Shown here: piece after piece, positions 1-64,000 of the stretch
Position numbering within the stretch: the first letter of the stretch is position 1
How the letters are laid out: every line of letters starts with the position of its first letter
NCBI GenBank assembly: GCA_945861535.1
Contig: CAMAUZ010000003.1
Span: 62,001-126,000 of the forward strand
DNA length: 64,000 bases
Direction of reading: 5' to 3'
From: Akkermansia muciniphila
Lineage (GTDB): Bacteria; Verrucomicrobiota; Verrucomicrobiia; Limisphaerales; BJHT01
Notes under the pieces: generated by a model
The model's input: the letters and a program-made list of their open reading frames with translations, nothing else
Told to the model about the DNA's origin: nothing
The model's database searches: none
Position numbers and translations under genes: made by a program

Positions 1-289
1 GTCTCCGTCGTGGCGGTGAGGCGCGCGGCGTTCACGCCGCTTTGCCGCGCGAAGGTCGGAGCGTGCATATTTCGGCGGCGGCGGGTGGCACGGACGGAGG
101 CGTCCGTATGTTCCAGCAAGCTTGGATCAACGCGCGTCACCCCTTTCCGTCCGGCGAGTCGCCGGACGGCACAGGCTGGTAGCCTGTGCCACCCAGTCGG
201 GTGCGGCCCCTCACGGCATTACGTTCGCACCGCCCCGGAGCACTCGACGCCGAGGCGGCATGACTGCCACGCTCCTCGCGCGCAAGCCC
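1..289. other. Left-edge non-coding stretch
   Basis: I see no convincing gene here. ORFs across it are arginine/proline-rich shadows without homology. The only structure is a short hairpin at about 170-198, where GGCACAGGCT pairs with AGCCTGTGCC around a three-base loop. It resembles the other intergenic palindromes of this window. Confidence 0.5.
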
Positions 290-1462
290 TCACTCCGCCT
301 TCCCCCGCTGCTTCGTCACCGCCTCGCGCAGCCGCTTCCCATTCTCCTCGCTCCAGTCTGATGGCACGTCGCCTGCCAGCCCGGGCGCGGCGCGGCGCAA
401 GGCCCAGAAGGCGGACTCGCGCACCGTCGCCTCGGGATCGTCGAGCGCCTTGACCAGCACCGCCACGGTGCGCGGGCCGGGGTGATCCTGCAGGGCGGTG
501 AGGACCTCGACCCGGCGCGATTTTTCCTGGTGCGCGCTCAGTTCCGCCACCGCCGCCCACGCCTCGTCGGTGCCGATGGCGACAAGCGCGCCCACGCCCG
601 CCGGGACCAGTTGCGGCGGCGTGAAGACCGGTTGCTGGGCCACCGCGTCGCGGATCGTGCCGACCTGTCCGACAGCCTTGAGCTGTCCAAGCGCCTTAAG
701 CAGTTGCGCCCTTTGCCAAGGCCATTGCCCGTCATTCTTGGCGAGCAACTGCACGATCCACGGCGCGACGCTGCGATCTCCCAGCTCGGCCAGCGCGGTC
801 GCGGCGGCGACGCGAATGCCCGCCTCCACGTCAGCCTCCAGCCACCGGTGCAATTCCGCGTTGACATCCGCACCACCGAGCTGACCGAGCACGCGCAACT
901 GCGGCGGCACCTGGCTCGGCCCCGAGTGGTCGTCGCGCGAATACGGATGCCGGTGCAGTTCGGTGAGCAATGCCGGCACAACGGCGGGGCCGCGTCGCAC
1001 CAGCTCCTGTTCGTCCTCGCCCGAGGCCGCGCCGGTGCCGAGCCGGCGGACGAGCAGCGCCGTCGGGGCGTGCGCGGGCGTGTCCAGCACGAAGGCACCC
1101 ACGCCACCCACGAACAACAGCACGCTCAACCCGAGCGCGACGCGCGACGGGGGCGAGCGGCGGAAAATCCCGCGCTTCTTCACGCCGATCACGATCAGCG
1201 TCACCACGAACACGACGAGAAACACCACGCCCACCGCGATGACGCCGATCACCAGCGGCCCCAGCCCGCGCCATTCCCCGCCGCCGGTCGCGAACGAATT
1301 CGCGACCCGCCACACGATCCAGCCCACGCCCGCCGCCGCGCCCGCCGCAAGCAACGCCGCCGCCACCAGCGCCACCACCAGCCGCCAGAAGCCGGCCCCG
1401 ACGAGCAACGCCAGAAACGCGAGCACGAGCGTGATGATTCCGATGGTGGTGAGGTCGTTCAT
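290..1462 (-). CDS. Membrane protein with C-terminal HEAT repeats
   Basis: The protein has 390 residues. The N-terminal 130 residues hold four hydrophobic segments (about 5-24, 28-51, 69-92 and 108-126). From about residue 150 to 380 it is an alpha-helical repeat region with HEAT-like phrases such as RVAAATALAELGD and TVRESAFWALRRAAP. HEAT solenoids normally serve as protein-binding scaffolds, so a membrane-anchored scaffold facing the cytoplasm or periplasm is plausible, but no specific partner can be named. The gene starts 24 bp after the sulfatase stop on the same strand, so the two are probably cotranscribed with the sulfatase first. The ATG at 1462 is followed directly by the first membrane segment, which supports this start. 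Confidence 0.75.
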   Translation of the reverse strand: MNDLTTIGIITLVLAFLALLVGAGFWRLVVALVAAALLAAGAAAGVGWIVWRVANSFATGGGEWRGLGPLVIGVIAVGVVFLVVFVVTLIVIGVKKRGIFRRSPPSRVALGLSVLLFVGGVGAFVLDTPAHAPTALLVRRLGTGAASGEDEQELVRRGPAVVPALLTELHRHPYSRDDHSGPSQVPPQLRVLGQLGGADVNAELHRWLEADVEAGIRVAAATALAELGDRSVAPWIVQLLAKNDGQWPWQRAQLLKALGQLKAVGQVGTIRDAVAQQPVFTPPQLVPAGVGALVAIGTDEAWAAVAELSAHQEKSRRVEVLTALQDHPGPRTVAVLVKALDDPEATVRESAFWALRRAAPGLAGDVPSDWSEENGKRLREAVTKQRGKAE

Positions 1463-1486
1463 CGCGGTTGGACGTGGATTTTGGGT

Positions 1487-3064
1487 TCATCGCATGCTGT
1501 CGCGTCGCCAGTCCTCGAAGATCTTTGCCATCGCCTGCACCCGCTCGGGGTCGCGGGCGGCGAGATTGCGCAGTTCGGTGCGGTCGGTGGCGAGGTCGTA
1601 GAGTTCCCACGGGCCGGCCTTGGACGCGACCAGTTTCCACGGGCCGACGCGGACGGCGCGCGCGCCGGAGGTGGCCCAGCACAGCGAGGCGTGGCCGTCG
1701 CGTGAGCCGCCTTGCAGCACGGGCAGCAGGCTCCGGCCCGCCAGCGGCTGCACCTGCCGCCCTGCGAACTGCGCCGGGTATTTCACGCCCGCCAGTTCCA
1801 GACACGTCGCGGTGAGGTCGATGAGGTGCGTCAGTTCATGCGAGATGCCGCCCGTCGGCGCTATCACGCCCGGCCACCACGCGATGAGCGGCGAGGCGAT
1901 GCCGCCTTCGTGGTTGGAGTTTTTGTGCTGGCGGAAGGGCGTGTTTGCGACGTTCGACCACGGCGGGCCGGCGGTGACGAAGTTGTCCGCCGGGCCGGGC
2001 TGGATGTCGGGGCGGTTGCCGACGCGCGTGGGCGTGCCGTCGAGCCGCCACGGCTGGCCGGGCTTGTCGAGCGGCGCGTTCATTGGCTGATCGGAAGCGC
2101 CGTTGTCGGAGAGAAAGAGGACGAGCGTGTTCTTGTCCGCGCCGGTGCGGCGGAGCGCCTCCATCACGCGGCCCACGCTTTGGTCGAGCGAATCCACCTG
2201 CGCAGCGTAGGTGGCCATACGTTCGGCTTCCCAGTCCTTGTCCTTCGCGTTGGCCCACGCGGGCACGCGCGGGTCGCGCGGCGAGAGCTGGCAGTCGGCC
2301 GGGAGCATTCCCAAGGCGACGAGCCGCTGGTGCCGTTGCGCGCGTGCCGCGTCCCAGCCGAGCTGCCGGTAGAGCGCGCGATATTTGGCAATGTCCGCCG
2401 GCTTCGCGTGCAGCGGCCAGTGCGGCGCGTAGTGGGCGAGGTAAAGGAAGAACGGTTTCTCCTTCCCCGCCGCCTCGGTGATGAACTCCGTGGCGAAGTC
2501 CGTGACCAGGTCAGTTTTGTAAACGCCTTCCGTCGGCAGCTTGAACGGCTGGCCGTTCCGATAGAACTCCCCGCCGCGCACGGCCTTGAAATAATTGCCC
2601 GGTCCCGTGTGCCCGGTGCTGCCGAGGAAGCGGTCCACGCAGCGGGAAATCATCACCGGGTCGTGCCAGTTTTCCGCCGTCACCATGTCGAGTCGGCCCG
2701 CGGCGGAGGTGGTGTAGCCCGCGCGGTGGAGCAGCTCGAAGACCGTCACGCAGCGGTTGTTCAGCAGCCCGGTCCAGCCGGAGATGCCCACCTGCTGCGG
2801 GTGCAATCCGGTCATCAGTGCCGCGCGGGACGGCCCGCACAGCGCGCAATTGTAGAACTGCGAGAAGCGCAGCCCGCCCTGCGCCAAGCGGTCGAGGTTC
2901 GGCGTCTGAATCTCGCTGCCGTAACAGCCGAGGTCGGAGAAGCCCATGTCGTCGGCGAGGATGAGGACGATGTTCGGGCGCGCGGCGGGCGGCGGGGCGG
3001 CGGCGGCCGAGGGCGGGAACAGCGGGAGCAGCAGCAAGGCGGCAAGGGCGAAGAGAGGTTTCAT
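1487..3064 (-). CDS. Secreted sulfatase (arylsulfatase A family)
   Basis: This 525-residue type I sulfatase would hydrolyse sulfate esters, probably on polysaccharides, in the periplasm or outside the cell. I chose the ATG at 3064 because it gives a clean signal peptide (MKPLFALAALLLLPLF, then an Ala-rich cleavage region). The ORF continues upstream but that part is repeat-derived. Visible motifs are the metal-binding pair ADD (D38, D39) and the sulfatase signature C76-G-P-S-R80, whose Cys would be converted to formylglycine by a maturase not present in this window. The later HYAPHWPLHA and SDNGA stretches are also typical. Verrucomicrobia often carry many such enzymes for algal or animal sulfated glycans; the substrate cannot be read from the sequence. 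Confidence 0.9.
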   Translation of the reverse strand: MKPLFALAALLLLPLFPPSAAAAPPPAARPNIVLILADDMGFSDLGCYGSEIQTPNLDRLAQGGLRFSQFYNCALCGPSRAALMTGLHPQQVGISGWTGLLNNRCVTVFELLHRAGYTTSAAGRLDMVTAENWHDPVMISRCVDRFLGSTGHTGPGNYFKAVRGGEFYRNGQPFKLPTEGVYKTDLVTDFATEFITEAAGKEKPFFLYLAHYAPHWPLHAKPADIAKYRALYRQLGWDAARAQRHQRLVALGMLPADCQLSPRDPRVPAWANAKDKDWEAERMATYAAQVDSLDQSVGRVMEALRRTGADKNTLVLFLSDNGASDQPMNAPLDKPGQPWRLDGTPTRVGNRPDIQPGPADNFVTAGPPWSNVANTPFRQHKNSNHEGGIASPLIAWWPGVIAPTGGISHELTHLIDLTATCLELAGVKYPAQFAGRQVQPLAGRSLLPVLQGGSRDGHASLCWATSGARAVRVGPWKLVASKAGPWELYDLATDRTELRNLAARDPERVQAMAKIFEDWRRDSMR

Positions 3065-3157
3065 GGCTCGTCGGGGGCGGGAGCAGTATCTGGGCCGTGA
3101 CCGTTCAGTCGAGCCGATTTGGATGCCCCACAGAGATGCGATGGATACCGAGCGGAG

Positions 3158-3640
3158 CAGCCGAAGCGGAGCGCGACCGGCCCCCGGTCGCAGCGGGTAG
3201 GGGCAAGGGAGCAGCGGAATATTCCGACGACCTCGGCACTGCGTACGCACTGCGGGCGGGGATGCCCGGTTCCCGTCCCGGAGGGACGCCGGAGGAAATT
3301 AGCCGGGGGCAAGTCCGCGCCCGCGGACGCCGCCCCCGGAAACCGGGCCGGGCGGCTCGGTGCCCCAGCGGGGCATCGAAGAAAATGACCCGAGGCGACG
3401 GGTGGTGGCGGAAATGCTGCGGGGAGGACACCCCTAAGAATTTCTTCGATGCCCCGCTGGGGCATGCTCCGTTCAGCGGTGCAACCGGGGGCCGCGCCCG
3501 CTGCGCGGGCTTACCCCCGGCTAATCTCCAGCGGGGTCCCTCCGGGACGAAGAGCAAAGCGTTGGTGACAATTCTTTGGTCCCCGGCCGGCGGCCCGGGC
3601 AGCGGCAAAATCCTCGCGGCACGCGAGGATATTTCCCGGA
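3158..3640. repeat. Composite repeat around palindromic element B1
   Basis: The core, 3275-3548, is a 274-bp imperfect inverted repeat. Each arm of about 115 bp runs from GTCCCGGAGGGAC through GATTAGCCGGGGGCAAG-like and GCCCCAGCGGGGCATCGAAG motifs, and the right arm is the reverse complement. Flanking DNA on both sides (from GAAGCGGAGCGCGACCGG at about 3166 to about 3640) is shared with the copy at 11698-12178. This fills most of the 773-bp gap between the divergent sulfatase and cytochrome genes. ORFs across it repeat the peptide PQRGIEE in several frames and are not genes. Confidence 0.85.
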
Positions 3641-3769
3641 GCGCGGCTGTGTGCGCGGAGCACCAGCCGCAGCGGTTTGGCCGCAGGGGACGCCTCGGAT
3701 TCCAACGGATGCCGGCACAGTTTTGGGTCCGCTGCGGCTGGTCCTCGACGGACACAGCAGCGCTCCGGG
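3635..3769. repeat. Palindromic element C1
   Basis: This is an inverted repeat of about 135 bp. The left arm contains GGAGCGCGGCTGTG and GGAGCACCAGCCGCAGCGG. The right arm contains CCGCTGCGGCTGGTCCTCG and ACACAGCAGCGCTCC. It abuts composite B1 directly. A second copy lies at 63593-63717. Confidence 0.8.
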
Positions 3770-3837
3770 TGCTGCGGTCACGCCCGCCGTGGCGGCCAGA
3801 AATAGTTCCGATTGAACGGCGAGTGTCGGCGTCGGAG

Positions 3838-6204
3838 ATGGCGCTGATGACCTTGTTTGCCCGCCCATTTTACCGCGTGTTGGTCGTGTGCTCGCTGCTC
3901 GCCGCCGCCGCCCGCGGCGCGGAATTGAAGCCGTACAACGGCGCGGGCTGCGCGGCCGTGGACGAATATTTTGCCGAAGAAGTCTGGGCCAAGGTGGCCA
4001 CGCACTCGTGCCTGAAATGTCATAAATCCGGGGGCGACGCCGAGGACAGCAAGTTCCTCCTGCTCGATCCCAAGCGCAGCCCGGAAGGTGCCCAGGCGGA
4101 AGCCATGCGGCACAATCGCGACGCCTTCGCCCGGATGGCGCGGCTGAAGGAAAAGGACGCGGGCGACGAATCCCGCCTGCTGCTCAAGGCCGTCGGCAAG
4201 CTCAAGCACGGTGGCGAGGACGCGCTCGCGCCGGATTCACCGGGCTTCCGCGTGCTCGCCGAGTTCGTCCGCCGCGTGAACGCCCCGCCCACGGCACCGC
4301 CGCCGCTCACGATGACCGAGGACAAAAACGCGCCGCCCTTCTTCGACGGCATCGTGATGCTGGACCACCGCCGGCTGGTGCGGCGTGTCACGCTGTCGCT
4401 CGCGGGCCGGCTGCCGACGGCGGCCGAACTCGCCGCGGTTGGCAGCGGGGGCGTGCCGGCGGTGACCACGGTGTTCGACGCGGTGATGCAGGAGGACGCC
4501 TTCTACACGCGGCTGCGCGAGGCTTTCAACGACATCTTCCTCACGGTCGGCGTGGACGGAAATCCCGACCAGTCGGTGCTGTCCTACGAGCATTTTGAGA
4601 AGTCGCGCGGCTGGTATCAAAACACGAACCTGAACAAGGAATTCCTCGCGCCGATCAAGGACGAAAAAGAGCGGCGGCAGGCCGGCTACAAGCTCGCGGA
4701 CGATTATCGCAAGGCGCTGCTGGGCGAGCCGATGAAGCTCATCGAGCACATCGTGCGCAACGACCGGCCCTTCACCGAACTGGTCACGGCGGACTACTTT
4801 ATGGTGTCGCCCTACGGCGCGCGCGGTTACGGGATTTTCGAGGAAGTGAAGGCGAAGTTCAAAAATCCCGCCGACCCGTTCGAGTTCATCCCGGTGAAGT
4901 TGAAGGCGCTCACGGGCCGCAGCAAAAGCGAGAATCAGGAGTCGCCGAGCGGCTTCTATCCGCACGCCGGGCTGCTCAGTTCGTTTCAGTATCTCGCGCG
5001 TTATCCAACCACCGAGACCAACCGCAACCGCCAGCGGGCGCGGGTTTATTACCAGCATTTTCTCGGTGTCGATGTGCTGGAGCTGGCGGCGCGCGTGAGC
5101 GATGCGGCGGCGGTCTCGGCGAAGTATGAGATTCCCACGATGCAGGCCAGCGAGTGCGTGGTGTGCCACAAGACGTTGGACCCGGTCGCGGGCATGTTTC
5201 AGGACTACTGGCGGTTCGAGGGGGTGTACGGCAAGCGGAAGGAGGGGTGGTTCAGGGACATGTTTGGCGCGGGCTACGAGGGCGAGGACCTCCCGGCGAC
5301 CGAGCGCTGGCGCGCGTTGCAGTGGCTCGGCGAGCGCACGGCGAAGGATCCCCGCTTCGCCGTCGCGATGGTCGAGCACGCTTACTATCTGCTGACCGGG
5401 CGCAAGGTTTTGCTACCGCCCAAGGACCTCGAGGACCCGCTCTACGCCGCCAAACGCCGCGCGTATCAGGCGCAGCGCAGGCAGACGGAAACCATTGCCA
5501 CGCGCTTTGCGGCGACGGGTTTCAATTTCAAAAACGTGCTCAAGGATTGGGTCGTCTCGGATTTCTACCGCGCCGATGGGCTGGCGACGGTGGCGGCGAA
5601 TCCGCAGCGCCGCGCGGAGCTGGACGACCTCGGCGTGGTGCGGATGCTCGCGCCGGAGCAGGTCGAGCGGAAGGTGGCGGCGATTTTCGGCAAGGCGTGG
5701 GGTCGCTTGAAACCCGGGGACGGCGGGCTGGACATGCTCTACGGCGGCATCGACTCGAAGGAAGTGACCGAGCGCGCCGCGGACCCGAGCGGCGCGATGG
5801 GCGCGATCCAGCGCATCCTCGCCAATGATGTCGCGTGCAAGCAGACCGCACTGGACTTCAGCCGCCCGCCCAGCGACCGCCGGTTGTTTCCCCAGATCGA
5901 GCCGGACGTGGTGCCGGGTACTTCGCCCGAGGCCGACGCGAAGGTTCGAAAGGCGATTGTACATCTGCACGAGCGCGTGCTCGGCCGCCTGGACGCGCCG
6001 GACGCACCGGAGGTCGAGCGCACCTTCCAGCTTTTCGCCGGCATCGTGAGCGACGCGGCGGCGAAGAATGGCTTTGAAAAACAAGAGAACTACTCCTGCC
6101 GCCAGGGCCTGCTCGCTCCGGTGCCCGACCCGAACTACACCGTCCGCGCCTGGCGCGGCGTGGTGACGTATCTGCTGCGGCAGCACGAATTTCTGTATGA
6201 GTGA
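3838..6204 (+). CDS. Planctomycete-type cytochrome/DUF1549-like secreted protein
   Basis: The protein has 788 residues from the ATG at 3838 (an ATG at 3847 is an alternative). Both give a signal peptide ending around AAAARGAE. The longer upstream ORF runs through repeats B and C and is not used. Two heme-type motifs are visible: C58-LK-C61-H near the N-terminus and C440-VV-C443-H followed by KTLDPVAG, as in the DUF1588-type domain. In between is a DUF1549-like stretch (RLVRRVTLSLAGRLPTAAEL). Proteins of this type are abundant in Planctomycetes and Verrucomicrobia, where they pair with DUF1501 proteins; their function is not established, but periplasmic redox or glycan processing is often suspected. 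The partner is the DUF1501-like gene at 6774, separated from it here by a HicBA module. Confidence 0.8.
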   Translation: MALMTLFARPFYRVLVVCSLLAAAARGAELKPYNGAGCAAVDEYFAEEVWAKVATHSCLKCHKSGGDAEDSKFLLLDPKRSPEGAQAEAMRHNRDAFARMARLKEKDAGDESRLLLKAVGKLKHGGEDALAPDSPGFRVLAEFVRRVNAPPTAPPPLTMTEDKNAPPFFDGIVMLDHRRLVRRVTLSLAGRLPTAAELAAVGSGGVPAVTTVFDAVMQEDAFYTRLREAFNDIFLTVGVDGNPDQSVLSYEHFEKSRGWYQNTNLNKEFLAPIKDEKERRQAGYKLADDYRKALLGEPMKLIEHIVRNDRPFTELVTADYFMVSPYGARGYGIFEEVKAKFKNPADPFEFIPVKLKALTGRSKSENQESPSGFYPHAGLLSSFQYLARYPTTETNRNRQRARVYYQHFLGVDVLELAARVSDAAAVSAKYEIPTMQASECVVCHKTLDPVAGMFQDYWRFEGVYGKRKEGWFRDMFGAGYEGEDLPATERWRALQWLGERTAKDPRFAVAMVEHAYYLLTGRKVLLPPKDLEDPLYAAKRRAYQAQRRQTETIATRFAATGFNFKNVLKDWVVSDFYRADGLATVAANPQRRAELDDLGVVRMLAPEQVERKVAAIFGKAWGRLKPGDGGLDMLYGGIDSKEVTERAADPSGAMGAIQRILANDVACKQTALDFSRPPSDRRLFPQIEPDVVPGTSPEADAKVRKAIVHLHERVLGRLDAPDAPEVERTFQLFAGIVSDAAAKNGFEKQENYSCRQGLLAPVPDPNYTVRAWRGVVTYLLRQHEFLYE

Positions 6205-6293
6205 GAGCTGGGCACCGCCGTTGAATTCCACGAGTTGCGATGAGGGGTGGGGCACAGGCTTGCCACGACGACCGTCCAAACTAGAGTCGTAAA

Positions 6294-6506
6294 ATGAAAA
6301 GCATCCATGCGGTTTTCCAAAGCGATGGCGAGTGGTTCATTGCCCGATGCCTTGATTTTCCCGTGACCACGCAGGGCAAGACGCTGGCTGCCGCACGGAA
6401 AAATCTTCAGGAAGCAGTGGAACTCTATCTGGAAACCTGGGGTGACACGGACGGCGGCAAACCGCTACGGGAAGTCTATCTCACCCAAATGGAAGTGGCC
6501 GCATGA
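6294..6506 (+). CDS. hicB: HicB-family antitoxin (module 1)
   Basis: This 70-residue protein has the compact HicB fold: a beta-strand start (MKSIHAVFQSDGEWFIARC), then PVTTQGKTLAAARKNLQEAVELY. HicB neutralises the HicA mRNA interferase and usually represses its own operon. It ends by an ATGA overlap with the downstream hicA gene, so the two are translationally coupled in B-then-A order. It has no separate C-terminal DNA-binding domain, as in short HicB forms. The module sits between two genes that elsewhere form a pair. Confidence 0.88.
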   Translation: MKSIHAVFQSDGEWFIARCLDFPVTTQGKTLAAARKNLQEAVELYLETWGDTDGGKPLREVYLTQMEVAA

Positions 6507-6733
6507 GCCGGCATCTGCCAGCCATCTCGGGCCGGAAATTGCTCCGCGCCCTGCAACGTGCCGGGTTTGTGGTGCTCCGGCAGAAAGGCAGCCATGTTTC
6601 GATGGAGAAACGCGGCGCAGACCGCCGTTGGCGAACGGTGGTTCCGCTGCATCGCGAAATCCGGCCGGGAACCCTGAGCGACATCCTCAACCAAACCGGC
6701 CTGAGCAAAGACGAGCTGGCAGACCTGCTTTGA
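6503..6733 (+). CDS. hicA: HicA-family toxin (module 1)
   Basis: This 76-residue protein of the HicA/YcfA-like family has a dsRNA-binding-like fold and acts as a translation-independent mRNA interferase. The family pattern is clear: SGRKLLRALQRAGFVVLRQKGSHVSM with the catalytic-type GSH (His of KGSHV), then TVVPLHREIRPGTLSDILNQTGLSKDEL. It overlaps hicB by 4 bp. The sequence is intact, so the module may be active. Confidence 0.88.
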   Translation: MSRHLPAISGRKLLRALQRAGFVVLRQKGSHVSMEKRGADRRWRTVVPLHREIRPGTLSDILNQTGLSKDELADLL

Positions 6734-6773
6734 GGCATTCGGATTCTTCCCCGAAAACTCCATCATTCAATTT

Positions 6774-8057
6774 ATGCGACGTGACTTCCTAAAACTCTGC
6801 GCCCTCACCGGACTCGGCTTTGCCTGTCCCGGTGGCGTCACTTCCTTCCTGCGGGCGGCGGTCAAGGAAGAGCCGCCGTACGAAGGGCCTTTCTACGTCG
6901 TCTTCAACGCCTCGGGCGGGTGGGACACGACCTACTTGATGGACCCCAAGGGCATCAATGAAATCAACCGCCTCTACAAGGAGGGCGACATCCTCACCAA
7001 GGGCGCGCACAAATTCGCGCCGACCGCCAAACACAAGACCGGCGGCATGAGCAACGAGGAGTTCTACGGCGAGTTCGGCGGCGAACTGCTCACGCTCAAC
7101 GGCCTCGATTACTCGGTAAACAACCACGCGCCCGGTGCGCGCTACATGGCCACCGGCAAGCTCGACAGCATGGCCTACCCGACGTTTGCCGCGCTGGTCG
7201 CCGCCTGCAAAGGGCCGACGTGCCCGCTGTCCTTCCTCACGTTCGGCAACTACTCGGCCACCGGCAATGTCGTCGCGATGTCGCGCGTGCCCTACCTGCC
7301 GTCGCTCCAGAAAATCGCGAACGCCGACCATATCGAAGGCAATGTGCGCTCGCCGTACCACGAAGACTTCGCGCTCACGCGCATCGAGCAGGCGCTGGCA
7401 GAGCAACGCCAGTTGCGGAGCGCGCTACCCTTGCTCCCGCGACAGGAACGCGCCGAGTCCATGCTCTACGCGGCGCAGGTGAACTCGAAAGCCATGGCGC
7501 GCATCACGCCGCACATTCCCAAGGACGTGCCCAAGGAGCGACTCGCGCAGCAGGCGGAGATTGCGCTGGCGTCGTTCAAGGCCGGCGTGTGCGTCTCGGC
7601 GAACCTGAGCATCGGCCAGTTCGACAGCCATGCGAACAATGACGTGGACCAGATGAAGCTCCTCCCCGAGTTCCTCGCGGGCATCGCCTACGTCATCCGC
7701 CGCGCCGAGGCGCTGAAGATTCGCGACAAGCTCGTGGTGGTCATCCAGAGCGAGATGGGTCGCACGCCGACCTACAACAAAGGCAACGGCAAAGACCACT
7801 GGTCCATCGGCTCGATCATGTTTCTCGGCCCCGGCATCAAGGGCAACCGCGTCCTCGGCGCGACCGACGACAAGCAGTTCCACGTCCCGCTCAATCCGCA
7901 GACGCTCGTCACCGACAAGGACAAAGGCGTGCGCGTGCGCCCCGAGCACATCCACGAAGCACTGCGGGAATACGCGGGCATCGCGAAACATCCCCACAGC
8001 AAGAAATTCCCGTTGGGTGTGGCCGAGAAGGAGAAGCTGCAGGGGTTGTGGGGGTGA
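6774..8057 (+). CDS. DUF1501-like protein with TAT-type leader
   Basis: The protein has 427 residues. It starts MRRDFLKLCALTGLGFACPGG, a twin-arginine-like leader (RRDFLK). The C-terminal part has the DUF1501 hallmark SEMGRTPTYN followed by GKDHW, in a sulfatase-like alpha/beta fold. DUF1501 proteins accompany PSCyt1/DUF1549-type proteins in PVC genomes and are exported folded to the periplasm; no reaction is established. The partner is most likely the cytochrome-type protein ending at 6204, 570 bp upstream, with HicBA in between. The gap to hicA is 40 bp, so hicBA and this gene may share a transcript. Confidence 0.8.
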   Translation: MRRDFLKLCALTGLGFACPGGVTSFLRAAVKEEPPYEGPFYVVFNASGGWDTTYLMDPKGINEINRLYKEGDILTKGAHKFAPTAKHKTGGMSNEEFYGEFGGELLTLNGLDYSVNNHAPGARYMATGKLDSMAYPTFAALVAACKGPTCPLSFLTFGNYSATGNVVAMSRVPYLPSLQKIANADHIEGNVRSPYHEDFALTRIEQALAEQRQLRSALPLLPRQERAESMLYAAQVNSKAMARITPHIPKDVPKERLAQQAEIALASFKAGVCVSANLSIGQFDSHANNDVDQMKLLPEFLAGIAYVIRRAEALKIRDKLVVVIQSEMGRTPTYNKGNGKDHWSIGSIMFLGPGIKGNRVLGATDDKQFHVPLNPQTLVTDKDKGVRVRPEHIHEALREYAGIAKHPHSKKFPLGVAEKEKLQGLWG

Positions 8058-8072
8058 GGGTTAGCCGTCCGC

Positions 8073-8297
8073 TCAACTTCGCCCCAACAACTCCTCGACC
8101 GTTAGTCCGATGTCCCGCGCTATCTGCCGCAGCAACGGCGGGGCGATGTCGCGGCCCTTGTGGAGCGGCACCGTGGTTCCGTGACCATCGGGATGACGAT
8201 ACTGAATGTGCGACCCGCGCTGCCGAACGGCCACAAAGCCGCGCCGCTCCAGCAGGCGACAGACCTCCGTGGACTTGAGGACGGGAAGCGCGCCCAT
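8073..8297 (-). CDS. hicA: HicA-family toxin (module 2)
   Basis: This 74-residue HicA/YcfA-like protein shows VCRLLERRGFVAVRQRGSHI, HPDGHGTTVPLHKGRDI and LLRQIARDIGLTVEELL. The key His lies in RGSH. It is only distantly similar to the module 1 toxin, so this is not a recent duplication. It follows its antitoxin by 2 bp on the minus strand and converges with the DUF1501-like gene. Confidence 0.88.
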   Translation of the reverse strand: MGALPVLKSTEVCRLLERRGFVAVRQRGSHIQYRHPDGHGTTVPLHKGRDIAPPLLRQIARDIGLTVEELLGRS

Positions 8298-8299
8298 GC

Positions 8300-8509
8300 T
8301 CAGGCCACGGCCACGCTTTGGGTGCCGATAAACTCGGATTCCAAGACCGGTTCGCCGTCCTCCAGCAGCATCGCAATGACTTCGCGAAGATTGGTGTTCA
8401 GTTCATCCAGCGACTCCGCCTGCGAATGCGCGCCGGGAAAGCCCGGAACATGCCCGACAAGCAGACCCGTGACGGCGTCGCGCTCCACGACGGCGGTGAA
8501 ATTTTTCAT
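8300..8509 (-). CDS. hicB: HicB-family antitoxin (module 2)
   Basis: The antitoxin has 69 residues from the ATG at 8509 (MKNFTAVVERDAVTGLLVGH), a start that fits the HicB beta-strand opening. The ORF extends further upstream but without family similarity. The rest, PGFPGAHSQAESLDELNTNL then REVIAMLLEDGEP, is typical HicB. It heads the hicBA pair, again in B-then-A order. Confidence 0.86.
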   Translation of the reverse strand: MKNFTAVVERDAVTGLLVGHVPGFPGAHSQAESLDELNTNLREVIAMLLEDGEPVLESEFIGTQSVAVA

Positions 8510-8827
8510 GCTCGGACTTTCAGCTTCGGTCCATCCGTCGTCAACCTTCCCTCCCTGGATGCGCGACCGCCTCAACCTTTCCGCGAGCGAAATCCACGAG
8601 TGCTTCCAGCCCGGCGCTTCGGTGCCCGTCGAATGGCACGGACAGGGATCAGCGGCAGGAGTTGTGGCGGTGAGAAACCGCTGGCGCACGCCACGAAACT
8701 GTCACGCTCATGCGCTGCTGCGGTCCGTATGACGAGCAGCACCCTCGGGCGCGGTCTGATTGCGGCCCGGATCTGCCAAGGTCGAACTCCCGCCGGCAAA
8801 CTGGCCCACTCAGCGGACGATCCCCGT
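8510..8827. other. Gap between hicBA module 2 and the hydrolase
   Basis: No gene is supported in this 318-bp stretch. It must carry the promoter of the minus-strand hicBA and the end region of the hydrolase transcript. I see no clear terminator or repeat family in it. Confidence 0.4.
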
Positions 8828-9955
8828 TTACTCCGTCTTTTGCCGCGTCGTCGCGGCGGCGGCGGGCTTCAGGAAGTGCTCGAAGAAGCGGCAGAGAATC
8901 TCGTTGGACTCGGGGTTGGGCGAATGCTCCTTGCGATTGGTCATGGCGACGCGATTGGTCTGGCCGAGCAACTGGTTCACCGCGACGGCGTGATTGAGGG
9001 CAATCCAGCGCGCCGGTTGATCCTCCGAGCCGCCGGAGACGAGGAACGGGCGCGGGGCCATGAGCGCGTGCAGTTCGTGCAGGTCGCGGCCGGTGGAGAT
9101 CATTTTCTCGTAAGCGCCGGTGCGGGGATTCTCCGGCTTGGGAATGCCGGGCTTGCGCGAGCGCTCGCGCTCGAAGCCGAGATACCACGGCTCCCAGTAG
9201 TTCACGTTCGACCGCGTTTCATCGAAGACCACGCCGCCGTCCGACCACGCCCCGCACGCGAATTTCTCGTACAGACACGACGCAAACATCGCCCATTTGC
9301 CGCCGTAGGAATGGCCCGCGATGCCGATGCGCGCTGCATCGATCTCGGGGAGATTCGCCAGCGCGTGCCAGCAGTTGGCCGCCACGTAGGCGAGATGCGA
9401 CAGCGGCTGGCACACGGCCTCCGCGCGATCCGGCAGCCGCGCGTCGCCGCCGGGCGAACCGATCGAGAGCGTCACAAAACCACGGCGCGTGAGCTGGAGC
9501 GCGAAGTCGCGGTGCGGTGATTTGCCGAGGCCGATGCTCGTCTCGGGTTCGTAAAACGGCACGACCACCGCGGGAAACGGCGGCTTCCCCGGCGGCACGA
9601 GCAGCCAGCCCTCGACCGTCTGCTTCGCCCCGATCTGCACGCGCACGCGGCGTTGCTGAAAATTCTCCCGCTGCGTTTCCGCGAGCACTTCGACTTTCGG
9701 TTTCTCGATGATCGCCGGCCACGGTCCCAGCAACGCATGCCATTGCTCGAGAATCTCACGGCGGCGACGCGGCCAGTCCGCGGCGGCCTTCACCGGCGTG
9801 CCGTCGTTGAAGAGCAGCGGTGAACGGAACGCTCCGGTTTTGCCGGCGAACTCGGCGGGCGGTTGGAAGTATGGGGCGATTTGTTCCCAGGCCGTTTCCG
9901 CCCGACCAGAGTTGGGAGAAAGAGTCAGCAGCGTCAGCAGCAGCCAGGGCAGCAC
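8828..9955 (-). CDS. Secreted alpha/beta hydrolase (acetylxylan esterase-like)
   Basis: The mature part runs from AETAWEQIAPYFQPP to the C-terminus. The nucleophile elbow is GHSYGG (G-x-S-x-G) within AARIGIAGHSYGGKWAMF. The acid is probably the Asp of SGGSEDQPARW and the His that of KEHSPNP. This places it with the dienelactone-hydrolase/acetylxylan-esterase type proteins common in PVC genomes, and a role in removing acyl groups from glycans is likely. The start is uncertain: GTG at 9955 gives a good signal peptide (LPWLLLTLLTLSPNSGRA), whereas the ORF continues to ATGs at 10198 and 10435 through repeats F1 and J1, whose translation has no family similarity. I therefore prefer 9955. Confidence 0.75.
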   Translation of the reverse strand: MLPWLLLTLLTLSPNSGRAETAWEQIAPYFQPPAEFAGKTGAFRSPLLFNDGTPVKAAADWPRRRREILEQWHALLGPWPAIIEKPKVEVLAETQRENFQQRRVRVQIGAKQTVEGWLLVPPGKPPFPAVVVPFYEPETSIGLGKSPHRDFALQLTRRGFVTLSIGSPGGDARLPDRAEAVCQPLSHLAYVAANCWHALANLPEIDAARIGIAGHSYGGKWAMFASCLYEKFACGAWSDGGVVFDETRSNVNYWEPWYLGFERERSRKPGIPKPENPRTGAYEKMISTGRDLHELHALMAPRPFLVSGGSEDQPARWIALNHAVAVNQLLGQTNRVAMTNRKEHSPNPESNEILCRFFEHFLKPAAAATTRQKTE

Positions 9956-9999
9956 AAATCCGCTCGTCGCGATCGCGACCGGGCGAAGCCCGGCGCTCC

Positions 10000-10146
10000 G
10001 GGGAGCGCACGCCGCTGGCGTGCTGTTTTCGGCGGCCCGCCGAAAACCTCGTTCGGCAAACTTGCTTCCACGACCGGGTAAGCAGACTGGGGAACGACGG
10101 ATTGGGCGGGCCGCCCAATCCGGCACGCGGGCCACGTGCGCTCCCC
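10000..10146. repeat. Palindromic element F1 (147 bp)
   Basis: The ends are inverted: GGGGAGCGCACG...GTG at the left and CACGTGCGCTCCCC at the right. Inside are two further hairpins, GTTTTCGGCGGCCCGCCGAAAAC and one centred on TTGGGCGGGCCGCCCAA. Copy F2 at 43774-43920 has exactly the same length. F1 lies upstream of the preferred start of the minus-strand hydrolase and stays open in that frame. Confidence 0.85.
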
Positions 10147-10288
10147 TTCTTGCATCGGAGTTCGGGAGAATCATTGGCAGCGGAGGCGTGGTGGTCATGG
10201 CGGGATAATCTGGGAACCGAGCGGCGCGGCAAGGCGCAAGCGCGCCGGGAATTGGTGGCTCGCGAGGAGGTTCGGGACGGGGACGGAA

Positions 10289-10509
10289 GCTCCAAGAATA
10301 AAGCTCAAAGCTCAAGGGAAGGAGCAATGACCAAGAACCAAGCGGGCTGCGGTTCCGTGACGAGGAGGGAGGTCGCAGAAGCGGTGCGGTGCTGGAACGA
10401 AGCTGGCACCGATGGAGTACCCCGCAGAGCCGCAATCCCCACGCTGGAGCATTTGTTCACTGGTGCTTGGTCCTTCCCTTGAGCTTTGAGCTTTATCCTT
10501 GGAGCTTTT
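10289..10509. repeat. Inverted-repeat element J1
   Basis: Inverted arms of about 40 bp contain AAAGCTCAAAGCTCAAGGGA on the left and its reverse complement on the right, around about 140 bp of unrelated DNA. It lies between pcm and the hydrolase. Other copies are J2 (45405-45614), J3 (48252-49922, containing an IS) and a solo arm at 33866-33900. Confidence 0.8.
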
Positions 10510-11243
10510 CACTTCCCCTTCGGCTTCACCCCGCCGCCGGTCATCGGCACGAAGCGCACGGGGAGCACGGTGCGCTCGATGATTTTGCCACCGCGCTTTT
10601 CGAGCAGGTAGAGGCGTTGCTCGGGCAACGTGCCGACGGGGATGATCATGCGCCCGCCTTCCTTGAGCTGGTCCACCAGCGGCTGCGGAATGTGCTCGGG
10701 CGCGCAGGTCACGATGACCGCATCGAAGGGCGCGTGTTCCTTCCAGCCCTGGTAGCCGTCCCCGGCCTTCACGTTCACGTTGCGAAAGCCGAGCCGCGCG
10801 AGGTCTGCCGTGGCGCGCTCCGCCAGCGGCGTGACGATCTCGATGCTGTAAACCTCCGCCACGAGCCGTGCGAGCACCGCCGCCTGGTAGCCGGAGCCGG
10901 TGCCGATCTCGAGCACGCGGTCGGTGGGTTTCGGCGCGAGCTGCTCGGTCATGAACGCCACGATGTACGGCTGGGAAATGGTCTGGTCGTGCCCGATCGG
11001 GAGCGGGCGGTCCGTGTAGGCGAGGCTGCGCAATTCGGCGGGGACAAACTCGTGTCGCGGCACCTCGCCCATGGCCTTGAGCACGCGCCGGTTGGTGATG
11101 CCGCGCTCGGGAGACGCGAGCTGCTCGGCGACCATCCGCGCGCGCGCCGCCGCGAAATCGCTCTCCGCGCCGTCCGCTGAAGCAAGGAACGCCATGGCCA
11201 CGAAACATCCGGCAACTGCGAGGCAACTGCGAGGGGCTTTCAT
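10509..11243 (-). CDS. pcm: Protein-L-isoaspartate O-methyltransferase
   Basis: This 244-residue SAM-dependent enzyme methylates abnormal L-isoaspartyl residues and starts their repair. Family motifs are [14 protein letters not shown], the SAM-binding motif [16 protein letters not shown], and [20 protein letters not shown] followed by GGRMIIPVG. The ATG at 11243 gives a signal-peptide-like start ([20 protein letters not shown], then ASADGAE), so this copy appears exported. This is unlike the cytosolic E. coli enzyme but seen in some other bacteria. The 32 extra codons of the open frame upstream show no homology. Downstream on this strand is element J1 and then the hydrolase. Confidence 0.92.
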
Positions 11244-11351
11244 GGTGGCAACGTAGTCGTTCGCCGCGCGCTGGTGAAGGGGGGAACGGGGAGACAAAAT
11301 GTCGCCGCGGAAACTTGGCGCGGAACCTCCCGCCATTTGTCCCGCGCTCAG

Positions 11352-11562
11352 GCGTAACCATGCCGTGAAGGCGCGAGGAGCGCGGCCTTCAGGCCGCAGA
11401 AACGTGCGTCCTGTTTAGAGCGAGCGAATTCCCGAACCGTTTTAGGGAACTCACCAAATGGCGGGTCGGAGGACGTGTTCGGCGTGTATGACGCGGTCGC
11501 TGAGGGCGGGCGTTTCTGCGGCCTGAAGGCCGCGCTCCGGTCGCCCTCACTGAATGGTTACG
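11352..11562. repeat. MITE-like element A1
   Basis: The element is about 210 bp. Terminal inverted repeats begin GTAACCATGCCGTGAAGGCG and end in CCCTCACTGAATGGTTAC. Just inside each end is GAGCGCGGCCTTCAGGCCGC, itself a palindrome. The middle is family-specific and contains no ORF of note. Copies A2 (28302-28490) and A3 (32714-32918) are homologous throughout. Confidence 0.85.
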
Positions 11563-11585
11563 ACTCAGTTCTTCACCCTGCCGGC

Positions 11586-11692
11586 CTCTGCGTCTCTTCC
11601 CCTCTCTGCGGTGTACTCGACTGTTCCGCGCCCCCGCCTTGGACTGAACTCCGCCAACACAGAACACCGCAGAGATGGGAAGAAACACAGAG
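11586..11692. repeat. Inverted-repeat element K1
   Basis: The left arm CTCTGCGTCTCTTCC...TCTCTGCGGTGT is matched by the right arm ACACCGCAGAGATGGGAAG... with about 40 bp between them. K2 lies at 55012-55109 and a half copy at 26193-26224. Confidence 0.8.
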
Positions 11693-11697
11693 CGGCG

Positions 11698-12178
11698 AAG
11701 CCGCAATCAAAGCGGAGCGCGACCGGTCCCCGTCGCAGCGCGTGAACAGGGTAGGGAGCGCCGGAATTTTGTGATGACCTCCGCACTGCGTACGCGCCGC
11801 GCGGGGGGACGCCAGGGCCTCGTCCCGGAGGGACGCCGGAGGAGATTAGCCGGGGGCAAGTCCGCCTCAGCGGACGCCGCCCCCGGACACCGTGCCGTTT
11901 GGCTCCGTGCCCCAACGGGGCATCGAAGAAAATGGCCCGCGACGACGAGCGGTGCCGGAAAGGCTGCGGGGACGCCGCCGCCAAAAACTTCTTCGATGCC
12001 CCGCTGGGGCATGGCCCGTTCGGCGACGCAACCGGGGGCCGCGCCCGCTGCGCGGGCTTGCCCCCGGCTAATCTCCTGCGGAGTCCCTCCGGGACGAAGA
12101 GCAAAGCGCGGGCGACAGTTTCTCAGTCCTCGGCCGGCGGCCCGGCAGCGGCAAAATCCTCGCGGCGCGCGAGGATTT
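11698..12178. repeat. Composite repeat around palindromic element B2
   Basis: The core, 11822-12095, is exactly 274 bp like B1 and has the same arm structure: GTCCCGGAGGGAC at the left end, GTCCCTCCGGGAC at the right, and GCCCCAACGGGGCATCGAAG facing its complement near the centre. The flanks match those of B1. With A1 and K1 it fills the gap of about 1 kb between pcm and the DUF2330-like gene. A short half of element E follows at about 12209-12240. Confidence 0.85.
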
Positions 12179-12300
12179 TGGAGGGTTGCAGTGCAGAGAG
12201 GGGCGGTGGGTAGGGCGCGTCTGTCCGCAGCGCGCCGCCACGTTCGGGAACAAATGCCTTGAGGGTTTTTCGGCAAATCCCCTTGGGCTTGCGCCAGGCT

Positions 12301-14121
12301 CTATCGGCCTCCGGCCCTGCGTTTTTGCTGAGTACCGAGATGGATTTCGCGGCCATTAATGTCGAAGAACATTGTTTCGACTCCGTTGGTGGATTCGCGG
12401 AGCAAATAGTTCCCGGGGGAATCCTCTTCGCGGAGGAGTCCGCCTTGGAGATCGTTGGTGTACTTCGGCTGCACGGCCTGAATTCGCCGGATGGCGGCGC
12501 GGAGGTCGTCAGTATTCGGCGTGACGTCCGGCGGATTTTTTCCAACCGCCTCTTCGATCAAGGAGTCCACCCGATAACGGGGAACGTTGCCATACCAGAT
12601 GCCGGCCGCATCTCCCGACGGCTTCCCATGGGAGATTTTGTGCTCCATGACCCACGACAGTCCGAACATCGCGAATGACCACAGAACCAGACGAGCGTGG
12701 GCGGATGGGCCGCGGAAGATCGTCCAAAAGGCGACGAAGCTGATCAAAACTCCGATGCCCAGCACGTACGCCGCCGCGTTTTTCGCTCGGGTGGTGAAGA
12801 CGTTGGCGGTGTCCAGGTAGGTCCGGTGGGAGGTGAACGGCTCCCACCGAATCGGCGGATCCCGGCGCATCTGCGCTGGGGACAATGTCGCGTCGAGTTT
12901 GGTCGCCGTGCCTGAGCCGAGCAGCCATTGGCGCAGCAGCGGATGCTGGATGTCCAGCCGCCACCGTCGGGACCTCGGCCATGGGGTGGGTTCGGAGAAT
13001 GCTGGTTGCTCACAGTGACTCACCTGAAATCCTTCTGCCAAGGCACGCTGCGCACCGAATATGTACATCGTCACGCGAACGCTCCCGTCGCTTTCAGCCC
13101 CGAAGCGCAGCGGCAGAATGGGTACAGCCGTCGGAAACTCGAGCGCAAGCCCATGCACCACCTGTTGCCCGGCGTTTGTTGAATGCGCTCGAATTTTCGA
13201 GGCGACAAACACCCAACCGTCGCGCACGTAGTCGGCGAGGATTGGCTCGTCGGCTGGGCGCAGCGAAAAGCCATTCGTGCGGAACCAGTCAGTAACGGCC
13301 GGCACGTCTTTCGACTCGATCACGGTGGTTTCCTCGACCACGGCCTCCGCGCGGTTCAAAACCGTTGCCGGACCAACCCACTGCCCTGATCTGCTCTTGG
13401 ATAGCGCGGGCACCGATCCCAGAAGGAATTCCAGTATCAGCATGACAATTAGCAAGCTGGTCCCGAACCGCGCCGACCCCGCCGTATCCGATATCCAGAA
13501 AATCCCCAGGCCCAACGCCACCAAGAGAAGAAACAAGAATCCGGTTAAATCTCGAAAGAGGTTCCCGATGAGCGAGAAAGCGCTCACCAGGAAGAGCGCC
13601 AGAATCAGCAAATTGAAGTAGGTTACGCCACTCGGAGAAGTCCGAATGCGCGAAACCGCGATGCCAGCCATGGTGAAGCACCCTGCCACCTCGCCACATG
13701 CGATCACATTGATCCAGGTGAACAGGCCCAACCCCACCAACTCGGCGACCGAGAGCGGATCGTTGGAGCGGAGGAAGAAGAGAATCCCGATCACAGAAGT
13801 GAGCCAATAGACGAAGACGTAGGTATGCGCCTCGTCGCGCCGGATCGTCGGCGCGAAATAACTGCGCAGCGTCGGGAACACGCCGGGCGTTGCTGCTTCG
13901 ATCTTGGGCCGGGCGGGCAGGGGGATGACCCAGGCGAAGTTGGTGCCCTTGGCATCGAAGCGGGTTTCGATGACGAGGCGTTCGACGCCGTTGGACCAGT
14001 GGATCAGCGCCTCCTGCTCCGGGATGCGGATTTGCTCGGGAAAGGCCGTGGACGGAAAAATCTTGCCGTCCGCCAGTGCCAGCAGCGGCAGCCACAACCA
14101 CAGGATCAACCCCAGCTTCAT
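12301..14121 (-). CDS. DUF2330-like polytopic membrane protein
   Basis: The protein has 606 residues and a signal peptide (MKLGLILWLWLPLLALADG). The first domain (IHWSNGVERLVIETRF then GTNFAWVIPLPARP and FPTLRSYF) resembles DUF2330, a domain of unknown function. Four to six membrane segments follow between about residues 100 and 250. A second DUF2330-like stretch (VTDWFRTNGFSL, then DYVRDGWVFVASKI) lies near 280-330, and two membrane segments near 450-500 precede a soluble tail. This interleaving of extracytoplasmic domain and membrane helices is unusual for DUF2330 proteins, which I know mostly as secreted. No function can be assigned. The last 20 codons are basic (QQKRRAGGR). Confidence 0.65.
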   Translation of the reverse strand: MKLGLILWLWLPLLALADGKIFPSTAFPEQIRIPEQEALIHWSNGVERLVIETRFDAKGTNFAWVIPLPARPKIEAATPGVFPTLRSYFAPTIRRDEAHTYVFVYWLTSVIGILFFLRSNDPLSVAELVGLGLFTWINVIACGEVAGCFTMAGIAVSRIRTSPSGVTYFNLLILALFLVSAFSLIGNLFRDLTGFLFLLLVALGLGIFWISDTAGSARFGTSLLIVMLILEFLLGSVPALSKSRSGQWVGPATVLNRAEAVVEETTVIESKDVPAVTDWFRTNGFSLRPADEPILADYVRDGWVFVASKIRAHSTNAGQQVVHGLALEFPTAVPILPLRFGAESDGSVRVTMYIFGAQRALAEGFQVSHCEQPAFSEPTPWPRSRRWRLDIQHPLLRQWLLGSGTATKLDATLSPAQMRRDPPIRWEPFTSHRTYLDTANVFTTRAKNAAAYVLGIGVLISFVAFWTIFRGPSAHARLVLWSFAMFGLSWVMEHKISHGKPSGDAAGIWYGNVPRYRVDSLIEEAVGKNPPDVTPNTDDLRAAIRRIQAVQPKYTNDLQGGLLREEDSPGNYLLRESTNGVETMFFDINGREIHLGTQQKRRAGGR

Positions 14122-14188
14122 GGGCTGGATGCTACGTGGCGCGCGGGGGGAAACAAGGGTGCGTGCGGGGAGCGGGCACGCGCGACGG

Positions 14189-14293
14189 GGTAGCGCAGGC
14201 GTCCTCGCCTGCGAGTTCGGGCGGCGTCTCGCCGCCCGTACCGACTCGGGGCGAGACGCCCCGCGAACTCGCAGGCGGGACGCCTGCGGTACC
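14189..14293. repeat. Nested palindromic element D1 (105 bp)
   Basis: The outer arms read GCAGGCGTCCTCGCCTGCGA and TCGCAGGCGGGACGCCTGC. Two inner hairpins are GGGCGGCGTCTCGCCGCCC and GGGGCGAGACGCCCC-like. The copy at 43598-43702 has the same length in inverted orientation. It fills the gap between the DUF2330-like gene and the stop of the DUF1553 protein. Confidence 0.88.
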
Positions 14294-14310
14294 CTCGGGC
14301 AACCGCACGC

Positions 14311-17300
14311 TCAATTCACGTAGATGAACTCCTTCACATTGAACAGCACATGGCCGAGGTCGGCCCAGACTTGTTCGTCGCGCTTGGCGCCGGCGAGGTC
14401 GGTGCCGTAGGCGGCGGCCTGGTCGGTGGTGAAGCGGAGGGCGTCGGCCAGTTCGGCCGGGCTGGGCGGACGTCCGAACGCGGTGAGGTACATCTGCGTG
14501 ATGCGTTGCTCCGGCGTGGTGGCGGGCGCAGCGAGCAGGCGTTGCGCCCAGATTTTCGCTTGTTGGAGAACGAAGGGATCGTTCATCAGGATCAGCGCCT
14601 GCGCGGGCACGTTGGAGACGTTGCGGCGGCCCATCGACGTGAACGGAATCGGCGTGTCGAAGGCCAGCATCATGGGCGAAAGGAAATTGCGCCGCACCGC
14701 GATGTAGATGCTGCGGCGGCCGTCGCCATCCAGCGGGCCGGAACCGGGACGGCCCCGGCCCTCCATGAACGACGTGAGATACACGGGCACGCTGGGGCCG
14801 CCGGTCGCCGGCTGGAGGCGGCCCGAGACGGCGAGCAGGGCGTCGCGGATGGCCTCGCCCTCGAGGCGGCGCACGTTGGCGCGATGCAGGAGAATGTTCT
14901 CGGGATCGGCCAGTTCCGCGGCGGCATCGGCGGGCTGGCTCGACATCTGATAGGTCTCGGACAGCACCAGCGCGCGGATGAGTTTTTTCACCGACCAGCG
15001 CTGCTCGCGCATGAAGGTGAGGGCGAGGTGATCGAGCAGTTCGCGATGCGAGGGCGCCTGGCCGAGCACGCCGAAGTTATCGACCGTCGGCACGAGCCCG
15101 CGCCCGAAGAGGTGATGCCAGACGCGGTTCACCATGACGCGTGACGCGAAGGGATTGGCGGGATCGAGAATCTCGTCGGCGAGCGCGAGCCGTCCGCTGC
15201 CGGGGCCGTAGGGCTTCGAGGACGGGCCGCTGAGGGCTTCGAGAAAACGGCGCGGCACCGGCTCGCGCGGCGCGCGGGAGGAGCCCCGGACGAGGAGAAA
15301 TTCATCCGTGCCGCTGCCCTCGAACATCGCCGGGGCGGTGCGGGACTCGGGCTTGATCCGCGCCGTCAACGCGGCCTGACGCGCGCTGAAAGTTTGGAGC
15401 GCGGCGTTGAATTCCACCGTCGCCGCCGCTTTGGCCGGGAGAAACAAATCGCGTTCGCGCACCATGAAATCGGCCAGCCGCGCGAGGTCACGGGCATTGG
15501 GCGCGGTGGCGAGACGATCTTCGGCGAGAGCTGTGGCGGCCTGCGTGAACAGCTCCTGATAAGCCTTGGCCAGCGCCGGAAAGCCCGCGTCAGCCGCACC
15601 CGCCGCAGTCGTCAGCGCCGCGGCGAGCAGCGCGTTCGGACGGTCGAACAGCGGCGGCGGGCGCTCGCCCTGCACGACCATCGCGACGGCGAATTCGCCC
15701 GCGCCGGCGGGGCTGAGTTCGACATGACAGCGCGAGCCTTTGTAGGCGCTGAGGTTGTGCGAAACCCAGTGCCACCGGTCTTTCTGATCGCGCGATTCCA
15801 TAAACGGATCCTTGTTATCGCGCCATTCCATCAAGGTCGCTGCGTGCAGCGGGCCGGCGACGATCAGGTGCGAATTGACGGCGGCGTAAGCGCGACCCGC
15901 GCCGCGCACGAGATACCACACGGTACCGCTGGTGATCGCGAAGCTGGGCGTGCGCAGGGTTTGCTCCGAGCGATCCCACTGGCCGAGCTTGCCGTGATCC
16001 TTTTCGTTTTTCGGCGCGCGCAGATTTTTCCAGACCGGATCGCGATAGGCGGCCGGTTCGCTGACGAGGCCGTCCAGCGGCTGTTCGGGCGTCGCGCCGA
16101 AGCGCAGCTCGCCCACGCGGAGCGGACGCGGGCCGAAGGAGTAGCCGTCTTGAAACCAGCTCGTCGTCGTGCCGGTCGTGTAGTCGATCACCACGTCGGC
16201 GGCCGCCGGGACGGACGCGGGCGCGCCGAGGGCGGTCTTCCATTGTTCCAACAGCGCGGAGAGCGCCTTGGCTTCGACGCGCGGTTTTGCCGCGGTCATT
16301 TTGGTGAGCGCGTGCAGAGGGTGCTCGGGGGCGGTCTTCGCTTTCGCCAGTTCCGCGGCCCAGCGTTCGAGGCGGGCGCGGTCGAGCAGGCGTTCGGTGG
16401 CGAGGTCATCGGCCTTGCGCGCGGGTGCGCCGGCGTCGGCGCGCGTGAGTTCCGCAGCGGCGGCGAGATAGGCGGCGACTTCGGCGAGCGCGGGTTTTGC
16501 GGCGGTGCCGAGCCGGCGCAAGAGCTCGCGCTGCGTGCTGGCGCGGAGGGATTCGAGTTCGGCGGAGATTTGGCGGTGCGTCTCCAGTGTTTCAAAACGC
16601 GCCTGCCGGTAGCTGCCGCTGAGGAGGAAGCCGGTGAGCGCGTAATAATCCTTCTGCGAGATGGCATCGAACTTGTGATCGTGACAGCGGGCGCACGCGA
16701 CGGTCAGGCCGAGGAAGGTCTTGGTCATCACGTCGAGGCGGTTGTCCATGCGGTCGCACTCGTCGGCGCGGATGTCCACGGGCGAGTGGACCTCTTCGCC
16801 GAGGAACCAGAAGCCGGTGCCGAGGAGCGATTCGTTCGCGCCGGTGGCGGGGTTCACGCGCGGCTTGGGAAGGATGTCGCCGGCCAGATGTTCGCGCACG
16901 AAATCGTCGTAGGGCACGTCGGCGTTGAGCGCGCGGATGACGTAGTCGCGGTATTGCCAGGCGTTGGGAATGATCGGCTCGAACTCGTGTCCGCGCGTCT
17001 CGGCATAGCGCACGAGATCGAGCCAGTGCCGCGCCCAGCGCTCGCCGAACTGCTCGGATGCGAGGAGGCGATCGACCGCTTGGGCGTAAGCGCCGGGAGA
17101 GGGATCGTTGGCGAACGCGGTCACTTCCTGCGGCGAGGGCGGCAGTCCGATGAGATCAAAATAAACGCGGCGCAGCAGGGTCGCGCGCGCGGCGGGTGGC
17201 GCGGGTTTCAGGCCGCGAGCTTCGAGGGCGGCGAGGATGAAACGGTCGGGCGCTGACTTGGGCCACGCGGTGTTCTTGATGGCGGGCGGCGCGGATTCAC

Positions 17301-17787
17301 GGAGCGGTTGCCACGCCCAGTGATTGGCTTTGCGCAAGCTGAGATCGAACGTGGCGGCGACGGGTTGTTTGCCCGCGGCTTCAGCGGGCCACGGCGCGCC
17401 CTGCTTGATCCACGCGGCGAAATCGGCGACGACCGCCTCGGAGAGCCGCTCCTTGGGCGGCATTTGCAGGTCGGGATTTTTGTAGGTGAGCGCTTCGAGC
17501 AGAAGGCTCTTCTCGGGATTTCCCGGGACGATGGCAGGCCGGGTGTCGCCGCCTTTGAGCAGGCCGGCGCGGCTGTCGAGATAAAGGTTGCCCTTCAGTT
17601 TCTCGGCCGAGGCGCTGTGGCATTTGTAGCAGCGCTCGACGAGGACCGGGCGGATCTTTTTCTCGAAGAACTCGGTGCCGTCTTCCGCGCGCAGCGGTGC
17701 GCCGGGGAGCGTGGTGAGAACGGTCGCGAGGAGCAGGGCGCGGTCGCGGCGGCGGCGGAAGGAGCGGAGGAAGCGCGAGTGGGGCAT
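14311..17787 (-). CDS. PSCyt1/DUF1549/DUF1553 domain protein
   Basis: The protein has 1158 residues from the ATG at 17787 (MPHSRFLRSFRRRRDRALLL, a signal peptide with an Arg-rich start). Order of parts: planctomycete cytochrome domain with C53-YK-C56-H and LKGNLYLDSRAGLLKGGDTR; the DUF1549 domain (RVYFDLIGLPPSPQEV, GERWARHWLDLVRYAETRG); a second C-AR-C-H (VACARCHDHKFDAI); a poorly conserved middle of about 450 residues; and the DUF1553 domain (NPFASRVMVNRVWHHLFGRG, LIRALVLSETYQMSS, RNFLSPMMLAFDTP). It would be a periplasmic multidomain protein. In PVC genomes a DUF1501 gene usually follows; none is adjacent here. Confidence 0.88.
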   Translation of the reverse strand: MPHSRFLRSFRRRRDRALLLATVLTTLPGAPLRAEDGTEFFEKKIRPVLVERCYKCHSASAEKLKGNLYLDSRAGLLKGGDTRPAIVPGNPEKSLLLEALTYKNPDLQMPPKERLSEAVVADFAAWIKQGAPWPAEAAGKQPVAATFDLSLRKANHWAWQPLRESAPPAIKNTAWPKSAPDRFILAALEARGLKPAPPAARATLLRRVYFDLIGLPPSPQEVTAFANDPSPGAYAQAVDRLLASEQFGERWARHWLDLVRYAETRGHEFEPIIPNAWQYRDYVIRALNADVPYDDFVREHLAGDILPKPRVNPATGANESLLGTGFWFLGEEVHSPVDIRADECDRMDNRLDVMTKTFLGLTVACARCHDHKFDAISQKDYYALTGFLLSGSYRQARFETLETHRQISAELESLRASTQRELLRRLGTAAKPALAEVAAYLAAAAELTRADAGAPARKADDLATERLLDRARLERWAAELAKAKTAPEHPLHALTKMTAAKPRVEAKALSALLEQWKTALGAPASVPAAADVVIDYTTGTTTSWFQDGYSFGPRPLRVGELRFGATPEQPLDGLVSEPAAYRDPVWKNLRAPKNEKDHGKLGQWDRSEQTLRTPSFAITSGTVWYLVRGAGRAYAAVNSHLIVAGPLHAATLMEWRDNKDPFMESRDQKDRWHWVSHNLSAYKGSRCHVELSPAGAGEFAVAMVVQGERPPPLFDRPNALLAAALTTAAGAADAGFPALAKAYQELFTQAATALAEDRLATAPNARDLARLADFMVRERDLFLPAKAAATVEFNAALQTFSARQAALTARIKPESRTAPAMFEGSGTDEFLLVRGSSRAPREPVPRRFLEALSGPSSKPYGPGSGRLALADEILDPANPFASRVMVNRVWHHLFGRGLVPTVDNFGVLGQAPSHRELLDHLALTFMREQRWSVKKLIRALVLSETYQMSSQPADAAAELADPENILLHRANVRRLEGEAIRDALLAVSGRLQPATGGPSVPVYLTSFMEGRGRPGSGPLDGDGRRSIYIAVRRNFLSPMMLAFDTPIPFTSMGRRNVSNVPAQALILMNDPFVLQQAKIWAQRLLAAPATTPEQRITQMYLTAFGRPPSPAELADALRFTTDQAAAYGTDLAGAKRDEQVWADLGHVLFNVKEFIYVN

Positions 17788-17915
17788 GGCGAGGAATGTG
17801 AGCACGGGGGTGAGACGGGCGGCAATTTGCGGGGAATTCAGCGGGATTACAGAAACGGGCGTTCGGTCGCGGTTCGGGCCGGAGACTGGCGCTCCGGCTA
17901 ACCCGGAACTGGAAT

Positions 17916-17995
17916 GGTAGGGCGCGTCTGTCCTCAGCGCGCCGCTTGGGCATTCTTACGGTTCAGCGGCGCGCTGGGGACAGACGCGCCCTACC
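17916..17995. repeat. Inverted-repeat element E1
   Basis: This 80-bp element begins GGTAGGGCGCGTCTGTCC and ends GGACAGACGCGCCCTACC. The arms of about 30 bp are separated by an unconserved loop. Copies E2 (51541-51618) and E3 (57855-57933) are alike. Confidence 0.85.
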
Positions 17996-18042
17996 GGGAG
18001 GAGCATTCTCGCTGCATCACCACCAGCGCGCACCCAACCACC

Positions 18043-18996
18043 TTACCGCAGCGGCGCGCCCTCGATTGGCTTGCCGTTGGTGTCGAGGATCTGCACCTCG
18101 TGGATGCCGGGGCCTTTTTCCTCGGTGAAGGTCCAGACGACTTTTTTGTCCGGCGTCACCTCGAGGAGCTTGGTGCGGCCGGCACCGATGGCGTAGCTGC
18201 AGATCACCGTGTTGCCGTTGGGCAGGCGCTGCCCGCCGCAGGGATCGTTGAGCAGCTTGGAAGGCAGGTCGGCGTTGGAAAGCTGCCACACGATTTTGCC
18301 CGCCGGGTCCACCTCGACGACGAGATTGCCGTGCGTGCAGTTGACGAGCGTGTTGCCGTTCGGCAGGCGGATGGCGGTGAACGGCCAGCTATCCTTCGGC
18401 TCGTTGGGCGTCTTGAATTCCCAGACGACCTCCCCTTTCGGCGTGTATTCGCGGACGACTTTGTCGAAGAGCTGCGGCACGAGGTAGTTGCCGTTCGCCA
18501 GCTTGCGCGCCATGCGGCTTTCCATGTGATGGTTCGTGTTCTGACACTGGAGCGCGACCTCGACGACGATCTTGCCCTCGCGGTTGATCTCGAGGATGCG
18601 CGGTTTCGCGCCCGCCTCGGTGAGCATGATGTTGCCGTTGTCCAGCAACTGCGCGGTGTTCACCTCGGACTGCGTGCCCTTGAACGAGAACACCACTTTG
18701 TTCTCGCGCGTGACCTCGACCACACCGCCGCCGGGGAAGTCTTTGCCCTTGGAAACGGCGAGCAAAATATTGCCGTTCGGCAGCACATAGCCGTCGCGCG
18801 TGCTGCCGGGATAACGCCACACGGTCTTGCCGTCGCCATCGACGATGCGCGTCTCGCCGCCGGTGGCGAGGAACGAGTGTTTGATCGTGGACGCCGCGCT
18901 GTCAGCGGCGCGGACCGAGAACGTGAGCGCCGCCGCGGTCGCGAGGAACACGGCGAGACGGGGGAGCAGCCGGTGAGGAAGCAGAGGAGATTTCAT
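18043..18996 (-). CDS. Secreted beta-propeller (PQQ/NHL-like) protein
   Basis: The protein has 317 residues. The ATG at 18996 gives the signal peptide MKSPLLPHRLLPRLAVFLAT. The mature part consists of repeated blades of about 45 residues with the phrases LPNGNILLAVSKG, LDNGNIMLTEAG, LANGNYLVPQLF, LPNGNTLVNCTHG and LPNGNTVICSYA, each followed by a strand pattern ending in VW-F or IVWQL. This is the arrangement of PQQ-like or arylsulfotransferase-like propellers. No catalytic residues can be assigned; a carbohydrate- or protein-binding role in the periplasm is plausible. It diverges from htpX, with 129 bp between the starts. Confidence 0.78.
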   Translation of the reverse strand: MKSPLLPHRLLPRLAVFLATAAALTFSVRAADSAASTIKHSFLATGGETRIVDGDGKTVWRYPGSTRDGYVLPNGNILLAVSKGKDFPGGGVVEVTRENKVVFSFKGTQSEVNTAQLLDNGNIMLTEAGAKPRILEINREGKIVVEVALQCQNTNHHMESRMARKLANGNYLVPQLFDKVVREYTPKGEVVWEFKTPNEPKDSWPFTAIRLPNGNTLVNCTHGNLVVEVDPAGKIVWQLSNADLPSKLLNDPCGGQRLPNGNTVICSYAIGAGRTKLLEVTPDKKVVWTFTEEKGPGIHEVQILDTNGKPIEGAPLR

Positions 18997-19125
18997 GTGC
19001 GGCGAACTTTGCAGAATCCCGACGGCGGAGGAAGCGGGAAGTCGGCGCGCCAATTGTCGTCAGTGCTCTGGACAACCGGCCGCATCTCCATAAATTTCGG
19101 CGCACGGAAAATTAAGATTCAATTT

Positions 19126-20025
19126 ATGAAACGCATACTCTTGTTCGTCGCCACCAACCTCGCGGTCATGCTGCTGATCTCGATCATCGGCAGCGCGTTC
19201 GGCGTGGACCGCTTCCTGACCCGCACCGGCCTGGATTTGCCGAAGCTGCTGGCCTACTCGGCGATCGTCGGTTTCACCGGCAGCATCTTCTCGCTCCTCA
19301 TTTCCAAGTGGATGGCGAAATTTGCCTACAGCATCCACGTCATCGAGCAGCCCGCCAACCAGCCCGAACAATGGCTCGTGGACAAAGTGCGCGAGCTGTC
19401 CAAGAAGGCCGGCGTCGCGATGCCCGAGGTCGGCGTGTATGAGAGCGAGGAGGTCAACGCCTTCGCCACCGGACCGACGCGGAACAACGCGCTGGTCGCC
19501 GTCAGCTCCGGCCTGATCCACAACATGAACCTCCGCCAGATCGAAGGCGTGCTCGCCCACGAGATGGCCCACATCGCCAACGGCGACATGGTGACGATGA
19601 CGCTTCTCCAGGGCGTGCTGAACACCTTCGTCGTGTTCTTCTCGAAAATCATCGGCTACGCCATCGACCAGGCCATGCGCGGAAATGACGAGCGCCGCAG
19701 CGGCCCCGGCTGGGGATATTACATCGGCTCGATTGTCGCCCAGATCGTCCTCGGTCTCTTCGCCAGCATGATTGTGATGGCCTACTCGCGGCACCGCGAA
19801 TTCCGCGCCGACGCCATGGCGGCAAAGCTCGAAGGCAAGGACGCCATGATCTCCGCGCTCCAACGGCTCCAGCAGATCACGCACGGCGGCGGCGTGCTCG
19901 ACGACCGCGCGCAGTCCATCAGCGCGTTCAAGATCAATCATCCGACCGAGGGGTTTTGGGCGATGCTGACCGCCTCCCATCCCCCGCTCGAAGCCCGCAT
20001 CGCCGCGCTGCAGGCGCAGGCGTGA
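19126..20025 (+). CDS. htpX: Membrane protease HtpX
   Basis: This 299-residue M48 zinc metalloprotease of the inner membrane degrades misfolded membrane proteins. The ATG at 19126 gives the canonical start MKRILLFVATNLAVMLLISI. Two N-terminal membrane helices (about 4-23 and 40-60) are followed by the zinc motif H145-EMA-H149 in GVLAHEMAHIANGDM, two further helices (about 160-185 and 195-215), and the third ligand in RHREFRADAMAA. The length matches the E. coli protein. The preceding in-frame extension of over 1 kb is antisense to the propeller gene and is not part of it. The gene is followed closely by a convergent ORF6N gene. Confidence 0.95.
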   Translation: MKRILLFVATNLAVMLLISIIGSAFGVDRFLTRTGLDLPKLLAYSAIVGFTGSIFSLLISKWMAKFAYSIHVIEQPANQPEQWLVDKVRELSKKAGVAMPEVGVYESEEVNAFATGPTRNNALVAVSSGLIHNMNLRQIEGVLAHEMAHIANGDMVTMTLLQGVLNTFVVFFSKIIGYAIDQAMRGNDERRSGPGWGYYIGSIVAQIVLGLFASMIVMAYSRHREFRADAMAAKLEGKDAMISALQRLQQITHGGGVLDDRAQSISAFKINHPTEGFWAMLTASHPPLEARIAALQAQA

Positions 20026-20045
20026 GCTTGGTCAAGGTTCGTCGG

Positions 20046-20630
20046 TCATCGTCGCGCTGCGCGTTTCGCCTTCGCAGCTTCCTTCGGTTTGTCAGCACGA
20101 AAGCCGATCAGTCGGCGGCCCTCCGGATAGGCCCAATTGGTGGTTGATTCCAGTTCGCGCAGCGCGCCGAGAATCATCTGGATGTCCTCGCCGTGGAGGT
20201 GCTGATTACGCTCCAGTTCGGCGAGCTTGCGCGCGAGATCCGCGTAGCGACCCGACTCGTGGCGCATGGCGATGAAGGCGCGGATGACATGGATGCTCAT
20301 CTCCACCGCGCGACGGCTGCTGAGGACGTTGGCCGCCATGAGCGCGCCGTGCTCGGTGAAGGCGAAGGGGAGGTAGCGCCGTCCGCCGTAGGCGGAAGTT
20401 GAGGTCGCAATTTGCGACCTCAAGTTTGCAACTTCTTGTGGCGTAAGCTGAAAGACGAAATCCGGCGGGAACCGATCAGCATTACCGCGGACTTGCTCGT
20501 TCAGTCGCTTGGTCGGCACGCCGTCGATGCGCGCCAGGTCGGAATCCAGCAGCACGCGCTCTCCACGAACCTCGCGAATCAACGGTTCGACGGGTTCAAG
20601 GACCGTTACGTCCGGTTTCTTCTTTGGCAT
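20046..20630 (-). CDS. ORF6N-domain DNA-binding protein (paralog 1)
   Basis: This 194-residue protein has an N-terminal ORF6N domain (about 12-95: LIREVRGERVLLDSDLARI, TKRLNEQVRGNADRFP, FVFQLTPQEVANLRSQIA, then FAFTEHGALMAANVLSS) and a helical tail ending in NWAYPEGRRLIGFRA. ORF6N domains occur in phage and mobile-element regulators and are believed to bind DNA. The codons for NLRSQIATS form the palindrome at 20400-20424. Similar palindromes lie just upstream of the start codon (20639-20657 and about 20673-20697), so binding of its own promoter is a reasonable inference. Sequence similarity to paralogs 2 and 3 is clear but far from identity. Confidence 0.85.
   Translation of the reverse strand: MPKKKPDVTVLEPVEPLIREVRGERVLLDSDLARIDGVPTKRLNEQVRGNADRFPPDFVFQLTPQEVANLRSQIATSTSAYGGRRYLPFAFTEHGALMAANVLSSRRAVEMSIHVIRAFIAMRHESGRYADLARKLAELERNQHLHGEDIQMILGALRELESTTNWAYPEGRRLIGFRADKPKEAAKAKRAARR
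20400..20424. promoter_or_regulatory. Coding palindrome inside ORF6N paralog 1
   Basis: A 25-bp palindrome has 12-base arms TTGAGGTCGCAA and TTGCGACCTCAA around one base. It encodes the LRSQIATS stretch of the ORF6N domain and shares its core GTCGCAA-N-TTGCGAC with the site upstream of the gene. Function is inferred only. Confidence 0.6.
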
Positions 20631-20638
20631 TTCGCATA

Positions 20639-20657
20639 TGGTCGCAAATTGCGACCA
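20639..20657. promoter_or_regulatory. Candidate operator upstream of ORF6N paralog 1
   Basis: The sequence TGGTCGCAAATTGCGACCA is a palindrome with 9-base arms, beginning 8 bp upstream of the start codon. A weaker copy with 9 of 12 arm positions matching lies at about 20673-20697. The same core occurs inside paralogs 1 and 2. The position suits autorepression. Confidence 0.6.
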
Positions 20658-20693
20658 GTTCCCTTTCGCCCTTTAAGATCGCAAATTGCGCCC

Positions 20694-20798
20694 TCAAAAC
20701 TTGTTCTTCCGATACGCCCCCATCACCGGCGCATCCGGGTTCACCTCGGGACCGAAGTAGCGGAGCGTGACGAGCGGTTCGGTTTCGCTGGTGTTCAT
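20694..20798 (-). pseudogene. Duplicated 3' tail of the cupin gene
   Basis: This fragment encodes 34 residues (MNTSETEPLVTLRYFGPEVN ... AYRKNKF) that match the last 35 residues of the cupin protein at 21413-22681. Over about 97 bp the two DNA copies are about 90% identical and nearly all differences are synonymous. So the tail came from a diverged full-length relative rather than a recent slip duplication. Its ATG overlaps the stop of ORF6N paralog 2 (ATGA), so it could be translated by coupling, but a truncated remnant is the simplest reading. Confidence 0.75.
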
Positions 20799-21388
20799 CG
20801 TTTGGTTTTTCCTTTCGTACCCGCCTCGCCGGCTTCTTTCACATGAAATCCCATTTCCCGTTTCGGCGGCTCTGGTTGCGGCGGCGGGTCGAGGATGGCC
20901 ATAACGCGCTGGAGAACTTCCACGATGGCAACTTCATGCACGTCGAGGCGGTTTTTCAACTCGCCCTCCAGGTCGGTGAGCTTTTTTGCAAGTGCTCGCG
21001 TGTCGGTCAGCGCGGCGCGCATCTTCAGGAAAGCCCGCACCACGAAGACGCTCATTTGCATGGCTTCCGGGCTGTTCAGAACGTTCGCCGCCATGATCGC
21101 GCCGTGCTCGGTGAAGGCGTGCGGGAGGTATTTCCGGTGCTGTCCACGGCCACTCTTTAAGGTCGCAAATTGCGACCTTAAAGAATCCGCCTCGGTCTCG
21201 GTCAGTCGGAACATGAAATCCTGCGGGAATCGTTCTGCGTTGCGTCGGACTTGCTCATTCAGGCGTTTCGTCCGCACGCCGTAAACCCGCGCCAAATCAG
21301 CATCAAGTATGACACGCTCGCCGCGAATCTCGCGAATCAGCGAATCGACAGGTTCAAGAACTGCCAACGCTTTGCTCTTTTTTACCAT
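20795..21388 (-). CDS. ORF6N-domain DNA-binding protein (paralog 2)
   Basis: The protein has 197 residues with the ORF6N domain at about 12-100 (LIREIRGERVILDADLARVY, TKRLNEQVRRNAERFPQDFM, LRSQFATLKSGRGQHRKYLP, AFTEHGAIMAANVLNSPEAM), then a coiled tail (RALAKKLTDLEGELKNRLDV) and a basic end. It lies 24 bp after the cupin gene stop, on the same strand, and is flanked on its far side by a second copy of the cupin tail. The gene and its two flanking tails look like a cassette. The palindrome at 21157-21185 lies at the same codons as in paralog 1. Confidence 0.85.
   Translation of the reverse strand: MVKKSKALAVLEPVDSLIREIRGERVILDADLARVYGVRTKRLNEQVRRNAERFPQDFMFRLTETEADSLRSQFATLKSGRGQHRKYLPHAFTEHGAIMAANVLNSPEAMQMSVFVVRAFLKMRAALTDTRALAKKLTDLEGELKNRLDVHEVAIVEVLQRVMAILDPPPQPEPPKREMGFHVKEAGEAGTKGKTKR
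21157..21185. promoter_or_regulatory. Coding palindrome inside ORF6N paralog 2
   Basis: The perfect arms CTTTAAGGTCGCAA and TTGCGACCTTAAAG (14 bases each) flank one base. It encodes LRSQFATLK at the position homologous to the paralog 1 palindrome. The core GGTCGCAA-N-TTGCGACC equals that of the candidate operator at 20639. Confidence 0.6.
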
Positions 21389-21412
21389 GCAGGATGGTCC
21401 CGGATTCCGCCC

Positions 21413-22681
21413 TCAGTTAAACTTGTTTTTCCGATACGCGCCCATCGCCGGGGCGTCCGGGTTCACCTCGGGGCCGAAGTAGCGGAGGGTGACGAGGGGT
21501 TCGGTCTCGCTGGTGTTCTCGAAGGTCACGCCGTTTTTCGCGCCGTCTTCGGTGCAGAAGTATTCGTCTTCGGTGAGTTCGTGGAAGCGGATGAGTTTCG
21601 GGCTGTTGAGGGGCTGGCCGTTGATCTTGCCGACGCCCTGCACGCAGATGAGGCCGTAGGCGCCGGTGTCTTTGATCGTGGCTTTTGCGCCGGGTTCGAC
21701 GGTGAGTTCCTTGGCGGTGAAGAGTTGTTCGCCATCGACTTTGCCATAGACGATCCAGCGATCGACGAAGCCTTCGCTGCGCGTGTCGGCGACGGGGACC
21801 GGTTCGAGGTAGTGGTTGTCCTTGAAGTTCGGGTCCACGTTTTTCTCCCAGTCAAGCTGATCGACGATGAAGTCGAGGTCCTTGTGTTTGCTCTTGGGCA
21901 TGTCTTTTACGAGCAGGCTCCAGGGGACTTCGCGGCCTTCGACGAGGTTTTGGTACATGCCGAAAACGTCGCTGCCCCATTGCGGCTCGTAGGTGCAGAG
22001 GCTGCCGGGCGCGTGGAGAATGCAGGGATCAATGAGCCAGCCGGAGCCGACTTTCAGGCGGTAGGCTTTGGAGAGGTCGAGGATGCCGTTGTCACCTTTG
22101 TTCCAATTTTCGAGACACTTGCGGACCTGGGCCTTGGTCGTGCCGGGTTCGAAACCCATGAAGGTGTAGGGGAAGTTGTTCCCGACGTTGTTGTGTTGGG
22201 GCGGGAAGTAGTAGCTCTCGGGTTTGCCTTCCTGGCCGACGAGCTTGGCCTGCTTGGCGCTCTGGTGCATGTGGTGCGGGATCGGCCCCATGTTGTCGAA
22301 GAATTTCGAGTACACGGGCCATTTGCCGTACTTCTTCCAGATGGAACCTCCGACGACAGTCGCGCCGCAGTCGTCCACCGCCTGCTTGAGCGTGAAGCGT
22401 TCCTTGCCGACGACGCAATAGCTGAGGCCCTCGTCCGCCGCGCGGCCTTCGTTGGCGGTGACGGTGGTCGAGGCGAACCAGCGTTCGTCGATGCCGCCGC
22501 GGTTTAGGCCATAGGCGTAGGTGTCGTCCGGGTGCAGCTTGATGCGCAGGCCGGGCTGGAGGAACGAGCGCGGCACCCATGCGGGCGCGAGGCGCAGGAG
22601 ACCGCCGGTGCGGGAGAGTTCGGCGGCGACTTTGGCGGAGGTGTTGCCTTTGGTGGTTTTGAGTTGGGAGACGGTGTTCAT
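21413..22681 (-). CDS. Cupin / class I phosphomannose isomerase-like protein
   Basis: The 422-residue protein has a cupin-type metal site suggested by GPIPHHMHQSAKQA and FPPQHNNVGNNFPYTF, and a second barrel near HAPGSLCTYEPQWGSDVF. This is the layout of type I mannose-6-phosphate isomerase-like proteins, which interconvert hexose phosphates. Overall similarity is not strong enough to assign that reaction, and it may be a sugar-processing relative. The start MNTVSQLKTTKGN is preceded by an AT-rich stretch (22694-22719, repeat P). The 3' end is duplicated beyond ORF6N paralog 2. Confidence 0.65.
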   Translation of the reverse strand: MNTVSQLKTTKGNTSAKVAAELSRTGGLLRLAPAWVPRSFLQPGLRIKLHPDDTYAYGLNRGGIDERWFASTTVTANEGRAADEGLSYCVVGKERFTLKQAVDDCGATVVGGSIWKKYGKWPVYSKFFDNMGPIPHHMHQSAKQAKLVGQEGKPESYYFPPQHNNVGNNFPYTFMGFEPGTTKAQVRKCLENWNKGDNGILDLSKAYRLKVGSGWLIDPCILHAPGSLCTYEPQWGSDVFGMYQNLVEGREVPWSLLVKDMPKSKHKDLDFIVDQLDWEKNVDPNFKDNHYLEPVPVADTRSEGFVDRWIVYGKVDGEQLFTAKELTVEPGAKATIKDTGAYGLICVQGVGKINGQPLNSPKLIRFHELTEDEYFCTEDGAKNGVTFENTSETEPLVTLRYFGPEVNPDAPAMGAYRKNKFN

Positions 22682-22693
22682 GGTGGTGGGGTT

Positions 22694-22719
22694 TAGTAAT
22701 TAGTGATTAGTAATTAGCT
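22694..22719. repeat. AT-rich repeat P, copy 1
   Basis: The sequence TTAGTAATTAGTGATTAGTA is an AT-only island in a GC-rich genome, immediately upstream of the cupin gene. The reverse-complement motif CTAATCACTAATTACTA recurs at 29888-29920 upstream of the kinase gene. Both could contribute to promoters. Confidence 0.6.
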
Positions 22720-22781
22720 GTTGGTTGATGATCGGTGGGTGGTCTGAACGAATCGACGGTTGGCGGTAGGCTGTCAGCAAA

Positions 22782-23006
22782 TCACAAGGCTTTTGGCTTT
22801 TGGGCGAACCACAGGACGAGGTGGCATTTCCGGCAGGCGAGGTTCACGCCGCCGCCGAGGTTCGGCGACAGGTTGAACTCGCGGTGCCGGCAGTGCGGAC
22901 AATAGACCGGGATTCCCGCCGCCTGATATTCGCCGGGATTCACCGCGCCGGCCGCGGCTTTGATGGCGCGGTGGACGGCTTTGAAAGTATTGGCGATGCC
23001 CGGCAT
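22782..23006 (-). CDS. Small zinc-ribbon protein
   Basis: The 74-residue protein carries one zinc ribbon built from CPHC (about residue 37-40) and CRKC (about 58-61), with hydrophobic strands between. No catalytic domain is attached. Such stand-alone ribbons may bind nucleic acid or protein. I do not recognise the family. The gene is divergent from the truncated ORF6N gene next to it. Confidence 0.6.
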   Translation of the reverse strand: MPGIANTFKAVHRAIKAAAGAVNPGEYQAAGIPVYCPHCRHREFNLSPNLGGGVNLACRKCHLVLWFAQKPKAL

Positions 23007-23110
23007 GACGGCGGCGATTGCTTATGAATGCGGAGGCGAGCTTATCGACTGCGAAACGCGGGCAGCAAGGATTCTTCGCGCGACGGCGGGCGGGGGGCTC
23101 AGCGCACGTT

Positions 23111-23581
23111 TTCTACCGCGTCACCACCGGTGCGTTGAATCGCGCCGTGAAACGCAACCACGAGCGGTTCCCCGCAGACTTCATGCTCCAACTGACTGCG
23201 AACGAGGCGGCCGACTTGAAATGCCAATCTGGCATTTCAAGTTCCGCTCACGGTGGACGTCGGCGCTCGCGGCCCTACGCCTTCACCGAACAAGGCGTGG
23301 CCATGCTCTCCAGTGTCTTGCGCAGCGCCCGCGCGGTGTTGGTGAACGTGGAGATCATGCGGGCCTTCGTGGCCCTGCGCCGCGAGGCCGGCCACTACGA
23401 AGCTCTCGGCCGCAAGCTTGCCGAGTTGGAGAGCGCCCAGAAACTCCAAGGCGACGACATCCAGACCATCTTTGCCGCGCTGCGTCAGTTGGAGGACACG
23501 ACCGGTTGGGCCTATCCGGAAGGGCGGCGGTTGATCGGTTTTCGGGCCGAGACTGAACCCAAAGACAAACGCCCGCACTGA
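23111..23581 (+). pseudogene. 5'-truncated ORF6N-domain gene (paralog 3)
   Basis: Similarity to ORF6N proteins begins abruptly at about 23111 (YRVTTGALNRAVKRNHERFP, ADFMLQLTANEAADLKCQSG, AFTEQGVAMLSSVL) and continues to TTGWAYPEGRRLIGFRA, the same tail as paralog 1. The first about 45 residues of the domain (the part beginning LIREIRGE...DLARLYG) are absent. The frame upstream stays open to 23018 (TTG) or 23024 (ATG), but its about 31 codons bear no similarity. No other frame upstream supplies the missing part. A chimeric protein could still be made. It contains its own coding palindrome at 23215-23243. Confidence 0.7.
23215..23243. promoter_or_regulatory. Coding palindrome inside ORF6N paralog 3
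   Basis: The arms ACTTGAAATGCCA and TGGCATTTCAAGT (13 bases) flank ATC. The position in the protein (DLKCQSGISS) is homologous to the palindromes of paralogs 1 and 2, but the DNA sequence is entirely different. Confidence 0.55.
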
Positions 23582-23605
23582 GTCGCCCGGCCCCGTTCCC
23601 CCTCC

Positions 23606-24256
23606 TCACACCACCACCAGCGCGCACCCGCGCTCGGTCGGGCGGCTGCTCAGGCATTCGCGCAGATACGTCACGATCTGGTCGCTGAGAGCTTCGCAGC
23701 GATGCGTCCAACGGCGCGCGCCGGTCAGTTGCTTCACACACGAACGCAGGCCGATGAAGCGGAGCACACTGGGCGCTTGGTTCATCTGCTCGCCCATCAC
23801 CTCGCGCAGCCGCGGAAAAAAGGAGAGTTCGAACGTCGTCCCCGACTCGCTGGCCAGCGTGCGCAAATCCATCTCGGTGACGCGCGTCGAACCGGGCGCC
23901 ACCGCTACCACCGCCGCCGCGTTCGTCGCGCCCGCATTAACCGCGGAGGTCGCCGCGGTTTCGGCGGTGATCGTGCTCATCGTCGCCACCGGTTCCGCCG
24001 CCTCGCTGAGATTCAACCCCAGCCCCCGCAACGCCGTCTTCAGCGCCACCATGAATTCCCCGACCGTCACCGACTCGCGCCCCTGCTCGACGCGGAAATA
24101 ATGCAGCACCGCCGCGGCCGCATTGCGCACGACCTCGGGATCGATCACCGCCGCCGAGTCGCCGAGCAATTCGACGCTCACCGCCTCGGCCGAGCAGGGG
24201 ATGTGGTCGCCGCCGGGGGTTTCAAAAACCAGGCAGTCGGAATGTAGCTTTATCAT
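23606..24256 (-). CDS. Hypothetical protein overlapping nrdR
   Basis: The protein has 216 residues from ATG 24256 (MIKLHSDCLVFETPGGDHIP). It has an N-terminal part with VEQGRESVTVGEFMVALKTA, an Ala/Thr-rich linker (about 110-145) and a C-terminal part with TFELSFFPRLREVMGEQMNQ and TYLRECLSSRPTERG. I do not recognise a domain. The first 35 bp overlap the end of nrdR, so the pair is almost surely an operon. Confidence 0.6.
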   Translation of the reverse strand: MIKLHSDCLVFETPGGDHIPCSAEAVSVELLGDSAAVIDPEVVRNAAAAVLHYFRVEQGRESVTVGEFMVALKTALRGLGLNLSEAAEPVATMSTITAETAATSAVNAGATNAAAVVAVAPGSTRVTEMDLRTLASESGTTFELSFFPRLREVMGEQMNQAPSVLRFIGLRSCVKQLTGARRWTHRCEALSDQIVTYLRECLSSRPTERGCALVVV

Positions 24257-24707
24257 GCTTGATCTCGAGTTTCTTGACCGCCTGCACAAAGTCGGTGCCT
24301 TCCTCGAAGCGCCGGTAAACACTGGCGAACCGCACATACGCCACCTCGTCCAGCTCGCGCAGTCCTTCCATCACGCGCTCGCCCACGGCAATGCCCGGCA
24401 CCTCGCCTTCGAACTGTTCGTTGATTTCGTCGCTCACTTTTTCCGCCAGATCCTCGATCGCCTCCGGACTGACCGGCCGCTTCTGGCACGCCCGCTGAAT
24501 CCCCGCCAACAGCTTCTCGCGCGAAAAAGATTCCCGCCGTCCATCGCGCTTGATGACCATCAGTGGCCGCCGCTCGATCTGTTCGTACGTGGTAAACCGA
24601 TGCGCGCACCCCAGACACTCGCGCCGCCGACGGATGGTCGAGCCTTCGCGGGAGGCCCGCGAATCGATCACCTTGTCCTCAAGGCAGCCACATTTTGAAC
24701 AACGCAT
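24222..24707 (-). CDS. nrdR: Transcriptional repressor NrdR
   Basis: This 161-residue protein of usual length represses ribonucleotide reductase genes in response to (d)ATP. The ATG at 24707 gives the canonical start MRCSKCGCLEDKVIDSRASR with the zinc-ribbon cysteines C3, C6, C31 (ECLGC) and C34. The ATP-cone follows (LMVIKRDGRRESFSREKLLA to FASVYRRFEEGTDF). It is first in an operon with the overlapping hypothetical gene. The 127-bp divergent region toward the outer membrane protein must hold both promoters. Confidence 0.96.
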   Translation of the reverse strand: MRCSKCGCLEDKVIDSRASREGSTIRRRRECLGCAHRFTTYEQIERRPLMVIKRDGRRESFSREKLLAGIQRACQKRPVSPEAIEDLAEKVSDEINEQFEGEVPGIAVGERVMEGLRELDEVAYVRFASVYRRFEEGTDFVQAVKKLEIKHDKATFRLPGF

Positions 24708-24834
24708 GGTGTTGGACTCGACCACTGCTAATGGTGGTCGGCCGCATCTAAACACCCTCTCTGTTGGGGAGTCAAGGAACGCTCCGGGTATTTGCCCTTG
24801 CCCCGGCCCAGGTTTTCAGGCGCTATCCTTACCG

Positions 24835-26067
24835 GTGAAAATCATCGCCTCCCTGCGACGGCCCGTTTTCTTCCTGCTGCTCCTCGCCGTTGTCCCGCAG
24901 GCGCGCGCCCAGATCGATCCCGAACCGCGGCGCCTCCTGCAACTGGGCTACAACAAAAACATCGAGGGCCGCGGACCCACCGCCGGCTACGCGTTTTTTT
25001 ACCACAACCAGCCGGGGTTCCCGCAAACCAACCTCACCCTGCGCATCGCCATCGCGCCGGTGTACCTCGACTCCGAGTTGGGCATCGCCCGCGCGCTCGG
25101 ACCGCACACCGATGTGGGCCTCGGCGTGGCGGGCGGCGGATTTGCCGACAGTTTCAGCGAAGTCCGCGGCGGGAAATTTCTCCGGGAAGAATCCTTCACC
25201 GGCCACGGCGGCGGCGCGTCGGCGAGCCTTTACCACCGCTTCAATCCCGGGCAGCAAATCCCGCTCAACGCCGTGCTGCGCGGCGGCGTTTATTACACGA
25301 CCTACACCCGCGACGATCAGACGGCCCCCGACTTCGCGCTGCCCAACAACGGCACCGCCTTCAAGGTGCGCGCGGGGCTGCGCTTCGGTGGCATCGAGCC
25401 GCTGCTGCTGCCGGATCTCGCGATGGAACTGTCCACCTGGTACGAGGGACAATTTCGCAATAACGACGGCGCGTACGGCGTCGCCGGCGACCGCGCGGTA
25501 AAGGCCGACTCGCATCTTTTTTGGAGCCGCGCGCTGCTGGCCTACACGCTGCCGTCCGAGCAGCGGTTCTTCATCAGCATCACGGCGGGCACCAGTTCCG
25601 GTTCCGATCGGTTCAGCGCCTATCGCCTAGGTGCGGCGCTGCCGCTGGCCTCGGAATTTCCACTGAGCCTTCCCGGCTACTATTTTCAGGAAATCACCGC
25701 CAGCCGGTACGCCCTGTTCAGCGGCTACTACATGGTGCCGCTGGGCGCGAAGAAGGAATGGAATGTCACGCTTTTCGCCGCGACTGCCGCGGTCGATTAT
25801 CTCGCCGGCATGCAACAACCGGGCGACTGGCATTCGGGTGTCGGCGCCGGGATCGGCTACCGTCCGCACAACAAAATATGGCAGGTCAACCTCGGCTATG
25901 CCTACGGCATCGACGCCATCCGCAAGGACGACCGCGGCGCGCAAAGCATTGGCCTGCTGCTCCAATACGATCTCGAAACCCGCCGCCGCCAGAAACCCGC
26001 CGCCGCGCCCGACGCCAACCTCGGCCCCAACCGCTGGAATTTTCTGCGCAACTTCTTCGGCTTCTGA
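24835..26067 (+). CDS. Secreted/outer membrane beta-barrel-like protein
   Basis: The protein has 410 residues. No ATG fits; GTG at 24835 gives KIIASLRRPVFFLLLLAVVP and the cleavage site ARAQ. The mature chain is rich in alternating strands and Gly/Tyr/Phe (YAFFYHNQPGFPQTNLTLRI, GVYYTTYTRDD, MELSTWYEGQF, LFWSRALLAYTLP), as expected for a barrel. It ends in SERPRRT-free ...NFFGF, an aromatic terminal residue as in outer membrane proteins. I infer an outer membrane localisation; no family name is justified. Confidence 0.7.
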   Translation: MKIIASLRRPVFFLLLLAVVPQARAQIDPEPRRLLQLGYNKNIEGRGPTAGYAFFYHNQPGFPQTNLTLRIAIAPVYLDSELGIARALGPHTDVGLGVAGGGFADSFSEVRGGKFLREESFTGHGGGASASLYHRFNPGQQIPLNAVLRGGVYYTTYTRDDQTAPDFALPNNGTAFKVRAGLRFGGIEPLLLPDLAMELSTWYEGQFRNNDGAYGVAGDRAVKADSHLFWSRALLAYTLPSEQRFFISITAGTSSGSDRFSAYRLGAALPLASEFPLSLPGYYFQEITASRYALFSGYYMVPLGAKKEWNVTLFAATAAVDYLAGMQQPGDWHSGVGAGIGYRPHNKIWQVNLGYAYGIDAIRKDDRGAQSIGLLLQYDLETRRRQKPAAAPDANLGPNRWNFLRNFFGF

Positions 26068-26082
26068 GCGCCCGCGCCGGAC

Positions 26083-26152
26083 GTAGCCACCGACGTGAGG
26101 AGGCGGTTTCCGGATACTCGGCGAGTTCTCCCCGCCTCGTCACCTCGACGGC
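26083..26152. repeat. Inverted-repeat element G1
   Basis: The element begins GTAGCCACCGACGTGAGGAG and ends in CCGCCTCGTCACCTCGACGGC-like sequence, a degenerate copy of the G family. Better copies are at 36174 and 62036. A half copy of K follows at 26193-26224. Confidence 0.7.
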
Positions 26153-26311
26153 AACGGCCTCCCACGGAGGAAACAGCGCGCTCCGCAGCTCTCTGCGTCC
26201 TTTCCCATCTCTGCGGCGTTCTGCTTCACCCCTTTCCCCGCCGGGCGCGCAGACGCCACGAGGGCTCCGACGCTCGAGCCGAACATAGAAGCGAAGCCAC
26301 CTCCTCCTCCC

Positions 26312-26400
26312 CTCCCATTCCCCTGCCCCAAATTCCCCTGCCAAACCCTGCCGTGCTCGCGAGCGCCCCCGTCCCACGCCGCCCACCAAATCACGCATGC
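26312..26400. repeat. Repeat S, copy 1
   Basis: A pyrimidine-rich stretch contains CCCATTCCCCTGCCCCAAA and TTCCCCTGCC. The reverse complement of the same 80-90 bp occurs at 63424-63518. It lies upstream of glnS. Confidence 0.7.
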
Positions 26401-26457
26401 CCGTCCGCGCCCGCCCATTTCCTTGTGAAATTCCCGCTGGTCGCTAGATACAAGCCC

Positions 26458-28299
26458 ATGTCTTTTCCGAACGCCGCAAACCCGTCCCCCGATTCCGCGC
26501 CGCCCGCCACGCCCGCACCTCCTGCGCCCTCCGATTTCATCCGCGACATCGTGGCCGCCGATCTCACGGCCGGAAAACATGCGCAAATTCACACCCGTTT
26601 TCCGCCCGAGCCCAACGGCTACCTCCACATCGGCCACGCCAAAAGCATCTGCCTCAATTTCGGCATCGCCCGCGAATTTGGTGGCGTCTGCAACCTCCGC
26701 ATGGATGACACCAATCCCACCAAGGAAGATGTCGAGTACGTCGATTCCATCCAGGCCGACGTGAACTGGCTCATCCGCGGCTGGGCCGACGAACAGCTCG
26801 GCCTCAAATCCAAAGGCCACACGCCCATCGCGGCAACCCTCCACGGCAAACCTGACTTCCACCTCGGCGCCATCGTCGCGCCGCCCGGTGCGCCTCCCGC
26901 CACGCCGCTCGAACCCTTCTACGCCTCCGACTATTTCCCCCAGATTTACGAGTTTGCCGTGAAGCTGATCCAGCTCGGCAAAGCCTACATCTGCGACCTC
27001 TCGCCGAAAGACACCGAGGAATTCCGCGGCTCGCCCGACCGCCCCGGCAAGGACTCGCCGTTCCGCGACCGCAGCGTCGCCGAGAACCTCGACCTCTTCA
27101 CACGCATGAAAGCCGGCGAATTCCCCGACGGCACCCGCACCCTGCGCGCGAAGCTCGACATGACCTCGCCCAACATCTGGCTGCGCGACCCCGTGCTCTA
27201 CCGCATCCGTCACGCCGAGCATCACCACACCGGCGCCGCGTGGTGCATCTATCCGATGTACGATTTCGCACACTGCCTCAGCGATTACCTCGAAGGCATC
27301 ACGCACAGCATCTGCACCCTCGAATTCGAGGTGCATCGCCCGCTCTACGATTGGATTCTCGAATCACTCGACCTCGCGCGCCCGCTGCCGCACCAGTTCG
27401 AATTCGCCCGCCTCAGCCTCGGCTACACCGTGATGAGCAAGCGCAAGCTCATGCAGCTCGTCACCGAAAAACTCGTCACCGGCTGGGACGACCCGCGTAT
27501 GCCGACGATCAGCGGCATCCGCCGCCGCGGGGTCACGCCCGAGGCGCTGCGCTCGTTCGCCTACCACATCGGCATTACGAAATACAACGGCCTCACCGAC
27601 GTCGCCGTCCTCGAACACGCCATCCGCGAAGACCTCAACAAACGCGCCCTCCGCCGCCTCGCCGTCCTGCGCCCGCTGAAGATTATCCTCACGAACCTCG
27701 CGCCCGGCCAAGTCATCGAGTGCGACGCCGTGAACAATCCCGAGGATCCCGCGAGCGGCACGCGCAAGCTGCTCTTCACCCGCGAACTGTTCATCGACCA
27801 CGACGACTTCCGCGAAGTCCCGCCGCCGAAATATTTCCGCCTCCGTCCCGGCGGCGACGTGCGCCTCAAGTACGCCTGCATCATCAAGTGCGACGAAGTC
27901 ATCAAGGACGCGTCCGGCGCGGTGATCGAACTCCGCTGCACCGCCGATCTCGACAGCCGCACGGGCGGACCGAACGCCGCGCGCAAAGTCAAAGGCACCA
28001 TCCACTGGGTCAGCGCCCCGCACGCCGTGGACGCCGAGGTCCGCCTCTACGACCGCCTCTTCACCGTGCCCGAGCCGGACGCCGCCGGTGACTTCAAACA
28101 ATTCATCAATCCCCACTCGCTCGAAGTCGTCACCGCCAAGCTTGAGCCCTCGCTTCGCGACGCGCGCCCCGACGTGCGCTACCAATTCGAGCGCCTCGCC
28201 TACTTCGCCCTCGACCTCGACAGCGCCCCCGGCCGCCTCGTCTTCAACCGCACCATCACGCTCAAGGACGCCTGGGCGAAAGAAGCGGGGAAGACCTGA
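26458..28299 (+). CDS. glnS: Glutaminyl-tRNA synthetase
   Basis: This 613-residue class I synthetase charges tRNA-Gln. The ATG at 26458 starts [13 protein letters not shown], a Pro-rich extension before [13 protein letters not shown]. Motifs: [10 protein letters not shown] (HIGH), [47 protein letters not shown] (the KMSKS-like loop), and the anticodon-binding beta-barrels with [20 protein letters not shown] and [12 protein letters not shown]. Compared with E. coli there is an insertion of about 35 residues ([15 protein letters not shown] ... ATPLEP) before [11 protein letters not shown]. The long upstream open frame is repeat-derived. Confidence 0.97.
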
Positions 28300-28301
28300 G
28301 C

Positions 28302-28490
28302 GGTAACTATTCCGTCGGAGCGCGGCCTTCAGGCCGCAGAAGCGGGCGTCCTGTCTGGGGCGAACGAATTGCCAGACTGCTTTCTTTGACTCACGAAATG
28401 GTGAGCGGTGGTACCCGTTCGGGTGGTTTGGAACGCTCGCTGCGGACGAACGTTTCTGCGGCCTGAAGGCCGCGCTCCTGGCGCCCTCAC
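28302..28490. repeat. MITE-like element A2
   Basis: It starts GGTAACTATTCCGTCGGAGC and carries GAGCGCGGCCTTCAGGCCGC and its inverse at 28461-28480. Its right end CCCTCAC overlaps the stop codon of the minus-strand tsaC gene, and the outermost bases of the usual terminal repeat are missing. It fills the glnS-tsaC gap. Confidence 0.82.
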
Positions 28491-29524
28491 CGCCGCGGGG
28501 CCGCCGCGCGCCGCAGCCGGTCCGCAATTCCCTGCCACTCGGGCGTGGCCGGCAGCGCCTCCACCACGATCAATTCCGCCCCCGCCTCATCACACGCGTG
28601 CAGCTCGCCATAGAGCGCGCGCGCGAACGCCGCGGCGTCGTGCGGGATTACGCTCACCCGGCCGTAGCCGCCGCTGAGGGGCACCTGCGTGTGCGCCACG
28701 ACCGCCACCCGCGCCGGCGGCACACAGAAATCCCGCACCCGCCGCGCCAGATCGGCTTCCTCCGCCCAGTCCCACACAACCAGCCGCGCACGCGGCGAAT
28801 AGTGCTGCTCCAATTGCCCCGGACTCCGCAGCGCGCCGCCCGCGTTCGCACCGGCTTTGCTCAATTCCGTGCCCGTCCCGGCCAGCGCCGCGTTAAGCGC
28901 CAACGCGCTGATCATCCCCGGCCGCAACAGCCGCGGCGGCGACACCGCCAGGTCCACCACCGTCGATTCGATCCCCACATTCGCGTGCCCACCGTCCACG
29001 ATCAGCGGGATTTTTTCGCCAAGCCATTTTGCCACATGCGCCGCGCTCGTCGGCGACAATTGATTCGCCGGATTCGCACTCGGCGCCGCCAGCGGAAACC
29101 CGCACGCCTGAATCACCGCTTGCATGAACGGATGACTCGGCCAGCGAATTCCCACCGTGTCGCCGCCCGCCGTGACCAGCTCGGAAATGCCCGCCGCGCG
29201 CGGCAACACCAGCGTCAGCGGCCCCGGCCAGAACGCCCGCGCCAGCACCTCCGCCCGCCCTGGCCACGCCCGCGCGCACCGCCGCGCCAGCTCGAGACTC
29301 GCGACATGCACGATGATCGGGTTGTGCGCCGGCCGCTCTTTCACCGCGTAAATCCGCGCCACCGCCCGTTCGTCGAGCGCGTTCGCCGCCAGCCCGTACA
29401 CCGTCTCCGTCGGCAGCGCCACGACCTCCCCCGCGCGCAACAACGCCGCCGCCCGCGCCACCGCCGCCGCGAACAACGCGGGCGTGTGCGTGGACAGAAT
29501 CTCAGCAGAAGGCGAGGCAGACAC
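28487..29524 (-). CDS. tsaC: Threonylcarbamoyl-AMP synthase (Sua5 type)
   Basis: The 345-residue protein combines an N-terminal YrdC domain (LPTETVYGLAANALDERAVA, KERPAHNPIIVHV, FWPGPLTLVLPRA, FPLAAPSANPANQLSPTSAA, DGGHANVGIESTVVDL) with the C-terminal Sua5 domain after RSPGQLEQHYSPRARLVVWD. It makes threonylcarbamoyl-AMP from threonine, bicarbonate and ATP for t6A37 of tRNAs. The length (about 340) separates it from the short TsaC form. The stop codon lies in the end of element A2. Confidence 0.94.
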   Translation of the reverse strand: MSASPSAEILSTHTPALFAAAVARAAALLRAGEVVALPTETVYGLAANALDERAVARIYAVKERPAHNPIIVHVASLELARRCARAWPGRAEVLARAFWPGPLTLVLPRAAGISELVTAGGDTVGIRWPSHPFMQAVIQACGFPLAAPSANPANQLSPTSAAHVAKWLGEKIPLIVDGGHANVGIESTVVDLAVSPPRLLRPGMISALALNAALAGTGTELSKAGANAGGALRSPGQLEQHYSPRARLVVWDWAEEADLARRVRDFCVPPARVAVVAHTQVPLSGGYGRVSVIPHDAAAFARALYGELHACDEAGAELIVVEALPATPEWQGIADRLRRAAAPRR

Positions 29525-29974
29525 GGGGCGGAGAATGCCGGCGGAGGGCGAATTATGAAGACTGAACTGTTAAACAAAAACACGCCGTGCCACCGCGGCC
29601 GGCCACGGAACAACCTGGTGCGTAAATGGGGCTTGGAGATCTCACGGCGTCCCCGCTGGCGAGGCCAAAAAATGGACCGTGCGTATGCGGGATCGCTCAT
29701 CGGGCAGCCGACCTGAAATGGTAAGTGCTGAACACGTTCAAACGTGGTCATCCGGCGGGAGGTTGGCGGGAGCTCGCCGCCCTTTTGTTCCGCCCCAAAC
29801 GCTCCCTGGCATTGGCAGTTTTTATGGGGGGACAGAGCCAAAAACTCGAACCGATCAGTCTGCGTTCACCCCTTTTCGTCAGCCGCCTACTAATCACTAA
29901 TTACTATTTACTAATCCTCTTTCCCTCCCCGCCCCCTTGCGCTTTACTCCACCCCGTTCCCCGTGAGGTCCGCC
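29525..29974. other. Divergent gap tsaC / kinase gene
   Basis: This 450-bp stretch has no supported gene. It holds an AT-rich repeat P copy at 29888-29920 (TACTAATCACTAATTACTA), just upstream of the kinase start, and otherwise unremarkable sequence that must contain both divergent promoters. Confidence 0.5.
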
Positions 29975-32683
29975 ATGAATGCCACGCCTACCAACGAGCA
30001 ATCCCTCTTCCGCGCCGCCCTTAAGCTCGCCGACCCCGCAGCCCGCGCCGCGTTTCTTGACCGCCAGTGCCGCGGGGATGCGCCCCTGCGCCGACGCCTC
30101 GACCTGCTGCTGCGCGCCTACGCCCAAGTCGGCCACGTCCTCGACTGCACCGCCGGCTCCGACCGCGCCGACACTCGGTTGGCGGGCGCGGCGGAACTCG
30201 CCGGCGACCGCATCGGTCCCTTCAAGCTCCTCGAGCAAATTGGCGAAGGCGGCTACGGCACCGTCTGGATGGCTGAGCAGGACAAACCCGTCCAGCGCCG
30301 CGTCGCCCTCAAAATCATCAAGCTGGGCATGGACACCAAGGAGGTCATCGGCCGCTTCGAGCAGGAACGCCAGGCCCTGGCCCTGATGGAACATCCCAAC
30401 ATCGCGCGCGTCATCGACGCCGGCGCGACTCCGCTCGGGCGGCCCTACTTCGTCATGGAACTCGTCCGCGGCGTGAAGATCACCACCTACTGCGACGAGC
30501 ACCATCTGCCGGTGAAGGACCGGATCAACCTGTTCATCCAGGTCTGCCATGCCGTCCAGCACGCGCACCAGAAGGGCATCATCCACCGCAACCTCAAGCC
30601 GGCGAATGTCCTCGTCACCGTCAACGACGGCCAGCCCGTCGCGAAGGTCATCGACTTCGGCGTCGCCAAGGCCACCCAGGGCCGCCTGACCGAGGCGACC
30701 TTCTTCACCCACTTCGACCGCATGATCGGCACGCCGCGCTACATGAGTCCCGAGCAGGCCGAGATGACTTCGGTGGACGTGGACACCCGCAGCGACATCT
30801 ACAGCCTCGGCGTGATCCTTTATGAACTGCTCACCGGCCTTACACCGCTCGACTCCGCGACCCTCGCCGCGGCGGGCCTGGAGGAAGTCCGCCGGCTCGT
30901 CCGCGAGGTGGATGCCGTGCGTCCCTCGCTCCGGGTCCAAAGCCTGACCGGTGCCGATCGCACCACCGCCGCCCAGCGCCGCCACACCGAATCCGCCCAT
31001 CTGCCTGCGCAACTGCGCGGCGATCTGGATTGGATCGTGATGAAGTGCCTCGATAAGGACCGCCAGCGCCGCTACGACAGCCCCAACGCCCTCGCGCTCG
31101 ATCTCCAGCAGCACCTCGGCAACGGCGTCGTCACCGCGCGCCCACCGACCCTGGGCTATCTCGCCGGGCGCCTGATCCGCCGGCACAAGCTCGCCGTCGC
31201 CGCCGGCACCACCGTCGTTCTTTCGCTCGTCGCGGGTCTCGCGATCTCCAGCTTCCTCTTCGTCCGCGAAAAGGCCGCCCGCCAGCGCGCGGTGCGGGCC
31301 GAGCACGACCAGGCCCGCTCGCGCCAGACCGCCGAGGCCGCCACCGCCGAGGCCGTCGCCAGCGAAAATAAAGCCCGCACCGCCGCCGCCAAGAGCACCC
31401 ACGTCGCCAACTTCCTCACCGAAATGCTCAAGGGCGTCGGCCCCTCCGTCGCCCTCGGCCGCGACACGACCCTGCTGCGCGAGATTCTGGAAAAGACCGC
31501 CGGCCGCATTGCCAGCGAGTTCAAGAACCAGCCCGAACTCCAGGCCGAACTCCACTCGGTGCTGGCGGACGTTTACAACGACCTCGGACTGTACCCCTTG
31601 GCCGAGACCCGGCTTCGCGCCAGCATCGCCCTCCGCGAGCCGCTGTTCGGTCCCGACGATGCCGAAATGGCCACCCTCTTCAGCGCCCTCGGCACGGCCT
31701 TGGAAATGCAGGGCCACCTCGCCCAGTCCGAACTCGCCTTTCGTCGTGCCCTCGCCACGCGCCAGAAAACCTACGGCCCGCGCCACGCCGCCGTCACCCA
31801 CGCCCTCACCAAACTGGCGCATGTCCTCACCGACCAACACAAGCTGCCCGAGGCCAAAACGCTCTTTGCTGAAGCCAACGCCGCCCGCGCCACCCTGATG
31901 GATGCGCCCACCACCGAACGCGCCGAATCCATCCACAACCTCGCAAGCCTCGCGTCCAAGCATCAGCAATTTCAGGACGCCGAGACCCTGCTCCGCCAGT
32001 CGCTCGCCATCCGCCGCAAATTGTCCCCCGCCGGCCACCCCGACATCGCCGCCGCGCTCGGTGAGCTGGCCTACATTTTGCACATGCAGGCCCGCCTCCC
32101 GGAGGCCGAACAGTTCGGCCGCGAAGGCCTCGCCATGCGCCGCAAACTCCTCGGCCCCGAGCACCCCGAAGTCGCGCTCGTCCTCAACAACCTCGGTATC
32201 GTCCTCCACGATCAGGGCAAATATCCCGAAGCCGAAACCCTGCTGCGCGAAGCCATCGCGATTCGGGAAACCCGGCTCGGCCCGACCCACGCATGGACCC
32301 TCGGCACCATCCGCCTCCTCGCCGGCACCCTCGAATACCAAAACAAACATGCGGACGCCGAAGCCCTCCTGCGCCGCCGCCTGGACGCCCCGGACAAACC
32401 GCCCCTCGAGGAAATCGCCAAGGGGCAACTACAGCTCCGGCTCGCGTCCAATCTCCTTTCCCAAAAACGGCACGCCGACGCCGAACCCCTGCTGCTCGCC
32501 GGCTATGCCAGCCTCGCCCCCGATGCCGAGCGATCTCCCGCCGTGCATACCGAAAAAATCCGCACGGCCTTGCAACAACTGGTCGCCTGCTATCAGGCCA
32601 CCACCAACGCCCCGCAATCCGCCGCGTGGGCGCAAAAGCTCACCGACTTCAACGCCCGCCACCCCGCGCCGCCCCGCCCCTGA
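29975..32683 (+). CDS. Ser/Thr kinase-like protein with TPRs, catalytic Asp replaced
   Basis: The protein has 902 residues in three parts. Residues about 80-370 are a Hanks-type kinase domain with GEGGYGTVW, VALK (K113), DFG (D227) and GTPRYMSPEQ. Residues about 395-420 form one membrane helix (LAVAAGTTVVLSLVAGLA). The rest is a TPR array of about 42-residue repeats (AETLLREAIAIRETRLGPTH and similar). The N-terminal 75 residues are helical. The catalytic loop reads HRNLKPAN, with Asn206 where active kinases have Asp; the codon AAC at 30590-30592 is unambiguous. Relatives of this family in PVC bacteria have HRDLKP and often sit next to an ECF sigma gene; here the sigma gene lies 15 kb away. 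The change suggests a pseudokinase scaffold unless another residue compensates. Confidence 0.9.
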   Translation: MNATPTNEQSLFRAALKLADPAARAAFLDRQCRGDAPLRRRLDLLLRAYAQVGHVLDCTAGSDRADTRLAGAAELAGDRIGPFKLLEQIGEGGYGTVWMAEQDKPVQRRVALKIIKLGMDTKEVIGRFEQERQALALMEHPNIARVIDAGATPLGRPYFVMELVRGVKITTYCDEHHLPVKDRINLFIQVCHAVQHAHQKGIIHRNLKPANVLVTVNDGQPVAKVIDFGVAKATQGRLTEATFFTHFDRMIGTPRYMSPEQAEMTSVDVDTRSDIYSLGVILYELLTGLTPLDSATLAAAGLEEVRRLVREVDAVRPSLRVQSLTGADRTTAAQRRHTESAHLPAQLRGDLDWIVMKCLDKDRQRRYDSPNALALDLQQHLGNGVVTARPPTLGYLAGRLIRRHKLAVAAGTTVVLSLVAGLAISSFLFVREKAARQRAVRAEHDQARSRQTAEAATAEAVASENKARTAAAKSTHVANFLTEMLKGVGPSVALGRDTTLLREILEKTAGRIASEFKNQPELQAELHSVLADVYNDLGLYPLAETRLRASIALREPLFGPDDAEMATLFSALGTALEMQGHLAQSELAFRRALATRQKTYGPRHAAVTHALTKLAHVLTDQHKLPEAKTLFAEANAARATLMDAPTTERAESIHNLASLASKHQQFQDAETLLRQSLAIRRKLSPAGHPDIAAALGELAYILHMQARLPEAEQFGREGLAMRRKLLGPEHPEVALVLNNLGIVLHDQGKYPEAETLLREAIAIRETRLGPTHAWTLGTIRLLAGTLEYQNKHADAEALLRRRLDAPDKPPLEEIAKGQLQLRLASNLLSQKRHADAEPLLLAGYASLAPDAERSPAVHTEKIRTALQQLVACYQATTNAPQSAAWAQKLTDFNARHPAPPRP

Positions 32684-32713
32684 AAACCGGGAAGGGGACG
32701 GCTGATGTGTTTA

Positions 32714-32918
32714 GCCGTAACTATGCAGTGAGGGCGACAGGAGCGCGGCCTTCAGGCCGCAGCAACGTTCATCCGCAGCGAACGTTCCAAACCACCCGAA
32801 CGCGGACCTCCACTCACCATCTAGTGGGTCAGAAAAGGAGTCTGGAAATTCGCTCGCCCCATCCAGTATCCACGCTTCTGCGGCCTGAAGGCCGCGCTCC
32901 TGCGGCATAGTCACGGTT
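32714..32918. repeat. MITE-like element A3
   Basis: The element is about 205 bp, in opposite orientation to A1 and A2 judged by the interior, with ends CCGTAACTATGCAGTGAGGG and TAGTCACGG. GAGCGCGGCCTTCAGGCCGC and its inverse lie inside. Confidence 0.85.
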
Positions 32919-33000
32919 TAGCCCCAACGGGGCGGCCGGATACCGCCCAGAGCAGCGCCCTGAATTGGCGTTCGCGAGGCATCTGTCTGGAAAAGGCAGG

Positions 33001-33138
33001 AACCACGAAAGGCACGAAAAGCACGAAAGCAGAAAGACATGAGGAATCGGAAGGTGTCATCGGCCGGGTGAGGTACGTCGGCTCCGACCAATCACCGTTC
33101 GGCCCCTTGTTTTCGTGCTTTTCGTGTCTTTCGTGGTT
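33001..33138. repeat. Inverted-repeat element M1
   Basis: The left arm is AACCACGAAAGGCACGAAAA followed by GCACGAAAGC. The right arm is the inverse, ending TCTTTCGTGGTT. The arms are built from a nine- to ten-base quasi-repeat of (G)CACGAAA. About 80 bp separate them. Confidence 0.8.
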
Positions 33139-33674
33139 CGCCTTCCGTGCCGTTTCCGGAATCAAAGGCCTGCAGCCGCGACCCATTTCCACACACCCCA
33201 CACCGCACCCGCACACCGCCGGGGACGCCGCTGCAGGCCTGAGTCTGATTTTTGGGGCCTGCCCAAGGCGGCGCTTTGCTTTGCTCTTGTAGGTTCACTC
33301 TCCATCTTCCTTGCACCGCGGCAGCCGGACGGGAGGATGGGGCCGCCGCCCGGCCGACCAGCCCGACGGCTCCGGCGCAGATGGAATCGTTATGCCCGCG
33401 CACGTTTTAGTCCGTAGCCCGGCCAGATACATCCGAGCTAGGGTGTCCCGCAATCGAACCGTTGCCGGAGCGGCGTCTCAACCACGCCAGTTCGTGTCCG
33501 CAAGCAAGCGTCAGAAACCGGCCGTCGTCATGAATGATAAAAAACTCCGTCTCGGCCGGCCTCGCTCTCGTCAGGGCCTCGGTGGAACTCCAGCCCGTGG
33601 GCGAATCCAGCGATCGGCCCAACCCGCCCGCCAACAACCGTTCGCCGTTCCGCCCGTTCCCGGGCTTCCCTTGA
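33139..33674. other. Non-coding stretch between repeats M1 and O1
   Basis: This is part of the gap of about 1.2 kb between the kinase gene and the permease gene. ORFs across it are short and lack homology. I see no further repeat, RNA gene or terminator in this segment. Confidence 0.45.
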
Positions 33675-33869
33675 GCCGTAACGATTCAATGACCGGCGCG
33701 CGGGCGTCCTGCCCGCTCACGACGTACTCAGGGCGGAAACGGTGGGCGAAGACGCGGCGTTCGGCTAACCATTCAGTGACCCGTACACGCGGCGGGCAAA
33801 GCGCTCACTCTCGTTGTGAGCACGCGCTGAGCGGGCCAGACGCCCGCGTTCCGACTGCATGGTTACGGT
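33675..33869. repeat. Inverted-repeat element O1
   Basis: The left end CCGTAACGATTCAATGACCG and right end GCATGGTTACGG share the outer GTAAC-ATTCA motif with family A. Just inside is GCGGGCGTCCTGCCCGC, paired with GAGCGGGCCAGACGCCCGC. A related pair lies at 59211-59369. A solo J arm follows at 33866-33900, directly before the permease start. Confidence 0.75.
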
Positions 33870-33904
33870 TGAGCTTTGAACTTTAACCTTTGAGCTTTCC
33901 CCCC

Positions 33905-36900
33905 ATGTCTTTCTGGACCCTCATCCTCCGCAGCCTCCGCCACCATGCACGCGAGCATTTCGGCGTGCTGCTTGGCGCGACGGTCGGCAGCGCCGTGCTC
34001 ATCGGTGCGCTGCTCGTCGGCGACTCCGTGCGCGGCAGCCTGCGCGACATGGCGCTCAAACGCCTCGGCCCCATCGACACCGCCCTGACCTCCGGCGACC
34101 GCCTCTTCCGCGCCGATCTCGCCACTGATCCCCGCCTCGCCGCCGCGCCTGTCCTCGCGCTCCCCGGCACCGCCAACTCGAGTGATGGCACGCACCGCGC
34201 CAATCGCGTCCATATTTACGGCGTCGCGGAAACCTTCTGGAAACTGGCGCACCCAATCCCTTCCGCGACCGAGACCGAGACCAACGGCGTCATCTTGAAT
34301 CAGCCCCTCGCCGAACAGCTCGCCGCCAAAGTCGGCGATGAAGTTCTCCTCCGCGTGACCAAAGTCTCTGCGCTGTCGCAAGAAGTCTCGCTCACCCCTC
34401 GCGACGGCCAAACCACCGTGCTACGCCTTCCCGTCATCCGTATCCAGCCTTCCTACCGTCTCGGCAACTTCAGTCTCCAAGCCAATCAGATCGCGCCGTT
34501 CAACGCCTTCGTAAATCTTGCCCTGCTTCAGGAGCGCGCCGGGGCCACCGGCCGCGCGAACCTGATGCTGCGTGGACAACCTCCAAGCGCTCCAAATGTC
34601 ACCTACATTGCCAACACCGCCTTGCCGCAAATCTGGAAGCTCGCCGACACCCAGCTCGAACTGCGCCCGGTTCCATCCGCGACAAACACCAACGGGCAGG
34701 TAGAATTCCTCCACGATTCCTACCCCGAGCACCTCCTTGATCCGACACTCTTTTGGAAACGGGTCGGTGACCAGATGCAATGGCGTACAGATGCCATGTA
34801 TCCGTGGGGTATTTCTTTTGCCGGCCTGAGCCCACGCAATCTGCAAGAATACTTCCTTGAGCCCTCCTTGCTGTGGGGCCGTGTAGGTGCGCTTCTGGAT
34901 CCATCCCGTAATTTCGGGGGCAATCTGTGGATTTCGTTCATTGATGGCACTCAACTCGGGGTCCGAATCCGATCGACGCCTGCTTCCACCCAGCCCCAGC
35001 TCGAACTCCGCACCCCCCGCATCTTCCTCGACCCGCCCGCCGTCCACGCCGCGCTCGCCGTGGACACCAACGCGCGGCCCGTCCTCACCTTCCTCGTCAA
35101 TCTCCTCCGTGCCGGCGAACGCACCACGCCCTACTCGATGGTCACCGCCGCCACCGCCCCGCTCGTGCCCGCCGATTTGCGCGATGACGAAATCGTCCTC
35201 AGCCAATGGCTCGCGGACGACCTGAAGATCGGCCCCGGCGCGGAGGTGGCGCTCACTTATTTTCTGCCCGACTCCGGCGCGCGATTGCTCGAGGCGACCA
35301 ATCGTTTCCGCGTCCGCTCCATCGTGCCGCTGGAACTGCCGTGGGCCGACCGCACGCTCATGCCCGATTTCCCCGGCATCGCCCAGGCCGAGCGCGCGGG
35401 CGACTGGGACGCCGGCTTCCCGCTCGCGCACAAGATTCGCAAAGAAGACGACGAATACTGGGCCAAATGGCGCGGCACCCCGAAGGCCTTCGTGACGCTG
35501 AACGCCGGGAGGAAAATGTGGGCCAATCGGTTTGGGGACACGACGGGCGTTCGCTTTTCGATGCCCACGAGTGGAACCAACGCCGCGCCGGGCCAAGGCG
35601 AAAAGTTAGAGTCTCCTAACGTCGTCTCCTACCAGGCGGGACTGGAGCAACGGCTGCTCGCACAGCTCAAGCCCGCGGACTTCGGCCTGACGTTTCAGCC
35701 CGTGCGGGCGCAGGCGCTCGCGGCGAGTTCGCAGGGACAGGACTTTGGCGGACTCTTCATCGGTTTCAGCTTCTTCCTGATCATTGCGGCGTGCGTGCTG
35801 GTGGCGCTGCTCTTCCAGTTCGGCATCGAACAACGCGCGCAGGAAATCGGCACATTGCTCGCGCTCGGCTTCACGCCGCCGCAGGTGCGGCGCCTCCTGC
35901 TCGGCGAAGGCGCGGGACTGGCGCTGCTCGGCGCGTTGCTCGGTGCGGCGGGCGCGGTCTGGTATGCGCGCGCCATGTTGCACGCGCTCTCGACCGTGTG
36001 GCGCGACGCCGTCGGCACGAGCGACCTGTATTTCCACGCCGAGCCGGCGACGCTCGCGGGCGGCATCATCGGCAGCGTCCTCGTCGCCGTCTTCACCCTC
36101 TGGCTCGCCCTGCGCAAACAAGTCCAACGCCCCGCCCGCGAACTCCTCGCCGGTGGCGGAGAAGAGCATGACGGTAGCCGCCGACATGAGGAGGCGGAGC
36201 GCGGAACGTCCGGGGCCGTCCGCCTCCTCACGTCGGCGGCTACAAGCGGCGGCCGCGCCGCGCTCCTCGGTCTCGCGAGCCTCGTCTGCGGCCTCGGCCT
36301 CGTCGGCTACGCTCTCGTCACGGCGCAAACTTCTGCCGCCGGTCTTTTCTTCGGCGCGGGCGCGCTGCTGCTGATCGCGGCGCTCGCGTTCACCTCGGCC
36401 CTGCTCTCCCGCCTCGAATGCTCTGCCACCGCCGCGCGCCTCACGCTCGCGGGCATGGGCCTGCGCAGCGCCACGCGCCGTCGCCGCCGCAGCCTCGCCA
36501 CGGTCGCGATGCTCGCGTGCGGGAGTTTTCTGATCGTGAGCATTGGCGCATTTCGCCTCGATGAAAACGTGAACGCGACCCAGCGCTCCTCCGGCACCGG
36601 CGGCTTTGCCTTCCTCGGCGAAAGCACGCTCCCCGTCACCGCCGACCTCAACACCGTACGCGGCCGCGAATCCCTCGGCCTCGCCGCCACCGCGCTCACC
36701 AACGTCAGCGTCGTCCCCCTCCGCCTCCGCGACGGCGATGACGCGAGCTGTCTGAATCTCAACCGTGCGCAAAAGCCGCGCCTGCTTGGCGTGAAACCCG
36801 AGCTGCTCGCCGAGCGCGGCGCGTTCAATTTCGCCAGCGTCGCGAAGGGATTGTCGAAAGAGAAACCGTGGCTGCTGTTGTCGGCTCCAACCGCTTCCGG

Positions 36901-37642
36901 TGCGAACGCCCCAGCCGCCAGCAACGAAATCCCCGGCATCGCCGACGAAGCCTCGATCCTCTGGGCGCTCGGCAAAAAACTCGGTGACACGCTCGATTTC
37001 ACCGACGAACGCGGCCAGGCCTTCCGCGTCCGGCTCGTCGCCGCGCTCGCGAACTCGGTCCTTCAAGGCAACATCGTCATCGCCGAAGACGCCTTCACCG
37101 CGCGCTTCCCCGGCGAGAGCGGCCACCGCTTTTTCCTCGTGGACGCCCCGCCCGAGCGCGCATCCGACGCAGCCGCGCAACTCACCCGCGCCTTGCGCGA
37201 CAGCGGCCTCGAACTCACGCCCGCCACGCGCCGCCTCGCCCAGTTCAACGCCGTGCAAAACACCTACCTCGGCACTTTTCAAATCCTCGGCGGCCTCGGC
37301 CTGCTGCTCGGCAGCGTCGGCCTCGGCGTGGTGGTGCTGCGCAACGTCCTCGAGCGCCGTGGCGAGCTGGCCCTGCTCCTCGCCGTCGGTTTCCGTCCGC
37401 GCTCGCTCAAATGGCTGCTCGTCAGCGAACACGGCGCGCTGCTGCTCATCGGCCTCGGCGGCGGCGTGGTCGCGGCTGCCGTCGCCGTCCTGCCCGCACT
37501 CATGACCCCGAACACGCCGCTTCCCATTGCGACCCTGAGCCTGACCCTCGGCGGCGTGCTCTTGAACGGCGCGCTCTGGACCCTCGCCGCCACCGCGCTG
37601 GCCTTGCGCGGCAATCTGTTGGATGCTCTGCGTAACAATTGA
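33905..37642 (+). CDS. Giant FtsX/MacB-type permease with in-frame repeat insertions
   Basis: The protein has 1245 residues. It starts MSFWTLILRSLRHHAREHFG with the first membrane helix (VLLGATVGSAVLIGALLVGD). A MacB-type extracytoplasmic domain follows, then three helices at about 610-740 (GGLFIGFSFFLIIAACVLVA), a linker, a second set of helices and another periplasmic domain, and a final group of three helices (LLLGSVGLGVVVLRNVLERR onward). This is the double-FtsX layout of lipoprotein- or exporter-type ABC permeases; the ATPase is not adjacent. Two intergenic repeat types lie in frame within it: a half I element (35605-35632, residues about 567-576) and a full G element (36174-36243, residues about 757-780, encoding RLLTSAATS). 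The segment 34690-34990 is visibly lower in GC than the rest. Confidence 0.85.
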   Translation: MSFWTLILRSLRHHAREHFGVLLGATVGSAVLIGALLVGDSVRGSLRDMALKRLGPIDTALTSGDRLFRADLATDPRLAAAPVLALPGTANSSDGTHRANRVHIYGVAETFWKLAHPIPSATETETNGVILNQPLAEQLAAKVGDEVLLRVTKVSALSQEVSLTPRDGQTTVLRLPVIRIQPSYRLGNFSLQANQIAPFNAFVNLALLQERAGATGRANLMLRGQPPSAPNVTYIANTALPQIWKLADTQLELRPVPSATNTNGQVEFLHDSYPEHLLDPTLFWKRVGDQMQWRTDAMYPWGISFAGLSPRNLQEYFLEPSLLWGRVGALLDPSRNFGGNLWISFIDGTQLGVRIRSTPASTQPQLELRTPRIFLDPPAVHAALAVDTNARPVLTFLVNLLRAGERTTPYSMVTAATAPLVPADLRDDEIVLSQWLADDLKIGPGAEVALTYFLPDSGARLLEATNRFRVRSIVPLELPWADRTLMPDFPGIAQAERAGDWDAGFPLAHKIRKEDDEYWAKWRGTPKAFVTLNAGRKMWANRFGDTTGVRFSMPTSGTNAAPGQGEKLESPNVVSYQAGLEQRLLAQLKPADFGLTFQPVRAQALAASSQGQDFGGLFIGFSFFLIIAACVLVALLFQFGIEQRAQEIGTLLALGFTPPQVRRLLLGEGAGLALLGALLGAAGAVWYARAMLHALSTVWRDAVGTSDLYFHAEPATLAGGIIGSVLVAVFTLWLALRKQVQRPARELLAGGGEEHDGSRRHEEAERGTSGAVRLLTSAATSGGRAALLGLASLVCGLGLVGYALVTAQTSAAGLFFGAGALLLIAALAFTSALLSRLECSATAARLTLAGMGLRSATRRRRRSLATVAMLACGSFLIVSIGAFRLDENVNATQRSSGTGGFAFLGESTLPVTADLNTVRGRESLGLAATALTNVSVVPLRLRDGDDASCLNLNRAQKPRLLGVKPELLAERGAFNFASVAKGLSKEKPWLLLSAPTASGANAPAASNEIPGIADEASILWALGKKLGDTLDFTDERGQAFRVRLVAALANSVLQGNIVIAEDAFTARFPGESGHRFFLVDAPPERASDAAAQLTRALRDSGLELTPATRRLAQFNAVQNTYLGTFQILGGLGLLLGSVGLGVVVLRNVLERRGELALLLAVGFRPRSLKWLLVSEHGALLLIGLGGGVVAAAVAVLPALMTPNTPLPIATLSLTLGGVLLNGALWTLAATALALRGNLLDALRNN
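35601..35632. repeat. Half element I inside the permease gene
   Basis: From 35605 the sequence GTTAGAGTCTCCTAACGTCG plus TCTCCTAC matches one arm of the intergenic I element (reverse complement of 39216-39243) with a single mismatch in 28. It is read in frame as KLESPNVVSY. Confidence 0.8.
36174..36243. repeat. Full element G2 inside the permease gene
   Basis: It starts GTAGCCGCCGACATGAGGAG and ends CCTCCTCACGTCGGCGGCTAC-like. The last 33 bases are identical to those of intergenic G5 (62079-62111). It is read through without a stop and adds about 23 residues to a linker between membrane domains. Confidence 0.88.
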
Positions 37643-37715
37643 CCCGCAGCCAGCGTCTGAGAGCCTCGGATCAAACACCGATGAAACACGGACCCGACAG
37701 GACAAAGCCGATTTT

Positions 37716-37791
37716 GGCAGACGAATGGGGACGGACCGATTCAAGGCGGGCATCTCTTTGCTCCCCATTCGTCTGCCCCCATTCGTCTGCC
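37716..37791. repeat. Inverted repeat R
   Basis: GGCAGACGAATGGGG at 37716-37730 is matched by CCCCATTCGTCTGCC at 37763-37777, and the latter is repeated once more (CCCATTCGTCTGCC) directly after. It lies in the 206-bp gap after the permease gene. Confidence 0.75.
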
Positions 37792-37848
37792 AATTCCGCT
37801 GCGCTAAACTGCCTGCCGCATCGTTCACATCATCAGCCCACACCCTTT

Positions 37849-38493
37849 ATGAAAAAAATCGCCCCGCTCCTCACCATCCTCACCGCCCTGGCCCTGCCGC
37901 TCGCCGCGCAGGACGCCAAGCCCGTGTACGAAAACAATTTCGAGAAAGCCGAACTGGACAAGGTTCCCGCCGACTTCCTCGTGCTCGACGGCGCGTTCGA
38001 GGTGAAGGCCGACGGCGGCAACAAATTCCTCGAACTCCCCGGCGCGCCGCTCGACACGTTTGGCGTGCTGTTCGGCCCGACCGAGAAGGACGGCCTCGCC
38101 GTGAGCGCGCGCATCTTCGGCACGCTCAAGGGCCGGCGCTTCCCGTCGTTCGGCGTCGGCTTGAATGGCGTGGGCGGATTTCGCCTGCTCGTTTCCCCGG
38201 CGAAAAAACTCGTCGAACTCTACAAGGGCGACGACGTGAAACTCACCGCGCCCTTCGAGTGGCAGACGGGCGTCTGGGCCAAACTCAAACTGCAACTGCG
38301 CAAAGTGAAGGACGGCGAGTGGAAAGTGGAAGGCAAGGTCTGGCCCGAGTCCGCCAAGGAACCCGCGGCGTGGACCCTCACGTTCGATGAAACCGCCGAA
38401 ACGCCCGCGGGCCGGCCGTCCATCTGGGGCAATCCTTTTTCCGGCACGCCCATTCGTTTCGACGACCTCATCGTGACGCCGGTCGCCAAGTGA
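37849..38493 (+). CDS. Secreted laminin-G/DUF1080-like protein
   Basis: The protein has 214 residues and a signal peptide (MKKIAPLLTILTALALPLAA, cleavage before QDAKP). The rest is all beta in character, with phrases of the concanavalin-A-like jelly-roll fold (VYENNFEKAELDKVP, DGLAVSARIFGTLKGRRFP, FGVGLNGVGGFRLLV, EWQTGVWAKLKLQLRKV, RFDDLIVTPV). Such domains bind or cleave carbohydrates. No catalytic residues are identifiable. Confidence 0.7.
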   Translation: MKKIAPLLTILTALALPLAAQDAKPVYENNFEKAELDKVPADFLVLDGAFEVKADGGNKFLELPGAPLDTFGVLFGPTEKDGLAVSARIFGTLKGRRFPSFGVGLNGVGGFRLLVSPAKKLVELYKGDDVKLTAPFEWQTGVWAKLKLQLRKVKDGEWKVEGKVWPESAKEPAAWTLTFDETAETPAGRPSIWGNPFSGTPIRFDDLIVTPVAK

Positions 38494-38517
38494 ACTGCGG
38501 GGCGGACGCGCCATGTC

Positions 38518-38877
38518 ATGTTCGCCAACCTCTTCATCCTGCCGCCGCTCACCCCGGCGCGCATCCGCGGCGCCTACATCGTCGCGGCCGTCGGCGACGC
38601 GCTCCAATTGGCTCTCGGGCAATTCGGTTGGGTCGGCCCCGACCAGGCCATCGACGTGGTGCTAATGATCGTGCAGTGGCGGTTGCTCGGCTTCCACCCG
38701 CTGCTGCTCCCGACCTTCCTCCTCGAATTGTTCCCTCTGGTGGACATGCTGCCGACTTGGTTCGGCTGCACCGCCCTCGTCATCACGCTTCGCAAAAACA
38801 AACAAAACGCGGCGGCCTCGTCCGAGCCGCCGCAGATTGAACCGCCCGTCGAGCCCCCGCGATTGCTGAAGGGGTGA
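38518..38877 (+). CDS. Small membrane protein
   Basis: The 119-residue protein has three hydrophobic segments (about 19-37, 43-62 and 62-85) and a Pro-rich hydrophilic tail. I do not recognise the family. It is 24 bp after the laminin-G-like gene and overlaps the next gene by 4 bp (GTGA). Confidence 0.6.
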   Translation: MFANLFILPPLTPARIRGAYIVAAVGDALQLALGQFGWVGPDQAIDVVLMIVQWRLLGFHPLLLPTFLLELFPLVDMLPTWFGCTALVITLRKNKQNAAASSEPPQIEPPVEPPRLLKG

Positions 38878-39176
38878 GCGTGCTAGTGGCGCCTTTGAAT
38901 GCCATGCCCGGCCTGACAAAAAACGAATGGAAGGGACTGTGGGCCATCCTTTGGCGCGTTCTGATTTTCGGCCCGATTCTCGGAATCCTCGGCCTGGCGC
39001 TGCTGCTGTTGGTCATCGCTGCGTTCGTGGCTCCTACTCCGTATGCAGCCCTCGCCTTTCTCACCGGCGATTGGCTGGAGGGTGCTGCGGCGCTCCTCGG
39101 ATGGTTGGTCGTGCTTCGTTTCCGTCGCCCGATCGTGCGCTGGACGTTCGAAGGGATGGAGTATGCGAGCATCTAA
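38874..39176 (+). CDS. Small membrane protein
   Basis: The 100-residue protein has two or three hydrophobic segments (GLWAILWRVLIFGPILGILG, LALLLLVIAAFVAP, GAAALLGWLVVLRF). The GTG at 38874 overlaps the stop of the previous gene; an ATG at 38904 (MPGLTKNEWKG) would give 90 residues and is equally plausible. Family unknown. Confidence 0.55.
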   Translation: MSVLVAPLNAMPGLTKNEWKGLWAILWRVLIFGPILGILGLALLLLVIAAFVAPTPYAALAFLTGDWLEGAAALLGWLVVLRFRRPIVRWTFEGMEYASI

Positions 39177-39215
39177 CCCGAGTGATACAACGCCGCCGCG
39201 CGGCCGCCGCAACTT

Positions 39216-39307
39216 GTAGGAGACGACGTCAGGAGACTCTAACCTCCTTTTTTCCAACCACGCCTCTCCCGCAGAAAAGGTCAGAGACTCCTGACGTCGT
39301 CTCCTAC
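39216..39307. repeat. Inverted-repeat element I
   Basis: The left arm is GTAGGAGACGACGTCAGGAG followed by ACTCTAACC. The right arm is its inverse, ending CTGACGTCGTCTCCTAC. The arms of about 32 bp are separated by about 30 bp. One arm recurs in frame in the permease gene. Confidence 0.85.
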
Positions 39308-39385
39308 AAAAGCCGGACACGTTCGCGTGCTCCCGCACTTCCCCCTTTGGTTTCATCCCGCGACGCGTTAGAACATCGCACCGCT

Positions 39386-40393
39386 ATGAAAAAACTCGGC
39401 CTGCTCCTCGCCACGCTTTGCGCCTTTAACACGCCCGCCCTCGCCGCTGACGCGCCCGCGAAACCCGCGACGAAGCCAACGCCTGCGCCCACGCCCGCCG
39501 CCAAACCCGCCGCGCCGGGACTCTCGCCCACGCACGCGAATGTCGCCTACGGCACGCACGAGCGGCAGGTGCTCGATTTCTACCAGGCCAAGTCCGACAC
39601 GCCCACGCCCGTCGTCTTCCACATTCACGGCGGCGGCTGGGTCGCGGGTGACAAGAAAGGCGTCGGGAGCCTCGACAAATATCTCGCCGCCGGCATCTCG
39701 GTCGTCTCGATCAACTACCGCTACACCACGCAGGCGCAGCTCGCGGGCGTGAAGCCGCCCGTCTCCTGGCCGCTCCACGACGCCGCGCGCGCCCTCCAGT
39801 TCGTGCGCAGCCAGGCCGGCGCGTGGAACCTCGACAAGGCCCGCATCGGCGCGACCGGCGGCTCCGCGGGCGCCTGCTCGAGCCTGTGGCTCGCCTTGCA
39901 CGACGACCTCGCCGATCCGAAAAGCACCGACCCCGTCGCGCGCGAATCCACGCGCCTCTGGTGCGCCGCCGTCAACGGCGCGCAGACCTCGCTCGACCCG
40001 CAGCAGCTCAAGGAGTGGACGCCCAACAGCCGTTACGGCGGCCACGCGTTCGGCTTCATGCCCGACCCGAAGGACAACAAAACGCGCGACACCCAGTTCG
40101 CCGCCTTTCTCGCCGCGCGCGAATCTGTGCTTCCGTGGATCAAGGAATACTCGCCGATGGAACACGTCTCCGCCGGCGATCCTCCGCTCTACCTGCTTTA
40201 CTCCGGGCCGCCCGCGATGGGGCAGGAACAGAAGGACCCGACGCACACCTCCAACTACGGCGTGAAGTTTCAGGAAAAATGCCAAGCCGCCGGCGTCGAA
40301 TGCGAGTTCGTCTATCCCGGCGCGCCCGCCGTGAAGCATCCGAAGATCGATGACTTCCTCATCGCGAAACTCAAAGCCCCGCGCAAACCATGA
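39386..40393 (+). CDS. Secreted alpha/beta hydrolase (esterase/BD-FAE type)
   Basis: The protein has 335 residues from ATG 39386, with a signal peptide (MKKLGLLLATLCAFNTPALA) and a Pro/Ala-rich linker to about residue 50. Then comes the esterase domain: the oxyanion motif HGGGW (HIHGGGWVAGDKKG), nucleophile elbow GGSAG (ATGGSAGACSSLWLALHDD), and a final His near VKHPKIDDF. It resembles carbohydrate esterases of the BD-FAE type, which remove acyl or feruloyl groups. It overlaps the next gene by 4 bp (ATGA), so it is coupled to the PSCyt1/DUF1553 protein. Confidence 0.82.
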   Translation: MKKLGLLLATLCAFNTPALAADAPAKPATKPTPAPTPAAKPAAPGLSPTHANVAYGTHERQVLDFYQAKSDTPTPVVFHIHGGGWVAGDKKGVGSLDKYLAAGISVVSINYRYTTQAQLAGVKPPVSWPLHDAARALQFVRSQAGAWNLDKARIGATGGSAGACSSLWLALHDDLADPKSTDPVARESTRLWCAAVNGAQTSLDPQQLKEWTPNSRYGGHAFGFMPDPKDNKTRDTQFAAFLAARESVLPWIKEYSPMEHVSAGDPPLYLLYSGPPAMGQEQKDPTHTSNYGVKFQEKCQAAGVECEFVYPGAPAVKHPKIDDFLIAKLKAPRKP

Positions 40394-43300
40394 GCTCCAA
40401 TCGACACCCGCTGCTTTCCCTCTTTGCGTCTCTTTGCGTTCTTTGCGGCCATTCCTCCTCCTCCTCCGCCGCTCCCGCCGGCTGGCCCCCGGACCACGCG
40501 GCCCGCATGACCCGCGGCCTCGAACTGTTCCGCACCGACATCGCGCCGCTGCTGCGCGAGCACTGTGTGAAGTGTCACGGCGGCGAGAAGACGCGCAACG
40601 ACTTTGACCTCACCACGCGCGAGGGACTCTTGCGCGGCGGCACCGAGGGTTCCGCCGTGACGCCGTTCAACGCGTCCGTGAGCCGCTTGCTCCAGCTCGT
40701 CCGCCACGAGCTGAAACCCGGAATGCCGGAGAAACAACCGCGACTCCCCGCCCCGGCCATTGCGAAGCTCACCGCGTGGATCGACCTCGGCGCGCCCTAC
40801 GACGCGCCCCTCATCGCCGGCAAAACACCCGCGCGCGACCGCGCGGTCGTGAGCGCTGCCGACCGCCAATGGTGGGCCTTCCAGCCGCTTTCCAAGGTGA
40901 CACCTCCCGCGGGCGCAACGCATCCGGTGGACGCCTTCCTGCTCGCAGCGGCGAAGACCAAGGGCCTCGCGTTCAATCCACCCGCCGATCCGCGCACGCT
41001 GCTGCGACGCGCCTTTCTCGGTCTCACCGGCCTGCCGCCCACGCCGAGGGAGGTGGACGCTTTCATCGCGGCGTCCGGCTCGGGAAACAAATCACCGCAG
41101 GCCTTCGCCGCTCTCATCGATCAATTGCTCGAGTCGCCGACCTACGGCGAACGCTGGGCGCGGCACTGGCTGGACGTGGCGCGCTTCGCCGAGAGCAGCG
41201 GTTTTGAGCACGACTACGACCGGCCGCACGCGTTTCATTATCGCGACTTCGTCATCAAGGCGCTAAACGCCGACCTGCCCTTCGATCAGTTCGCGCGCTG
41301 GCAGCTCGCGGGCGATGAGTTCGCCCCCGGCGATTCGCTCGCGATGACGGCCACGGGCTTTCTCGGCGCGGGTGTTTTCCCCACGCAGATCACCGCCAAC
41401 GAAGTCGAGCGCACGCGCTACGACGCGATGGACGACATGCTCGCGACCACGGCCAGCGCCTTCCTCGGCCTCACTGTCGGCTGCGCGCGCTGTCACGATC
41501 ACAAGTTCGATCCCATCCCGACGCAGGATTATTACCGGCTGCTGACGACCTTCACGACGACCGTGCGCAGCAACGTCGAGCTGGACTTGGATCAGGAAAA
41601 AAACCGCGCACAAAAGATCGCGTGGCAATCCCAGCGCACCGAACTCGCGTCCGCACTGCAAACCACCGAGGACGCCCTCCGCCCCGCCTTCGCGACGTGG
41701 CTCACCAGCGCCAAGGTCGAGCCGGAGACGAACGCGTGGACCCTGCTCGTGCCCGACTCGTTGAAGGCGAATAACGCTACGGAGACCTTCAAACCGCTCG
41801 GTGACGGCTCGTATCTCGTCGAGGGCACCGCGCCCGCCAACGCCATCCACACGATCACCGCACCCGCGGCGCTGCGGCGCATCACGGCGGTGCGGCTCGA
41901 AACGCTCGCGCATCCGAGCATGAAGAGCGGCGGCCCGGGCCGCGCGGGCAACGGCAACTTCGCCCTCGCCAAATTTGTGCTGCGCGTGCAGCCGGCGTCG
42001 GGCGCGGCGCGCGTCATTCCCCTCGCCCGCGCCTTCGCCGATTACGAGCAGAACAAAAACTCGCTGAGCATCGCGTCGTCGCTCGACGACAGTCCCACCA
42101 CCGGCTGGGCCGTGGACCTCGGCGGCATCGGCAAGGATCACGCCGCCGTCTTTGTCCTTGCGCAGCCGCTCGCGCTCGCGGCCGACGAGAAGCTCGTTTT
42201 GGAAATGCAGTTCACCGTCAACAAACAGCACATCATCGGGCGGCCGCGTTTCTCCGTGACCGACGCCACCGAGCCGGCGTTGCCCGGCGGCGCGGTGGCC
42301 GCGGACCTCGCCGCCGCGCTGCAGGTGTTGCGCACGGGCGGGAAGCCCACCGAGGCGCAGTCCAAAACGTTGTTCGAGCACTGGAAAAAGCGGCAGCCGA
42401 CGTGGCAGACCGCGCAGGCGAAGTTCGCCGAGCACGCCGCCAAGGAACCGCGCAATGCGACGCAGGCGATGATCTGCGCCGAGGGTCACACGCCCATCGT
42501 CATGCACTCGCAAGGCCCGCCATTCCTCAAAGAAACGCACATCCTCAAGCGCGGCGACACGAATCAAAAGCAGGCCCTCGCGGCGCAGGGATTCCTCCAG
42601 GTGCTCATGCGCGACGCGGATGAACAACGCTGGCAATGGTCGCCGCCGCCGGGCGCCAAGTATTCTGGCCGCCGCCGTTCGCTCGCGAACTGGCTGACCG
42701 ATGTGGAGCACGGCGCGGGCGCATTGATGGCGCGCGTGGCGGTGAACCGCGTGTGGCAGCATCACTTCGGCCGCGGCCTCGTACCGACGCCCAACGACTT
42801 CGGCAAGACCGGCGTCGCGCCGTCGAATCCCGCGCTGCTGGACTGGCTCGCGGGCGAGTTCATCCGCAGCGGTTGGAAATTGAAAACCCTGCATCGCCTC
42901 GTCCTCACCAGCGCCGCGTATCAGCAGAGCAGCGCGCACGATTCCGCCAAGGCTGCCGCCGACCCCGACAACGCGCTCTTCGTCCGCCACGTCCCGCAGC
43001 GCCTCGAGAGCGAGGCCGTGCGCGATAGCATCCTCGCGGTGAGCGGCGTGCTCGACCCCGCGATGTTCGGCCCCGGCACGCTCAACGAAGCCAGCACGCG
43101 CCGGAGCATTTACTTCACGGTGAAACGCAGCCGCCTCGTGAACTCGATGGTCGTCTTCGATGCGCCCGAGCCGCTGACGAGCCAGGGCCTGCGCCCGACC
43201 ACGATCGTCGCCCCGCAGGCGTTGCTGCTGATGAACAGCCCGCAGGCGCGCCAATGGGCCACCGCCTTCGCCCGCCGCGTCGAGACCGAGGCGGCGACCG

Positions 43301-43506
43301 ACGATCTCACCAAGCTCATCGCCCACTGCTACACGCTCGCCCTCGCGCGCCCGCCGCAGCCCGCGGAGATGCAGGCCGCCACGGCCTTCATCACCAGCGG
43401 TCTCGACGCCTACGCGCCGTCAGGAAAAGCCGGTGCGCGCACGCTGGCGCTCGCGGATTTTTGCCAGACCCTGCTGGCGTTGAATGAGTTTGTTTATGTC
43501 AATTGA
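40390..43506 (+). CDS. PSCyt1/DUF1549/DUF1553 domain protein
   Basis: The protein has 1038 residues. Parts in order: signal peptide (MSSNRHPLLSLFASLCVLCG); cytochrome domain with C59-VK-C62-H; DUF1549 (RAFLGLTGLPPTPREVDAFI, GERWARHWLDVARFAESSG); C-AR-C-H within VGCARCHDHKFDPI; a variable middle; and DUF1553 (GALMARVAVNRVWQHHFGRG, LHRLVLTSAAYQQSS). The hydrophobic core of the signal peptide is encoded by repeat L (40422-40454). The DUF1501 partner follows after a 450-bp repeat block, which suggests an operon interrupted by repeats. Confidence 0.9.
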   Translation: MSSNRHPLLSLFASLCVLCGHSSSSSAAPAGWPPDHAARMTRGLELFRTDIAPLLREHCVKCHGGEKTRNDFDLTTREGLLRGGTEGSAVTPFNASVSRLLQLVRHELKPGMPEKQPRLPAPAIAKLTAWIDLGAPYDAPLIAGKTPARDRAVVSAADRQWWAFQPLSKVTPPAGATHPVDAFLLAAAKTKGLAFNPPADPRTLLRRAFLGLTGLPPTPREVDAFIAASGSGNKSPQAFAALIDQLLESPTYGERWARHWLDVARFAESSGFEHDYDRPHAFHYRDFVIKALNADLPFDQFARWQLAGDEFAPGDSLAMTATGFLGAGVFPTQITANEVERTRYDAMDDMLATTASAFLGLTVGCARCHDHKFDPIPTQDYYRLLTTFTTTVRSNVELDLDQEKNRAQKIAWQSQRTELASALQTTEDALRPAFATWLTSAKVEPETNAWTLLVPDSLKANNATETFKPLGDGSYLVEGTAPANAIHTITAPAALRRITAVRLETLAHPSMKSGGPGRAGNGNFALAKFVLRVQPASGAARVIPLARAFADYEQNKNSLSIASSLDDSPTTGWAVDLGGIGKDHAAVFVLAQPLALAADEKLVLEMQFTVNKQHIIGRPRFSVTDATEPALPGGAVAADLAAALQVLRTGGKPTEAQSKTLFEHWKKRQPTWQTAQAKFAEHAAKEPRNATQAMICAEGHTPIVMHSQGPPFLKETHILKRGDTNQKQALAAQGFLQVLMRDADEQRWQWSPPPGAKYSGRRRSLANWLTDVEHGAGALMARVAVNRVWQHHFGRGLVPTPNDFGKTGVAPSNPALLDWLAGEFIRSGWKLKTLHRLVLTSAAYQQSSAHDSAKAAADPDNALFVRHVPQRLESEAVRDSILAVSGVLDPAMFGPGTLNEASTRRSIYFTVKRSRLVNSMVVFDAPEPLTSQGLRPTTIVAPQALLLMNSPQARQWATAFARRVETEAATDDLTKLIAHCYTLALARPPQPAEMQAATAFITSGLDAYAPSGKAGARTLALADFCQTLLALNEFVYVN
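40422..40454. repeat. Repeat L within the signal peptide
   Basis: CTTTGCGTCTCTTTGCGTTC followed by TTTGCGGCCATTC. The reverse complement, with one mismatch in about 32, lies at 63313-63345 in a non-coding gap. Here it encodes LFASLCVLCGHS. Confidence 0.8.
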
Positions 43507-43956
43507 ACTGTCCACGAACCGGAGCGCCGAGCATTGCTCGGCACGACCCCGCCCCGTTGGCACAGGCCGCGCAATGCTCGGCGCTCCGATGCCCAAGGGT
43601 ACCGCAGGCGTCCTCGCCTGCGAGTTCGCGGGGCGTCTCGCCCCGAGTCGGTACGGGCGGCGAGACGCCGCCCGAACTCGCAGGCGGGACGCCTGCGGTA
43701 CGAAGCTGCGCGGACTTTTTGCCCGGCACTTTTTCTCCCCTGGCTCGCTGAAGCGGCCTGAAGGCCGCGCTCCGGGGAGCGCACGCCGCTGGCGTGCAGT
43801 TTTCGGCGGCCCGCCGAAAACTTCGTTCCACATACTTTTCCCCGTAGAAGAAAAGGCTGACTGGGGAACGATGGTTTGGGCGGGCCGCCCAAACCAGCAC
43901 GCGGGCCGCGTGCGCTCCCCGTCGTGTTTCCAAATTCGAGTTCATTTCCACCTGCC
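43507..43956. repeat. Composite repeat block (Q, D2, half A, F2)
   Basis: This 450-bp gap is almost wholly repeats. Q at 43520-43587 has arms GGAGCGCCGAGCATTGCTCG and its inverse. D2 at 43598-43702 is an inverted 105-bp copy of D1. A half A motif (GCGGCCTGAAGGCCGC) lies at about 43754-43770. F2 at 43774-43920 has the same length as F1. It separates the DUF1553 and DUF1501 genes. Confidence 0.85.
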
Positions 43957-45393
43957 ATGAAAAACTTCCTCCCCCCGCTTAATCGCCGTCACTTTTTCCA
44001 ACGTGCGGGCGCGGGCTTCGGCGTGGTCGCGCTGCAAAGTTTGCTCGCGCGCAGCGGCCTCGCGGCGTCCGCCAGCAATCCGCTCGCACGCAAGGCGCCG
44101 CACTCGCCGCCGCGCGCCAAGGCGGTGATCTGGCTGTTCATGAACGGCGGCCAGAGCCAGGTGGACACCTGGGATTTCAAACCGGAATTGCAGAAGCGCG
44201 ACGGCCAGCCGCTGCCGGATTTTGATCCGAAGACCGGCTTTTTTCCGGGCGCGGTCGGGCCGTTGATGAAGTCGCCGTTCGATTGGGCGCAGCACGGGCA
44301 GAGCGGTTCGTGGGTCAGCTCGCTGTTCCCGAATCTCGCGCAGCAGGTGGACCGCATGGCGTTCATCCACTCGCTGCACACGGAGTCGAACAACCATTCG
44401 CCCGCGCTGTTCATGATGAACACCGGCACCACGCGCATGGGGCATCCGAGCGCCGGCTCGTGGGTGACCTACGGCCTCGGCTCGGCGAGCGAGGACCTGC
44501 CCGCGTTCATTGTGATGAGCGATCCGAAGGACCGCGGCCTGCCGAAGGGCCACGCGAGCAACTGGACCGCGGGTTTTCTGCCCGGCGTTTTTCAGGGCAC
44601 CTGGCTCAAGCCCAAAGGCGCGCCGATGGAAAATCTCGCGCGTCCCGCCGATCTCACCGCTGGCCGTCAGCGCGCCCAGCTTGATCTGCTGGCGCGGTTG
44701 AACCGCCTGAGCCTCGCCGACTCGGGAGCCGAGGCCGAACTGACCGCGCGCATCGAGAGCTTCGAGCTGGCGTATCGGATGCAGACCGCCGCGCCCGAGG
44801 CGTTCGATCTCACGCACGAGCCGGAGCACATCCGCACGCTCTACGGCCTCGACCAGCCGCACTGCGCGCACATGGCGGCGCAGTGCCTGATGGCGCGGCG
44901 GCTGGTCGAACGCGGCACGCGGTTCATCCAGATCTACAGCGGCGGCATGGACAACCAGCTCTCATGGGACGGCCACAACGACATCGCCGGCAACCACGGC
45001 GGCTTCGCGAGAGAGACCGACCAGCCCTTCGCCGGATTGCTCATCGACCTCGCGCAGCGCGGGATGCTGGAAGACACGCTCGTCGTCTGCGGCGGGGAGT
45101 TTGGCCGGCTGCCGATCGCGCAGAAATCGAACAAGCCCGGGCGCGATCACAACCCGCACGCCTTCACATACTGGCTGGCCGGGGGCGGCGTGAAAGGCGG
45201 CGTTCACTACGGCGCGACCGATGACATCGGCTTCAAGGCCGCGGTGGACAAAGTGAGCGTGCATGATTTCCACGCCACGCTCCTCTACGCACTCGGCTTC
45301 GATCACGAGCGGCTGATCTTCCCGTTCCAAGGCCTCGATCAACGGCTCACCGGTGTCGAGGAGGCGCGGGCGGTGAAGGAGATTTTTGCCTGA
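43957..45393 (+). CDS. DUF1501 protein with TAT-type leader
   Basis: The protein has 478 residues and starts MKNFLPPLNRRHFFQRAGAG, a twin-arginine leader (NRRHFFQ). Conserved DUF1501 phrases: AKAVIWLFMNGGQSQVDTWD, KSPFDWAQHGQSG, LFPNLAQQVDRMAFIHSLHT, PSAGSWVTYGLGS, GRDHNPHAFTYWLAGGGVKG and FHATLLYALGFDHERL. The fold is thought to be sulfatase-like, but no activity is known. It is the partner of the PSCyt1/DUF1553 protein upstream. Confidence 0.92.
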   Translation: MKNFLPPLNRRHFFQRAGAGFGVVALQSLLARSGLAASASNPLARKAPHSPPRAKAVIWLFMNGGQSQVDTWDFKPELQKRDGQPLPDFDPKTGFFPGAVGPLMKSPFDWAQHGQSGSWVSSLFPNLAQQVDRMAFIHSLHTESNNHSPALFMMNTGTTRMGHPSAGSWVTYGLGSASEDLPAFIVMSDPKDRGLPKGHASNWTAGFLPGVFQGTWLKPKGAPMENLARPADLTAGRQRAQLDLLARLNRLSLADSGAEAELTARIESFELAYRMQTAAPEAFDLTHEPEHIRTLYGLDQPHCAHMAAQCLMARRLVERGTRFIQIYSGGMDNQLSWDGHNDIAGNHGGFARETDQPFAGLLIDLAQRGMLEDTLVVCGGEFGRLPIAQKSNKPGRDHNPHAFTYWLAGGGVKGGVHYGATDDIGFKAAVDKVSVHDFHATLLYALGFDHERLIFPFQGLDQRLTGVEEARAVKEIFA

Positions 45394-45404
45394 GGAAAGG
45401 AGCA

Positions 45405-45614
45405 AAAACTCAAAGCTCAAAGCTTAAAGCTCAAGGGAAGGGACCAAGCGGACCAAGGACCAATTTGTTCGGGTTGATCGAACAACTTGGGAAGCGGGGC
45501 AAAATCGGCCGTCAGTCAAGTTGAACGCTGGAAGACAAAATCATGCGGGCCGTTGATGGAGCTTGGAACCTGGTCCTTCCCTTGAGCTTTGAGCTTTATC
45601 CTTTGAGCTTTCCC
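45405..45614. repeat. Inverted-repeat element J2
   Basis: The left arm has CTCAAAGCTCAAAGCTTAAA and GCTCAAGGGAAGG. The right arm is the inverse (CCTTCCCTTGAGCTTTGAGC). About 120 bp lie between them. It separates the DUF1501 gene and the following hypothetical gene. Confidence 0.8.
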
Positions 45615-45669
45615 CACAGCCAACAACTAGCCTTTGACCAAACGGAACGAATGAACTAGCAGAGACACC

Positions 45670-46713
45670 ATGAAATCGTCCCCCGGTTTTTCCCCTCGCC
45701 CAGCGCGGATTGTGCGGCTGCTCGTGCTCGCCGGCGTGGCTGTCGCCGCGGCCGGCCACACCAACGCGGGAGAGAAAATCATCTTCTCCGGCCGCTTTGA
45801 AAAACGCGGCCTCCCCGATCTCATCGACCGCGAACGGCTGCTGCCCGGCGCGGTTAATTTGTTCCCGCAGGCCAACGCTCCCGGCCCGGATATCGCCATG
45901 CCGCAGTCCAGCACTGGCGGCAGCAGCGCGCTGACGCGGCGACAGCAGGAGACACTCGAGCAACGCCGCAACTGGCTCGAGCACGGCCAGAAGCGCCAGG
46001 GCGATCCGGACACCGGAAATCCCAACGCACTCGAAAAACCCGGCGACCGCGACCGCGACGCGCGCCACAACAGCGGCAATCCCTTCGACCGCACCGAACC
46101 AAAGTCCGAGGCGAAACGCTCGCCCAACCCGTTCAACCCACGCGATCCCGGCGCGAGCCGCAACGGTTTCACGCCCGCCGGCACGACGCGCGACGAGGCC
46201 GGTCGCACCGATGGTCGGCCCGGTTCCGCCAACAACGATCCCTTCACCCGCACCAAAAACCCCGGCGCGCGCCTGCCGGGCGAGGCCGCGACGGACGGCC
46301 GCGGCGGCGTGGATTTGCCGACGGCCCGCATTGCTCCTCGGCTCGGCCTCGGCGCGGACAACCCGATGCAGCAAAAGCTGGATCGCGACTCGCAGTTCCG
46401 CACGTTGCTCGATCCGAAAGCCGGTGACGGCCCGCGGGCGAATGATTTTTTCAGCCTCTCGCCCGACCAGTCGCGCCTGCAGCAGCAGCAGAACCTGGGG
46501 CGCGCGTTCGAAGACATCCTCCGCCGACCCGAGCCGATCCGCCCGTTGGAGAGCCTCCGTCCCAAGTCCGCGCTCGCCGGCAATCCGCTGAACGCGGATG
46601 GCCCGAAATCCGGGAGCCTGAACGACTTCTCGCGGATCATGGCACCGGCCCCCGCGCCCGAGCGTCCGCGCCCCTCGGTCAAGCCCACCGAGTTTCCGAT
46701 GCGGGCGTTTTGA
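45670..46713 (+). CDS. Secreted low-complexity hypothetical protein
   Basis: The protein has 347 residues. A signal peptide (RLLVLAGVAVAAAGHTNA) is followed by a short ordered part (IFSGRFEKRGLPDLIDRERL), then a long Pro/Asn/Arg/Asp-rich region with NPF motifs (GNPFDR, PNPFNPRD, NDPFTR) that is likely disordered. A C-terminal helix follows (SPDQSRLQQQQNLGRAFEDI). I do not recognise a family; it could be a secreted structural or assembly protein. Confidence 0.6.
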   Translation: MKSSPGFSPRPARIVRLLVLAGVAVAAAGHTNAGEKIIFSGRFEKRGLPDLIDRERLLPGAVNLFPQANAPGPDIAMPQSSTGGSSALTRRQQETLEQRRNWLEHGQKRQGDPDTGNPNALEKPGDRDRDARHNSGNPFDRTEPKSEAKRSPNPFNPRDPGASRNGFTPAGTTRDEAGRTDGRPGSANNDPFTRTKNPGARLPGEAATDGRGGVDLPTARIAPRLGLGADNPMQQKLDRDSQFRTLLDPKAGDGPRANDFFSLSPDQSRLQQQQNLGRAFEDILRRPEPIRPLESLRPKSALAGNPLNADGPKSGSLNDFSRIMAPAPAPERPRPSVKPTEFPMRAF

Positions 46714-46914
46714 TCGGCGTGGCGGCGCGCGGTTTCTGGCATCGCACTGCCAGCGGCGTGGGAGATAACCTGGCTGCCACCCAACCCCGGCGACATCTAT
46801 TCCAATGCCGGGCTCGGCAGTCGGAACCGCCGAGAGAGCCGTAACCAAAAAAATATTGGAACCCGATTTCTGCCCCAGTGGTTTCCGTTTTGGTTGAGTG
46901 GACGCCGAGTCTCC

Positions 46915-47250
46915 GTCCCGGAGGGACGCCGGAGGAGATTGGCCGGGGGCAAGTCCGCGGCAGCGGACGCCGCCCCCGGTAAAGTTGCGGAGGTGTTCCG
47001 TGCCCCAGCGGGGCATCGAAGAAATCGACCGGGATGCCTGCCGTCCGTCGGCGATGCTTTGTCCGAGCGTTGGCTGTCTGTCCTTCGAGCGGCGAATAAC
47101 GATGGCGGAGATGCCGCATGGCCAGCGTTGCCGAAACATTCTCCGATGCCCCGCTGGGGCATGCCCCTTTGGGTGCGTCAACAACCGGGGGCTGCGCCCG
47201 CTTGGTGCGGGCTTGCCCCCGGCTAATTTCCTGCGGTGTCCCTCCGGGAC
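46915..47250. repeat. Palindromic element B3
   Basis: A 336-bp member of family B has the same ends (GTCCCGGAGGGAC and GTCCCTCCGGGAC) and facing GCCCCAGCGGGGCATCG arms. The centre is about 60 bp longer than in B1 and B2. It lies between the hypothetical gene and the convergent sigma factor gene. Confidence 0.82.
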
Positions 47251-47402
47251 CAGGAGGCAAGCGCCGGGCACAATTTTTCTGGGGCTGATTCTTGCCGGCG
47301 CAACGGCAAGATCATCGCGAGGCACGAAGCTTTTTAAGGACTGTCGTACAGCGCGGCGCAGGACATCCCACCGACTCCCCAATTAATCCGCGCGGTCTGG
47401 AT

Positions 47403-48149
47403 TCAACCGCCGAGCGCGGCGAAGAGTTGTTGCAGTTCCTCCTCCACTTCCGCGGCGGTGGCGACCGTTTCGGCGATCTCGGCACGCAGCAGTTCGCGGT
47501 AGCGCTTGCGAAGGCGGTGCGCGGCGACTTTCAAGGCGCCTTCGGTCATCCCCAGGCGGGCGGCCACGGCGGCGTGCGAGGCGTCACCCTTGTCGCCGGT
47601 GAGGGCGAACTTGAGTTCGTCGAACAGCGCCGCCTTGTCGTCGCGGGCAAACTCGTCCCGCAGGCGGCCGATGGCGCGGTCGAGGAGCGTAAGCGCCCAG
47701 CGGCGGTCGTAGAGTTTGTCGGCCGAGGCGTGGTCCGCGGGTTCGAGGGCGTAGCGGGATTCGGCGGCGGTGGCATCGAGCGAGAGGATGGTGTCGCCGC
47801 CGCCGCGTTTTTGCGCGCGGGTGCGGTCCCATTCGTTGGCGAGGAAGTTTTTCATCGACGCGAGGAGAAACGAACGGAAGCGGCCTTTGGCGCGGTCCAC
47901 GTCGGCGAGATAATTTTTGGCGAGCAGCCGGGCGAAAAATTCCTGCGTGAGATCCTGGGCGTCGTGCGGACTGTGCCCCTGCCGCCGAACAAACGCGTAG
48001 AGCGGATACCAATACGCCTGGCATAGCCCGGCCAGCGCCGCGGCGGCCTCGGGCGAGGTCGTGCGCGCGGCAAGCACGAGGCTCCAGTGGGTCTCGGCAA
48101 ACTGCGCCGCAGCTCCGCCGGTGGGATTGGAAGTTGGCTGGCGTGTCAT
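47403..48149 (-). CDS. ECF-type RNA polymerase sigma factor
   Basis: The protein has 248 residues. Sigma region 2 is visible at LCQAYWYPLYAFVRRQGHSP, DAQDLTQEFFARLL and GRFRSFLLASMKNFLANEWD. Region 4 lies at LGMTEGALKVAAHRLRKRYR. It belongs to the PVC-type ECF group often associated with Ser/Thr kinases of the type found at 29975. No anti-sigma gene is adjacent. The preceding 140 bp hold the promoter and the left arm of J3. Confidence 0.9.
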   Translation of the reverse strand: MTRQPTSNPTGGAAAQFAETHWSLVLAARTTSPEAAAALAGLCQAYWYPLYAFVRRQGHSPHDAQDLTQEFFARLLAKNYLADVDRAKGRFRSFLLASMKNFLANEWDRTRAQKRGGGDTILSLDATAAESRYALEPADHASADKLYDRRWALTLLDRAIGRLRDEFARDDKAALFDELKFALTGDKGDASHAAVAARLGMTEGALKVAAHRLRKRYRELLRAEIAETVATAAEVEEELQQLFAALGG

Positions 48150-48316
48150 TGGCTCAGCAGAGTTCGGGATGAAAAGGAGCGGGCGGATGCTCAGGTGACG
48201 GTGCGTCGTGATTAAGGTTTACCGCTGTTTTGCGCCGAATCATGGGGGCGAGAAAGCTCAAAGGAGAAAGCTCAAAGCTCAAGGGAACGGTCATGTCCTG
48301 CTATAGGTTGACAGCC

Positions 48317-49555
48317 ATGAAATCAAATTTGAGCAAAAACAAGCCGGAGATTCGGTACGGTGAAGCCTTCAAGCTGACGGTGGTGCGGGAGGTGGAGGAG
48401 GGCGGGCTGACCTTCGCGGCGGTGCAGCGGCGGCACGGGATCAAGGGGGATGGGACGGTGCAGCGCTGGGTGCGGCAGTATGGCACGGGCACGCGCGGTG
48501 GGATCGTGCGGGTGGAGACGCCCGCCGAGCAGGGCGAACTGGCACGGCTGAAGCTGCGGATGCGGCGCGTGGAGAGTGCGCTGGCCACCGCCCAGGTAGA
48601 GCTGGCGTTGGAGCGGGAGTACACGGGGCTGGCCTGCCTGCGGGCGGGGATCACGGACGTGGTCGAGTTCAAAAAAAGCGGCTGGGACGCCGGGCATCGG
48701 GCGGTAGCGGTGGCAGACCGGCCCGCGGCGGTCACGGTGCTGGCGGTGTGCGCGCAGCTGGGCATGTCGCGCCAAAACTACTACCAGCGGCGGGAGCGGC
48801 GGCAGTGCCAGGCGGTGGACACCGAGCTGGTGCTCGCGCTGGTGCGGGCGGTGCGCCAGAAGCTGCCGCGGGTGGGCGGGCGCAAACTGGCGCATATGCT
48901 GCGGCCGTCGTTGGCCGACGCGGGCGTCAAGCTGGGCCGCGACGGGCTCTTTACGGTGCTGCGGGAGGCCGGCCTGCTGGTGCCACGGCGGCGCGCCGAA
49001 CATCCCTGCACGACCAGTTCCACGCACTATCGGCCGGTGTATACCAACCAGGTGAAGGACCTGGTGGTGACCGCGCCCGACCAGGTGTGGGTGGCCGATC
49101 TGACGTATCTGCGCACGCTGGAGGGGTTCCTGTATCTGTGGCTGCTGACGGACAAGTTTTCGCGCTGCATCGTCGGGTACGCCTGCACGACCACACTGGA
49201 CGCGGGCGACGCGCTGGGAGCGCTGCGGATGGCGGTGGCGCAGCTGCCGCCCGGGGTGTTTCCGTGGCATCATTCGGACCGGGGCAGCCAGTATTGCTCG
49301 CACGAGTATGTGGGCACCCTGCTGGCGGCGGGGCTGAGGGTGAGCATGACGGCACACAACCACTGTGCGGAGAACGCGCTGGCCGAGCGGATGAACGGCA
49401 TCCTCAAGGACGAGTTCGAGCTGGGGGGCACGTTTGTGACGCGGGCGGCGGGCCTGAAGGCGGTGCCGCAGACGATCCATTTGTATAACACGTACCGGCC
49501 GCACGGCAGCCTCAAGAAGGCGGTGCCGATGGCGGTGCATCGGCCGCAGGCCTGA
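48317..49555 (+). CDS. IS3-family transposase, single uninterrupted ORF
   Basis: The protein has 412 residues. N-terminal HTH of OrfA type (IRYGEAFKLTVVREVEEGGL, TFAAVQRRHGIKGDGTVQRW), a leucine-zipper-like stretch (LARLKLRMRRVESALATAQV), then the HTH_21 region and an rve catalytic domain with DLTYL, HSDRGSQY and NALAERMNGILKDE giving the D-D-E triad. In most IS3 elements OrfA and OrfB are in different frames and joined by a -1 frameshift; here they are already fused. All motifs are intact, so it may be active. Confidence 0.9.
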   Translation: MKSNLSKNKPEIRYGEAFKLTVVREVEEGGLTFAAVQRRHGIKGDGTVQRWVRQYGTGTRGGIVRVETPAEQGELARLKLRMRRVESALATAQVELALEREYTGLACLRAGITDVVEFKKSGWDAGHRAVAVADRPAAVTVLAVCAQLGMSRQNYYQRRERRQCQAVDTELVLALVRAVRQKLPRVGGRKLAHMLRPSLADAGVKLGRDGLFTVLREAGLLVPRRRAEHPCTTSSTHYRPVYTNQVKDLVVTAPDQVWVADLTYLRTLEGFLYLWLLTDKFSRCIVGYACTTTLDAGDALGALRMAVAQLPPGVFPWHHSDRGSQYCSHEYVGTLLAAGLRVSMTAHNHCAENALAERMNGILKDEFELGGTFVTRAAGLKAVPQTIHLYNTYRPHGSLKKAVPMAVHRPQA

Positions 49556-49591
49556 GGGCCGCCGGGCCGGAAGAGATTTTGAATTGAGCGC

Positions 49592-49676
49592 GCTGTCCGC
49601 CTCTGCCGGGGTGCGGCTACGCGCCGGCTCGCTACGCTCGCCGCCGCTCCGCCGCACCCCGGCAGAGGCGGACAGC
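49592..49676. repeat. Perfect hairpin N downstream of the transposase
   Basis: The arms 49592-49616 and 49652-49676 are perfect 25-bp inverses (GCTGTCCGCCTCTGCCGGGG at the left start), with a loop of 35 bp. It lies inside the presumed IS right end, 37 bp after the transposase stop. Confidence 0.85.
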
Positions 49677-50009
49677 GGAGGCCGGCCTTCCGGCCGGTAC
49701 CCGATCCAGCGGCGCCGCCGCCAAAAAAATTCCACCCCCGATCCAGCCGCCAATTCTCCAATCAAATTCTGAAAAAACATGTGACAAGTTTTAACTAGGA
49801 CTTGACCTTACAAGCTCCAGCCACGGTGCCGCGGAGTCGGGACGGTTCCATCGCCCTGGCCCCTTGGTGCTTGGACTCGCTTGGACCTTCCCTTGAGCTT
49901 TGAGCTTTAGCCTTGGGGCTTCCGCCGCTCTGCCGCTCGCGCGGCGGCCGCCTTCCTTGACTCACCCCCCTTCACCCCTATGATGCGCCCCCGTTTGCGA
50001 AAACCCTGA

Positions 50010-51332
<1,323 letters not shown>

Positions 51333-51348
51333 GCGCAGCCCGGCATGC

Positions 51349-51370
51349 AGCCGCCGACGTGAGGAGGCGG
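51349..51370. repeat. Half element G3
   Basis: GCAGCCGCCGACGTGAGGAG begins one arm of family G, without its partner. It lies between eno and its terminator. Confidence 0.65.
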
Positions 51371-51383
51371 ATCGTTTTCCCAC

Positions 51384-51420
51384 CCCGGGAGTCTGGCAGC
51401 AGGCTTCCGGGTTTTTGTTT
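51384..51420 (+). terminator. Rho-independent terminator of eno
   Basis: CCCGGGAG pairs with CTTCCGGG (one G-U pair) around a 12-base loop, and GTTTTTGTTT follows. It is about 50 bp after the eno stop. Confidence 0.72.
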
Positions 51421-51540
51421 GGCGGGGCCGTGGAGTGCGGGGAGACGGGGAGCCGGCAGAAAAATGAGGGCAGAAAAAGAGGGATGCGGAGTCGCGAGAC
51501 TGGAAGTCCGTTTCGGGAGCTTGGGTGGCGTTGGTGGAGT

Positions 51541-51618
51541 GGTAGGGCGCGCCTGTCCCCAGCGCGCCGCGGGCTGTTCGCACGTCGCGGCGGCGCGCTG
51601 AGGACAGCGCGCCCTACC
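51541..51618. repeat. Inverted-repeat element E2
   Basis: A 78-bp copy of family E with ends GGTAGGGCGCGCCTGTCC and GGACAGCGCGCCCTACC. It lies between eno and the convergent Ig-domain gene. Confidence 0.85.
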
Positions 51619-51670
51619 GTCGCGGTTGCAGTTGGAGATTGGGGAAATCTCTCGCCCGAGGGGGAGGCGC

Positions 51671-54600
51671 TCAGGGCAGGGTGGTGAAGGTGAAGTCGCC
51701 GGACACGCCGAGGTTGCCGGCTTCGTCGGTGCCGCGGATTTGGAAGTGGTAGAGCGTGCCGGGCAGCAGCTTGGTGAGGATGGCCGTGTGGCCGCGCTTT
51801 TTCACGGTGGAGACTTTCGTGGCCAACGTGTAGTCGGTGGTGAGGCCGTAGAACACCTGGCGGTTCGCGTTTTCATTCGCGGTCCAGGTGATCGTCGCGC
51901 CGGTGGACGTGATGTCTTTCACCGTTACCGCCGAGAACCTCGGCGGCATGGTGTCGGTTGTGGCGAAGAACACATTGGTCTGCACCAACGACACGCCGGC
52001 GAGACTTTTTATCCCCGATTCGCCGCCGCCGAGGACCGCGACATAATACGTCCAGTCCGTCTTCAGATTCACCACCGGGCGCAAGGTGGCCGTGCGGGTT
52101 TCCGGGTCATAAGTGACCGTCGCGGCGAGGTTGGTGGTCTGGTGTCTGCGGCGCAGGGTGAAGGTGTTCGTGTTGATCGTCGCCGGGTCCATCGGCTCGG
52201 AAAAGGTCACGGTGACCGCGATTGTCACCGGGATATGTCGCGCGGTGTTGGTCGGGGAAAAACTCACCACGAACGGCACGGTGGGATTCGTCACCGACAG
52301 GGTCGCCACGGTGCTGATCGCGCCGCCCACCGGGTTGATCGCCAGGCAGCGAAACTGCGTGCCGTCATCCGCCAAGGTCAGCACCGGCGTGGTGTAAGTT
52401 TCCGCGGTGGCGTTGTGCAGGTCCTCGAACCGGTCGCCCCCCGGAGCCAGCCGCTGCCACAGCAGGGCCGGCGCGGGCGTGCCCACGGCAATCGCCGTGA
52501 AGCTCGCGGTCTGCCCGACCCGCGCGGACTGGTTGGTCGGTTGCAGGAAGAACGTCGGGAAACTCTGCACGCTCACGCTCACGGTGGCGCTGATCGCCAC
52601 CCCCGCCGCATTCGCGGCGACACACCGGAATTGCGTCCCGTTGTCCGCCAGCGTCAGCGGCGCCGTGTTGAGCAAGGTCCCCGATCCCCCCGCGACATCG
52701 GTGAAATCCGCCGCGCCCGGCGTCCGCACCTGCCACTGCAAGGCCGGCAACGGCGTGCCCGAAGCATTCGCGCTGAAGCTCGCGAACTGCCCTTCGTTCG
52801 CCACCACGTCCACCGGCTGCTCCGTGAACTGCGGTGCCACGTCCGGCTCGCCCGCCACGGTAATGACCACGTTTGGCGTCGGCTCGGCAAAGCGCTCGAC
52901 TCCCTCCTGCACCATCATCCATTGGAAGTCGTAGCTGCCCAGATCCACCGGCGCGCGAATGCTGAAGGCAAACGTGTACAGCTCGCCCGGCGGCACGTCG
53001 TTCGTGAGGAGCACGCGCGCGCCGCCCCAGGTGAAGTTGTCGATGGGATTGATCGAGCCGAGCCGGTATTTGGCGTCCTCGTTCCAGGTGTTGGTGCCCG
53101 TGTTGCGCACCGTGATGGCGGCCACGCCGATCGAGCCGGGCGTCATCTGGGCGGGCACGGTTTGCGACACGAACGCGGCGGCGTTGCCCCGCGCCGGCGG
53201 GGCCGTGATCGTGATCGTGGCGTTGCTGCTCGGCTGGCCGAACAGCCCCACGCCCTCGCGCAGCAGTTGCATTTGGAAATCGTACGCTCCGGGCGTCTGC
53301 GGCGCGGTGATCGTAAAATCAAACGTGACGATGGCCCCGGGCGCGACCTCGTTGGGGAGCACGACGCGGTTGAAGCCCCAGGTGAGATTGTCGAAGGGAT
53401 TCATCGCCGCCAGCCGGTAGAGATTGGCCTCGCTCCACGCGTTGAGACCGATGTTGCGGAACGTGAGCGACGCCGGGGCGGTCGCGCCGGCGGGGATTTC
53501 CGTCGGCAGCGTTTGCGCGACGAAGACCGCGTCGTTTCCATTGGTCCCCACGTCGAGCACGTTGATGGGCGCGCCGGCGTTGATCTCGCCAAAATGGCTC
53601 ACCCCTTCCCGGACCATCTGCCATTGGCAATCATACGCCCCGGGCGTCACCGGAGCCTTGATCGGAAAGCTGAACGTGACCGTGCCGCCGGGCGCGACGC
53701 TGGCCGGCAGGTAAACGCGGTTGAGTCCCCAGATGCGATTGTCCCCGGGCGTGACCGAGCCGAGGCGGTAGCGCGCCGCCTCGCTCCACGTATTCGTGCC
53801 CGTGTTGCGCAGCGTGATCGACGCCCGCGCGGTTGCGCCGGTGGCCATCAGCGAGGGCATCGCCTGGCTGACGAACGCCGCGGAGTCGCCCGCGACTCCC
53901 GCCGGAAACACCACGACCGACGCGCTCCGCGTGGCCTGACCGAAAACACTCACCCCTTCGCGGATCATCTGCCATTGCAGCTCGTACGTGCCAGGCGTCA
54001 GCGGCGCGGTGATCTCGAAGTTGAACGTCGCGTTGGTGCCCGGCGGCACCTCCGCGGCGAGCGCGACGCGGTTGAGGCCCCAGTTCAAATTGTCGGCGGG
54101 GTTGATCGCCGCGAGGAAAAACGTGTCGTTGGTGCGCCAGGTCGTCGTGCCGAAGTTCGACATCACGACCGTGATCACGTTCGCCTGGCCCTGCACGAGA
54201 AAGGGCGGAACGACTTGGGAAACGAACGTCGCGTTGTCGCCGTCGGGCGTCGGGATCGCGGGCGGCGTCTGGAAAAACAGCCCCGCGGAATCCGCCGAGC
54301 AGCCCGTCGGATTGCAGGCCGCGACGACCCAGCGCAACTGTCCACCCGGCGGCGGGGTCAGCGCGAAGGTGAGCGCCGTCGTGTTCGTGCTCGCGAGCAC
54401 GGCCCCGGTGCCCGCGTCCAGCACGCGCACATCGTAGGAAATCGCCTCGCGCACGGCGCTCCAGCTCAGCGTGAGCGGGCCGCTGGGCACCAGTTCACCC
54501 GGACTTTCGGCGGAGCCGGGAGTCGCATTGGTGGGCGCGGTCGGCGTCACCGACAGCGACGCGATGCCAATCTCCGCCACCCAGCCGTCCGTGCCCGTGT

Positions 54601-54862
54601 CGAAATCCACGAGCAGCCACGTCAGCGTGAAGCCGCCGAGTCTCGCCACGACCGGCCCGTCCACGACCAGGCCCTGATCGCCGACCCGGCGCGTGGCCAG
54701 GAAGGTTCCGGCGGGTGCCTGCCGCACGTTTGCCGCGTCAATGCACTTGATGCGCTCGCCAATGTTGATGGCGGCGGCGGCGCGGTTTTCACCCGCCCAC
54801 AGACTCAGGCAACCCAACAACGCCACGATCCAGACACGCACGTTTCCCATAATGATTTTCAC
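51671..54862 (-). CDS. Large secreted protein with NBR1-like, Ig, SbsA-type and FN3 domains
   Basis: The protein has 1063 residues. Signal peptide (VRVWIVALLGCLSLWAGENR), an SH3b-like part (about 35-100, CIDAANVRQAPAGTFLATRR), then an FN3-like part. Four tandem repeats of about 110 residues follow, with phrases such as NTGTNTWNEDAKYRLGSINP and APVDLGSYDFQWMMVQEGVE, which resemble the Ig-like central domain of NBR1. Next are two Ig domains (QFRCVAANAAGVAISATVSV; QFRCLAINPVGG), a SbsA-type Ig domain with MDPATINTNTFTLRRR, and a terminal FN3 domain (GHTAILTKLLPGTLYHFQIR). It is a surface or matrix protein by architecture. An ATG at 54850 is an alternative start. Confidence 0.82.
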   Translation of the reverse strand: MKIIMGNVRVWIVALLGCLSLWAGENRAAAAINIGERIKCIDAANVRQAPAGTFLATRRVGDQGLVVDGPVVARLGGFTLTWLLVDFDTGTDGWVAEIGIASLSVTPTAPTNATPGSAESPGELVPSGPLTLSWSAVREAISYDVRVLDAGTGAVLASTNTTALTFALTPPPGGQLRWVVAACNPTGCSADSAGLFFQTPPAIPTPDGDNATFVSQVVPPFLVQGQANVITVVMSNFGTTTWRTNDTFFLAAINPADNLNWGLNRVALAAEVPPGTNATFNFEITAPLTPGTYELQWQMIREGVSVFGQATRSASVVVFPAGVAGDSAAFVSQAMPSLMATGATARASITLRNTGTNTWSEAARYRLGSVTPGDNRIWGLNRVYLPASVAPGGTVTFSFPIKAPVTPGAYDCQWQMVREGVSHFGEINAGAPINVLDVGTNGNDAVFVAQTLPTEIPAGATAPASLTFRNIGLNAWSEANLYRLAAMNPFDNLTWGFNRVVLPNEVAPGAIVTFDFTITAPQTPGAYDFQMQLLREGVGLFGQPSSNATITITAPPARGNAAAFVSQTVPAQMTPGSIGVAAITVRNTGTNTWNEDAKYRLGSINPIDNFTWGGARVLLTNDVPPGELYTFAFSIRAPVDLGSYDFQWMMVQEGVERFAEPTPNVVITVAGEPDVAPQFTEQPVDVVANEGQFASFSANASGTPLPALQWQVRTPGAADFTDVAGGSGTLLNTAPLTLADNGTQFRCVAANAAGVAISATVSVSVQSFPTFFLQPTNQSARVGQTASFTAIAVGTPAPALLWQRLAPGGDRFEDLHNATAETYTTPVLTLADDGTQFRCLAINPVGGAISTVATLSVTNPTVPFVVSFSPTNTARHIPVTIAVTVTFSEPMDPATINTNTFTLRRRHQTTNLAATVTYDPETRTATLRPVVNLKTDWTYYVAVLGGGESGIKSLAGVSLVQTNVFFATTDTMPPRFSAVTVKDITSTGATITWTANENANRQVFYGLTTDYTLATKVSTVKKRGHTAILTKLLPGTLYHFQIRGTDEAGNLGVSGDFTFTTLP

Positions 54863-55011
54863 GGCTCAGATTTCCAATGTGAACGACCCCGCTTTCAGAC
54901 TCGGACCGGAGTTAATACACCACTCGGCGCGGTTGTGCCGAAGAAAACTGTCGGCCGGGTGATTTCGAGATCGGGAGGATCGGCCGCCGATTGGAAATCG
55001 CCGCCGCCCTT

Positions 55012-55109
55012 CTCTGCGTCCCTTCCAATCTCTGCGGTGTAATTTTTGCGTCCCCGCCGCCAGGCGCGGCGCTCCACAGAACACCGCAGAGATTGGAAGG
55101 AACGCAGAG
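55012..55109. repeat. Inverted-repeat element K2
   Basis: The left arm CTCTGCGTCCCTTCCAATCT followed by CTGCGGTGT is matched by its inverse ACACCGCAGAGATTGGAAGG followed by AACGCAGAG. The arms of about 29 bp match nearly perfectly. Confidence 0.88.
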
Positions 55110-55219
55110 GGGGAAACTGTGCGGAGAGAATGTGCGGCCAGTCCGCGCGCCCGGCCTGAAACCGAGATGGCAGAAGAATGGGGCAGGTGAATTCTTGGCG
55201 GGGTGCTGCGCAATGCCGG

Positions 55220-55589
55220 TGTAGCCGCCGACGTGAGGAGGCGGACGCCCTCGCCGGAGCGCCCGATCCGCCTGCCAACGTTCCCCCCCGCCATTTTCGG
55301 TTACGATGGCTCCATGCTGCGCCTTTTTATGGCGCTCGGGTTCTCCTCCTGTCGGCTCTTACGGGGACCGCCTGTGACGCGTTTTCATCCCTGTTCAAAA
55401 GGCCTCCCGCAGATTCAGGGAGGCCAACAGATGAAAGTCCGCCATCTGTGGGCCTCCCTGAATCTGCGGGAGGAATCCGCTGGATCAGCGGCGGGCGGCG
55501 CCTGCCAACGTTCCTCCCGCCATTTTCGGGTACGATGGCCCCATGCTGCGCCGTTTCGGCGCTCGGGTTCTCCTCACCTCGGCGGCTAC
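55220..55589. repeat. Composite: element G4 containing direct repeats and a hairpin
   Basis: Ends are those of family G (GTAGCCGCCGACGTGAGGAG at 55220 and CCTCGGCGGCTAC at 55589). Inside are two direct copies of an 80-bp unit (55269-55348 and 55499-55575, sharing GCCTGCCAACGTTCC, CGCCATTTTCGG and ATGCTGCGCC). Between them is a hairpin with 31-bp arms at 55403-55433 and 55443-55473 (one mismatch, 9-base loop). No gene is supported here. Confidence 0.82.
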
Positions 55590-55598
55590 GCGCGGCCG

Positions 55599-57758
55599 CT
55601 ACTTCGCCGCCTGTTCGAGCGCAACGAGCACGAGGCCCGGCGTAAGCACTTCGGGCAGCACCAGCGGCGCGTCCGCCGCGTGGCGCGGATAGACCACCAC
55701 CAGCGGCACGCCCGCGCGCCCGAAGCGTTTCAATTCCGCGGCCATCACCGGATTCTCGCGCGTGTAATCCGCGAGCAGCGCCACCGCGTTGATCGCCTTC
55801 AGCTTCGCCCGCACCGCTGCGATTTCGATGCTCGTCTTCTTGTTGGCCTGGCAGGTCACGCACCAGTCGGCCGTGAAATCCACGAACACCGGCCGCCCCG
55901 CCGCGCGCGCCGCCGTCACCGCCGCCGCGCTCCACGGCTGCCAGTCGATGCCGTCGGGACTTTCCTTGAGCGAACCGCCCACCGCCGCCGCCGCCACGGG
56001 CGCACGCCACTGCAGCTCGACTTCCATCGCATAAACAAAACCGCCCGTGGCCAGCAGCGCGCTGATCGCCATCGCCAGCCCTTGCCGCTTCGTGCCGCGC
56101 TGCACGAACTCGCCCCACACCCACAGCGCCAGCGAGAGCACCACGAGAAACATCCCGAACCACAGCGCGCCGCGTTTGCCGTAATGCGTGACCGTCAGCG
56201 AGAAGAGCCACACCGCCGTCGCGAGCATCGGGAAACCCATCACGTTTTTGAATTTCTCCATCCACGCGCCCGGCTTCGGCAGAAACTTCAGCCACGCCGG
56301 TTCCCAGCTCAGCACCACGTACGGCAGCGCCAGCCCGCAGCCCACCGTGAGAAACATCAGCACGATGATCAGCGGCTGCTGCGTGAACGCGAACCCGAGC
56401 GCGAACCCGAGGAACGGCGCGCTGCACGGCGTCGCCAGCACCGTCGCGAGCACGCCGTTGAAAAACGCGCCGCTCGCGCCCTCACGCGACGCCAGTTCGC
56501 CCGCCGCGCCCATCGCCGTCCCGCCGAGCGACACCTCGAACACGCCGAACAAATTCAGCGCCACCAGCACCACCAGCGTCGTGATCGCGATCAGGAACTG
56601 CGGATTCTGAAACTGCATCCCCCAGCTCGCGTCGCGCCCCGCCCGCTGGACGCCGATGATCATCCCCGCCAGCACGAGGAACGAGCACAGCACGCCGAGA
56701 CCATAGACCAGCCCGAGCTTGCGCACGCGCCCCGGCGCTTCGCGGCTCTGGTTCACGAAGCCGAGAATTTTCAGCGCAATCACCGGCAGCACGCACGGCA
56801 TGATGTTCAGGATCAGCCCGCCGATAAACGCGAGGCCGAGCATGGCGAAGAGGGAGGTTTCGGTGGTGGGCTTCTTCGGCGTCGCCACCACCGAACTGGG
56901 TGCGGCGCTCGCATTTCCGGCGGCCGCAGCCGTCGCCATTGGCAGGCTCACCTCGAAGGCCGCGAGCGCTTTTCCTTTCGCATCCAGCTCGACCAGCACG
57001 CCGGTCAGCCGCTCGGGCCAGACGCCCTTCGTGCTCTCGATGACTTTGCGCAACCGTGCGTTTACCCCGTCGCTCTTCAACCGCTCCGTCGCCGCCAGCA
57101 CTTCGAAATCGCGGCTGGCATCGGGATAAAAATCAAACTTCGCCGCCGGATGGCGCGGCTTCCATTCGAGCAACGCTGGCCGCGACTTGCCTTTCGCCGG
57201 GGCGTCCCATGCGGCTTTGGCCGCCACAACCGCGCCCGGCTCGGGCAGACGTTTCCGCGCAGCTTCGATTGCCGCGGCGGCAGCCGAGGGTGTCGTCGCC
57301 TCGCCAATCGTGAGCGTCGCGTTCACGTTTCCACCGCCGGGCACGCACTGCTTCTCGCACTCGATCCACGAGACCTTGGCCTTGATCGCCGCCGGACCGG
57401 CGCTCACTCCGCTCGCGAGCGTAAGCGGCACCAGCAGGAAAATTTCGCCGTGATGGATGTAGGTCGTCAGGCCGTCGAGCGCGTCCTTCTCCGGCACCGG
57501 CCACTGGATTTCCCCCGCCGTGATGCCCGCCGGCAGCTCCCACTCGATCTTCGTCGGCGAACCCGACTCGCCCGAATTCCGCCAGTACGTGTGCCAGCCC
57601 GGTGCCATCTGCAACCGCACCGCCGCCGTCACCACGTCGCCCGCGCGCGCCGCGTCGTGCGACAGCAGCAAGGCCGCCTTCGTCGCCGCCGCCCGCAGCG
57701 GCTCCGGCGATGTGACCAACCCGAATGCCACCAAGCACACCGACAGGAAAAATCTCAT
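55599..57758 (-). CDS. dsbD: DsbD-like thiol:disulfide interchange protein
   Basis: The protein has 719 residues from ATG 57758 (MRFFLSVCLVAFGLVTSPEP). Periplasmic N-domain about 25-300 with the Cys pair of WIECEKQCVPGG. Then eight or so membrane helices with the DsbD-type cysteines in LNIMPCVLPVIALKILGF and VLATPCSAPFLGFALG. The C-terminal thioredoxin domain has the active site CVTC (VDFTADWCVTCQANKKTSIE). It would carry electrons from cytosolic thioredoxin to periplasmic substrates, including apocytochromes c, which suits a genome with many CxxCH proteins. The N-domain is of the DsbC_N/DsbD_2-type seen in PVC bacteria rather than E. coli. Confidence 0.9.
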   Translation of the reverse strand: MRFFLSVCLVAFGLVTSPEPLRAAATKAALLLSHDAARAGDVVTAAVRLQMAPGWHTYWRNSGESGSPTKIEWELPAGITAGEIQWPVPEKDALDGLTTYIHHGEIFLLVPLTLASGVSAGPAAIKAKVSWIECEKQCVPGGGNVNATLTIGEATTPSAAAAAIEAARKRLPEPGAVVAAKAAWDAPAKGKSRPALLEWKPRHPAAKFDFYPDASRDFEVLAATERLKSDGVNARLRKVIESTKGVWPERLTGVLVELDAKGKALAAFEVSLPMATAAAAGNASAAPSSVVATPKKPTTETSLFAMLGLAFIGGLILNIMPCVLPVIALKILGFVNQSREAPGRVRKLGLVYGLGVLCSFLVLAGMIIGVQRAGRDASWGMQFQNPQFLIAITTLVVLVALNLFGVFEVSLGGTAMGAAGELASREGASGAFFNGVLATVLATPCSAPFLGFALGFAFTQQPLIIVLMFLTVGCGLALPYVVLSWEPAWLKFLPKPGAWMEKFKNVMGFPMLATAVWLFSLTVTHYGKRGALWFGMFLVVLSLALWVWGEFVQRGTKRQGLAMAISALLATGGFVYAMEVELQWRAPVAAAAVGGSLKESPDGIDWQPWSAAAVTAARAAGRPVFVDFTADWCVTCQANKKTSIEIAAVRAKLKAINAVALLADYTRENPVMAAELKRFGRAGVPLVVVYPRHAADAPLVLPEVLTPGLVLVALEQAAK

Positions 57759-57854
57759 GTGCGACAAGGTGCCGCAAAGCCGGGCGCGGTGAAACTCCAA
57801 TTCCATCGTCCACCGCAGCACGAGTGCGCTTAAGGGTGGTCGAGGCCGGACGGT

Positions 57855-57933
57855 GGTAGGGCGCGTCTGTCCCCAGCGCGCCGGTTGCGCGTTCGCACGT
57901 CCCGCGGCGCGCTGAGGACAGACGCGCCCTACC
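57855..57933. repeat. Inverted-repeat element E3
   Basis: A 79-bp copy of family E with ends GGTAGGGCGCGTCTGTCC and GGACAGACGCGCCCTACC, between dsbD and the Sel1 gene. Confidence 0.85.
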
Positions 57934-58004
57934 CACTACCGCCCAACAGTACACCTTTCAGCACCTTGCTGCCTCGTCGCCCACCCGCACCGCACCGAAA
58001 ACAA

Positions 58005-59183
58005 TTACTCCACCGGTGCCACCGGCTTTGGCGGCGGGCGGCGGAAGAAGGCGGCCGAGCGCCGCTGACCTTCGGCGAGGTCCGCGGGCGAGATGCGGCT
58101 GAGGAGGGCGGCGCGGGCTTCTTCGGCGTAGGTCAGCCCGTGGACAGCGGCGAGGTTGTACCACTTGTAGGCCTCGGCGAGGTCGGGCTTCACGCCTTTC
58201 CCTTTTTCGTAGAGGACGCCGAGATTGTGCTGCGCCCAGAGGTGCTCCTGCTCGGCGGCCTTGCGGAACCAGTGCATGGCTTCGGTGGAATTCTGCGCCG
58301 CGCCCAGGCCGGAGAAAAAAATCACGCCGAGCTGGAACTGCGCCTCGGCGTGTCCCAACGCCGCCGCGGTGCGAAACCATTTCAACGCCTCGGCATCGCT
58401 CGGTTTCACGCCCTGGCCGTTGCGATAGAGAATGCCCAGTTGCGTCTGCGCCTCCGGATCCTCGAGATCGGCGGCCCGGCGATACCACTTGGCCGCCTCG
58501 GTTTCGCTGCGCTCGACGCCGCGGCCGCGCGCGTAGCATTCGGCGACTTTGACCTGCGCTTCGGCGACCTCCTGCTCGGCGGCCAGGCGGTACCACGCCA
58601 GCGATTGCGCGTCGTCGGCCGGCACGCCGCTGCCTTTTTCGTAACACATGCCGAGGAGAAACTGGGCGCGGGCGTTTTTCTTTTCCGCCGCCTTGCGATA
58701 CCACGCGACGGCCGTGACGGAATCCTGCGGCACGCCATTGCCGAGATCGCAGAGCAGGCCCGCCAACACCTGCGCCGTGTCGTCCCCCTGCGCCGCCGCC
58801 TTGGAATACCACTGGAACGCCTCGCCGGGATTGGTCAGCACGCCGACGCCGTGCTCGTAAAAAAGGCCGAGCCGCAACTGCGCTTTCACGTCGCCCGTCA
58901 GCGCCTGCGTCATCGTCTGCTCGAATTCCTCCAACTCCGTGGGCAGGGGCGGGACCGCGGGCGTGGGCGTGGGCGCAGCTACGGTGGCCGGGCCTGACAC
59001 CGGGGGTGGCGGCGCGGCGGGAGCGGCCGGAGCAAGGGGACCTGATACCGGCGGAGGAGGAGCAACGAGCCCGACAGGCGGACGTGGTGCCGCGACCAGC
59101 GCCAACAGCGGCGACAACAACAGCGCCACCCGCAGCCCGAGCCGTGGGACGCCCTGCCATTGCCGGCGGAAAAAAGAGGTCAT
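58005..59183 (-). CDS. Exported Sel1-repeat protein
   Basis: The protein has 392 residues. ATG 59183 gives a signal or membrane segment (MTSFFRRQWQGVPRLGLRVA, LLLSPLLALVAA) and a Pro-rich linker. Eight Sel1 repeats of 36 residues follow, with phrases such as EAFQWYSKAAAQGD, AQFLLGMCYEKGSGVPADDA and EAAKWYRRAADLEDPEAQTQ. Sel1 arrays are adaptor surfaces, often in envelope-stress or signalling systems; the partner is unknown. The longer upstream ORF crosses repeat O2 and is not used. Confidence 0.82.
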   Translation of the reverse strand: MTSFFRRQWQGVPRLGLRVALLLSPLLALVAAPRPPVGLVAPPPPVSGPLAPAAPAAPPPPVSGPATVAAPTPTPAVPPLPTELEEFEQTMTQALTGDVKAQLRLGLFYEHGVGVLTNPGEAFQWYSKAAAQGDDTAQVLAGLLCDLGNGVPQDSVTAVAWYRKAAEKKNARAQFLLGMCYEKGSGVPADDAQSLAWYRLAAEQEVAEAQVKVAECYARGRGVERSETEAAKWYRRAADLEDPEAQTQLGILYRNGQGVKPSDAEALKWFRTAAALGHAEAQFQLGVIFFSGLGAAQNSTEAMHWFRKAAEQEHLWAQHNLGVLYEKGKGVKPDLAEAYKWYNLAAVHGLTYAEEARAALLSRISPADLAEGQRRSAAFFRRPPPKPVAPVE

Positions 59184-59210
59184 CAGACTTTGGTGGAGCG
59201 CGCCGATGCG

Positions 59211-59369
59211 GCCGGAGCGCGGGCTTCCAGCCCGCTCACGGAGAAGCACGGCCGGAAGCGGCGGGTTAGCACGAGGTCGTCGGTCACTTTGATCATTGTT
59301 CACGCCACACCAAGCTCACCGTGACGTGGTGCGGGCGGTGTGAGCGGGCGGGACGCCCGCGCTCCGGCC
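59211..59369. repeat. Inverted-repeat element O2
   Basis: The left arm GCCGGAGCGCGGGCTTCCAG and right arm GGACGCCCGCGCTCCGGCC flank about 100 bp. The core GCGGGC-TCC-GCCCGC is related to that of O1. It occupies most of the 211-bp gap between the Sel1 gene and the next gene. Confidence 0.75.
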
Positions 59370-59394
59370 TCCGACCAAGCCCCCCGCGTCCGCC

Positions 59395-60504
59395 TCACGC
59401 CTTCTCCCCCAGCCCGAGAACTTCCTTGCAGTACTTGATGCTGCGCTCGAGTTCGCCCTTTTGGTAATCCTGATCGGCCTTGGTTTTGTCCACGCCCGCC
59501 GGGGCTTTGAAGGGTTCCATCGCCTTGCCTTTCTTGGTCAACGCGAGGAAACGCGCGAAGTCCTCGGCGCGCGCTTTCGGAAACGCCTTCCAGAACTCGG
59601 GCTTCAGATACGCGAACTCGCGGTTGAAACCCGAGATCGTCTCGATGTGAACCGGCACGCCCGGACACAGCTCGGCGAAGCGGTTGAAGTACGTCTTGAG
59701 ATCCACGCAGCCCTCGCCCATCGCGGTCCATTGAATCGTCGCGCCGTTGGCCGTTTCCCAGATCATCGAGTCGCGCAGGCTCGTCGTGACCGCGTAGGGC
59801 GCGAGGATTTCGAGGCTGCGCACGGGGTCTTCGAGGGTCCAGGTGGCGTTGCCGGCGTCGAGATTCACGCCCACGTAATCCTTGCCCGCGGCCTCGACGA
59901 GCGTCGCCAGCTCCCACGCCTGCAGGTCGCCGGCGTGGTTTTCGACGGCGATTTTCACGCCTGCGTCCACCGCCTGGCTGCGCATGGCCTTGCACACTTT
60001 CACCGTGTCCGCGATGCGCGCCTCGATGCCGCCTTCGGTCAGGCGGTCCGCGCCGTTGCCGAGGATCACGCGGAACACGGACGACCCGAGCGCCTTGGCG
60101 CAGCGGATGCCCAACGCCAGATGCTCCTCGGCCGTGCCCCAGGTTTTTTTGAACGACTTCGAGGTCGGGCAAATGCTCCACGATCCGAGCTGAATCTGAA
60201 GGCCCTTGTCGGCGGCGCGCGCGCGCAATTCCTTCAGCGGCTTTTCCTCCACCGTGTCCAGCGCGTCGAGGTCGGTGATGAAGAGCGAGTCGGTGCGCAG
60301 CGACGCGGCGTAGTCGATCAACTGCGGCGCTTTCCACTTGAGGGCGCGCACGGCGAAGTTGTCGAGGCCGAGCTTGATCTTGGGCGTGCGCACCGGCGCG
60401 GCGCTCTGGGCGAGGGTCGGAAGACCGGCCGCGGCGACGGCGGAACCGACAGCTACGGACTGAAGAAAGGTGCGACGCGAGGTGTTGAACGGAGCGATTA
60501 TCAT
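59395..60504 (-). CDS. TAT-exported sugar phosphate isomerase/epimerase-like protein
   Basis: The protein has 369 residues and starts MIIAPFNTSRRTFLQSVAVG, a twin-arginine leader (SRRTFLQ). The remainder is an AP-endonuclease-2/xylose-isomerase-like TIM barrel (KIKLGLDNFAVRALKW, GIRCAKALGSSVFRVILGN, AGVKIAVENHAGDLQAWELA, YVGVNLDAGNATWTLEDPVR, GVPVHIETISGFNREFAYLK). Metal ligands would be E and H of VENHAGD, D of NLDAGN and E of IETISG. The reaction is not known; PVC bacteria carry many such exported members. Confidence 0.85.
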   Translation of the reverse strand: MIIAPFNTSRRTFLQSVAVGSAVAAAGLPTLAQSAAPVRTPKIKLGLDNFAVRALKWKAPQLIDYAASLRTDSLFITDLDALDTVEEKPLKELRARAADKGLQIQLGSWSICPTSKSFKKTWGTAEEHLALGIRCAKALGSSVFRVILGNGADRLTEGGIEARIADTVKVCKAMRSQAVDAGVKIAVENHAGDLQAWELATLVEAAGKDYVGVNLDAGNATWTLEDPVRSLEILAPYAVTTSLRDSMIWETANGATIQWTAMGEGCVDLKTYFNRFAELCPGVPVHIETISGFNREFAYLKPEFWKAFPKARAEDFARFLALTKKGKAMEPFKAPAGVDKTKADQDYQKGELERSIKYCKEVLGLGEKA

Positions 60505-60603
60505 GGGCGCATCGGTACCAGTTCACCTTTGCTTTGCCAACGAGAAGATTGTTTTTCAGGCGGGGAGCGCCGGCCTCCCCCCGGGAGCGCGGCCGCGGCC
60601 CCC

Positions 60604-60759
60604 GTAGCGCAGACTTCCAAGTCTGCTGTATCGCGGGTTTCCAAACCCGCGGGAGGTCCGCTCGTCCGCAACGCACCGGTTTGCCGCACGCGCCCGCAAC
60701 GCCCCGGCCCCGGCCGATTTGGAAATCGGCGATACAGCAGGTTTGCAAACCTGCGCTAC
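60604..60759. repeat. Nested palindromic element H
   Basis: The left half has GTAGCGCAGACTTCCAAGTC and CGCGGGTTTCCAAACCCGCG. The right half has GATTTGGAAATC and CAGGTTTGCAAACCTGCGCTAC. Outer ends pair and each half also folds on itself. It resembles D in design but not sequence. Confidence 0.8.
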
Positions 60760-60796
60760 GGTGGCCGCGCGCGGCGGTACGCGCGCCGTAGTTGTG

Positions 60797-60927
60797 GGGC
60801 AGGCGTCCTTGCCTGCCGGTTCACGGGGCATCCCTGCCCCGTGTTCCTGCGGCCATGACCGTCCGCCCGCGCCAACCAAAACGGGCGGCAGGATGCCGCC
60901 CGAACCGGCAGGCTGGAAGCCTGACCC
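60797..60927. repeat. D-like palindromic element
   Basis: GGGCAGGCGTCCTTGCCTGC and CGGGGCATCCCTGCCCCG at the left face CGGGCGGCAGGATGCCGCCC and GCAGGCTGGAAGCCTG at the right. The order of small hairpins follows that of D1 and D2. It fills the gap before cdsA. Confidence 0.75.
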
Positions 60928-60998
60928 ACCGGGCCTGCACGCACCACGCGCCGCTAATCCGCTCGACTCGCGCGGGGGCGGTACTATCGTTTCGGCGC

Positions 60999-61934
60999 AT
61001 GGCTGAAACCACGACCCCGCCGCCAACGACGACCGCTCCGGCTCTTTCCAAGGGGCAGGTTTTCGTCCGGCGTCTCACCAGCACGGCGATCCTGTGGAGC
61101 ATCGTGTTGACGGCGATGTTCTCGGGGAACGAGCTGATTTCCAACGGGGTGTTTCTCGCGCTGATGCTGCTGCTGACGTGGGTGGGGTTGACGGAGTTTT
61201 ACGATCTGGTGGCGAAGCGGGATCTGGTGTGTTTCAAGCCGTGGGGAATTCTCGGCGGGGTGCTGCTGATCGCCGGGACGTTCTTCGCGCTAACGGGCGT
61301 GCTGCCGGTGAACCGCGAGCTGCCGGGCAAGGCGAATGATTTCGAGTCGAGTTTTCTGATCCTGTTCGTGCTCGGGTTGTGCGTGCGGCAGTTCGTGGCG
61401 AAGAGCAACACGGCGGGGATTCTGGCGATCTCGACGACGTTGTTCGGGCTGATGTATGTGCCGTGGCTGCTGAACTTCATTCAGAAGATTCAGTTTTTTC
61501 CGTTCGTGACGGGCAAGGGGACTTTCTACGTTTTGTATTTCATCGTGGTGACGAAGTTCAGCGATGTGGGCGCGTATTGCGTGGGGTCGCTGATCGGGCG
61601 GCACAAGATGATCCCGCGGATCAGTCCGGGGAAAACGTGGGAGGGTTTTGGCGGGGCGATTGTGGTTTCGACGGGGGCGAGCGTGGTGTTCGCGCACCTG
61701 GCCGGGGAGCGGCTGTACGGGATGACGCTGACGCATGCGGTGATTCTCGGGGTGGTGCTGAGCGTGGGCGCGGTGATCGGGGATTTGATCGAGTCGCTGT
61801 TCAAGCGCGAGGCGGGGTTGAAGGATTCGGGGACACTGTTTCCGGGAATCGGGGGGATTTTGGATTTGCTGGACAGCCTGCTGTTCAATGCGCCGCTGAT
61901 GTACTTGTATTTGCGGCATGTGCTGACGCGGTGA
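60999..61934 (+). CDS. cdsA: Phosphatidate cytidylyltransferase
   Basis: This 311-residue inner-membrane enzyme makes CDP-diacylglycerol from CTP and phosphatidate. The ATG at 60999 (MAETTTPPPTTTAPALSKGQ) gives a hydrophilic lead before about eight membrane helices. The family signature is at the C-terminus: KFSDVGAYCVGSLIGRHKMI, SPGKTWEGFGGA and SLFKREAGLKDSGTLFPGIG followed by GILDLLDSLLF. In the classical signature the last part is HGG-x-x-DR-x-D; here it reads IGG-x-LD-LL-D. The gene heads the cdsA-dxr-rseP cluster seen in many bacteria. Confidence 0.93.
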   Translation: MAETTTPPPTTTAPALSKGQVFVRRLTSTAILWSIVLTAMFSGNELISNGVFLALMLLLTWVGLTEFYDLVAKRDLVCFKPWGILGGVLLIAGTFFALTGVLPVNRELPGKANDFESSFLILFVLGLCVRQFVAKSNTAGILAISTTLFGLMYVPWLLNFIQKIQFFPFVTGKGTFYVLYFIVVTKFSDVGAYCVGSLIGRHKMIPRISPGKTWEGFGGAIVVSTGASVVFAHLAGERLYGMTLTHAVILGVVLSVGAVIGDLIESLFKREAGLKDSGTLFPGIGGILDLLDSLLFNAPLMYLYLRHVLTR

Positions 61935-61955
61935 GGGCGGGGAGGGGAAGTTTTT

Positions 61956-62111
61956 AACCACGGATGGACACGGATGAACACGGATGGGGACGGGGAGGAG
62001 CGCGGCGTTTACGCCGCAGGGGCGTGGTCGAAATGGTAGCCGCCGAGGTGACGAGGCGGAGGACGGGACGCGCGATTGCGGGGCCGTCCGCCTCCTCACG
62101 TCGGCGGCTAC
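61956..62111. repeat. Repeats between cdsA and dxr, including G5
   Basis: AACCACGGATGGACACGGAT followed by GAACACGGATGGG at about 61958-61989 is a widely seen type of short dispersed repeat. G5 at 62036-62111 is a full G element (GTAGCCGCCGAGGTGACGAG ... CACGTCGGCGGCTAC), the best intergenic match to the copy inside the permease gene. Confidence 0.82.
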
Positions 62112-62171
62112 GTCGTGCGGGTGCGCTGGGTGCGGAGCAGTTTGTTTTTTGGCGGGCGATGAAAATTTGAC

Positions 62172-63314
62172 ATGAAGAACGTGGTTTTATTGGGCAGCAC
62201 GGGGTCGATCGGCACGAGCACGATCAAGGTGGCGGAAGATTTGCCGGGGCACGTCCGGCTGGTCGGGCTGGCGGCGGGGAACAATGTGGACTTGCTGGTC
62301 GAGCAGGCACGCGCGCATCGGCCGCTGGCGGTGTCGATCAGTGATCCGGCGAAGGCGGCGGTGGTGGCGGAGCGGCTGGGCGGCGCGGCGCGGGTGTTGT
62401 CGGGGAGCGCGGGGTTGCTCGAACTGGCGACGTTGCCGGAGGCGGACATTGTGTTGATCGCGATTGTCGGGACGGCGGGGTTGCAGCCGGCGCTGGCGGC
62501 GATTCGCGCGGGCAAGGACATCGCGGTGGCGTCGAAGGAAATTCTGGTGATGGCGGGCGAGACGGTGATGAGCGAGGCGCGCAAGCACGGCGTACGCGTG
62601 CTCGCGGTGGACAGCGAGCATTCGGCGATTTTCCAGTGTCTCGATGGCAAGCCGACAGACTCGGTGCGGAGCCTGTGGCTGACGGCTTCGGGCGGGCCGT
62701 TTCGCACGCTGCCGAAGTCGGAGTTCGCCGGGATCACGGTCGAGCGGGCGCTGAAGCATCCGTCGTGGGTGATGGGGCGGAAGATCACGATTGATTCGGC
62801 GACGCTGTTCAACAAGGGGCTGGAGATGATCGAGGCGCGGTGGTTGTTCGACATCGAGATGGCGCGCGTGAGGGTGGTGGTGCATCCGCAAAGCGTGGTG
62901 CATTCGATGGTGGAATTTGTGGACGGCTCGATGATCGCGCAGTTGTCCACGCCGGACATGTGCCTGCCGATCCAGTATGCGCTGACGTATCCCGAGCGCG
63001 TGGGCAGCGGGCGCGTGCAGACGAATCTGGCGAAGCTGGGGACGCTGACGTTCGAGGAGCCGGATGCGGAGCGGTTCCCGGCGCTGACGCTGGCGCGACG
63101 CGCGGGCGAGCGGGGCGGGACGTTGCCGGCGGTGCTGAACGCGGCGAACGAGGTGGCGGTGGAGGCGTTTTGCAATCGGAAGATCGGATTCGAGGACATC
63201 ACGGCGTTGGTGGCCCGGGTGATGGAGCGGCACGAGTGGAGGGCGAAGCCGAGCTTGGAGGAGATTTTGGCGGCGGATGGGTGGGCGCGTGAGGCGGCGG
63301 CGGGGCGGGGGTGA
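62172..63314 (+). CDS. dxr: 1-deoxy-D-xylulose-5-phosphate reductoisomerase
   Basis: This 380-residue second enzyme of the MEP isoprenoid pathway converts DXP to MEP with NADPH. Motifs: LGSTGSIGTSTIKV (dinucleotide binding), ASKEILVMAGETVM, DSEHSAIFQCLDG, LTASGGPFRTLP, HPSWVMGRKITIDSATLFNK followed by GLEMIEARWLF, VHPQSVVHSMVEFVDGSMIA and NAANEVAVEAF. Length is normal. The ATG at 62172 is 11 bp after AGTTTG-rich sequence, without a clear ribosome site. Confidence 0.97.
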   Translation: MKNVVLLGSTGSIGTSTIKVAEDLPGHVRLVGLAAGNNVDLLVEQARAHRPLAVSISDPAKAAVVAERLGGAARVLSGSAGLLELATLPEADIVLIAIVGTAGLQPALAAIRAGKDIAVASKEILVMAGETVMSEARKHGVRVLAVDSEHSAIFQCLDGKPTDSVRSLWLTASGGPFRTLPKSEFAGITVERALKHPSWVMGRKITIDSATLFNKGLEMIEARWLFDIEMARVRVVVHPQSVVHSMVEFVDGSMIAQLSTPDMCLPIQYALTYPERVGSGRVQTNLAKLGTLTFEEPDAERFPALTLARRAGERGGTLPAVLNAANEVAVEAFCNRKIGFEDITALVARVMERHEWRAKPSLEEILAADGWAREAAAGRG

Positions 63315-63797
63315 ATAGCCGCAAAGAACGCAAAGAGACGCAAAGCAGGAAGGGAAGGAAGGGCGCGGCAGAAAGGCCCAACGACCTGCGGCCGGCGCAT
63401 GCGCTCGGGGGAGCGGAGGGATACAGGTGATTGGGTTGGGGGCGCGGGATGGAGCCGTTCGTGAGGACAGCCGAATTGGGCAGGGGAATTTGGGGCAGGG
63501 GAATGGGAGGGGACGAATTGGCGGCGGGCCGGGCGGGCTGTCTGTGGCACGTAGGATCATCGAGCCTTGCGAAGATTTTTCCTGGAGCGCGACGGTGCGC
63601 GCGGAGCACCAGCCGCCGCAGGTTGGCGATCTGGGATGCCGCTAATGCGAACGGGTGCCTGCGACATTTCGCGGCCGCTGCGGCTGGTCCTCGGCGGACA
63701 CAGCCGCGCTCCCGGGCGGTGTTATCGTACGTTGCCAGAGCGGAGGGCGGTCTTTAGGTTCCCGCGGTCGCTGGCGTTTCTGGCGGCAGTTTGATTC
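63315..63797. repeat. Repeat-filled gap dxr / rseP (L, S, C2)
   Basis: The 483-bp gap holds the non-coding L repeat (63313-63345, inverse of the signal-peptide-coding copy), the second S copy (63424-63518, inverse of 26312-26400) and C2 (63593-63717, same arms as C1). No gene is supported. An rseP promoter must lie between C2 and 63798 if the gene is not read through from dxr. Confidence 0.8.
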
Positions 63798-64000
63798 ATG
63801 CAAATCCTCAATTTTCTCTACGTGGTGGCGGGTGTGGTGCTGTTGTTCGGCGCCGCGATTTTTGTCCATGAGTTCGGCCACTACTGGGTGGCGCGGCGGC
63901 GGGGGCTGAAGGTGGAGGCGTTCGCGATCGGGTTTGGGCCGAAGATTTTTGGATGGACCAAGGATGGCATCGAGTACTCGTGGCGGTGGATTCCGGCGGG
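63798..64000 (+). CDS. rseP: Site-2 protease RseP (partial, runs off the end)
   Basis: The first 67 residues are present: MQILNFLYVVAGVVLLFGAA, then the zinc motif HEFGH in FVHEFGHYWVARRRGLKVEA and FAIGFGPKIFGW. These match the first membrane helix and active site of M50 site-2 proteases that cleave anti-sigma factors in the membrane. Position after cdsA and dxr supports the call. The rest lies outside the window. Confidence 0.9.
   Translation, partial: MQILNFLYVVAGVVLLFGAAIFVHEFGHYWVARRRGLKVEAFAIGFGPKIFGWTKDGIEYSWRWIPA

Follow-up and report, generated by a model that had tools for sequence, protein, structure and literature searches.

A palindromic REP-type repeat read in frame in an FtsX/MacB-type permease gene, and recurrent palindrome insertions in the same permease loops

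How does a palindromic repeat come to lie, in frame, in the middle of a membrane transporter gene, and what has allowed it to stay there? The question is raised by a 70-bp repeat (the G element) in the stretch of 64,000 nucleotides analysed here (the window). The initial annotation had placed a complete copy at 36174-36243 within an uninterrupted gene of 1245 codons, and both the coordinates and the open frame, running from the ATG at 33905 to the TGA at 37640-37642, are exact; so is the identity it had noted between the final 33 bases of the element and positions 62079-62111. The features concerned are as follows.

33905 to 37639, plus strand: FtsX/MacB-type ABC transporter permease gene hosting the insert (from the open reading frame and Pfam).
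36158 to 36268, plus strand: linker of about residues 752-788, behind the first FtsX domain, where unrelated palindromes have landed recurrently in other lineages.
36174 to 36243, plus strand: G element, a head-to-head REP dimer, in frame (permease residues 757-780).
36174 to 36198, plus strand: left REP arm, GTAG-CCGCC-GACATGAGGA-GGCGG-A.
36199 to 36218, plus strand: spacer of 20 nt separating the arms, contributing to the linker peptide.
36219 to 36243, minus strand: right REP arm, with no mismatch to the consensus.
62036 to 62111, plus strand: intergenic G copy with the common last 33 bases.
26083 to 26155, plus strand: diverged G copy.
51347 to 51371, plus strand: lone G arm.
55221 to 55245, plus strand: lone G arm.

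Pfam finds FtsX in two stretches of the host protein (the best at residues 625-745, in a 1250-codon reading) and MacB_PCD below threshold, which together identify a permease of the FtsX/MacB type; matches to it were found in 56 of the 58 related genomes searched. The insert, which adds about 22 amino acids, directly follows the first FtsX domain, and in an AlphaFold2 model of residues 601-870 it falls between two long helices with a confidence of about 50, so that it is probably a translated, unstructured linker between two membrane helices. Since the positive residues LRKQVQRPAR precede the insert, the linker is predicted to face the cytoplasm. Elsewhere in the same protein, a segment of 104 residues (258-361; 34676-34987) occurs in the window gene only, being missing from all other orthologs including that of the sister species, and a search of 30 genomes gave no clear relatives of it.

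The element is an inverted repeat of two 25-nt arms, 96% complementary, with 20 nt between them, and the region folds as RNA at -60.5 kcal/mol (z = -7.5 against shuffles). An Rfam scan of the hairpin gave nothing above threshold; the sub-threshold resemblance to animal microRNA hairpins is taken as the chance likeness of any long hairpin. Two of the three forward frames of the element are stop-free, while the second contains stops (TAG, TGA); the host gene reads it in the third, as SRRHEEAERGTSGAVRLLTSAA, and the peptide stretch across the insert is GSRRHEEAERGTSGAVRLLTSAATS. The arm pattern (up to three mismatches) is matched seven times in the 64-kb window, against none expected from 100 shuffles.

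Each arm consists of GTAG followed by a stem-loop, CCGCC-GACGTGAGGA-GGCGG. The tetranucleotide is terminal and adjoins the stem-loop, as in GTAG-tagged REPs (consensus GTAGCCGCCGACGTGAGGAGGCGGA); the arms are imperfect palindromes of 25 bp, within the 20-40 bp of REPs, with a 5-bp stem and about 327 copies in the genome; and two of them in inverted orientation, with a short spacer, make one hairpin, as in REPINs and BIMEs. Among sites of the form GTAG-N5-GAsGTrAsGA-N5, four types of perfectly complementary stem occur (CCGCC/GGCGG, GAGTC/GACTC, GAGCC/GGCTC and GAGAC/GTCTC). In the sister-genome sample (G001) there were 32 perfect non-consensus stems, against at most 27 in each of 1000 shuffles; the window-genome sample (G000) showed no such excess (4, against a shuffle mean of 4.2). 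Because each arm thus combines GTAG with a stem-loop with compensatory stems, the G element is a head-to-head, REPIN/BIME-like dimer of GTAG-tagged REPs.

This identification bears on a parallel that the initial annotation had drawn with the Rickettsia palindromic elements, which are about 150 bp long and lie in frame within functionally unrelated genes (PMC10969869). The parallel holds for the way the repeat behaves, since G too is a palindromic repeat inserted and translated in frame within unrelated genes; it fails for the sequence class, since the repeats of Rickettsia conorii carry the tag CGTC (Di Nocera et al., 2013; PMC3733652), whereas G is a 70-bp REP dimer tagged GTAG. Membership of G in the Rickettsia elements is accordingly rejected on account of the tag. 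Nor is the phenomenon new to the Verrucomicrobia, where the initial annotation knew of no such description for this repeat: GTAG REPs have been reported in the PVC group, with intragenic ones most numerous in Opitutus terrae, where dimers insert 20-30 residues in frame and DnaE2 is among the host genes (Di Nocera et al., 2013; PMC3733652). G resembles the O. terrae repeats in its GTAG tag, stem-loop, head-to-head dimers, insert length and DnaE2 host, and differs in that its family is found largely in another order, a likeness drawn from description rather than from consensus sequence. Intragenic in-frame GTAG REPs are therefore an already known kind, of which G is a further member.

In the window genome, 176 + 151 arms (about 327) were found with up to three mismatches, and a reversed-pattern control gave none. 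At least one arm with up to two mismatches occurs in 101 of 320 genomes of the order, and arms with at most one mismatch in only 3 of 387 other genomes sampled in the phylum; the family occurs largely within this order. A sample of 117 elements comprised 61 head-to-head pairs (length modes 70 and 76) and 56 single arms. As is usual for REPs, most lay outside genes: 69 were intergenic, 22 overlapped a gene end and 26 lay inside a called ORF, about eight of these last having coding signal on both sides (a census that depends on the 117 sampled elements and on a home-made codon-usage gene caller). The search for further in-frame copies that the initial annotation had proposed thus yielded about 8 of 117, in genes for this permease, an MFS transporter, CstA, a multihaem-cytochrome-like protein, two PSD1/DUF1553 proteins, a WD40 protein and DnaE2. 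Since some 74% of contig C3 is called coding, survival within genes is rare. The DnaE2 gene (L207, G000:C20:5700-15000; ORF 2664-6635, minus strand) itself carries several G arms, some of them between the HHH and OB domains.

When did G enter the permease gene? In an alignment with 53 other ortholog rows, the insert is present, in frame, in the same-genus relative alone (L041/L070, 92% identical over the main segment); orthologs without the repeat did not show a similar conserved peptide here, which the initial annotation had named as the finding that would tell against an insertion. Within the insert the two species differ at 3 of 72 aligned bases (two replacement changes and one silent), compared with 10.4% in the rest of the gene. 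Their orthologs pair with 100% support in a tree of 49 orthologs (built only from alignment columns in which 70% or more of the rows are occupied, its deeper forks being partly unresolved), and from these positions the insertion is older than the split of the two species and younger than the split from L094, L071 and L073. It very probably took place, as one part of the account that we favor, in the common ancestor of these two species of the genus.

The orthologs show that this linker has been entered more than once. It has 12-31 codons in most of them and 45-73 in L048, L076, L101/L063, L094 and L100, where the extra DNA is strongly palindromic, so that in-frame palindromes occupy the linker in five lineages beyond the window/sister pair. 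When 54 ortholog genes (188 kb) were scanned, long inverted repeats proved to be clustered, in frame, at four places, namely the linker and window residues of about 557-571, 836-847 and 984-1006, and codon-shuffled control genes had none; three more matches (L071, L060, L044) map ahead of the first window residue. The inserts are mostly bounded by GTAG/CTAC or GGAG/CTCC (the exception being the CCCTCACCCC...GGTGAGGG type at 557-571), they fall into at least six sequence types across the order, and their sequences recur elsewhere in their own genomes. G itself is present at 836-847 in L077. On the ortholog tree, the fewest changes at the four sites are 6+3+3+2, a minimum of 14 insertion events, in a count that leaves out a few weaker inserts seen at the protein level only. 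Close relatives may differ: L094 has a 186-bp insert, and L071 (86% identical to it) and L073 (85%) have none. When the 34 inter-anchor loops are ranked by length variation in the 37 palindrome-free orthologs, the inserted sites come 4th, 6th, 8th and 9th, and it is this variation in uninserted proteins that marks them as loops that accept indels. Apparent single REPs of the G superfamily with changed stems were also seen, in L094 (aligned with 557-571; e.g. GTAGGAGCCGACGTGAGGAGGCTC) and in L072 (984-1006). The recurrent insertion of different repeat families at these loops lies outside the coordinates that the initial annotation had considered.

We think it likely, with good confidence, that these are surviving REP insertions, presumably mobilized by RAYT-type transposases and tolerated in loops that tolerate indels. 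A REP dimer would have entered the permease gene in the ancestor of the two species, moved by a RAYT-type (TnpA-REP) transposase that works on single-stranded DNA, and would then have been kept as a translated linker whose peptide is presumably near-neutral. The insertion survived because the frame was kept, because one of the two stop-free frames was entered and because the loop was tolerant of a change in length; the same survival filter accounts for the unrelated REP-type palindromes at the linker and at three other loops in other lineages. The description of G as an in-frame insertion of a mobile-type repeat is upheld.

The movement of REPs is attributed to RAYT (TnpA-REP) transposases, which recognize the GTAG motif and the palindrome to degrees that differ among the systems tested (PMC8266576). 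The window genome has nine Y1_Tnp matches, and its RAYT genes are flanked by GTAG/GGAG palindromes other than G. Palindromes lie on both sides of RAYT-like locus L037 (GGAGCGCCGAGC... / GGAGCGCCGAGCATTGCTCGGC, the type inserted at 836-847 in L072) and of L039 (GTAGCTCGACATTCC... / GTAGCTCGACATTCCAATGTCGAG). No clean G arm flanked a RAYT at the 59 Y1_Tnp loci considered, a subset of the Y1_Tnp matches from this genome and from 14 relatives that carry G; one locus alone, L134, had a degenerate G pair within its flanks. This result counts against the account given above, in which mobilization of G by a RAYT-type transposase is an inference.

Could the permease loops instead be preferred landing sites, several RAYT/REP systems having hit the same single-stranded sites and the inserts having been kept through selection on a DNA or RNA hairpin? 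We regard this as unlikely; if it were true, mobile repeats would supply proteins with new linkers time after time throughout a bacterial order.

Also unlikely is co-option of this insert, in which the DNA, the RNA hairpin or the peptide would have a function (for example in slowing translation between the membrane domains, or as a regulatory linker) and would be kept by selection. Strong hairpins at the permease linker in several lineages speak for it, as does the comparison with the sister genome. In-gene arms show 5 differences in 250 bases (2.0%) between the two species, against 9.8% in their flanks (binomial P 8.5e-7); for arms outside genes the count is 15 in 300, against 10.3% in the flanks. 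On the sister branch alone, in-gene arms have 3 mismatches to the consensus where about 12 would be expected (P 0.0015); no excess conservation is seen on that branch for arms outside genes (P 0.23). Conservation of in-gene arms thus exceeds the pure-neutral prediction, and is a hint, the main one, against pure neutrality, from a small sample and a test partly biased by the picking of window-genome copies for their similarity to the consensus. Against co-option, the majority of orthologs have no insert at all, the peptides differ from lineage to lineage, and the two replacement changes beside one silent change in the permease insert give no sign of protein-level constraint.

It is improbable that G is a non-REP MITE, moved by a classical transposase of the IS630/Tc1 type that duplicates TA. 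The element can be read as TA...TA, the terminal TA then being a duplicated target, which would make the net insertion 66 bp, a multiple of three; but in-gene dimers of 70, 83, 73, 75 and 68 leave no single remainder modulo three, nearly half of the sampled elements (56/117) are arms standing alone, and GTAG with a stem-loop and compensatory stems is the anatomy of a REP. Nor did the 16 sites comparable with the sister species, 12 of them shared, give an empty site showing a TA target; that they gave no clean empty site and no target duplication for G counts against the preferred REP reading as well. Of the copies compared within genes other than DnaE2, six are shared and one is not. Sites without G usually have other sequence in its place, such as another GTAG palindrome (the L189 site); in a PSD1 (DUF1553) gene, the window genome has a G dimer (L023 1501-1568) and the sister a different palindrome at the same spot (L254). 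Formation of the palindrome in place, or an assembly error, for which nothing was found in favor, can be dismissed, since the same insert stands in the independent assembly of the second species and hundreds of arms matching its own lie at other places in the genome.

With surviving, tolerated REP insertions as the preferred reading, the comparison with known systems shows where this permease stands apart. Like the REPINs of Pseudomonas fluorescens, which are inverted REP pairs in one long hairpin, of high copy number and with RAYT transposases (Bertels and Rainey, 2011; PMC3116915), G is a high-copy inverted pair; unlike them, it was found with no linked RAYT and has copies in frame within genes. 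In-frame REP insertions have so far usually been scattered single cases, and Di Nocera et al. (2013; PMC3733652) note one case of insertion at the same site, in recB of Xanthomonas, compared with at least 14 events, in four loops and with several repeat types, in the one gene considered here. This recurrence of several families in a single gene is, as far as the literature searched shows, the new part. With close relatives that lack the inserts, the permease constitutes a replicated natural experiment, in which one can ask directly if mobile palindromes amount to noise that is tolerated or regularly supply proteins with linkers, and which of the two is kept, the hairpin or the peptide.

Outside genes, the window also has an intergenic region at about 43508-43949 (G000:C3:105508-105949) in which several palindromes are stacked; at this place the sister species has hardly more than a G element.

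Follow-up and report, generated by a model that had tools for sequence, protein, structure and literature searches.

The sequence at 35605-35632 (minus strand) of the window, by which the whole stretch of 64,000 nucleotides analysed is meant (G000:C3:62001-126000, from a genome of 7.94 Mb), is very likely a GTAG-type REP arm that landed in a hypervariable linker of an FtsX-like permease and is tolerated there. The arm belongs to the GAG-stem subfamily, stands single and is read in frame as KLESPNVVSY.

A single REP arm is read in frame in a permease gene

The permease gene (33905-37642, plus strand) has 1245 codons, and its product of 1245 amino acids matches Pfam FtsX at residues 620-740 with 76 bits; a match to MacB_PCD remained under its cut-off. 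KLESPNVVSY (residues 567-576) precedes a hydrophobic segment (residues 612-644) that is probably membrane-spanning, and the open reading frame at this place reads ...GEKLESPNVVSYQ... The preliminary description had reported that these bases match one arm of an intergenic element, which it called I, in frame and with one mismatch in 28. This was confirmed by comparing 39216-39243 with the reverse complement of 35605-35632. Chance is excluded, as the exact motif of the family (GTAGNNNNNGACGTNAGGA) was found in 287 copies in the 7.94-Mb genome and its reversed-pattern control in 0. The match is extended to about 35601, the start given in the preliminary description, by the tail of the family (TCTAACTTTT in other copies).

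Element I itself belongs to the GAG-stem subfamily and is an intergenic dimer of two head-to-head REPs, 92 bp long (39216-39307). It was not seen at the corresponding place of G001, the sole genome of the same genus among the 58 that were searched; this does not amount to a clean empty site, because the surrounding sequence in G001 differs as well. A clean empty site was not seen for the 35605 arm either, G001 carrying another insert and the remoter orthologs being too divergent. Only one of the six frames of the 35605 copy is open, and this is the frame in use; the commoner variants of I have three or four open frames out of six and a CCGCC arm has five. Its stem forms four of five pairs, with an A-A mismatch, and nearest-neighbour folding of this arm gave no special hairpin (z 0.17, energy not significant). 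Being a single arm, it lacks the two inverted REPs of a REPIN.

Misjoins are caused by repeats, and with the genome in 169 contigs a repeat misassembly could be thought to have put the arm into the gene. This is extremely unlikely, since the open reading frame is continuous, conserved sequence is present on either side and a wrong join would need to preserve the frame. Besides, an arm of 28-32 bp is shorter than the usual sequencing read.

A hairpin family with covarying stems

Each arm is laid out as GTAG, five bases, GACGTNAGGA and another five bases, the last five being left out in the count of 287. When the variant loop GAGGTNACGA was admitted, the wider motif (GTAGNNNNNGASGTNASGA) was found in 418 copies in the genome (control 0); both searches demanded GTAG, from which some copies deviate. 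In a sample of 2.06 Mb, at least four of the five stem positions paired in 104 of 109 arms (mean 51.9 and maximum 67 in 500 shuffles), and 21 of the 26 distinct stems paired (shuffled mean 10.6, maximum 17). The same was observed for 163 of 190 arms of other genomes among the matches listed (shuffled mean 93.1, maximum 113). Sliding the partner lowered Watson-Crick pairing from 0.84 to 0.16-0.43 in the window's genome and, for the other-genome loci among the matches listed, from 0.80 to 0.20-0.47, where the outermost pair was weak (0.56). Of 116 arms, a set preselected for at least four stem pairs, 75 have C-G and 37 have G-C at positions 3 and 8 of the loop. The covarying stem and the C-G/G-C swap in the loop therefore indicate a hairpin built of GTAG, 5 bp, GA/GA (which may be read as a tandem sheared mismatch), 1 bp and GTNA.

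The main stems are CCGCC/GGCGG, GAGTC/GACTC and GAGAC/GACTC. Further stems (CAGCC/GGCTC, GAGAC/GTCTC, GAGCC/GGCTC and CGGCC/GGCCG) appear among at least 115 motif loci of other genomes, mostly from Verrucomicrobia among the 80 listed; single matches in unrelated phyla are included. Counting the window's own, 35 of the 58 genomes contain the motif, in as many as 370 copies. The elements end in GTAG, form a stem-loop palindrome with covarying stems and are present in high copy number and mostly outside genes, as befits GTAG-tagged REPs.

Other members in the window, all on the plus strand, are an arm at 26083-26106, whose CCACC/GGCGG stem is paired at four of five positions, and two arms with the CCGCC stem at 51347-51370 (foot GCAG, one mismatch) and 55221-55244. 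A head-to-head dimer of 76 bp lies at 62036-62111; its left loop, GAGGTGACGA, has the swapped C-G/G-C pair, and its right arm is GACGTGAGGA. Of the 116 arms, 64 are part of head-to-head dimers, which measure at most about 200 bp and most often 176, 76 or 70 bp. Dimers of 176 bp that mix the subfamilies by combining a GACGT-type with a GAGGT-type arm were noticed at G000:C2:144525-144700 and C1:211558-211733.

The second element of the permease gene is the same hairpin

The same permease gene contains, also in frame, a 70-bp head-to-head dimer with CCGCC/GGCGG stems at 36174-36243. It is common to the window's genome and G001, in frame and with about 91% DNA identity, and its peptide was seen in 0 of the remaining 28 aligned orthologs. 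The 35605 arm and this dimer agree in foot, GA/GA mismatch and GTNA loop and differ by changes on both sides of the stem. The gene had been described as holding two unrelated repeat families; this could not be upheld, because the 36174-36243 dimer is built from the same hairpin and differs in its stem, so that the two are stem subfamilies of one family. Several seemingly different repeat families of such genomes can be explained in this way as a single hairpin with varying stems.

The permease gene has a third insertion site, an in-frame stretch of about 104 codons (34680-34992, plus strand) that is not a REP and is absent from the 29 orthologs. Its G+C content is 56%, against 66% for the window, and it is single-copy in the genome.

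The linker varies in sequence and length

KLESPNVVSY was found in 0 of the 29 orthologs in the alignment around the linker. Between the conserved blocks at residues 541 and 588, the linker measures 14-68 residues in 30 sequences, with 36 in the window's protein and 41 in G001, where it holds a different and partly repetitive insert composed of GACAGG-type and AATCTGAAATTTC-type sequence. Pieces of this insert recur two or three times in 0.4 Mb of G001. The length of 31-residue segments was followed along the protein in 28 orthologs, the window's protein and G001 being excluded. Its standard deviation was 7.9 at the 35605 site and 10.4 at the dimer site, the median being 0.37; 12.6% of the segments were as length-variable as the former site and 6.3% as the latter.

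The proposal that linkers of this protein tolerate insertions is borne out by these observations and by the use of the sole open frame. Conservation of the peptide in distant orthologs, which would have spoken against it, was not seen among the 29. The 28-32 bp arm may be regarded as a short mobile palindrome, a single strand of which could fold into GTAG, the 5-bp stem, GA/GA, one further pair and the GTNA loop. Such GTAG REPs are dispersed between genes, often as head-to-head dimers, and one single arm would have ended up in the FtsX-type permease linker, 5' of the sequence for residues 612-644. Its survival there is explained by the use of the one stop-free frame and by a linker that is bound to no set sequence or length; translation of the arm, in a flexible part of the protein, probably does no harm, and its presence may be neutral. 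The 70-bp dimer would likewise have been tolerated in another linker of the permease and then inherited by two species.

The intact reading frame, and the keeping of the adjacent dimer in two species, might also be expected if the peptide were functional, i.e. if the REP had been co-opted as a useful linker or if its hairpin regulated the permease mRNA. We consider this quite improbable, given that the peptide is missing from the 29 orthologs, that linker length is unconstrained (14-68 residues) and that the sequence in G001 is unrelated. Tolerance of an inserted arm remains the preferred reading, and the permease would then add a further clear example of a protein in which mobile palindromes are tolerated in frame.

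REP arms avoid genes

The placement of the arms in coding and non-coding DNA was counted in the 2.06-Mb sample, in which a simple home-made codon-usage caller predicted 1239 genes (80% coding; small genes are missed). Only 11 of 115 arms, poor-motif matches on C10 and C8 excluded, lie at least 60 nt inside a gene, for which 73% of the bases would qualify. The intragenic arms represent seven elements in six genes. By subfamily, 1 of 55 GAG-stem arms (the 35605 arm) and 10 of 58 CCG-type arms are intragenic; the difference (Fisher P about 0.008, computed with 10 of 57 CCG-type arms) was given no weight, because arms within a dimer are not independent.

This count does not favour the other suggestion of the preliminary description, that repeats spread preferentially into this gene. 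A permease locus acting as an insertion hot spot could account for the occurrence of two REP elements and the unrelated 104-codon insert in one gene, and the chance that any gene is shared among the seven intragenic elements is P about 0.03 (1239 genes). However, this value was computed post hoc on one case, the excess that it expresses is weak and the arms strongly avoid genes. Besides, both REP sites fall among the most length-variable segments of the protein (the top 13% and 6%), so that tolerance suffices and no hot spot is needed; we regard the latter as very unlikely.

No REP-flanked RAYT at the transposase loci searched

Mobilisation of the arms would be expected from an HUH/Y1 enzyme acting in trans. 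The loci of 39 Y1 genes (9 of 9 in the window's genome and 30 of 72 matches from ten relatives) were searched with up to two mismatches, and no RAYT flanked by the GTAG REP, as in a REPtron, was found. There was no match at 36 of these loci, two had matches unlike the REPs (L292 and L293) and one showed a degenerate arm near L313, outside that gene's own flanking repeats. Seven of the nine Y1 transposase genes of the window's genome (L031-L039) are flanked by other palindromic repeats that recur at least eight times in the sample; several REP systems thus seem to exist side by side in this genome. The long RAYT of L035 was rejected as the mobiliser on the basis of co-occurrence: four genomes with near relatives of it (G008, G013, G037 and G055) have zero copies of the motif, and G001, with 370 copies, has only weak matches to L035.

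It is conceivable, though we hold it to be rather doubtful, that there is one Verrucomicrobia-wide REP family in which a common scaffold (GTAG, tandem GA mismatch, GTNA loop) exchanges its stems by compensatory change and has no linked transposase. A single unlinked enzyme would then read the foot, the mismatch and the loop, but not the stem, and would move all subfamilies in trans.

Relation to known repeats

GTAG REPs have been described in the PVC group (Di Nocera et al., 2013; PMC3733652). In the part of that text available to us they resemble the present family in the GTAG foot, the palindrome, the high copy number, the head-to-head dimers, the alternative complementary stems and the rare intragenic copies. 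According to the same part, intragenic GTAG repeats are most numerous in Opitutus terrae, another verrucomicrobium, whose uvrA gene holds, like the present permease, a single REP and a dimer. An intragenic REP in the permease is ordinary for the phylum and of a kind already published for O. terrae. The present loop reads GA-S-GTNA-S-GA, and the family may or may not correspond to one of the 24 published there. Among the papers found on REPs in Verrucomicrobia, only PMC3733652 was relevant by title, and among those found on palindromic sequences of O. terrae no title dealt with REPs.

REPIN/RAYT systems, as presented in the excerpted texts of PMC8266576 and PMC6006769, have head-to-head dimers as well but differ in the RAYT, no copy of which flanked by the present REP was found at the 39 Y1 loci. 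The excerpt of PMC8266576 shows the stem of Escherichia coli REPs, imperfect palindromes, to be broken by a two-base mismatch too. The Rickettsia palindromic elements, in the available part of PMC3733652, are similar to the present case as palindromic repeats in frame in protein genes; RPE-4 and RPE-6 of R. conorii are counted there as CGTC repeats, not GTAG.

Some arms have their pairing stem replaced by GAGAACCCGAGCGCC-like sequence (G000:C16:38563-38594, C30:21937-21968 and C18:80710-80741). Arms trailed in this manner occur with both stem types, as if joined to another repeat at the loop. Another GTAG-led repeat, GTAGGGCGCGTCTGT..., is present in the window at 17915-17960, 51540-51585 and 57854-57899, and its first 15 bases occur in 58 copies in the 2.06-Mb sample.
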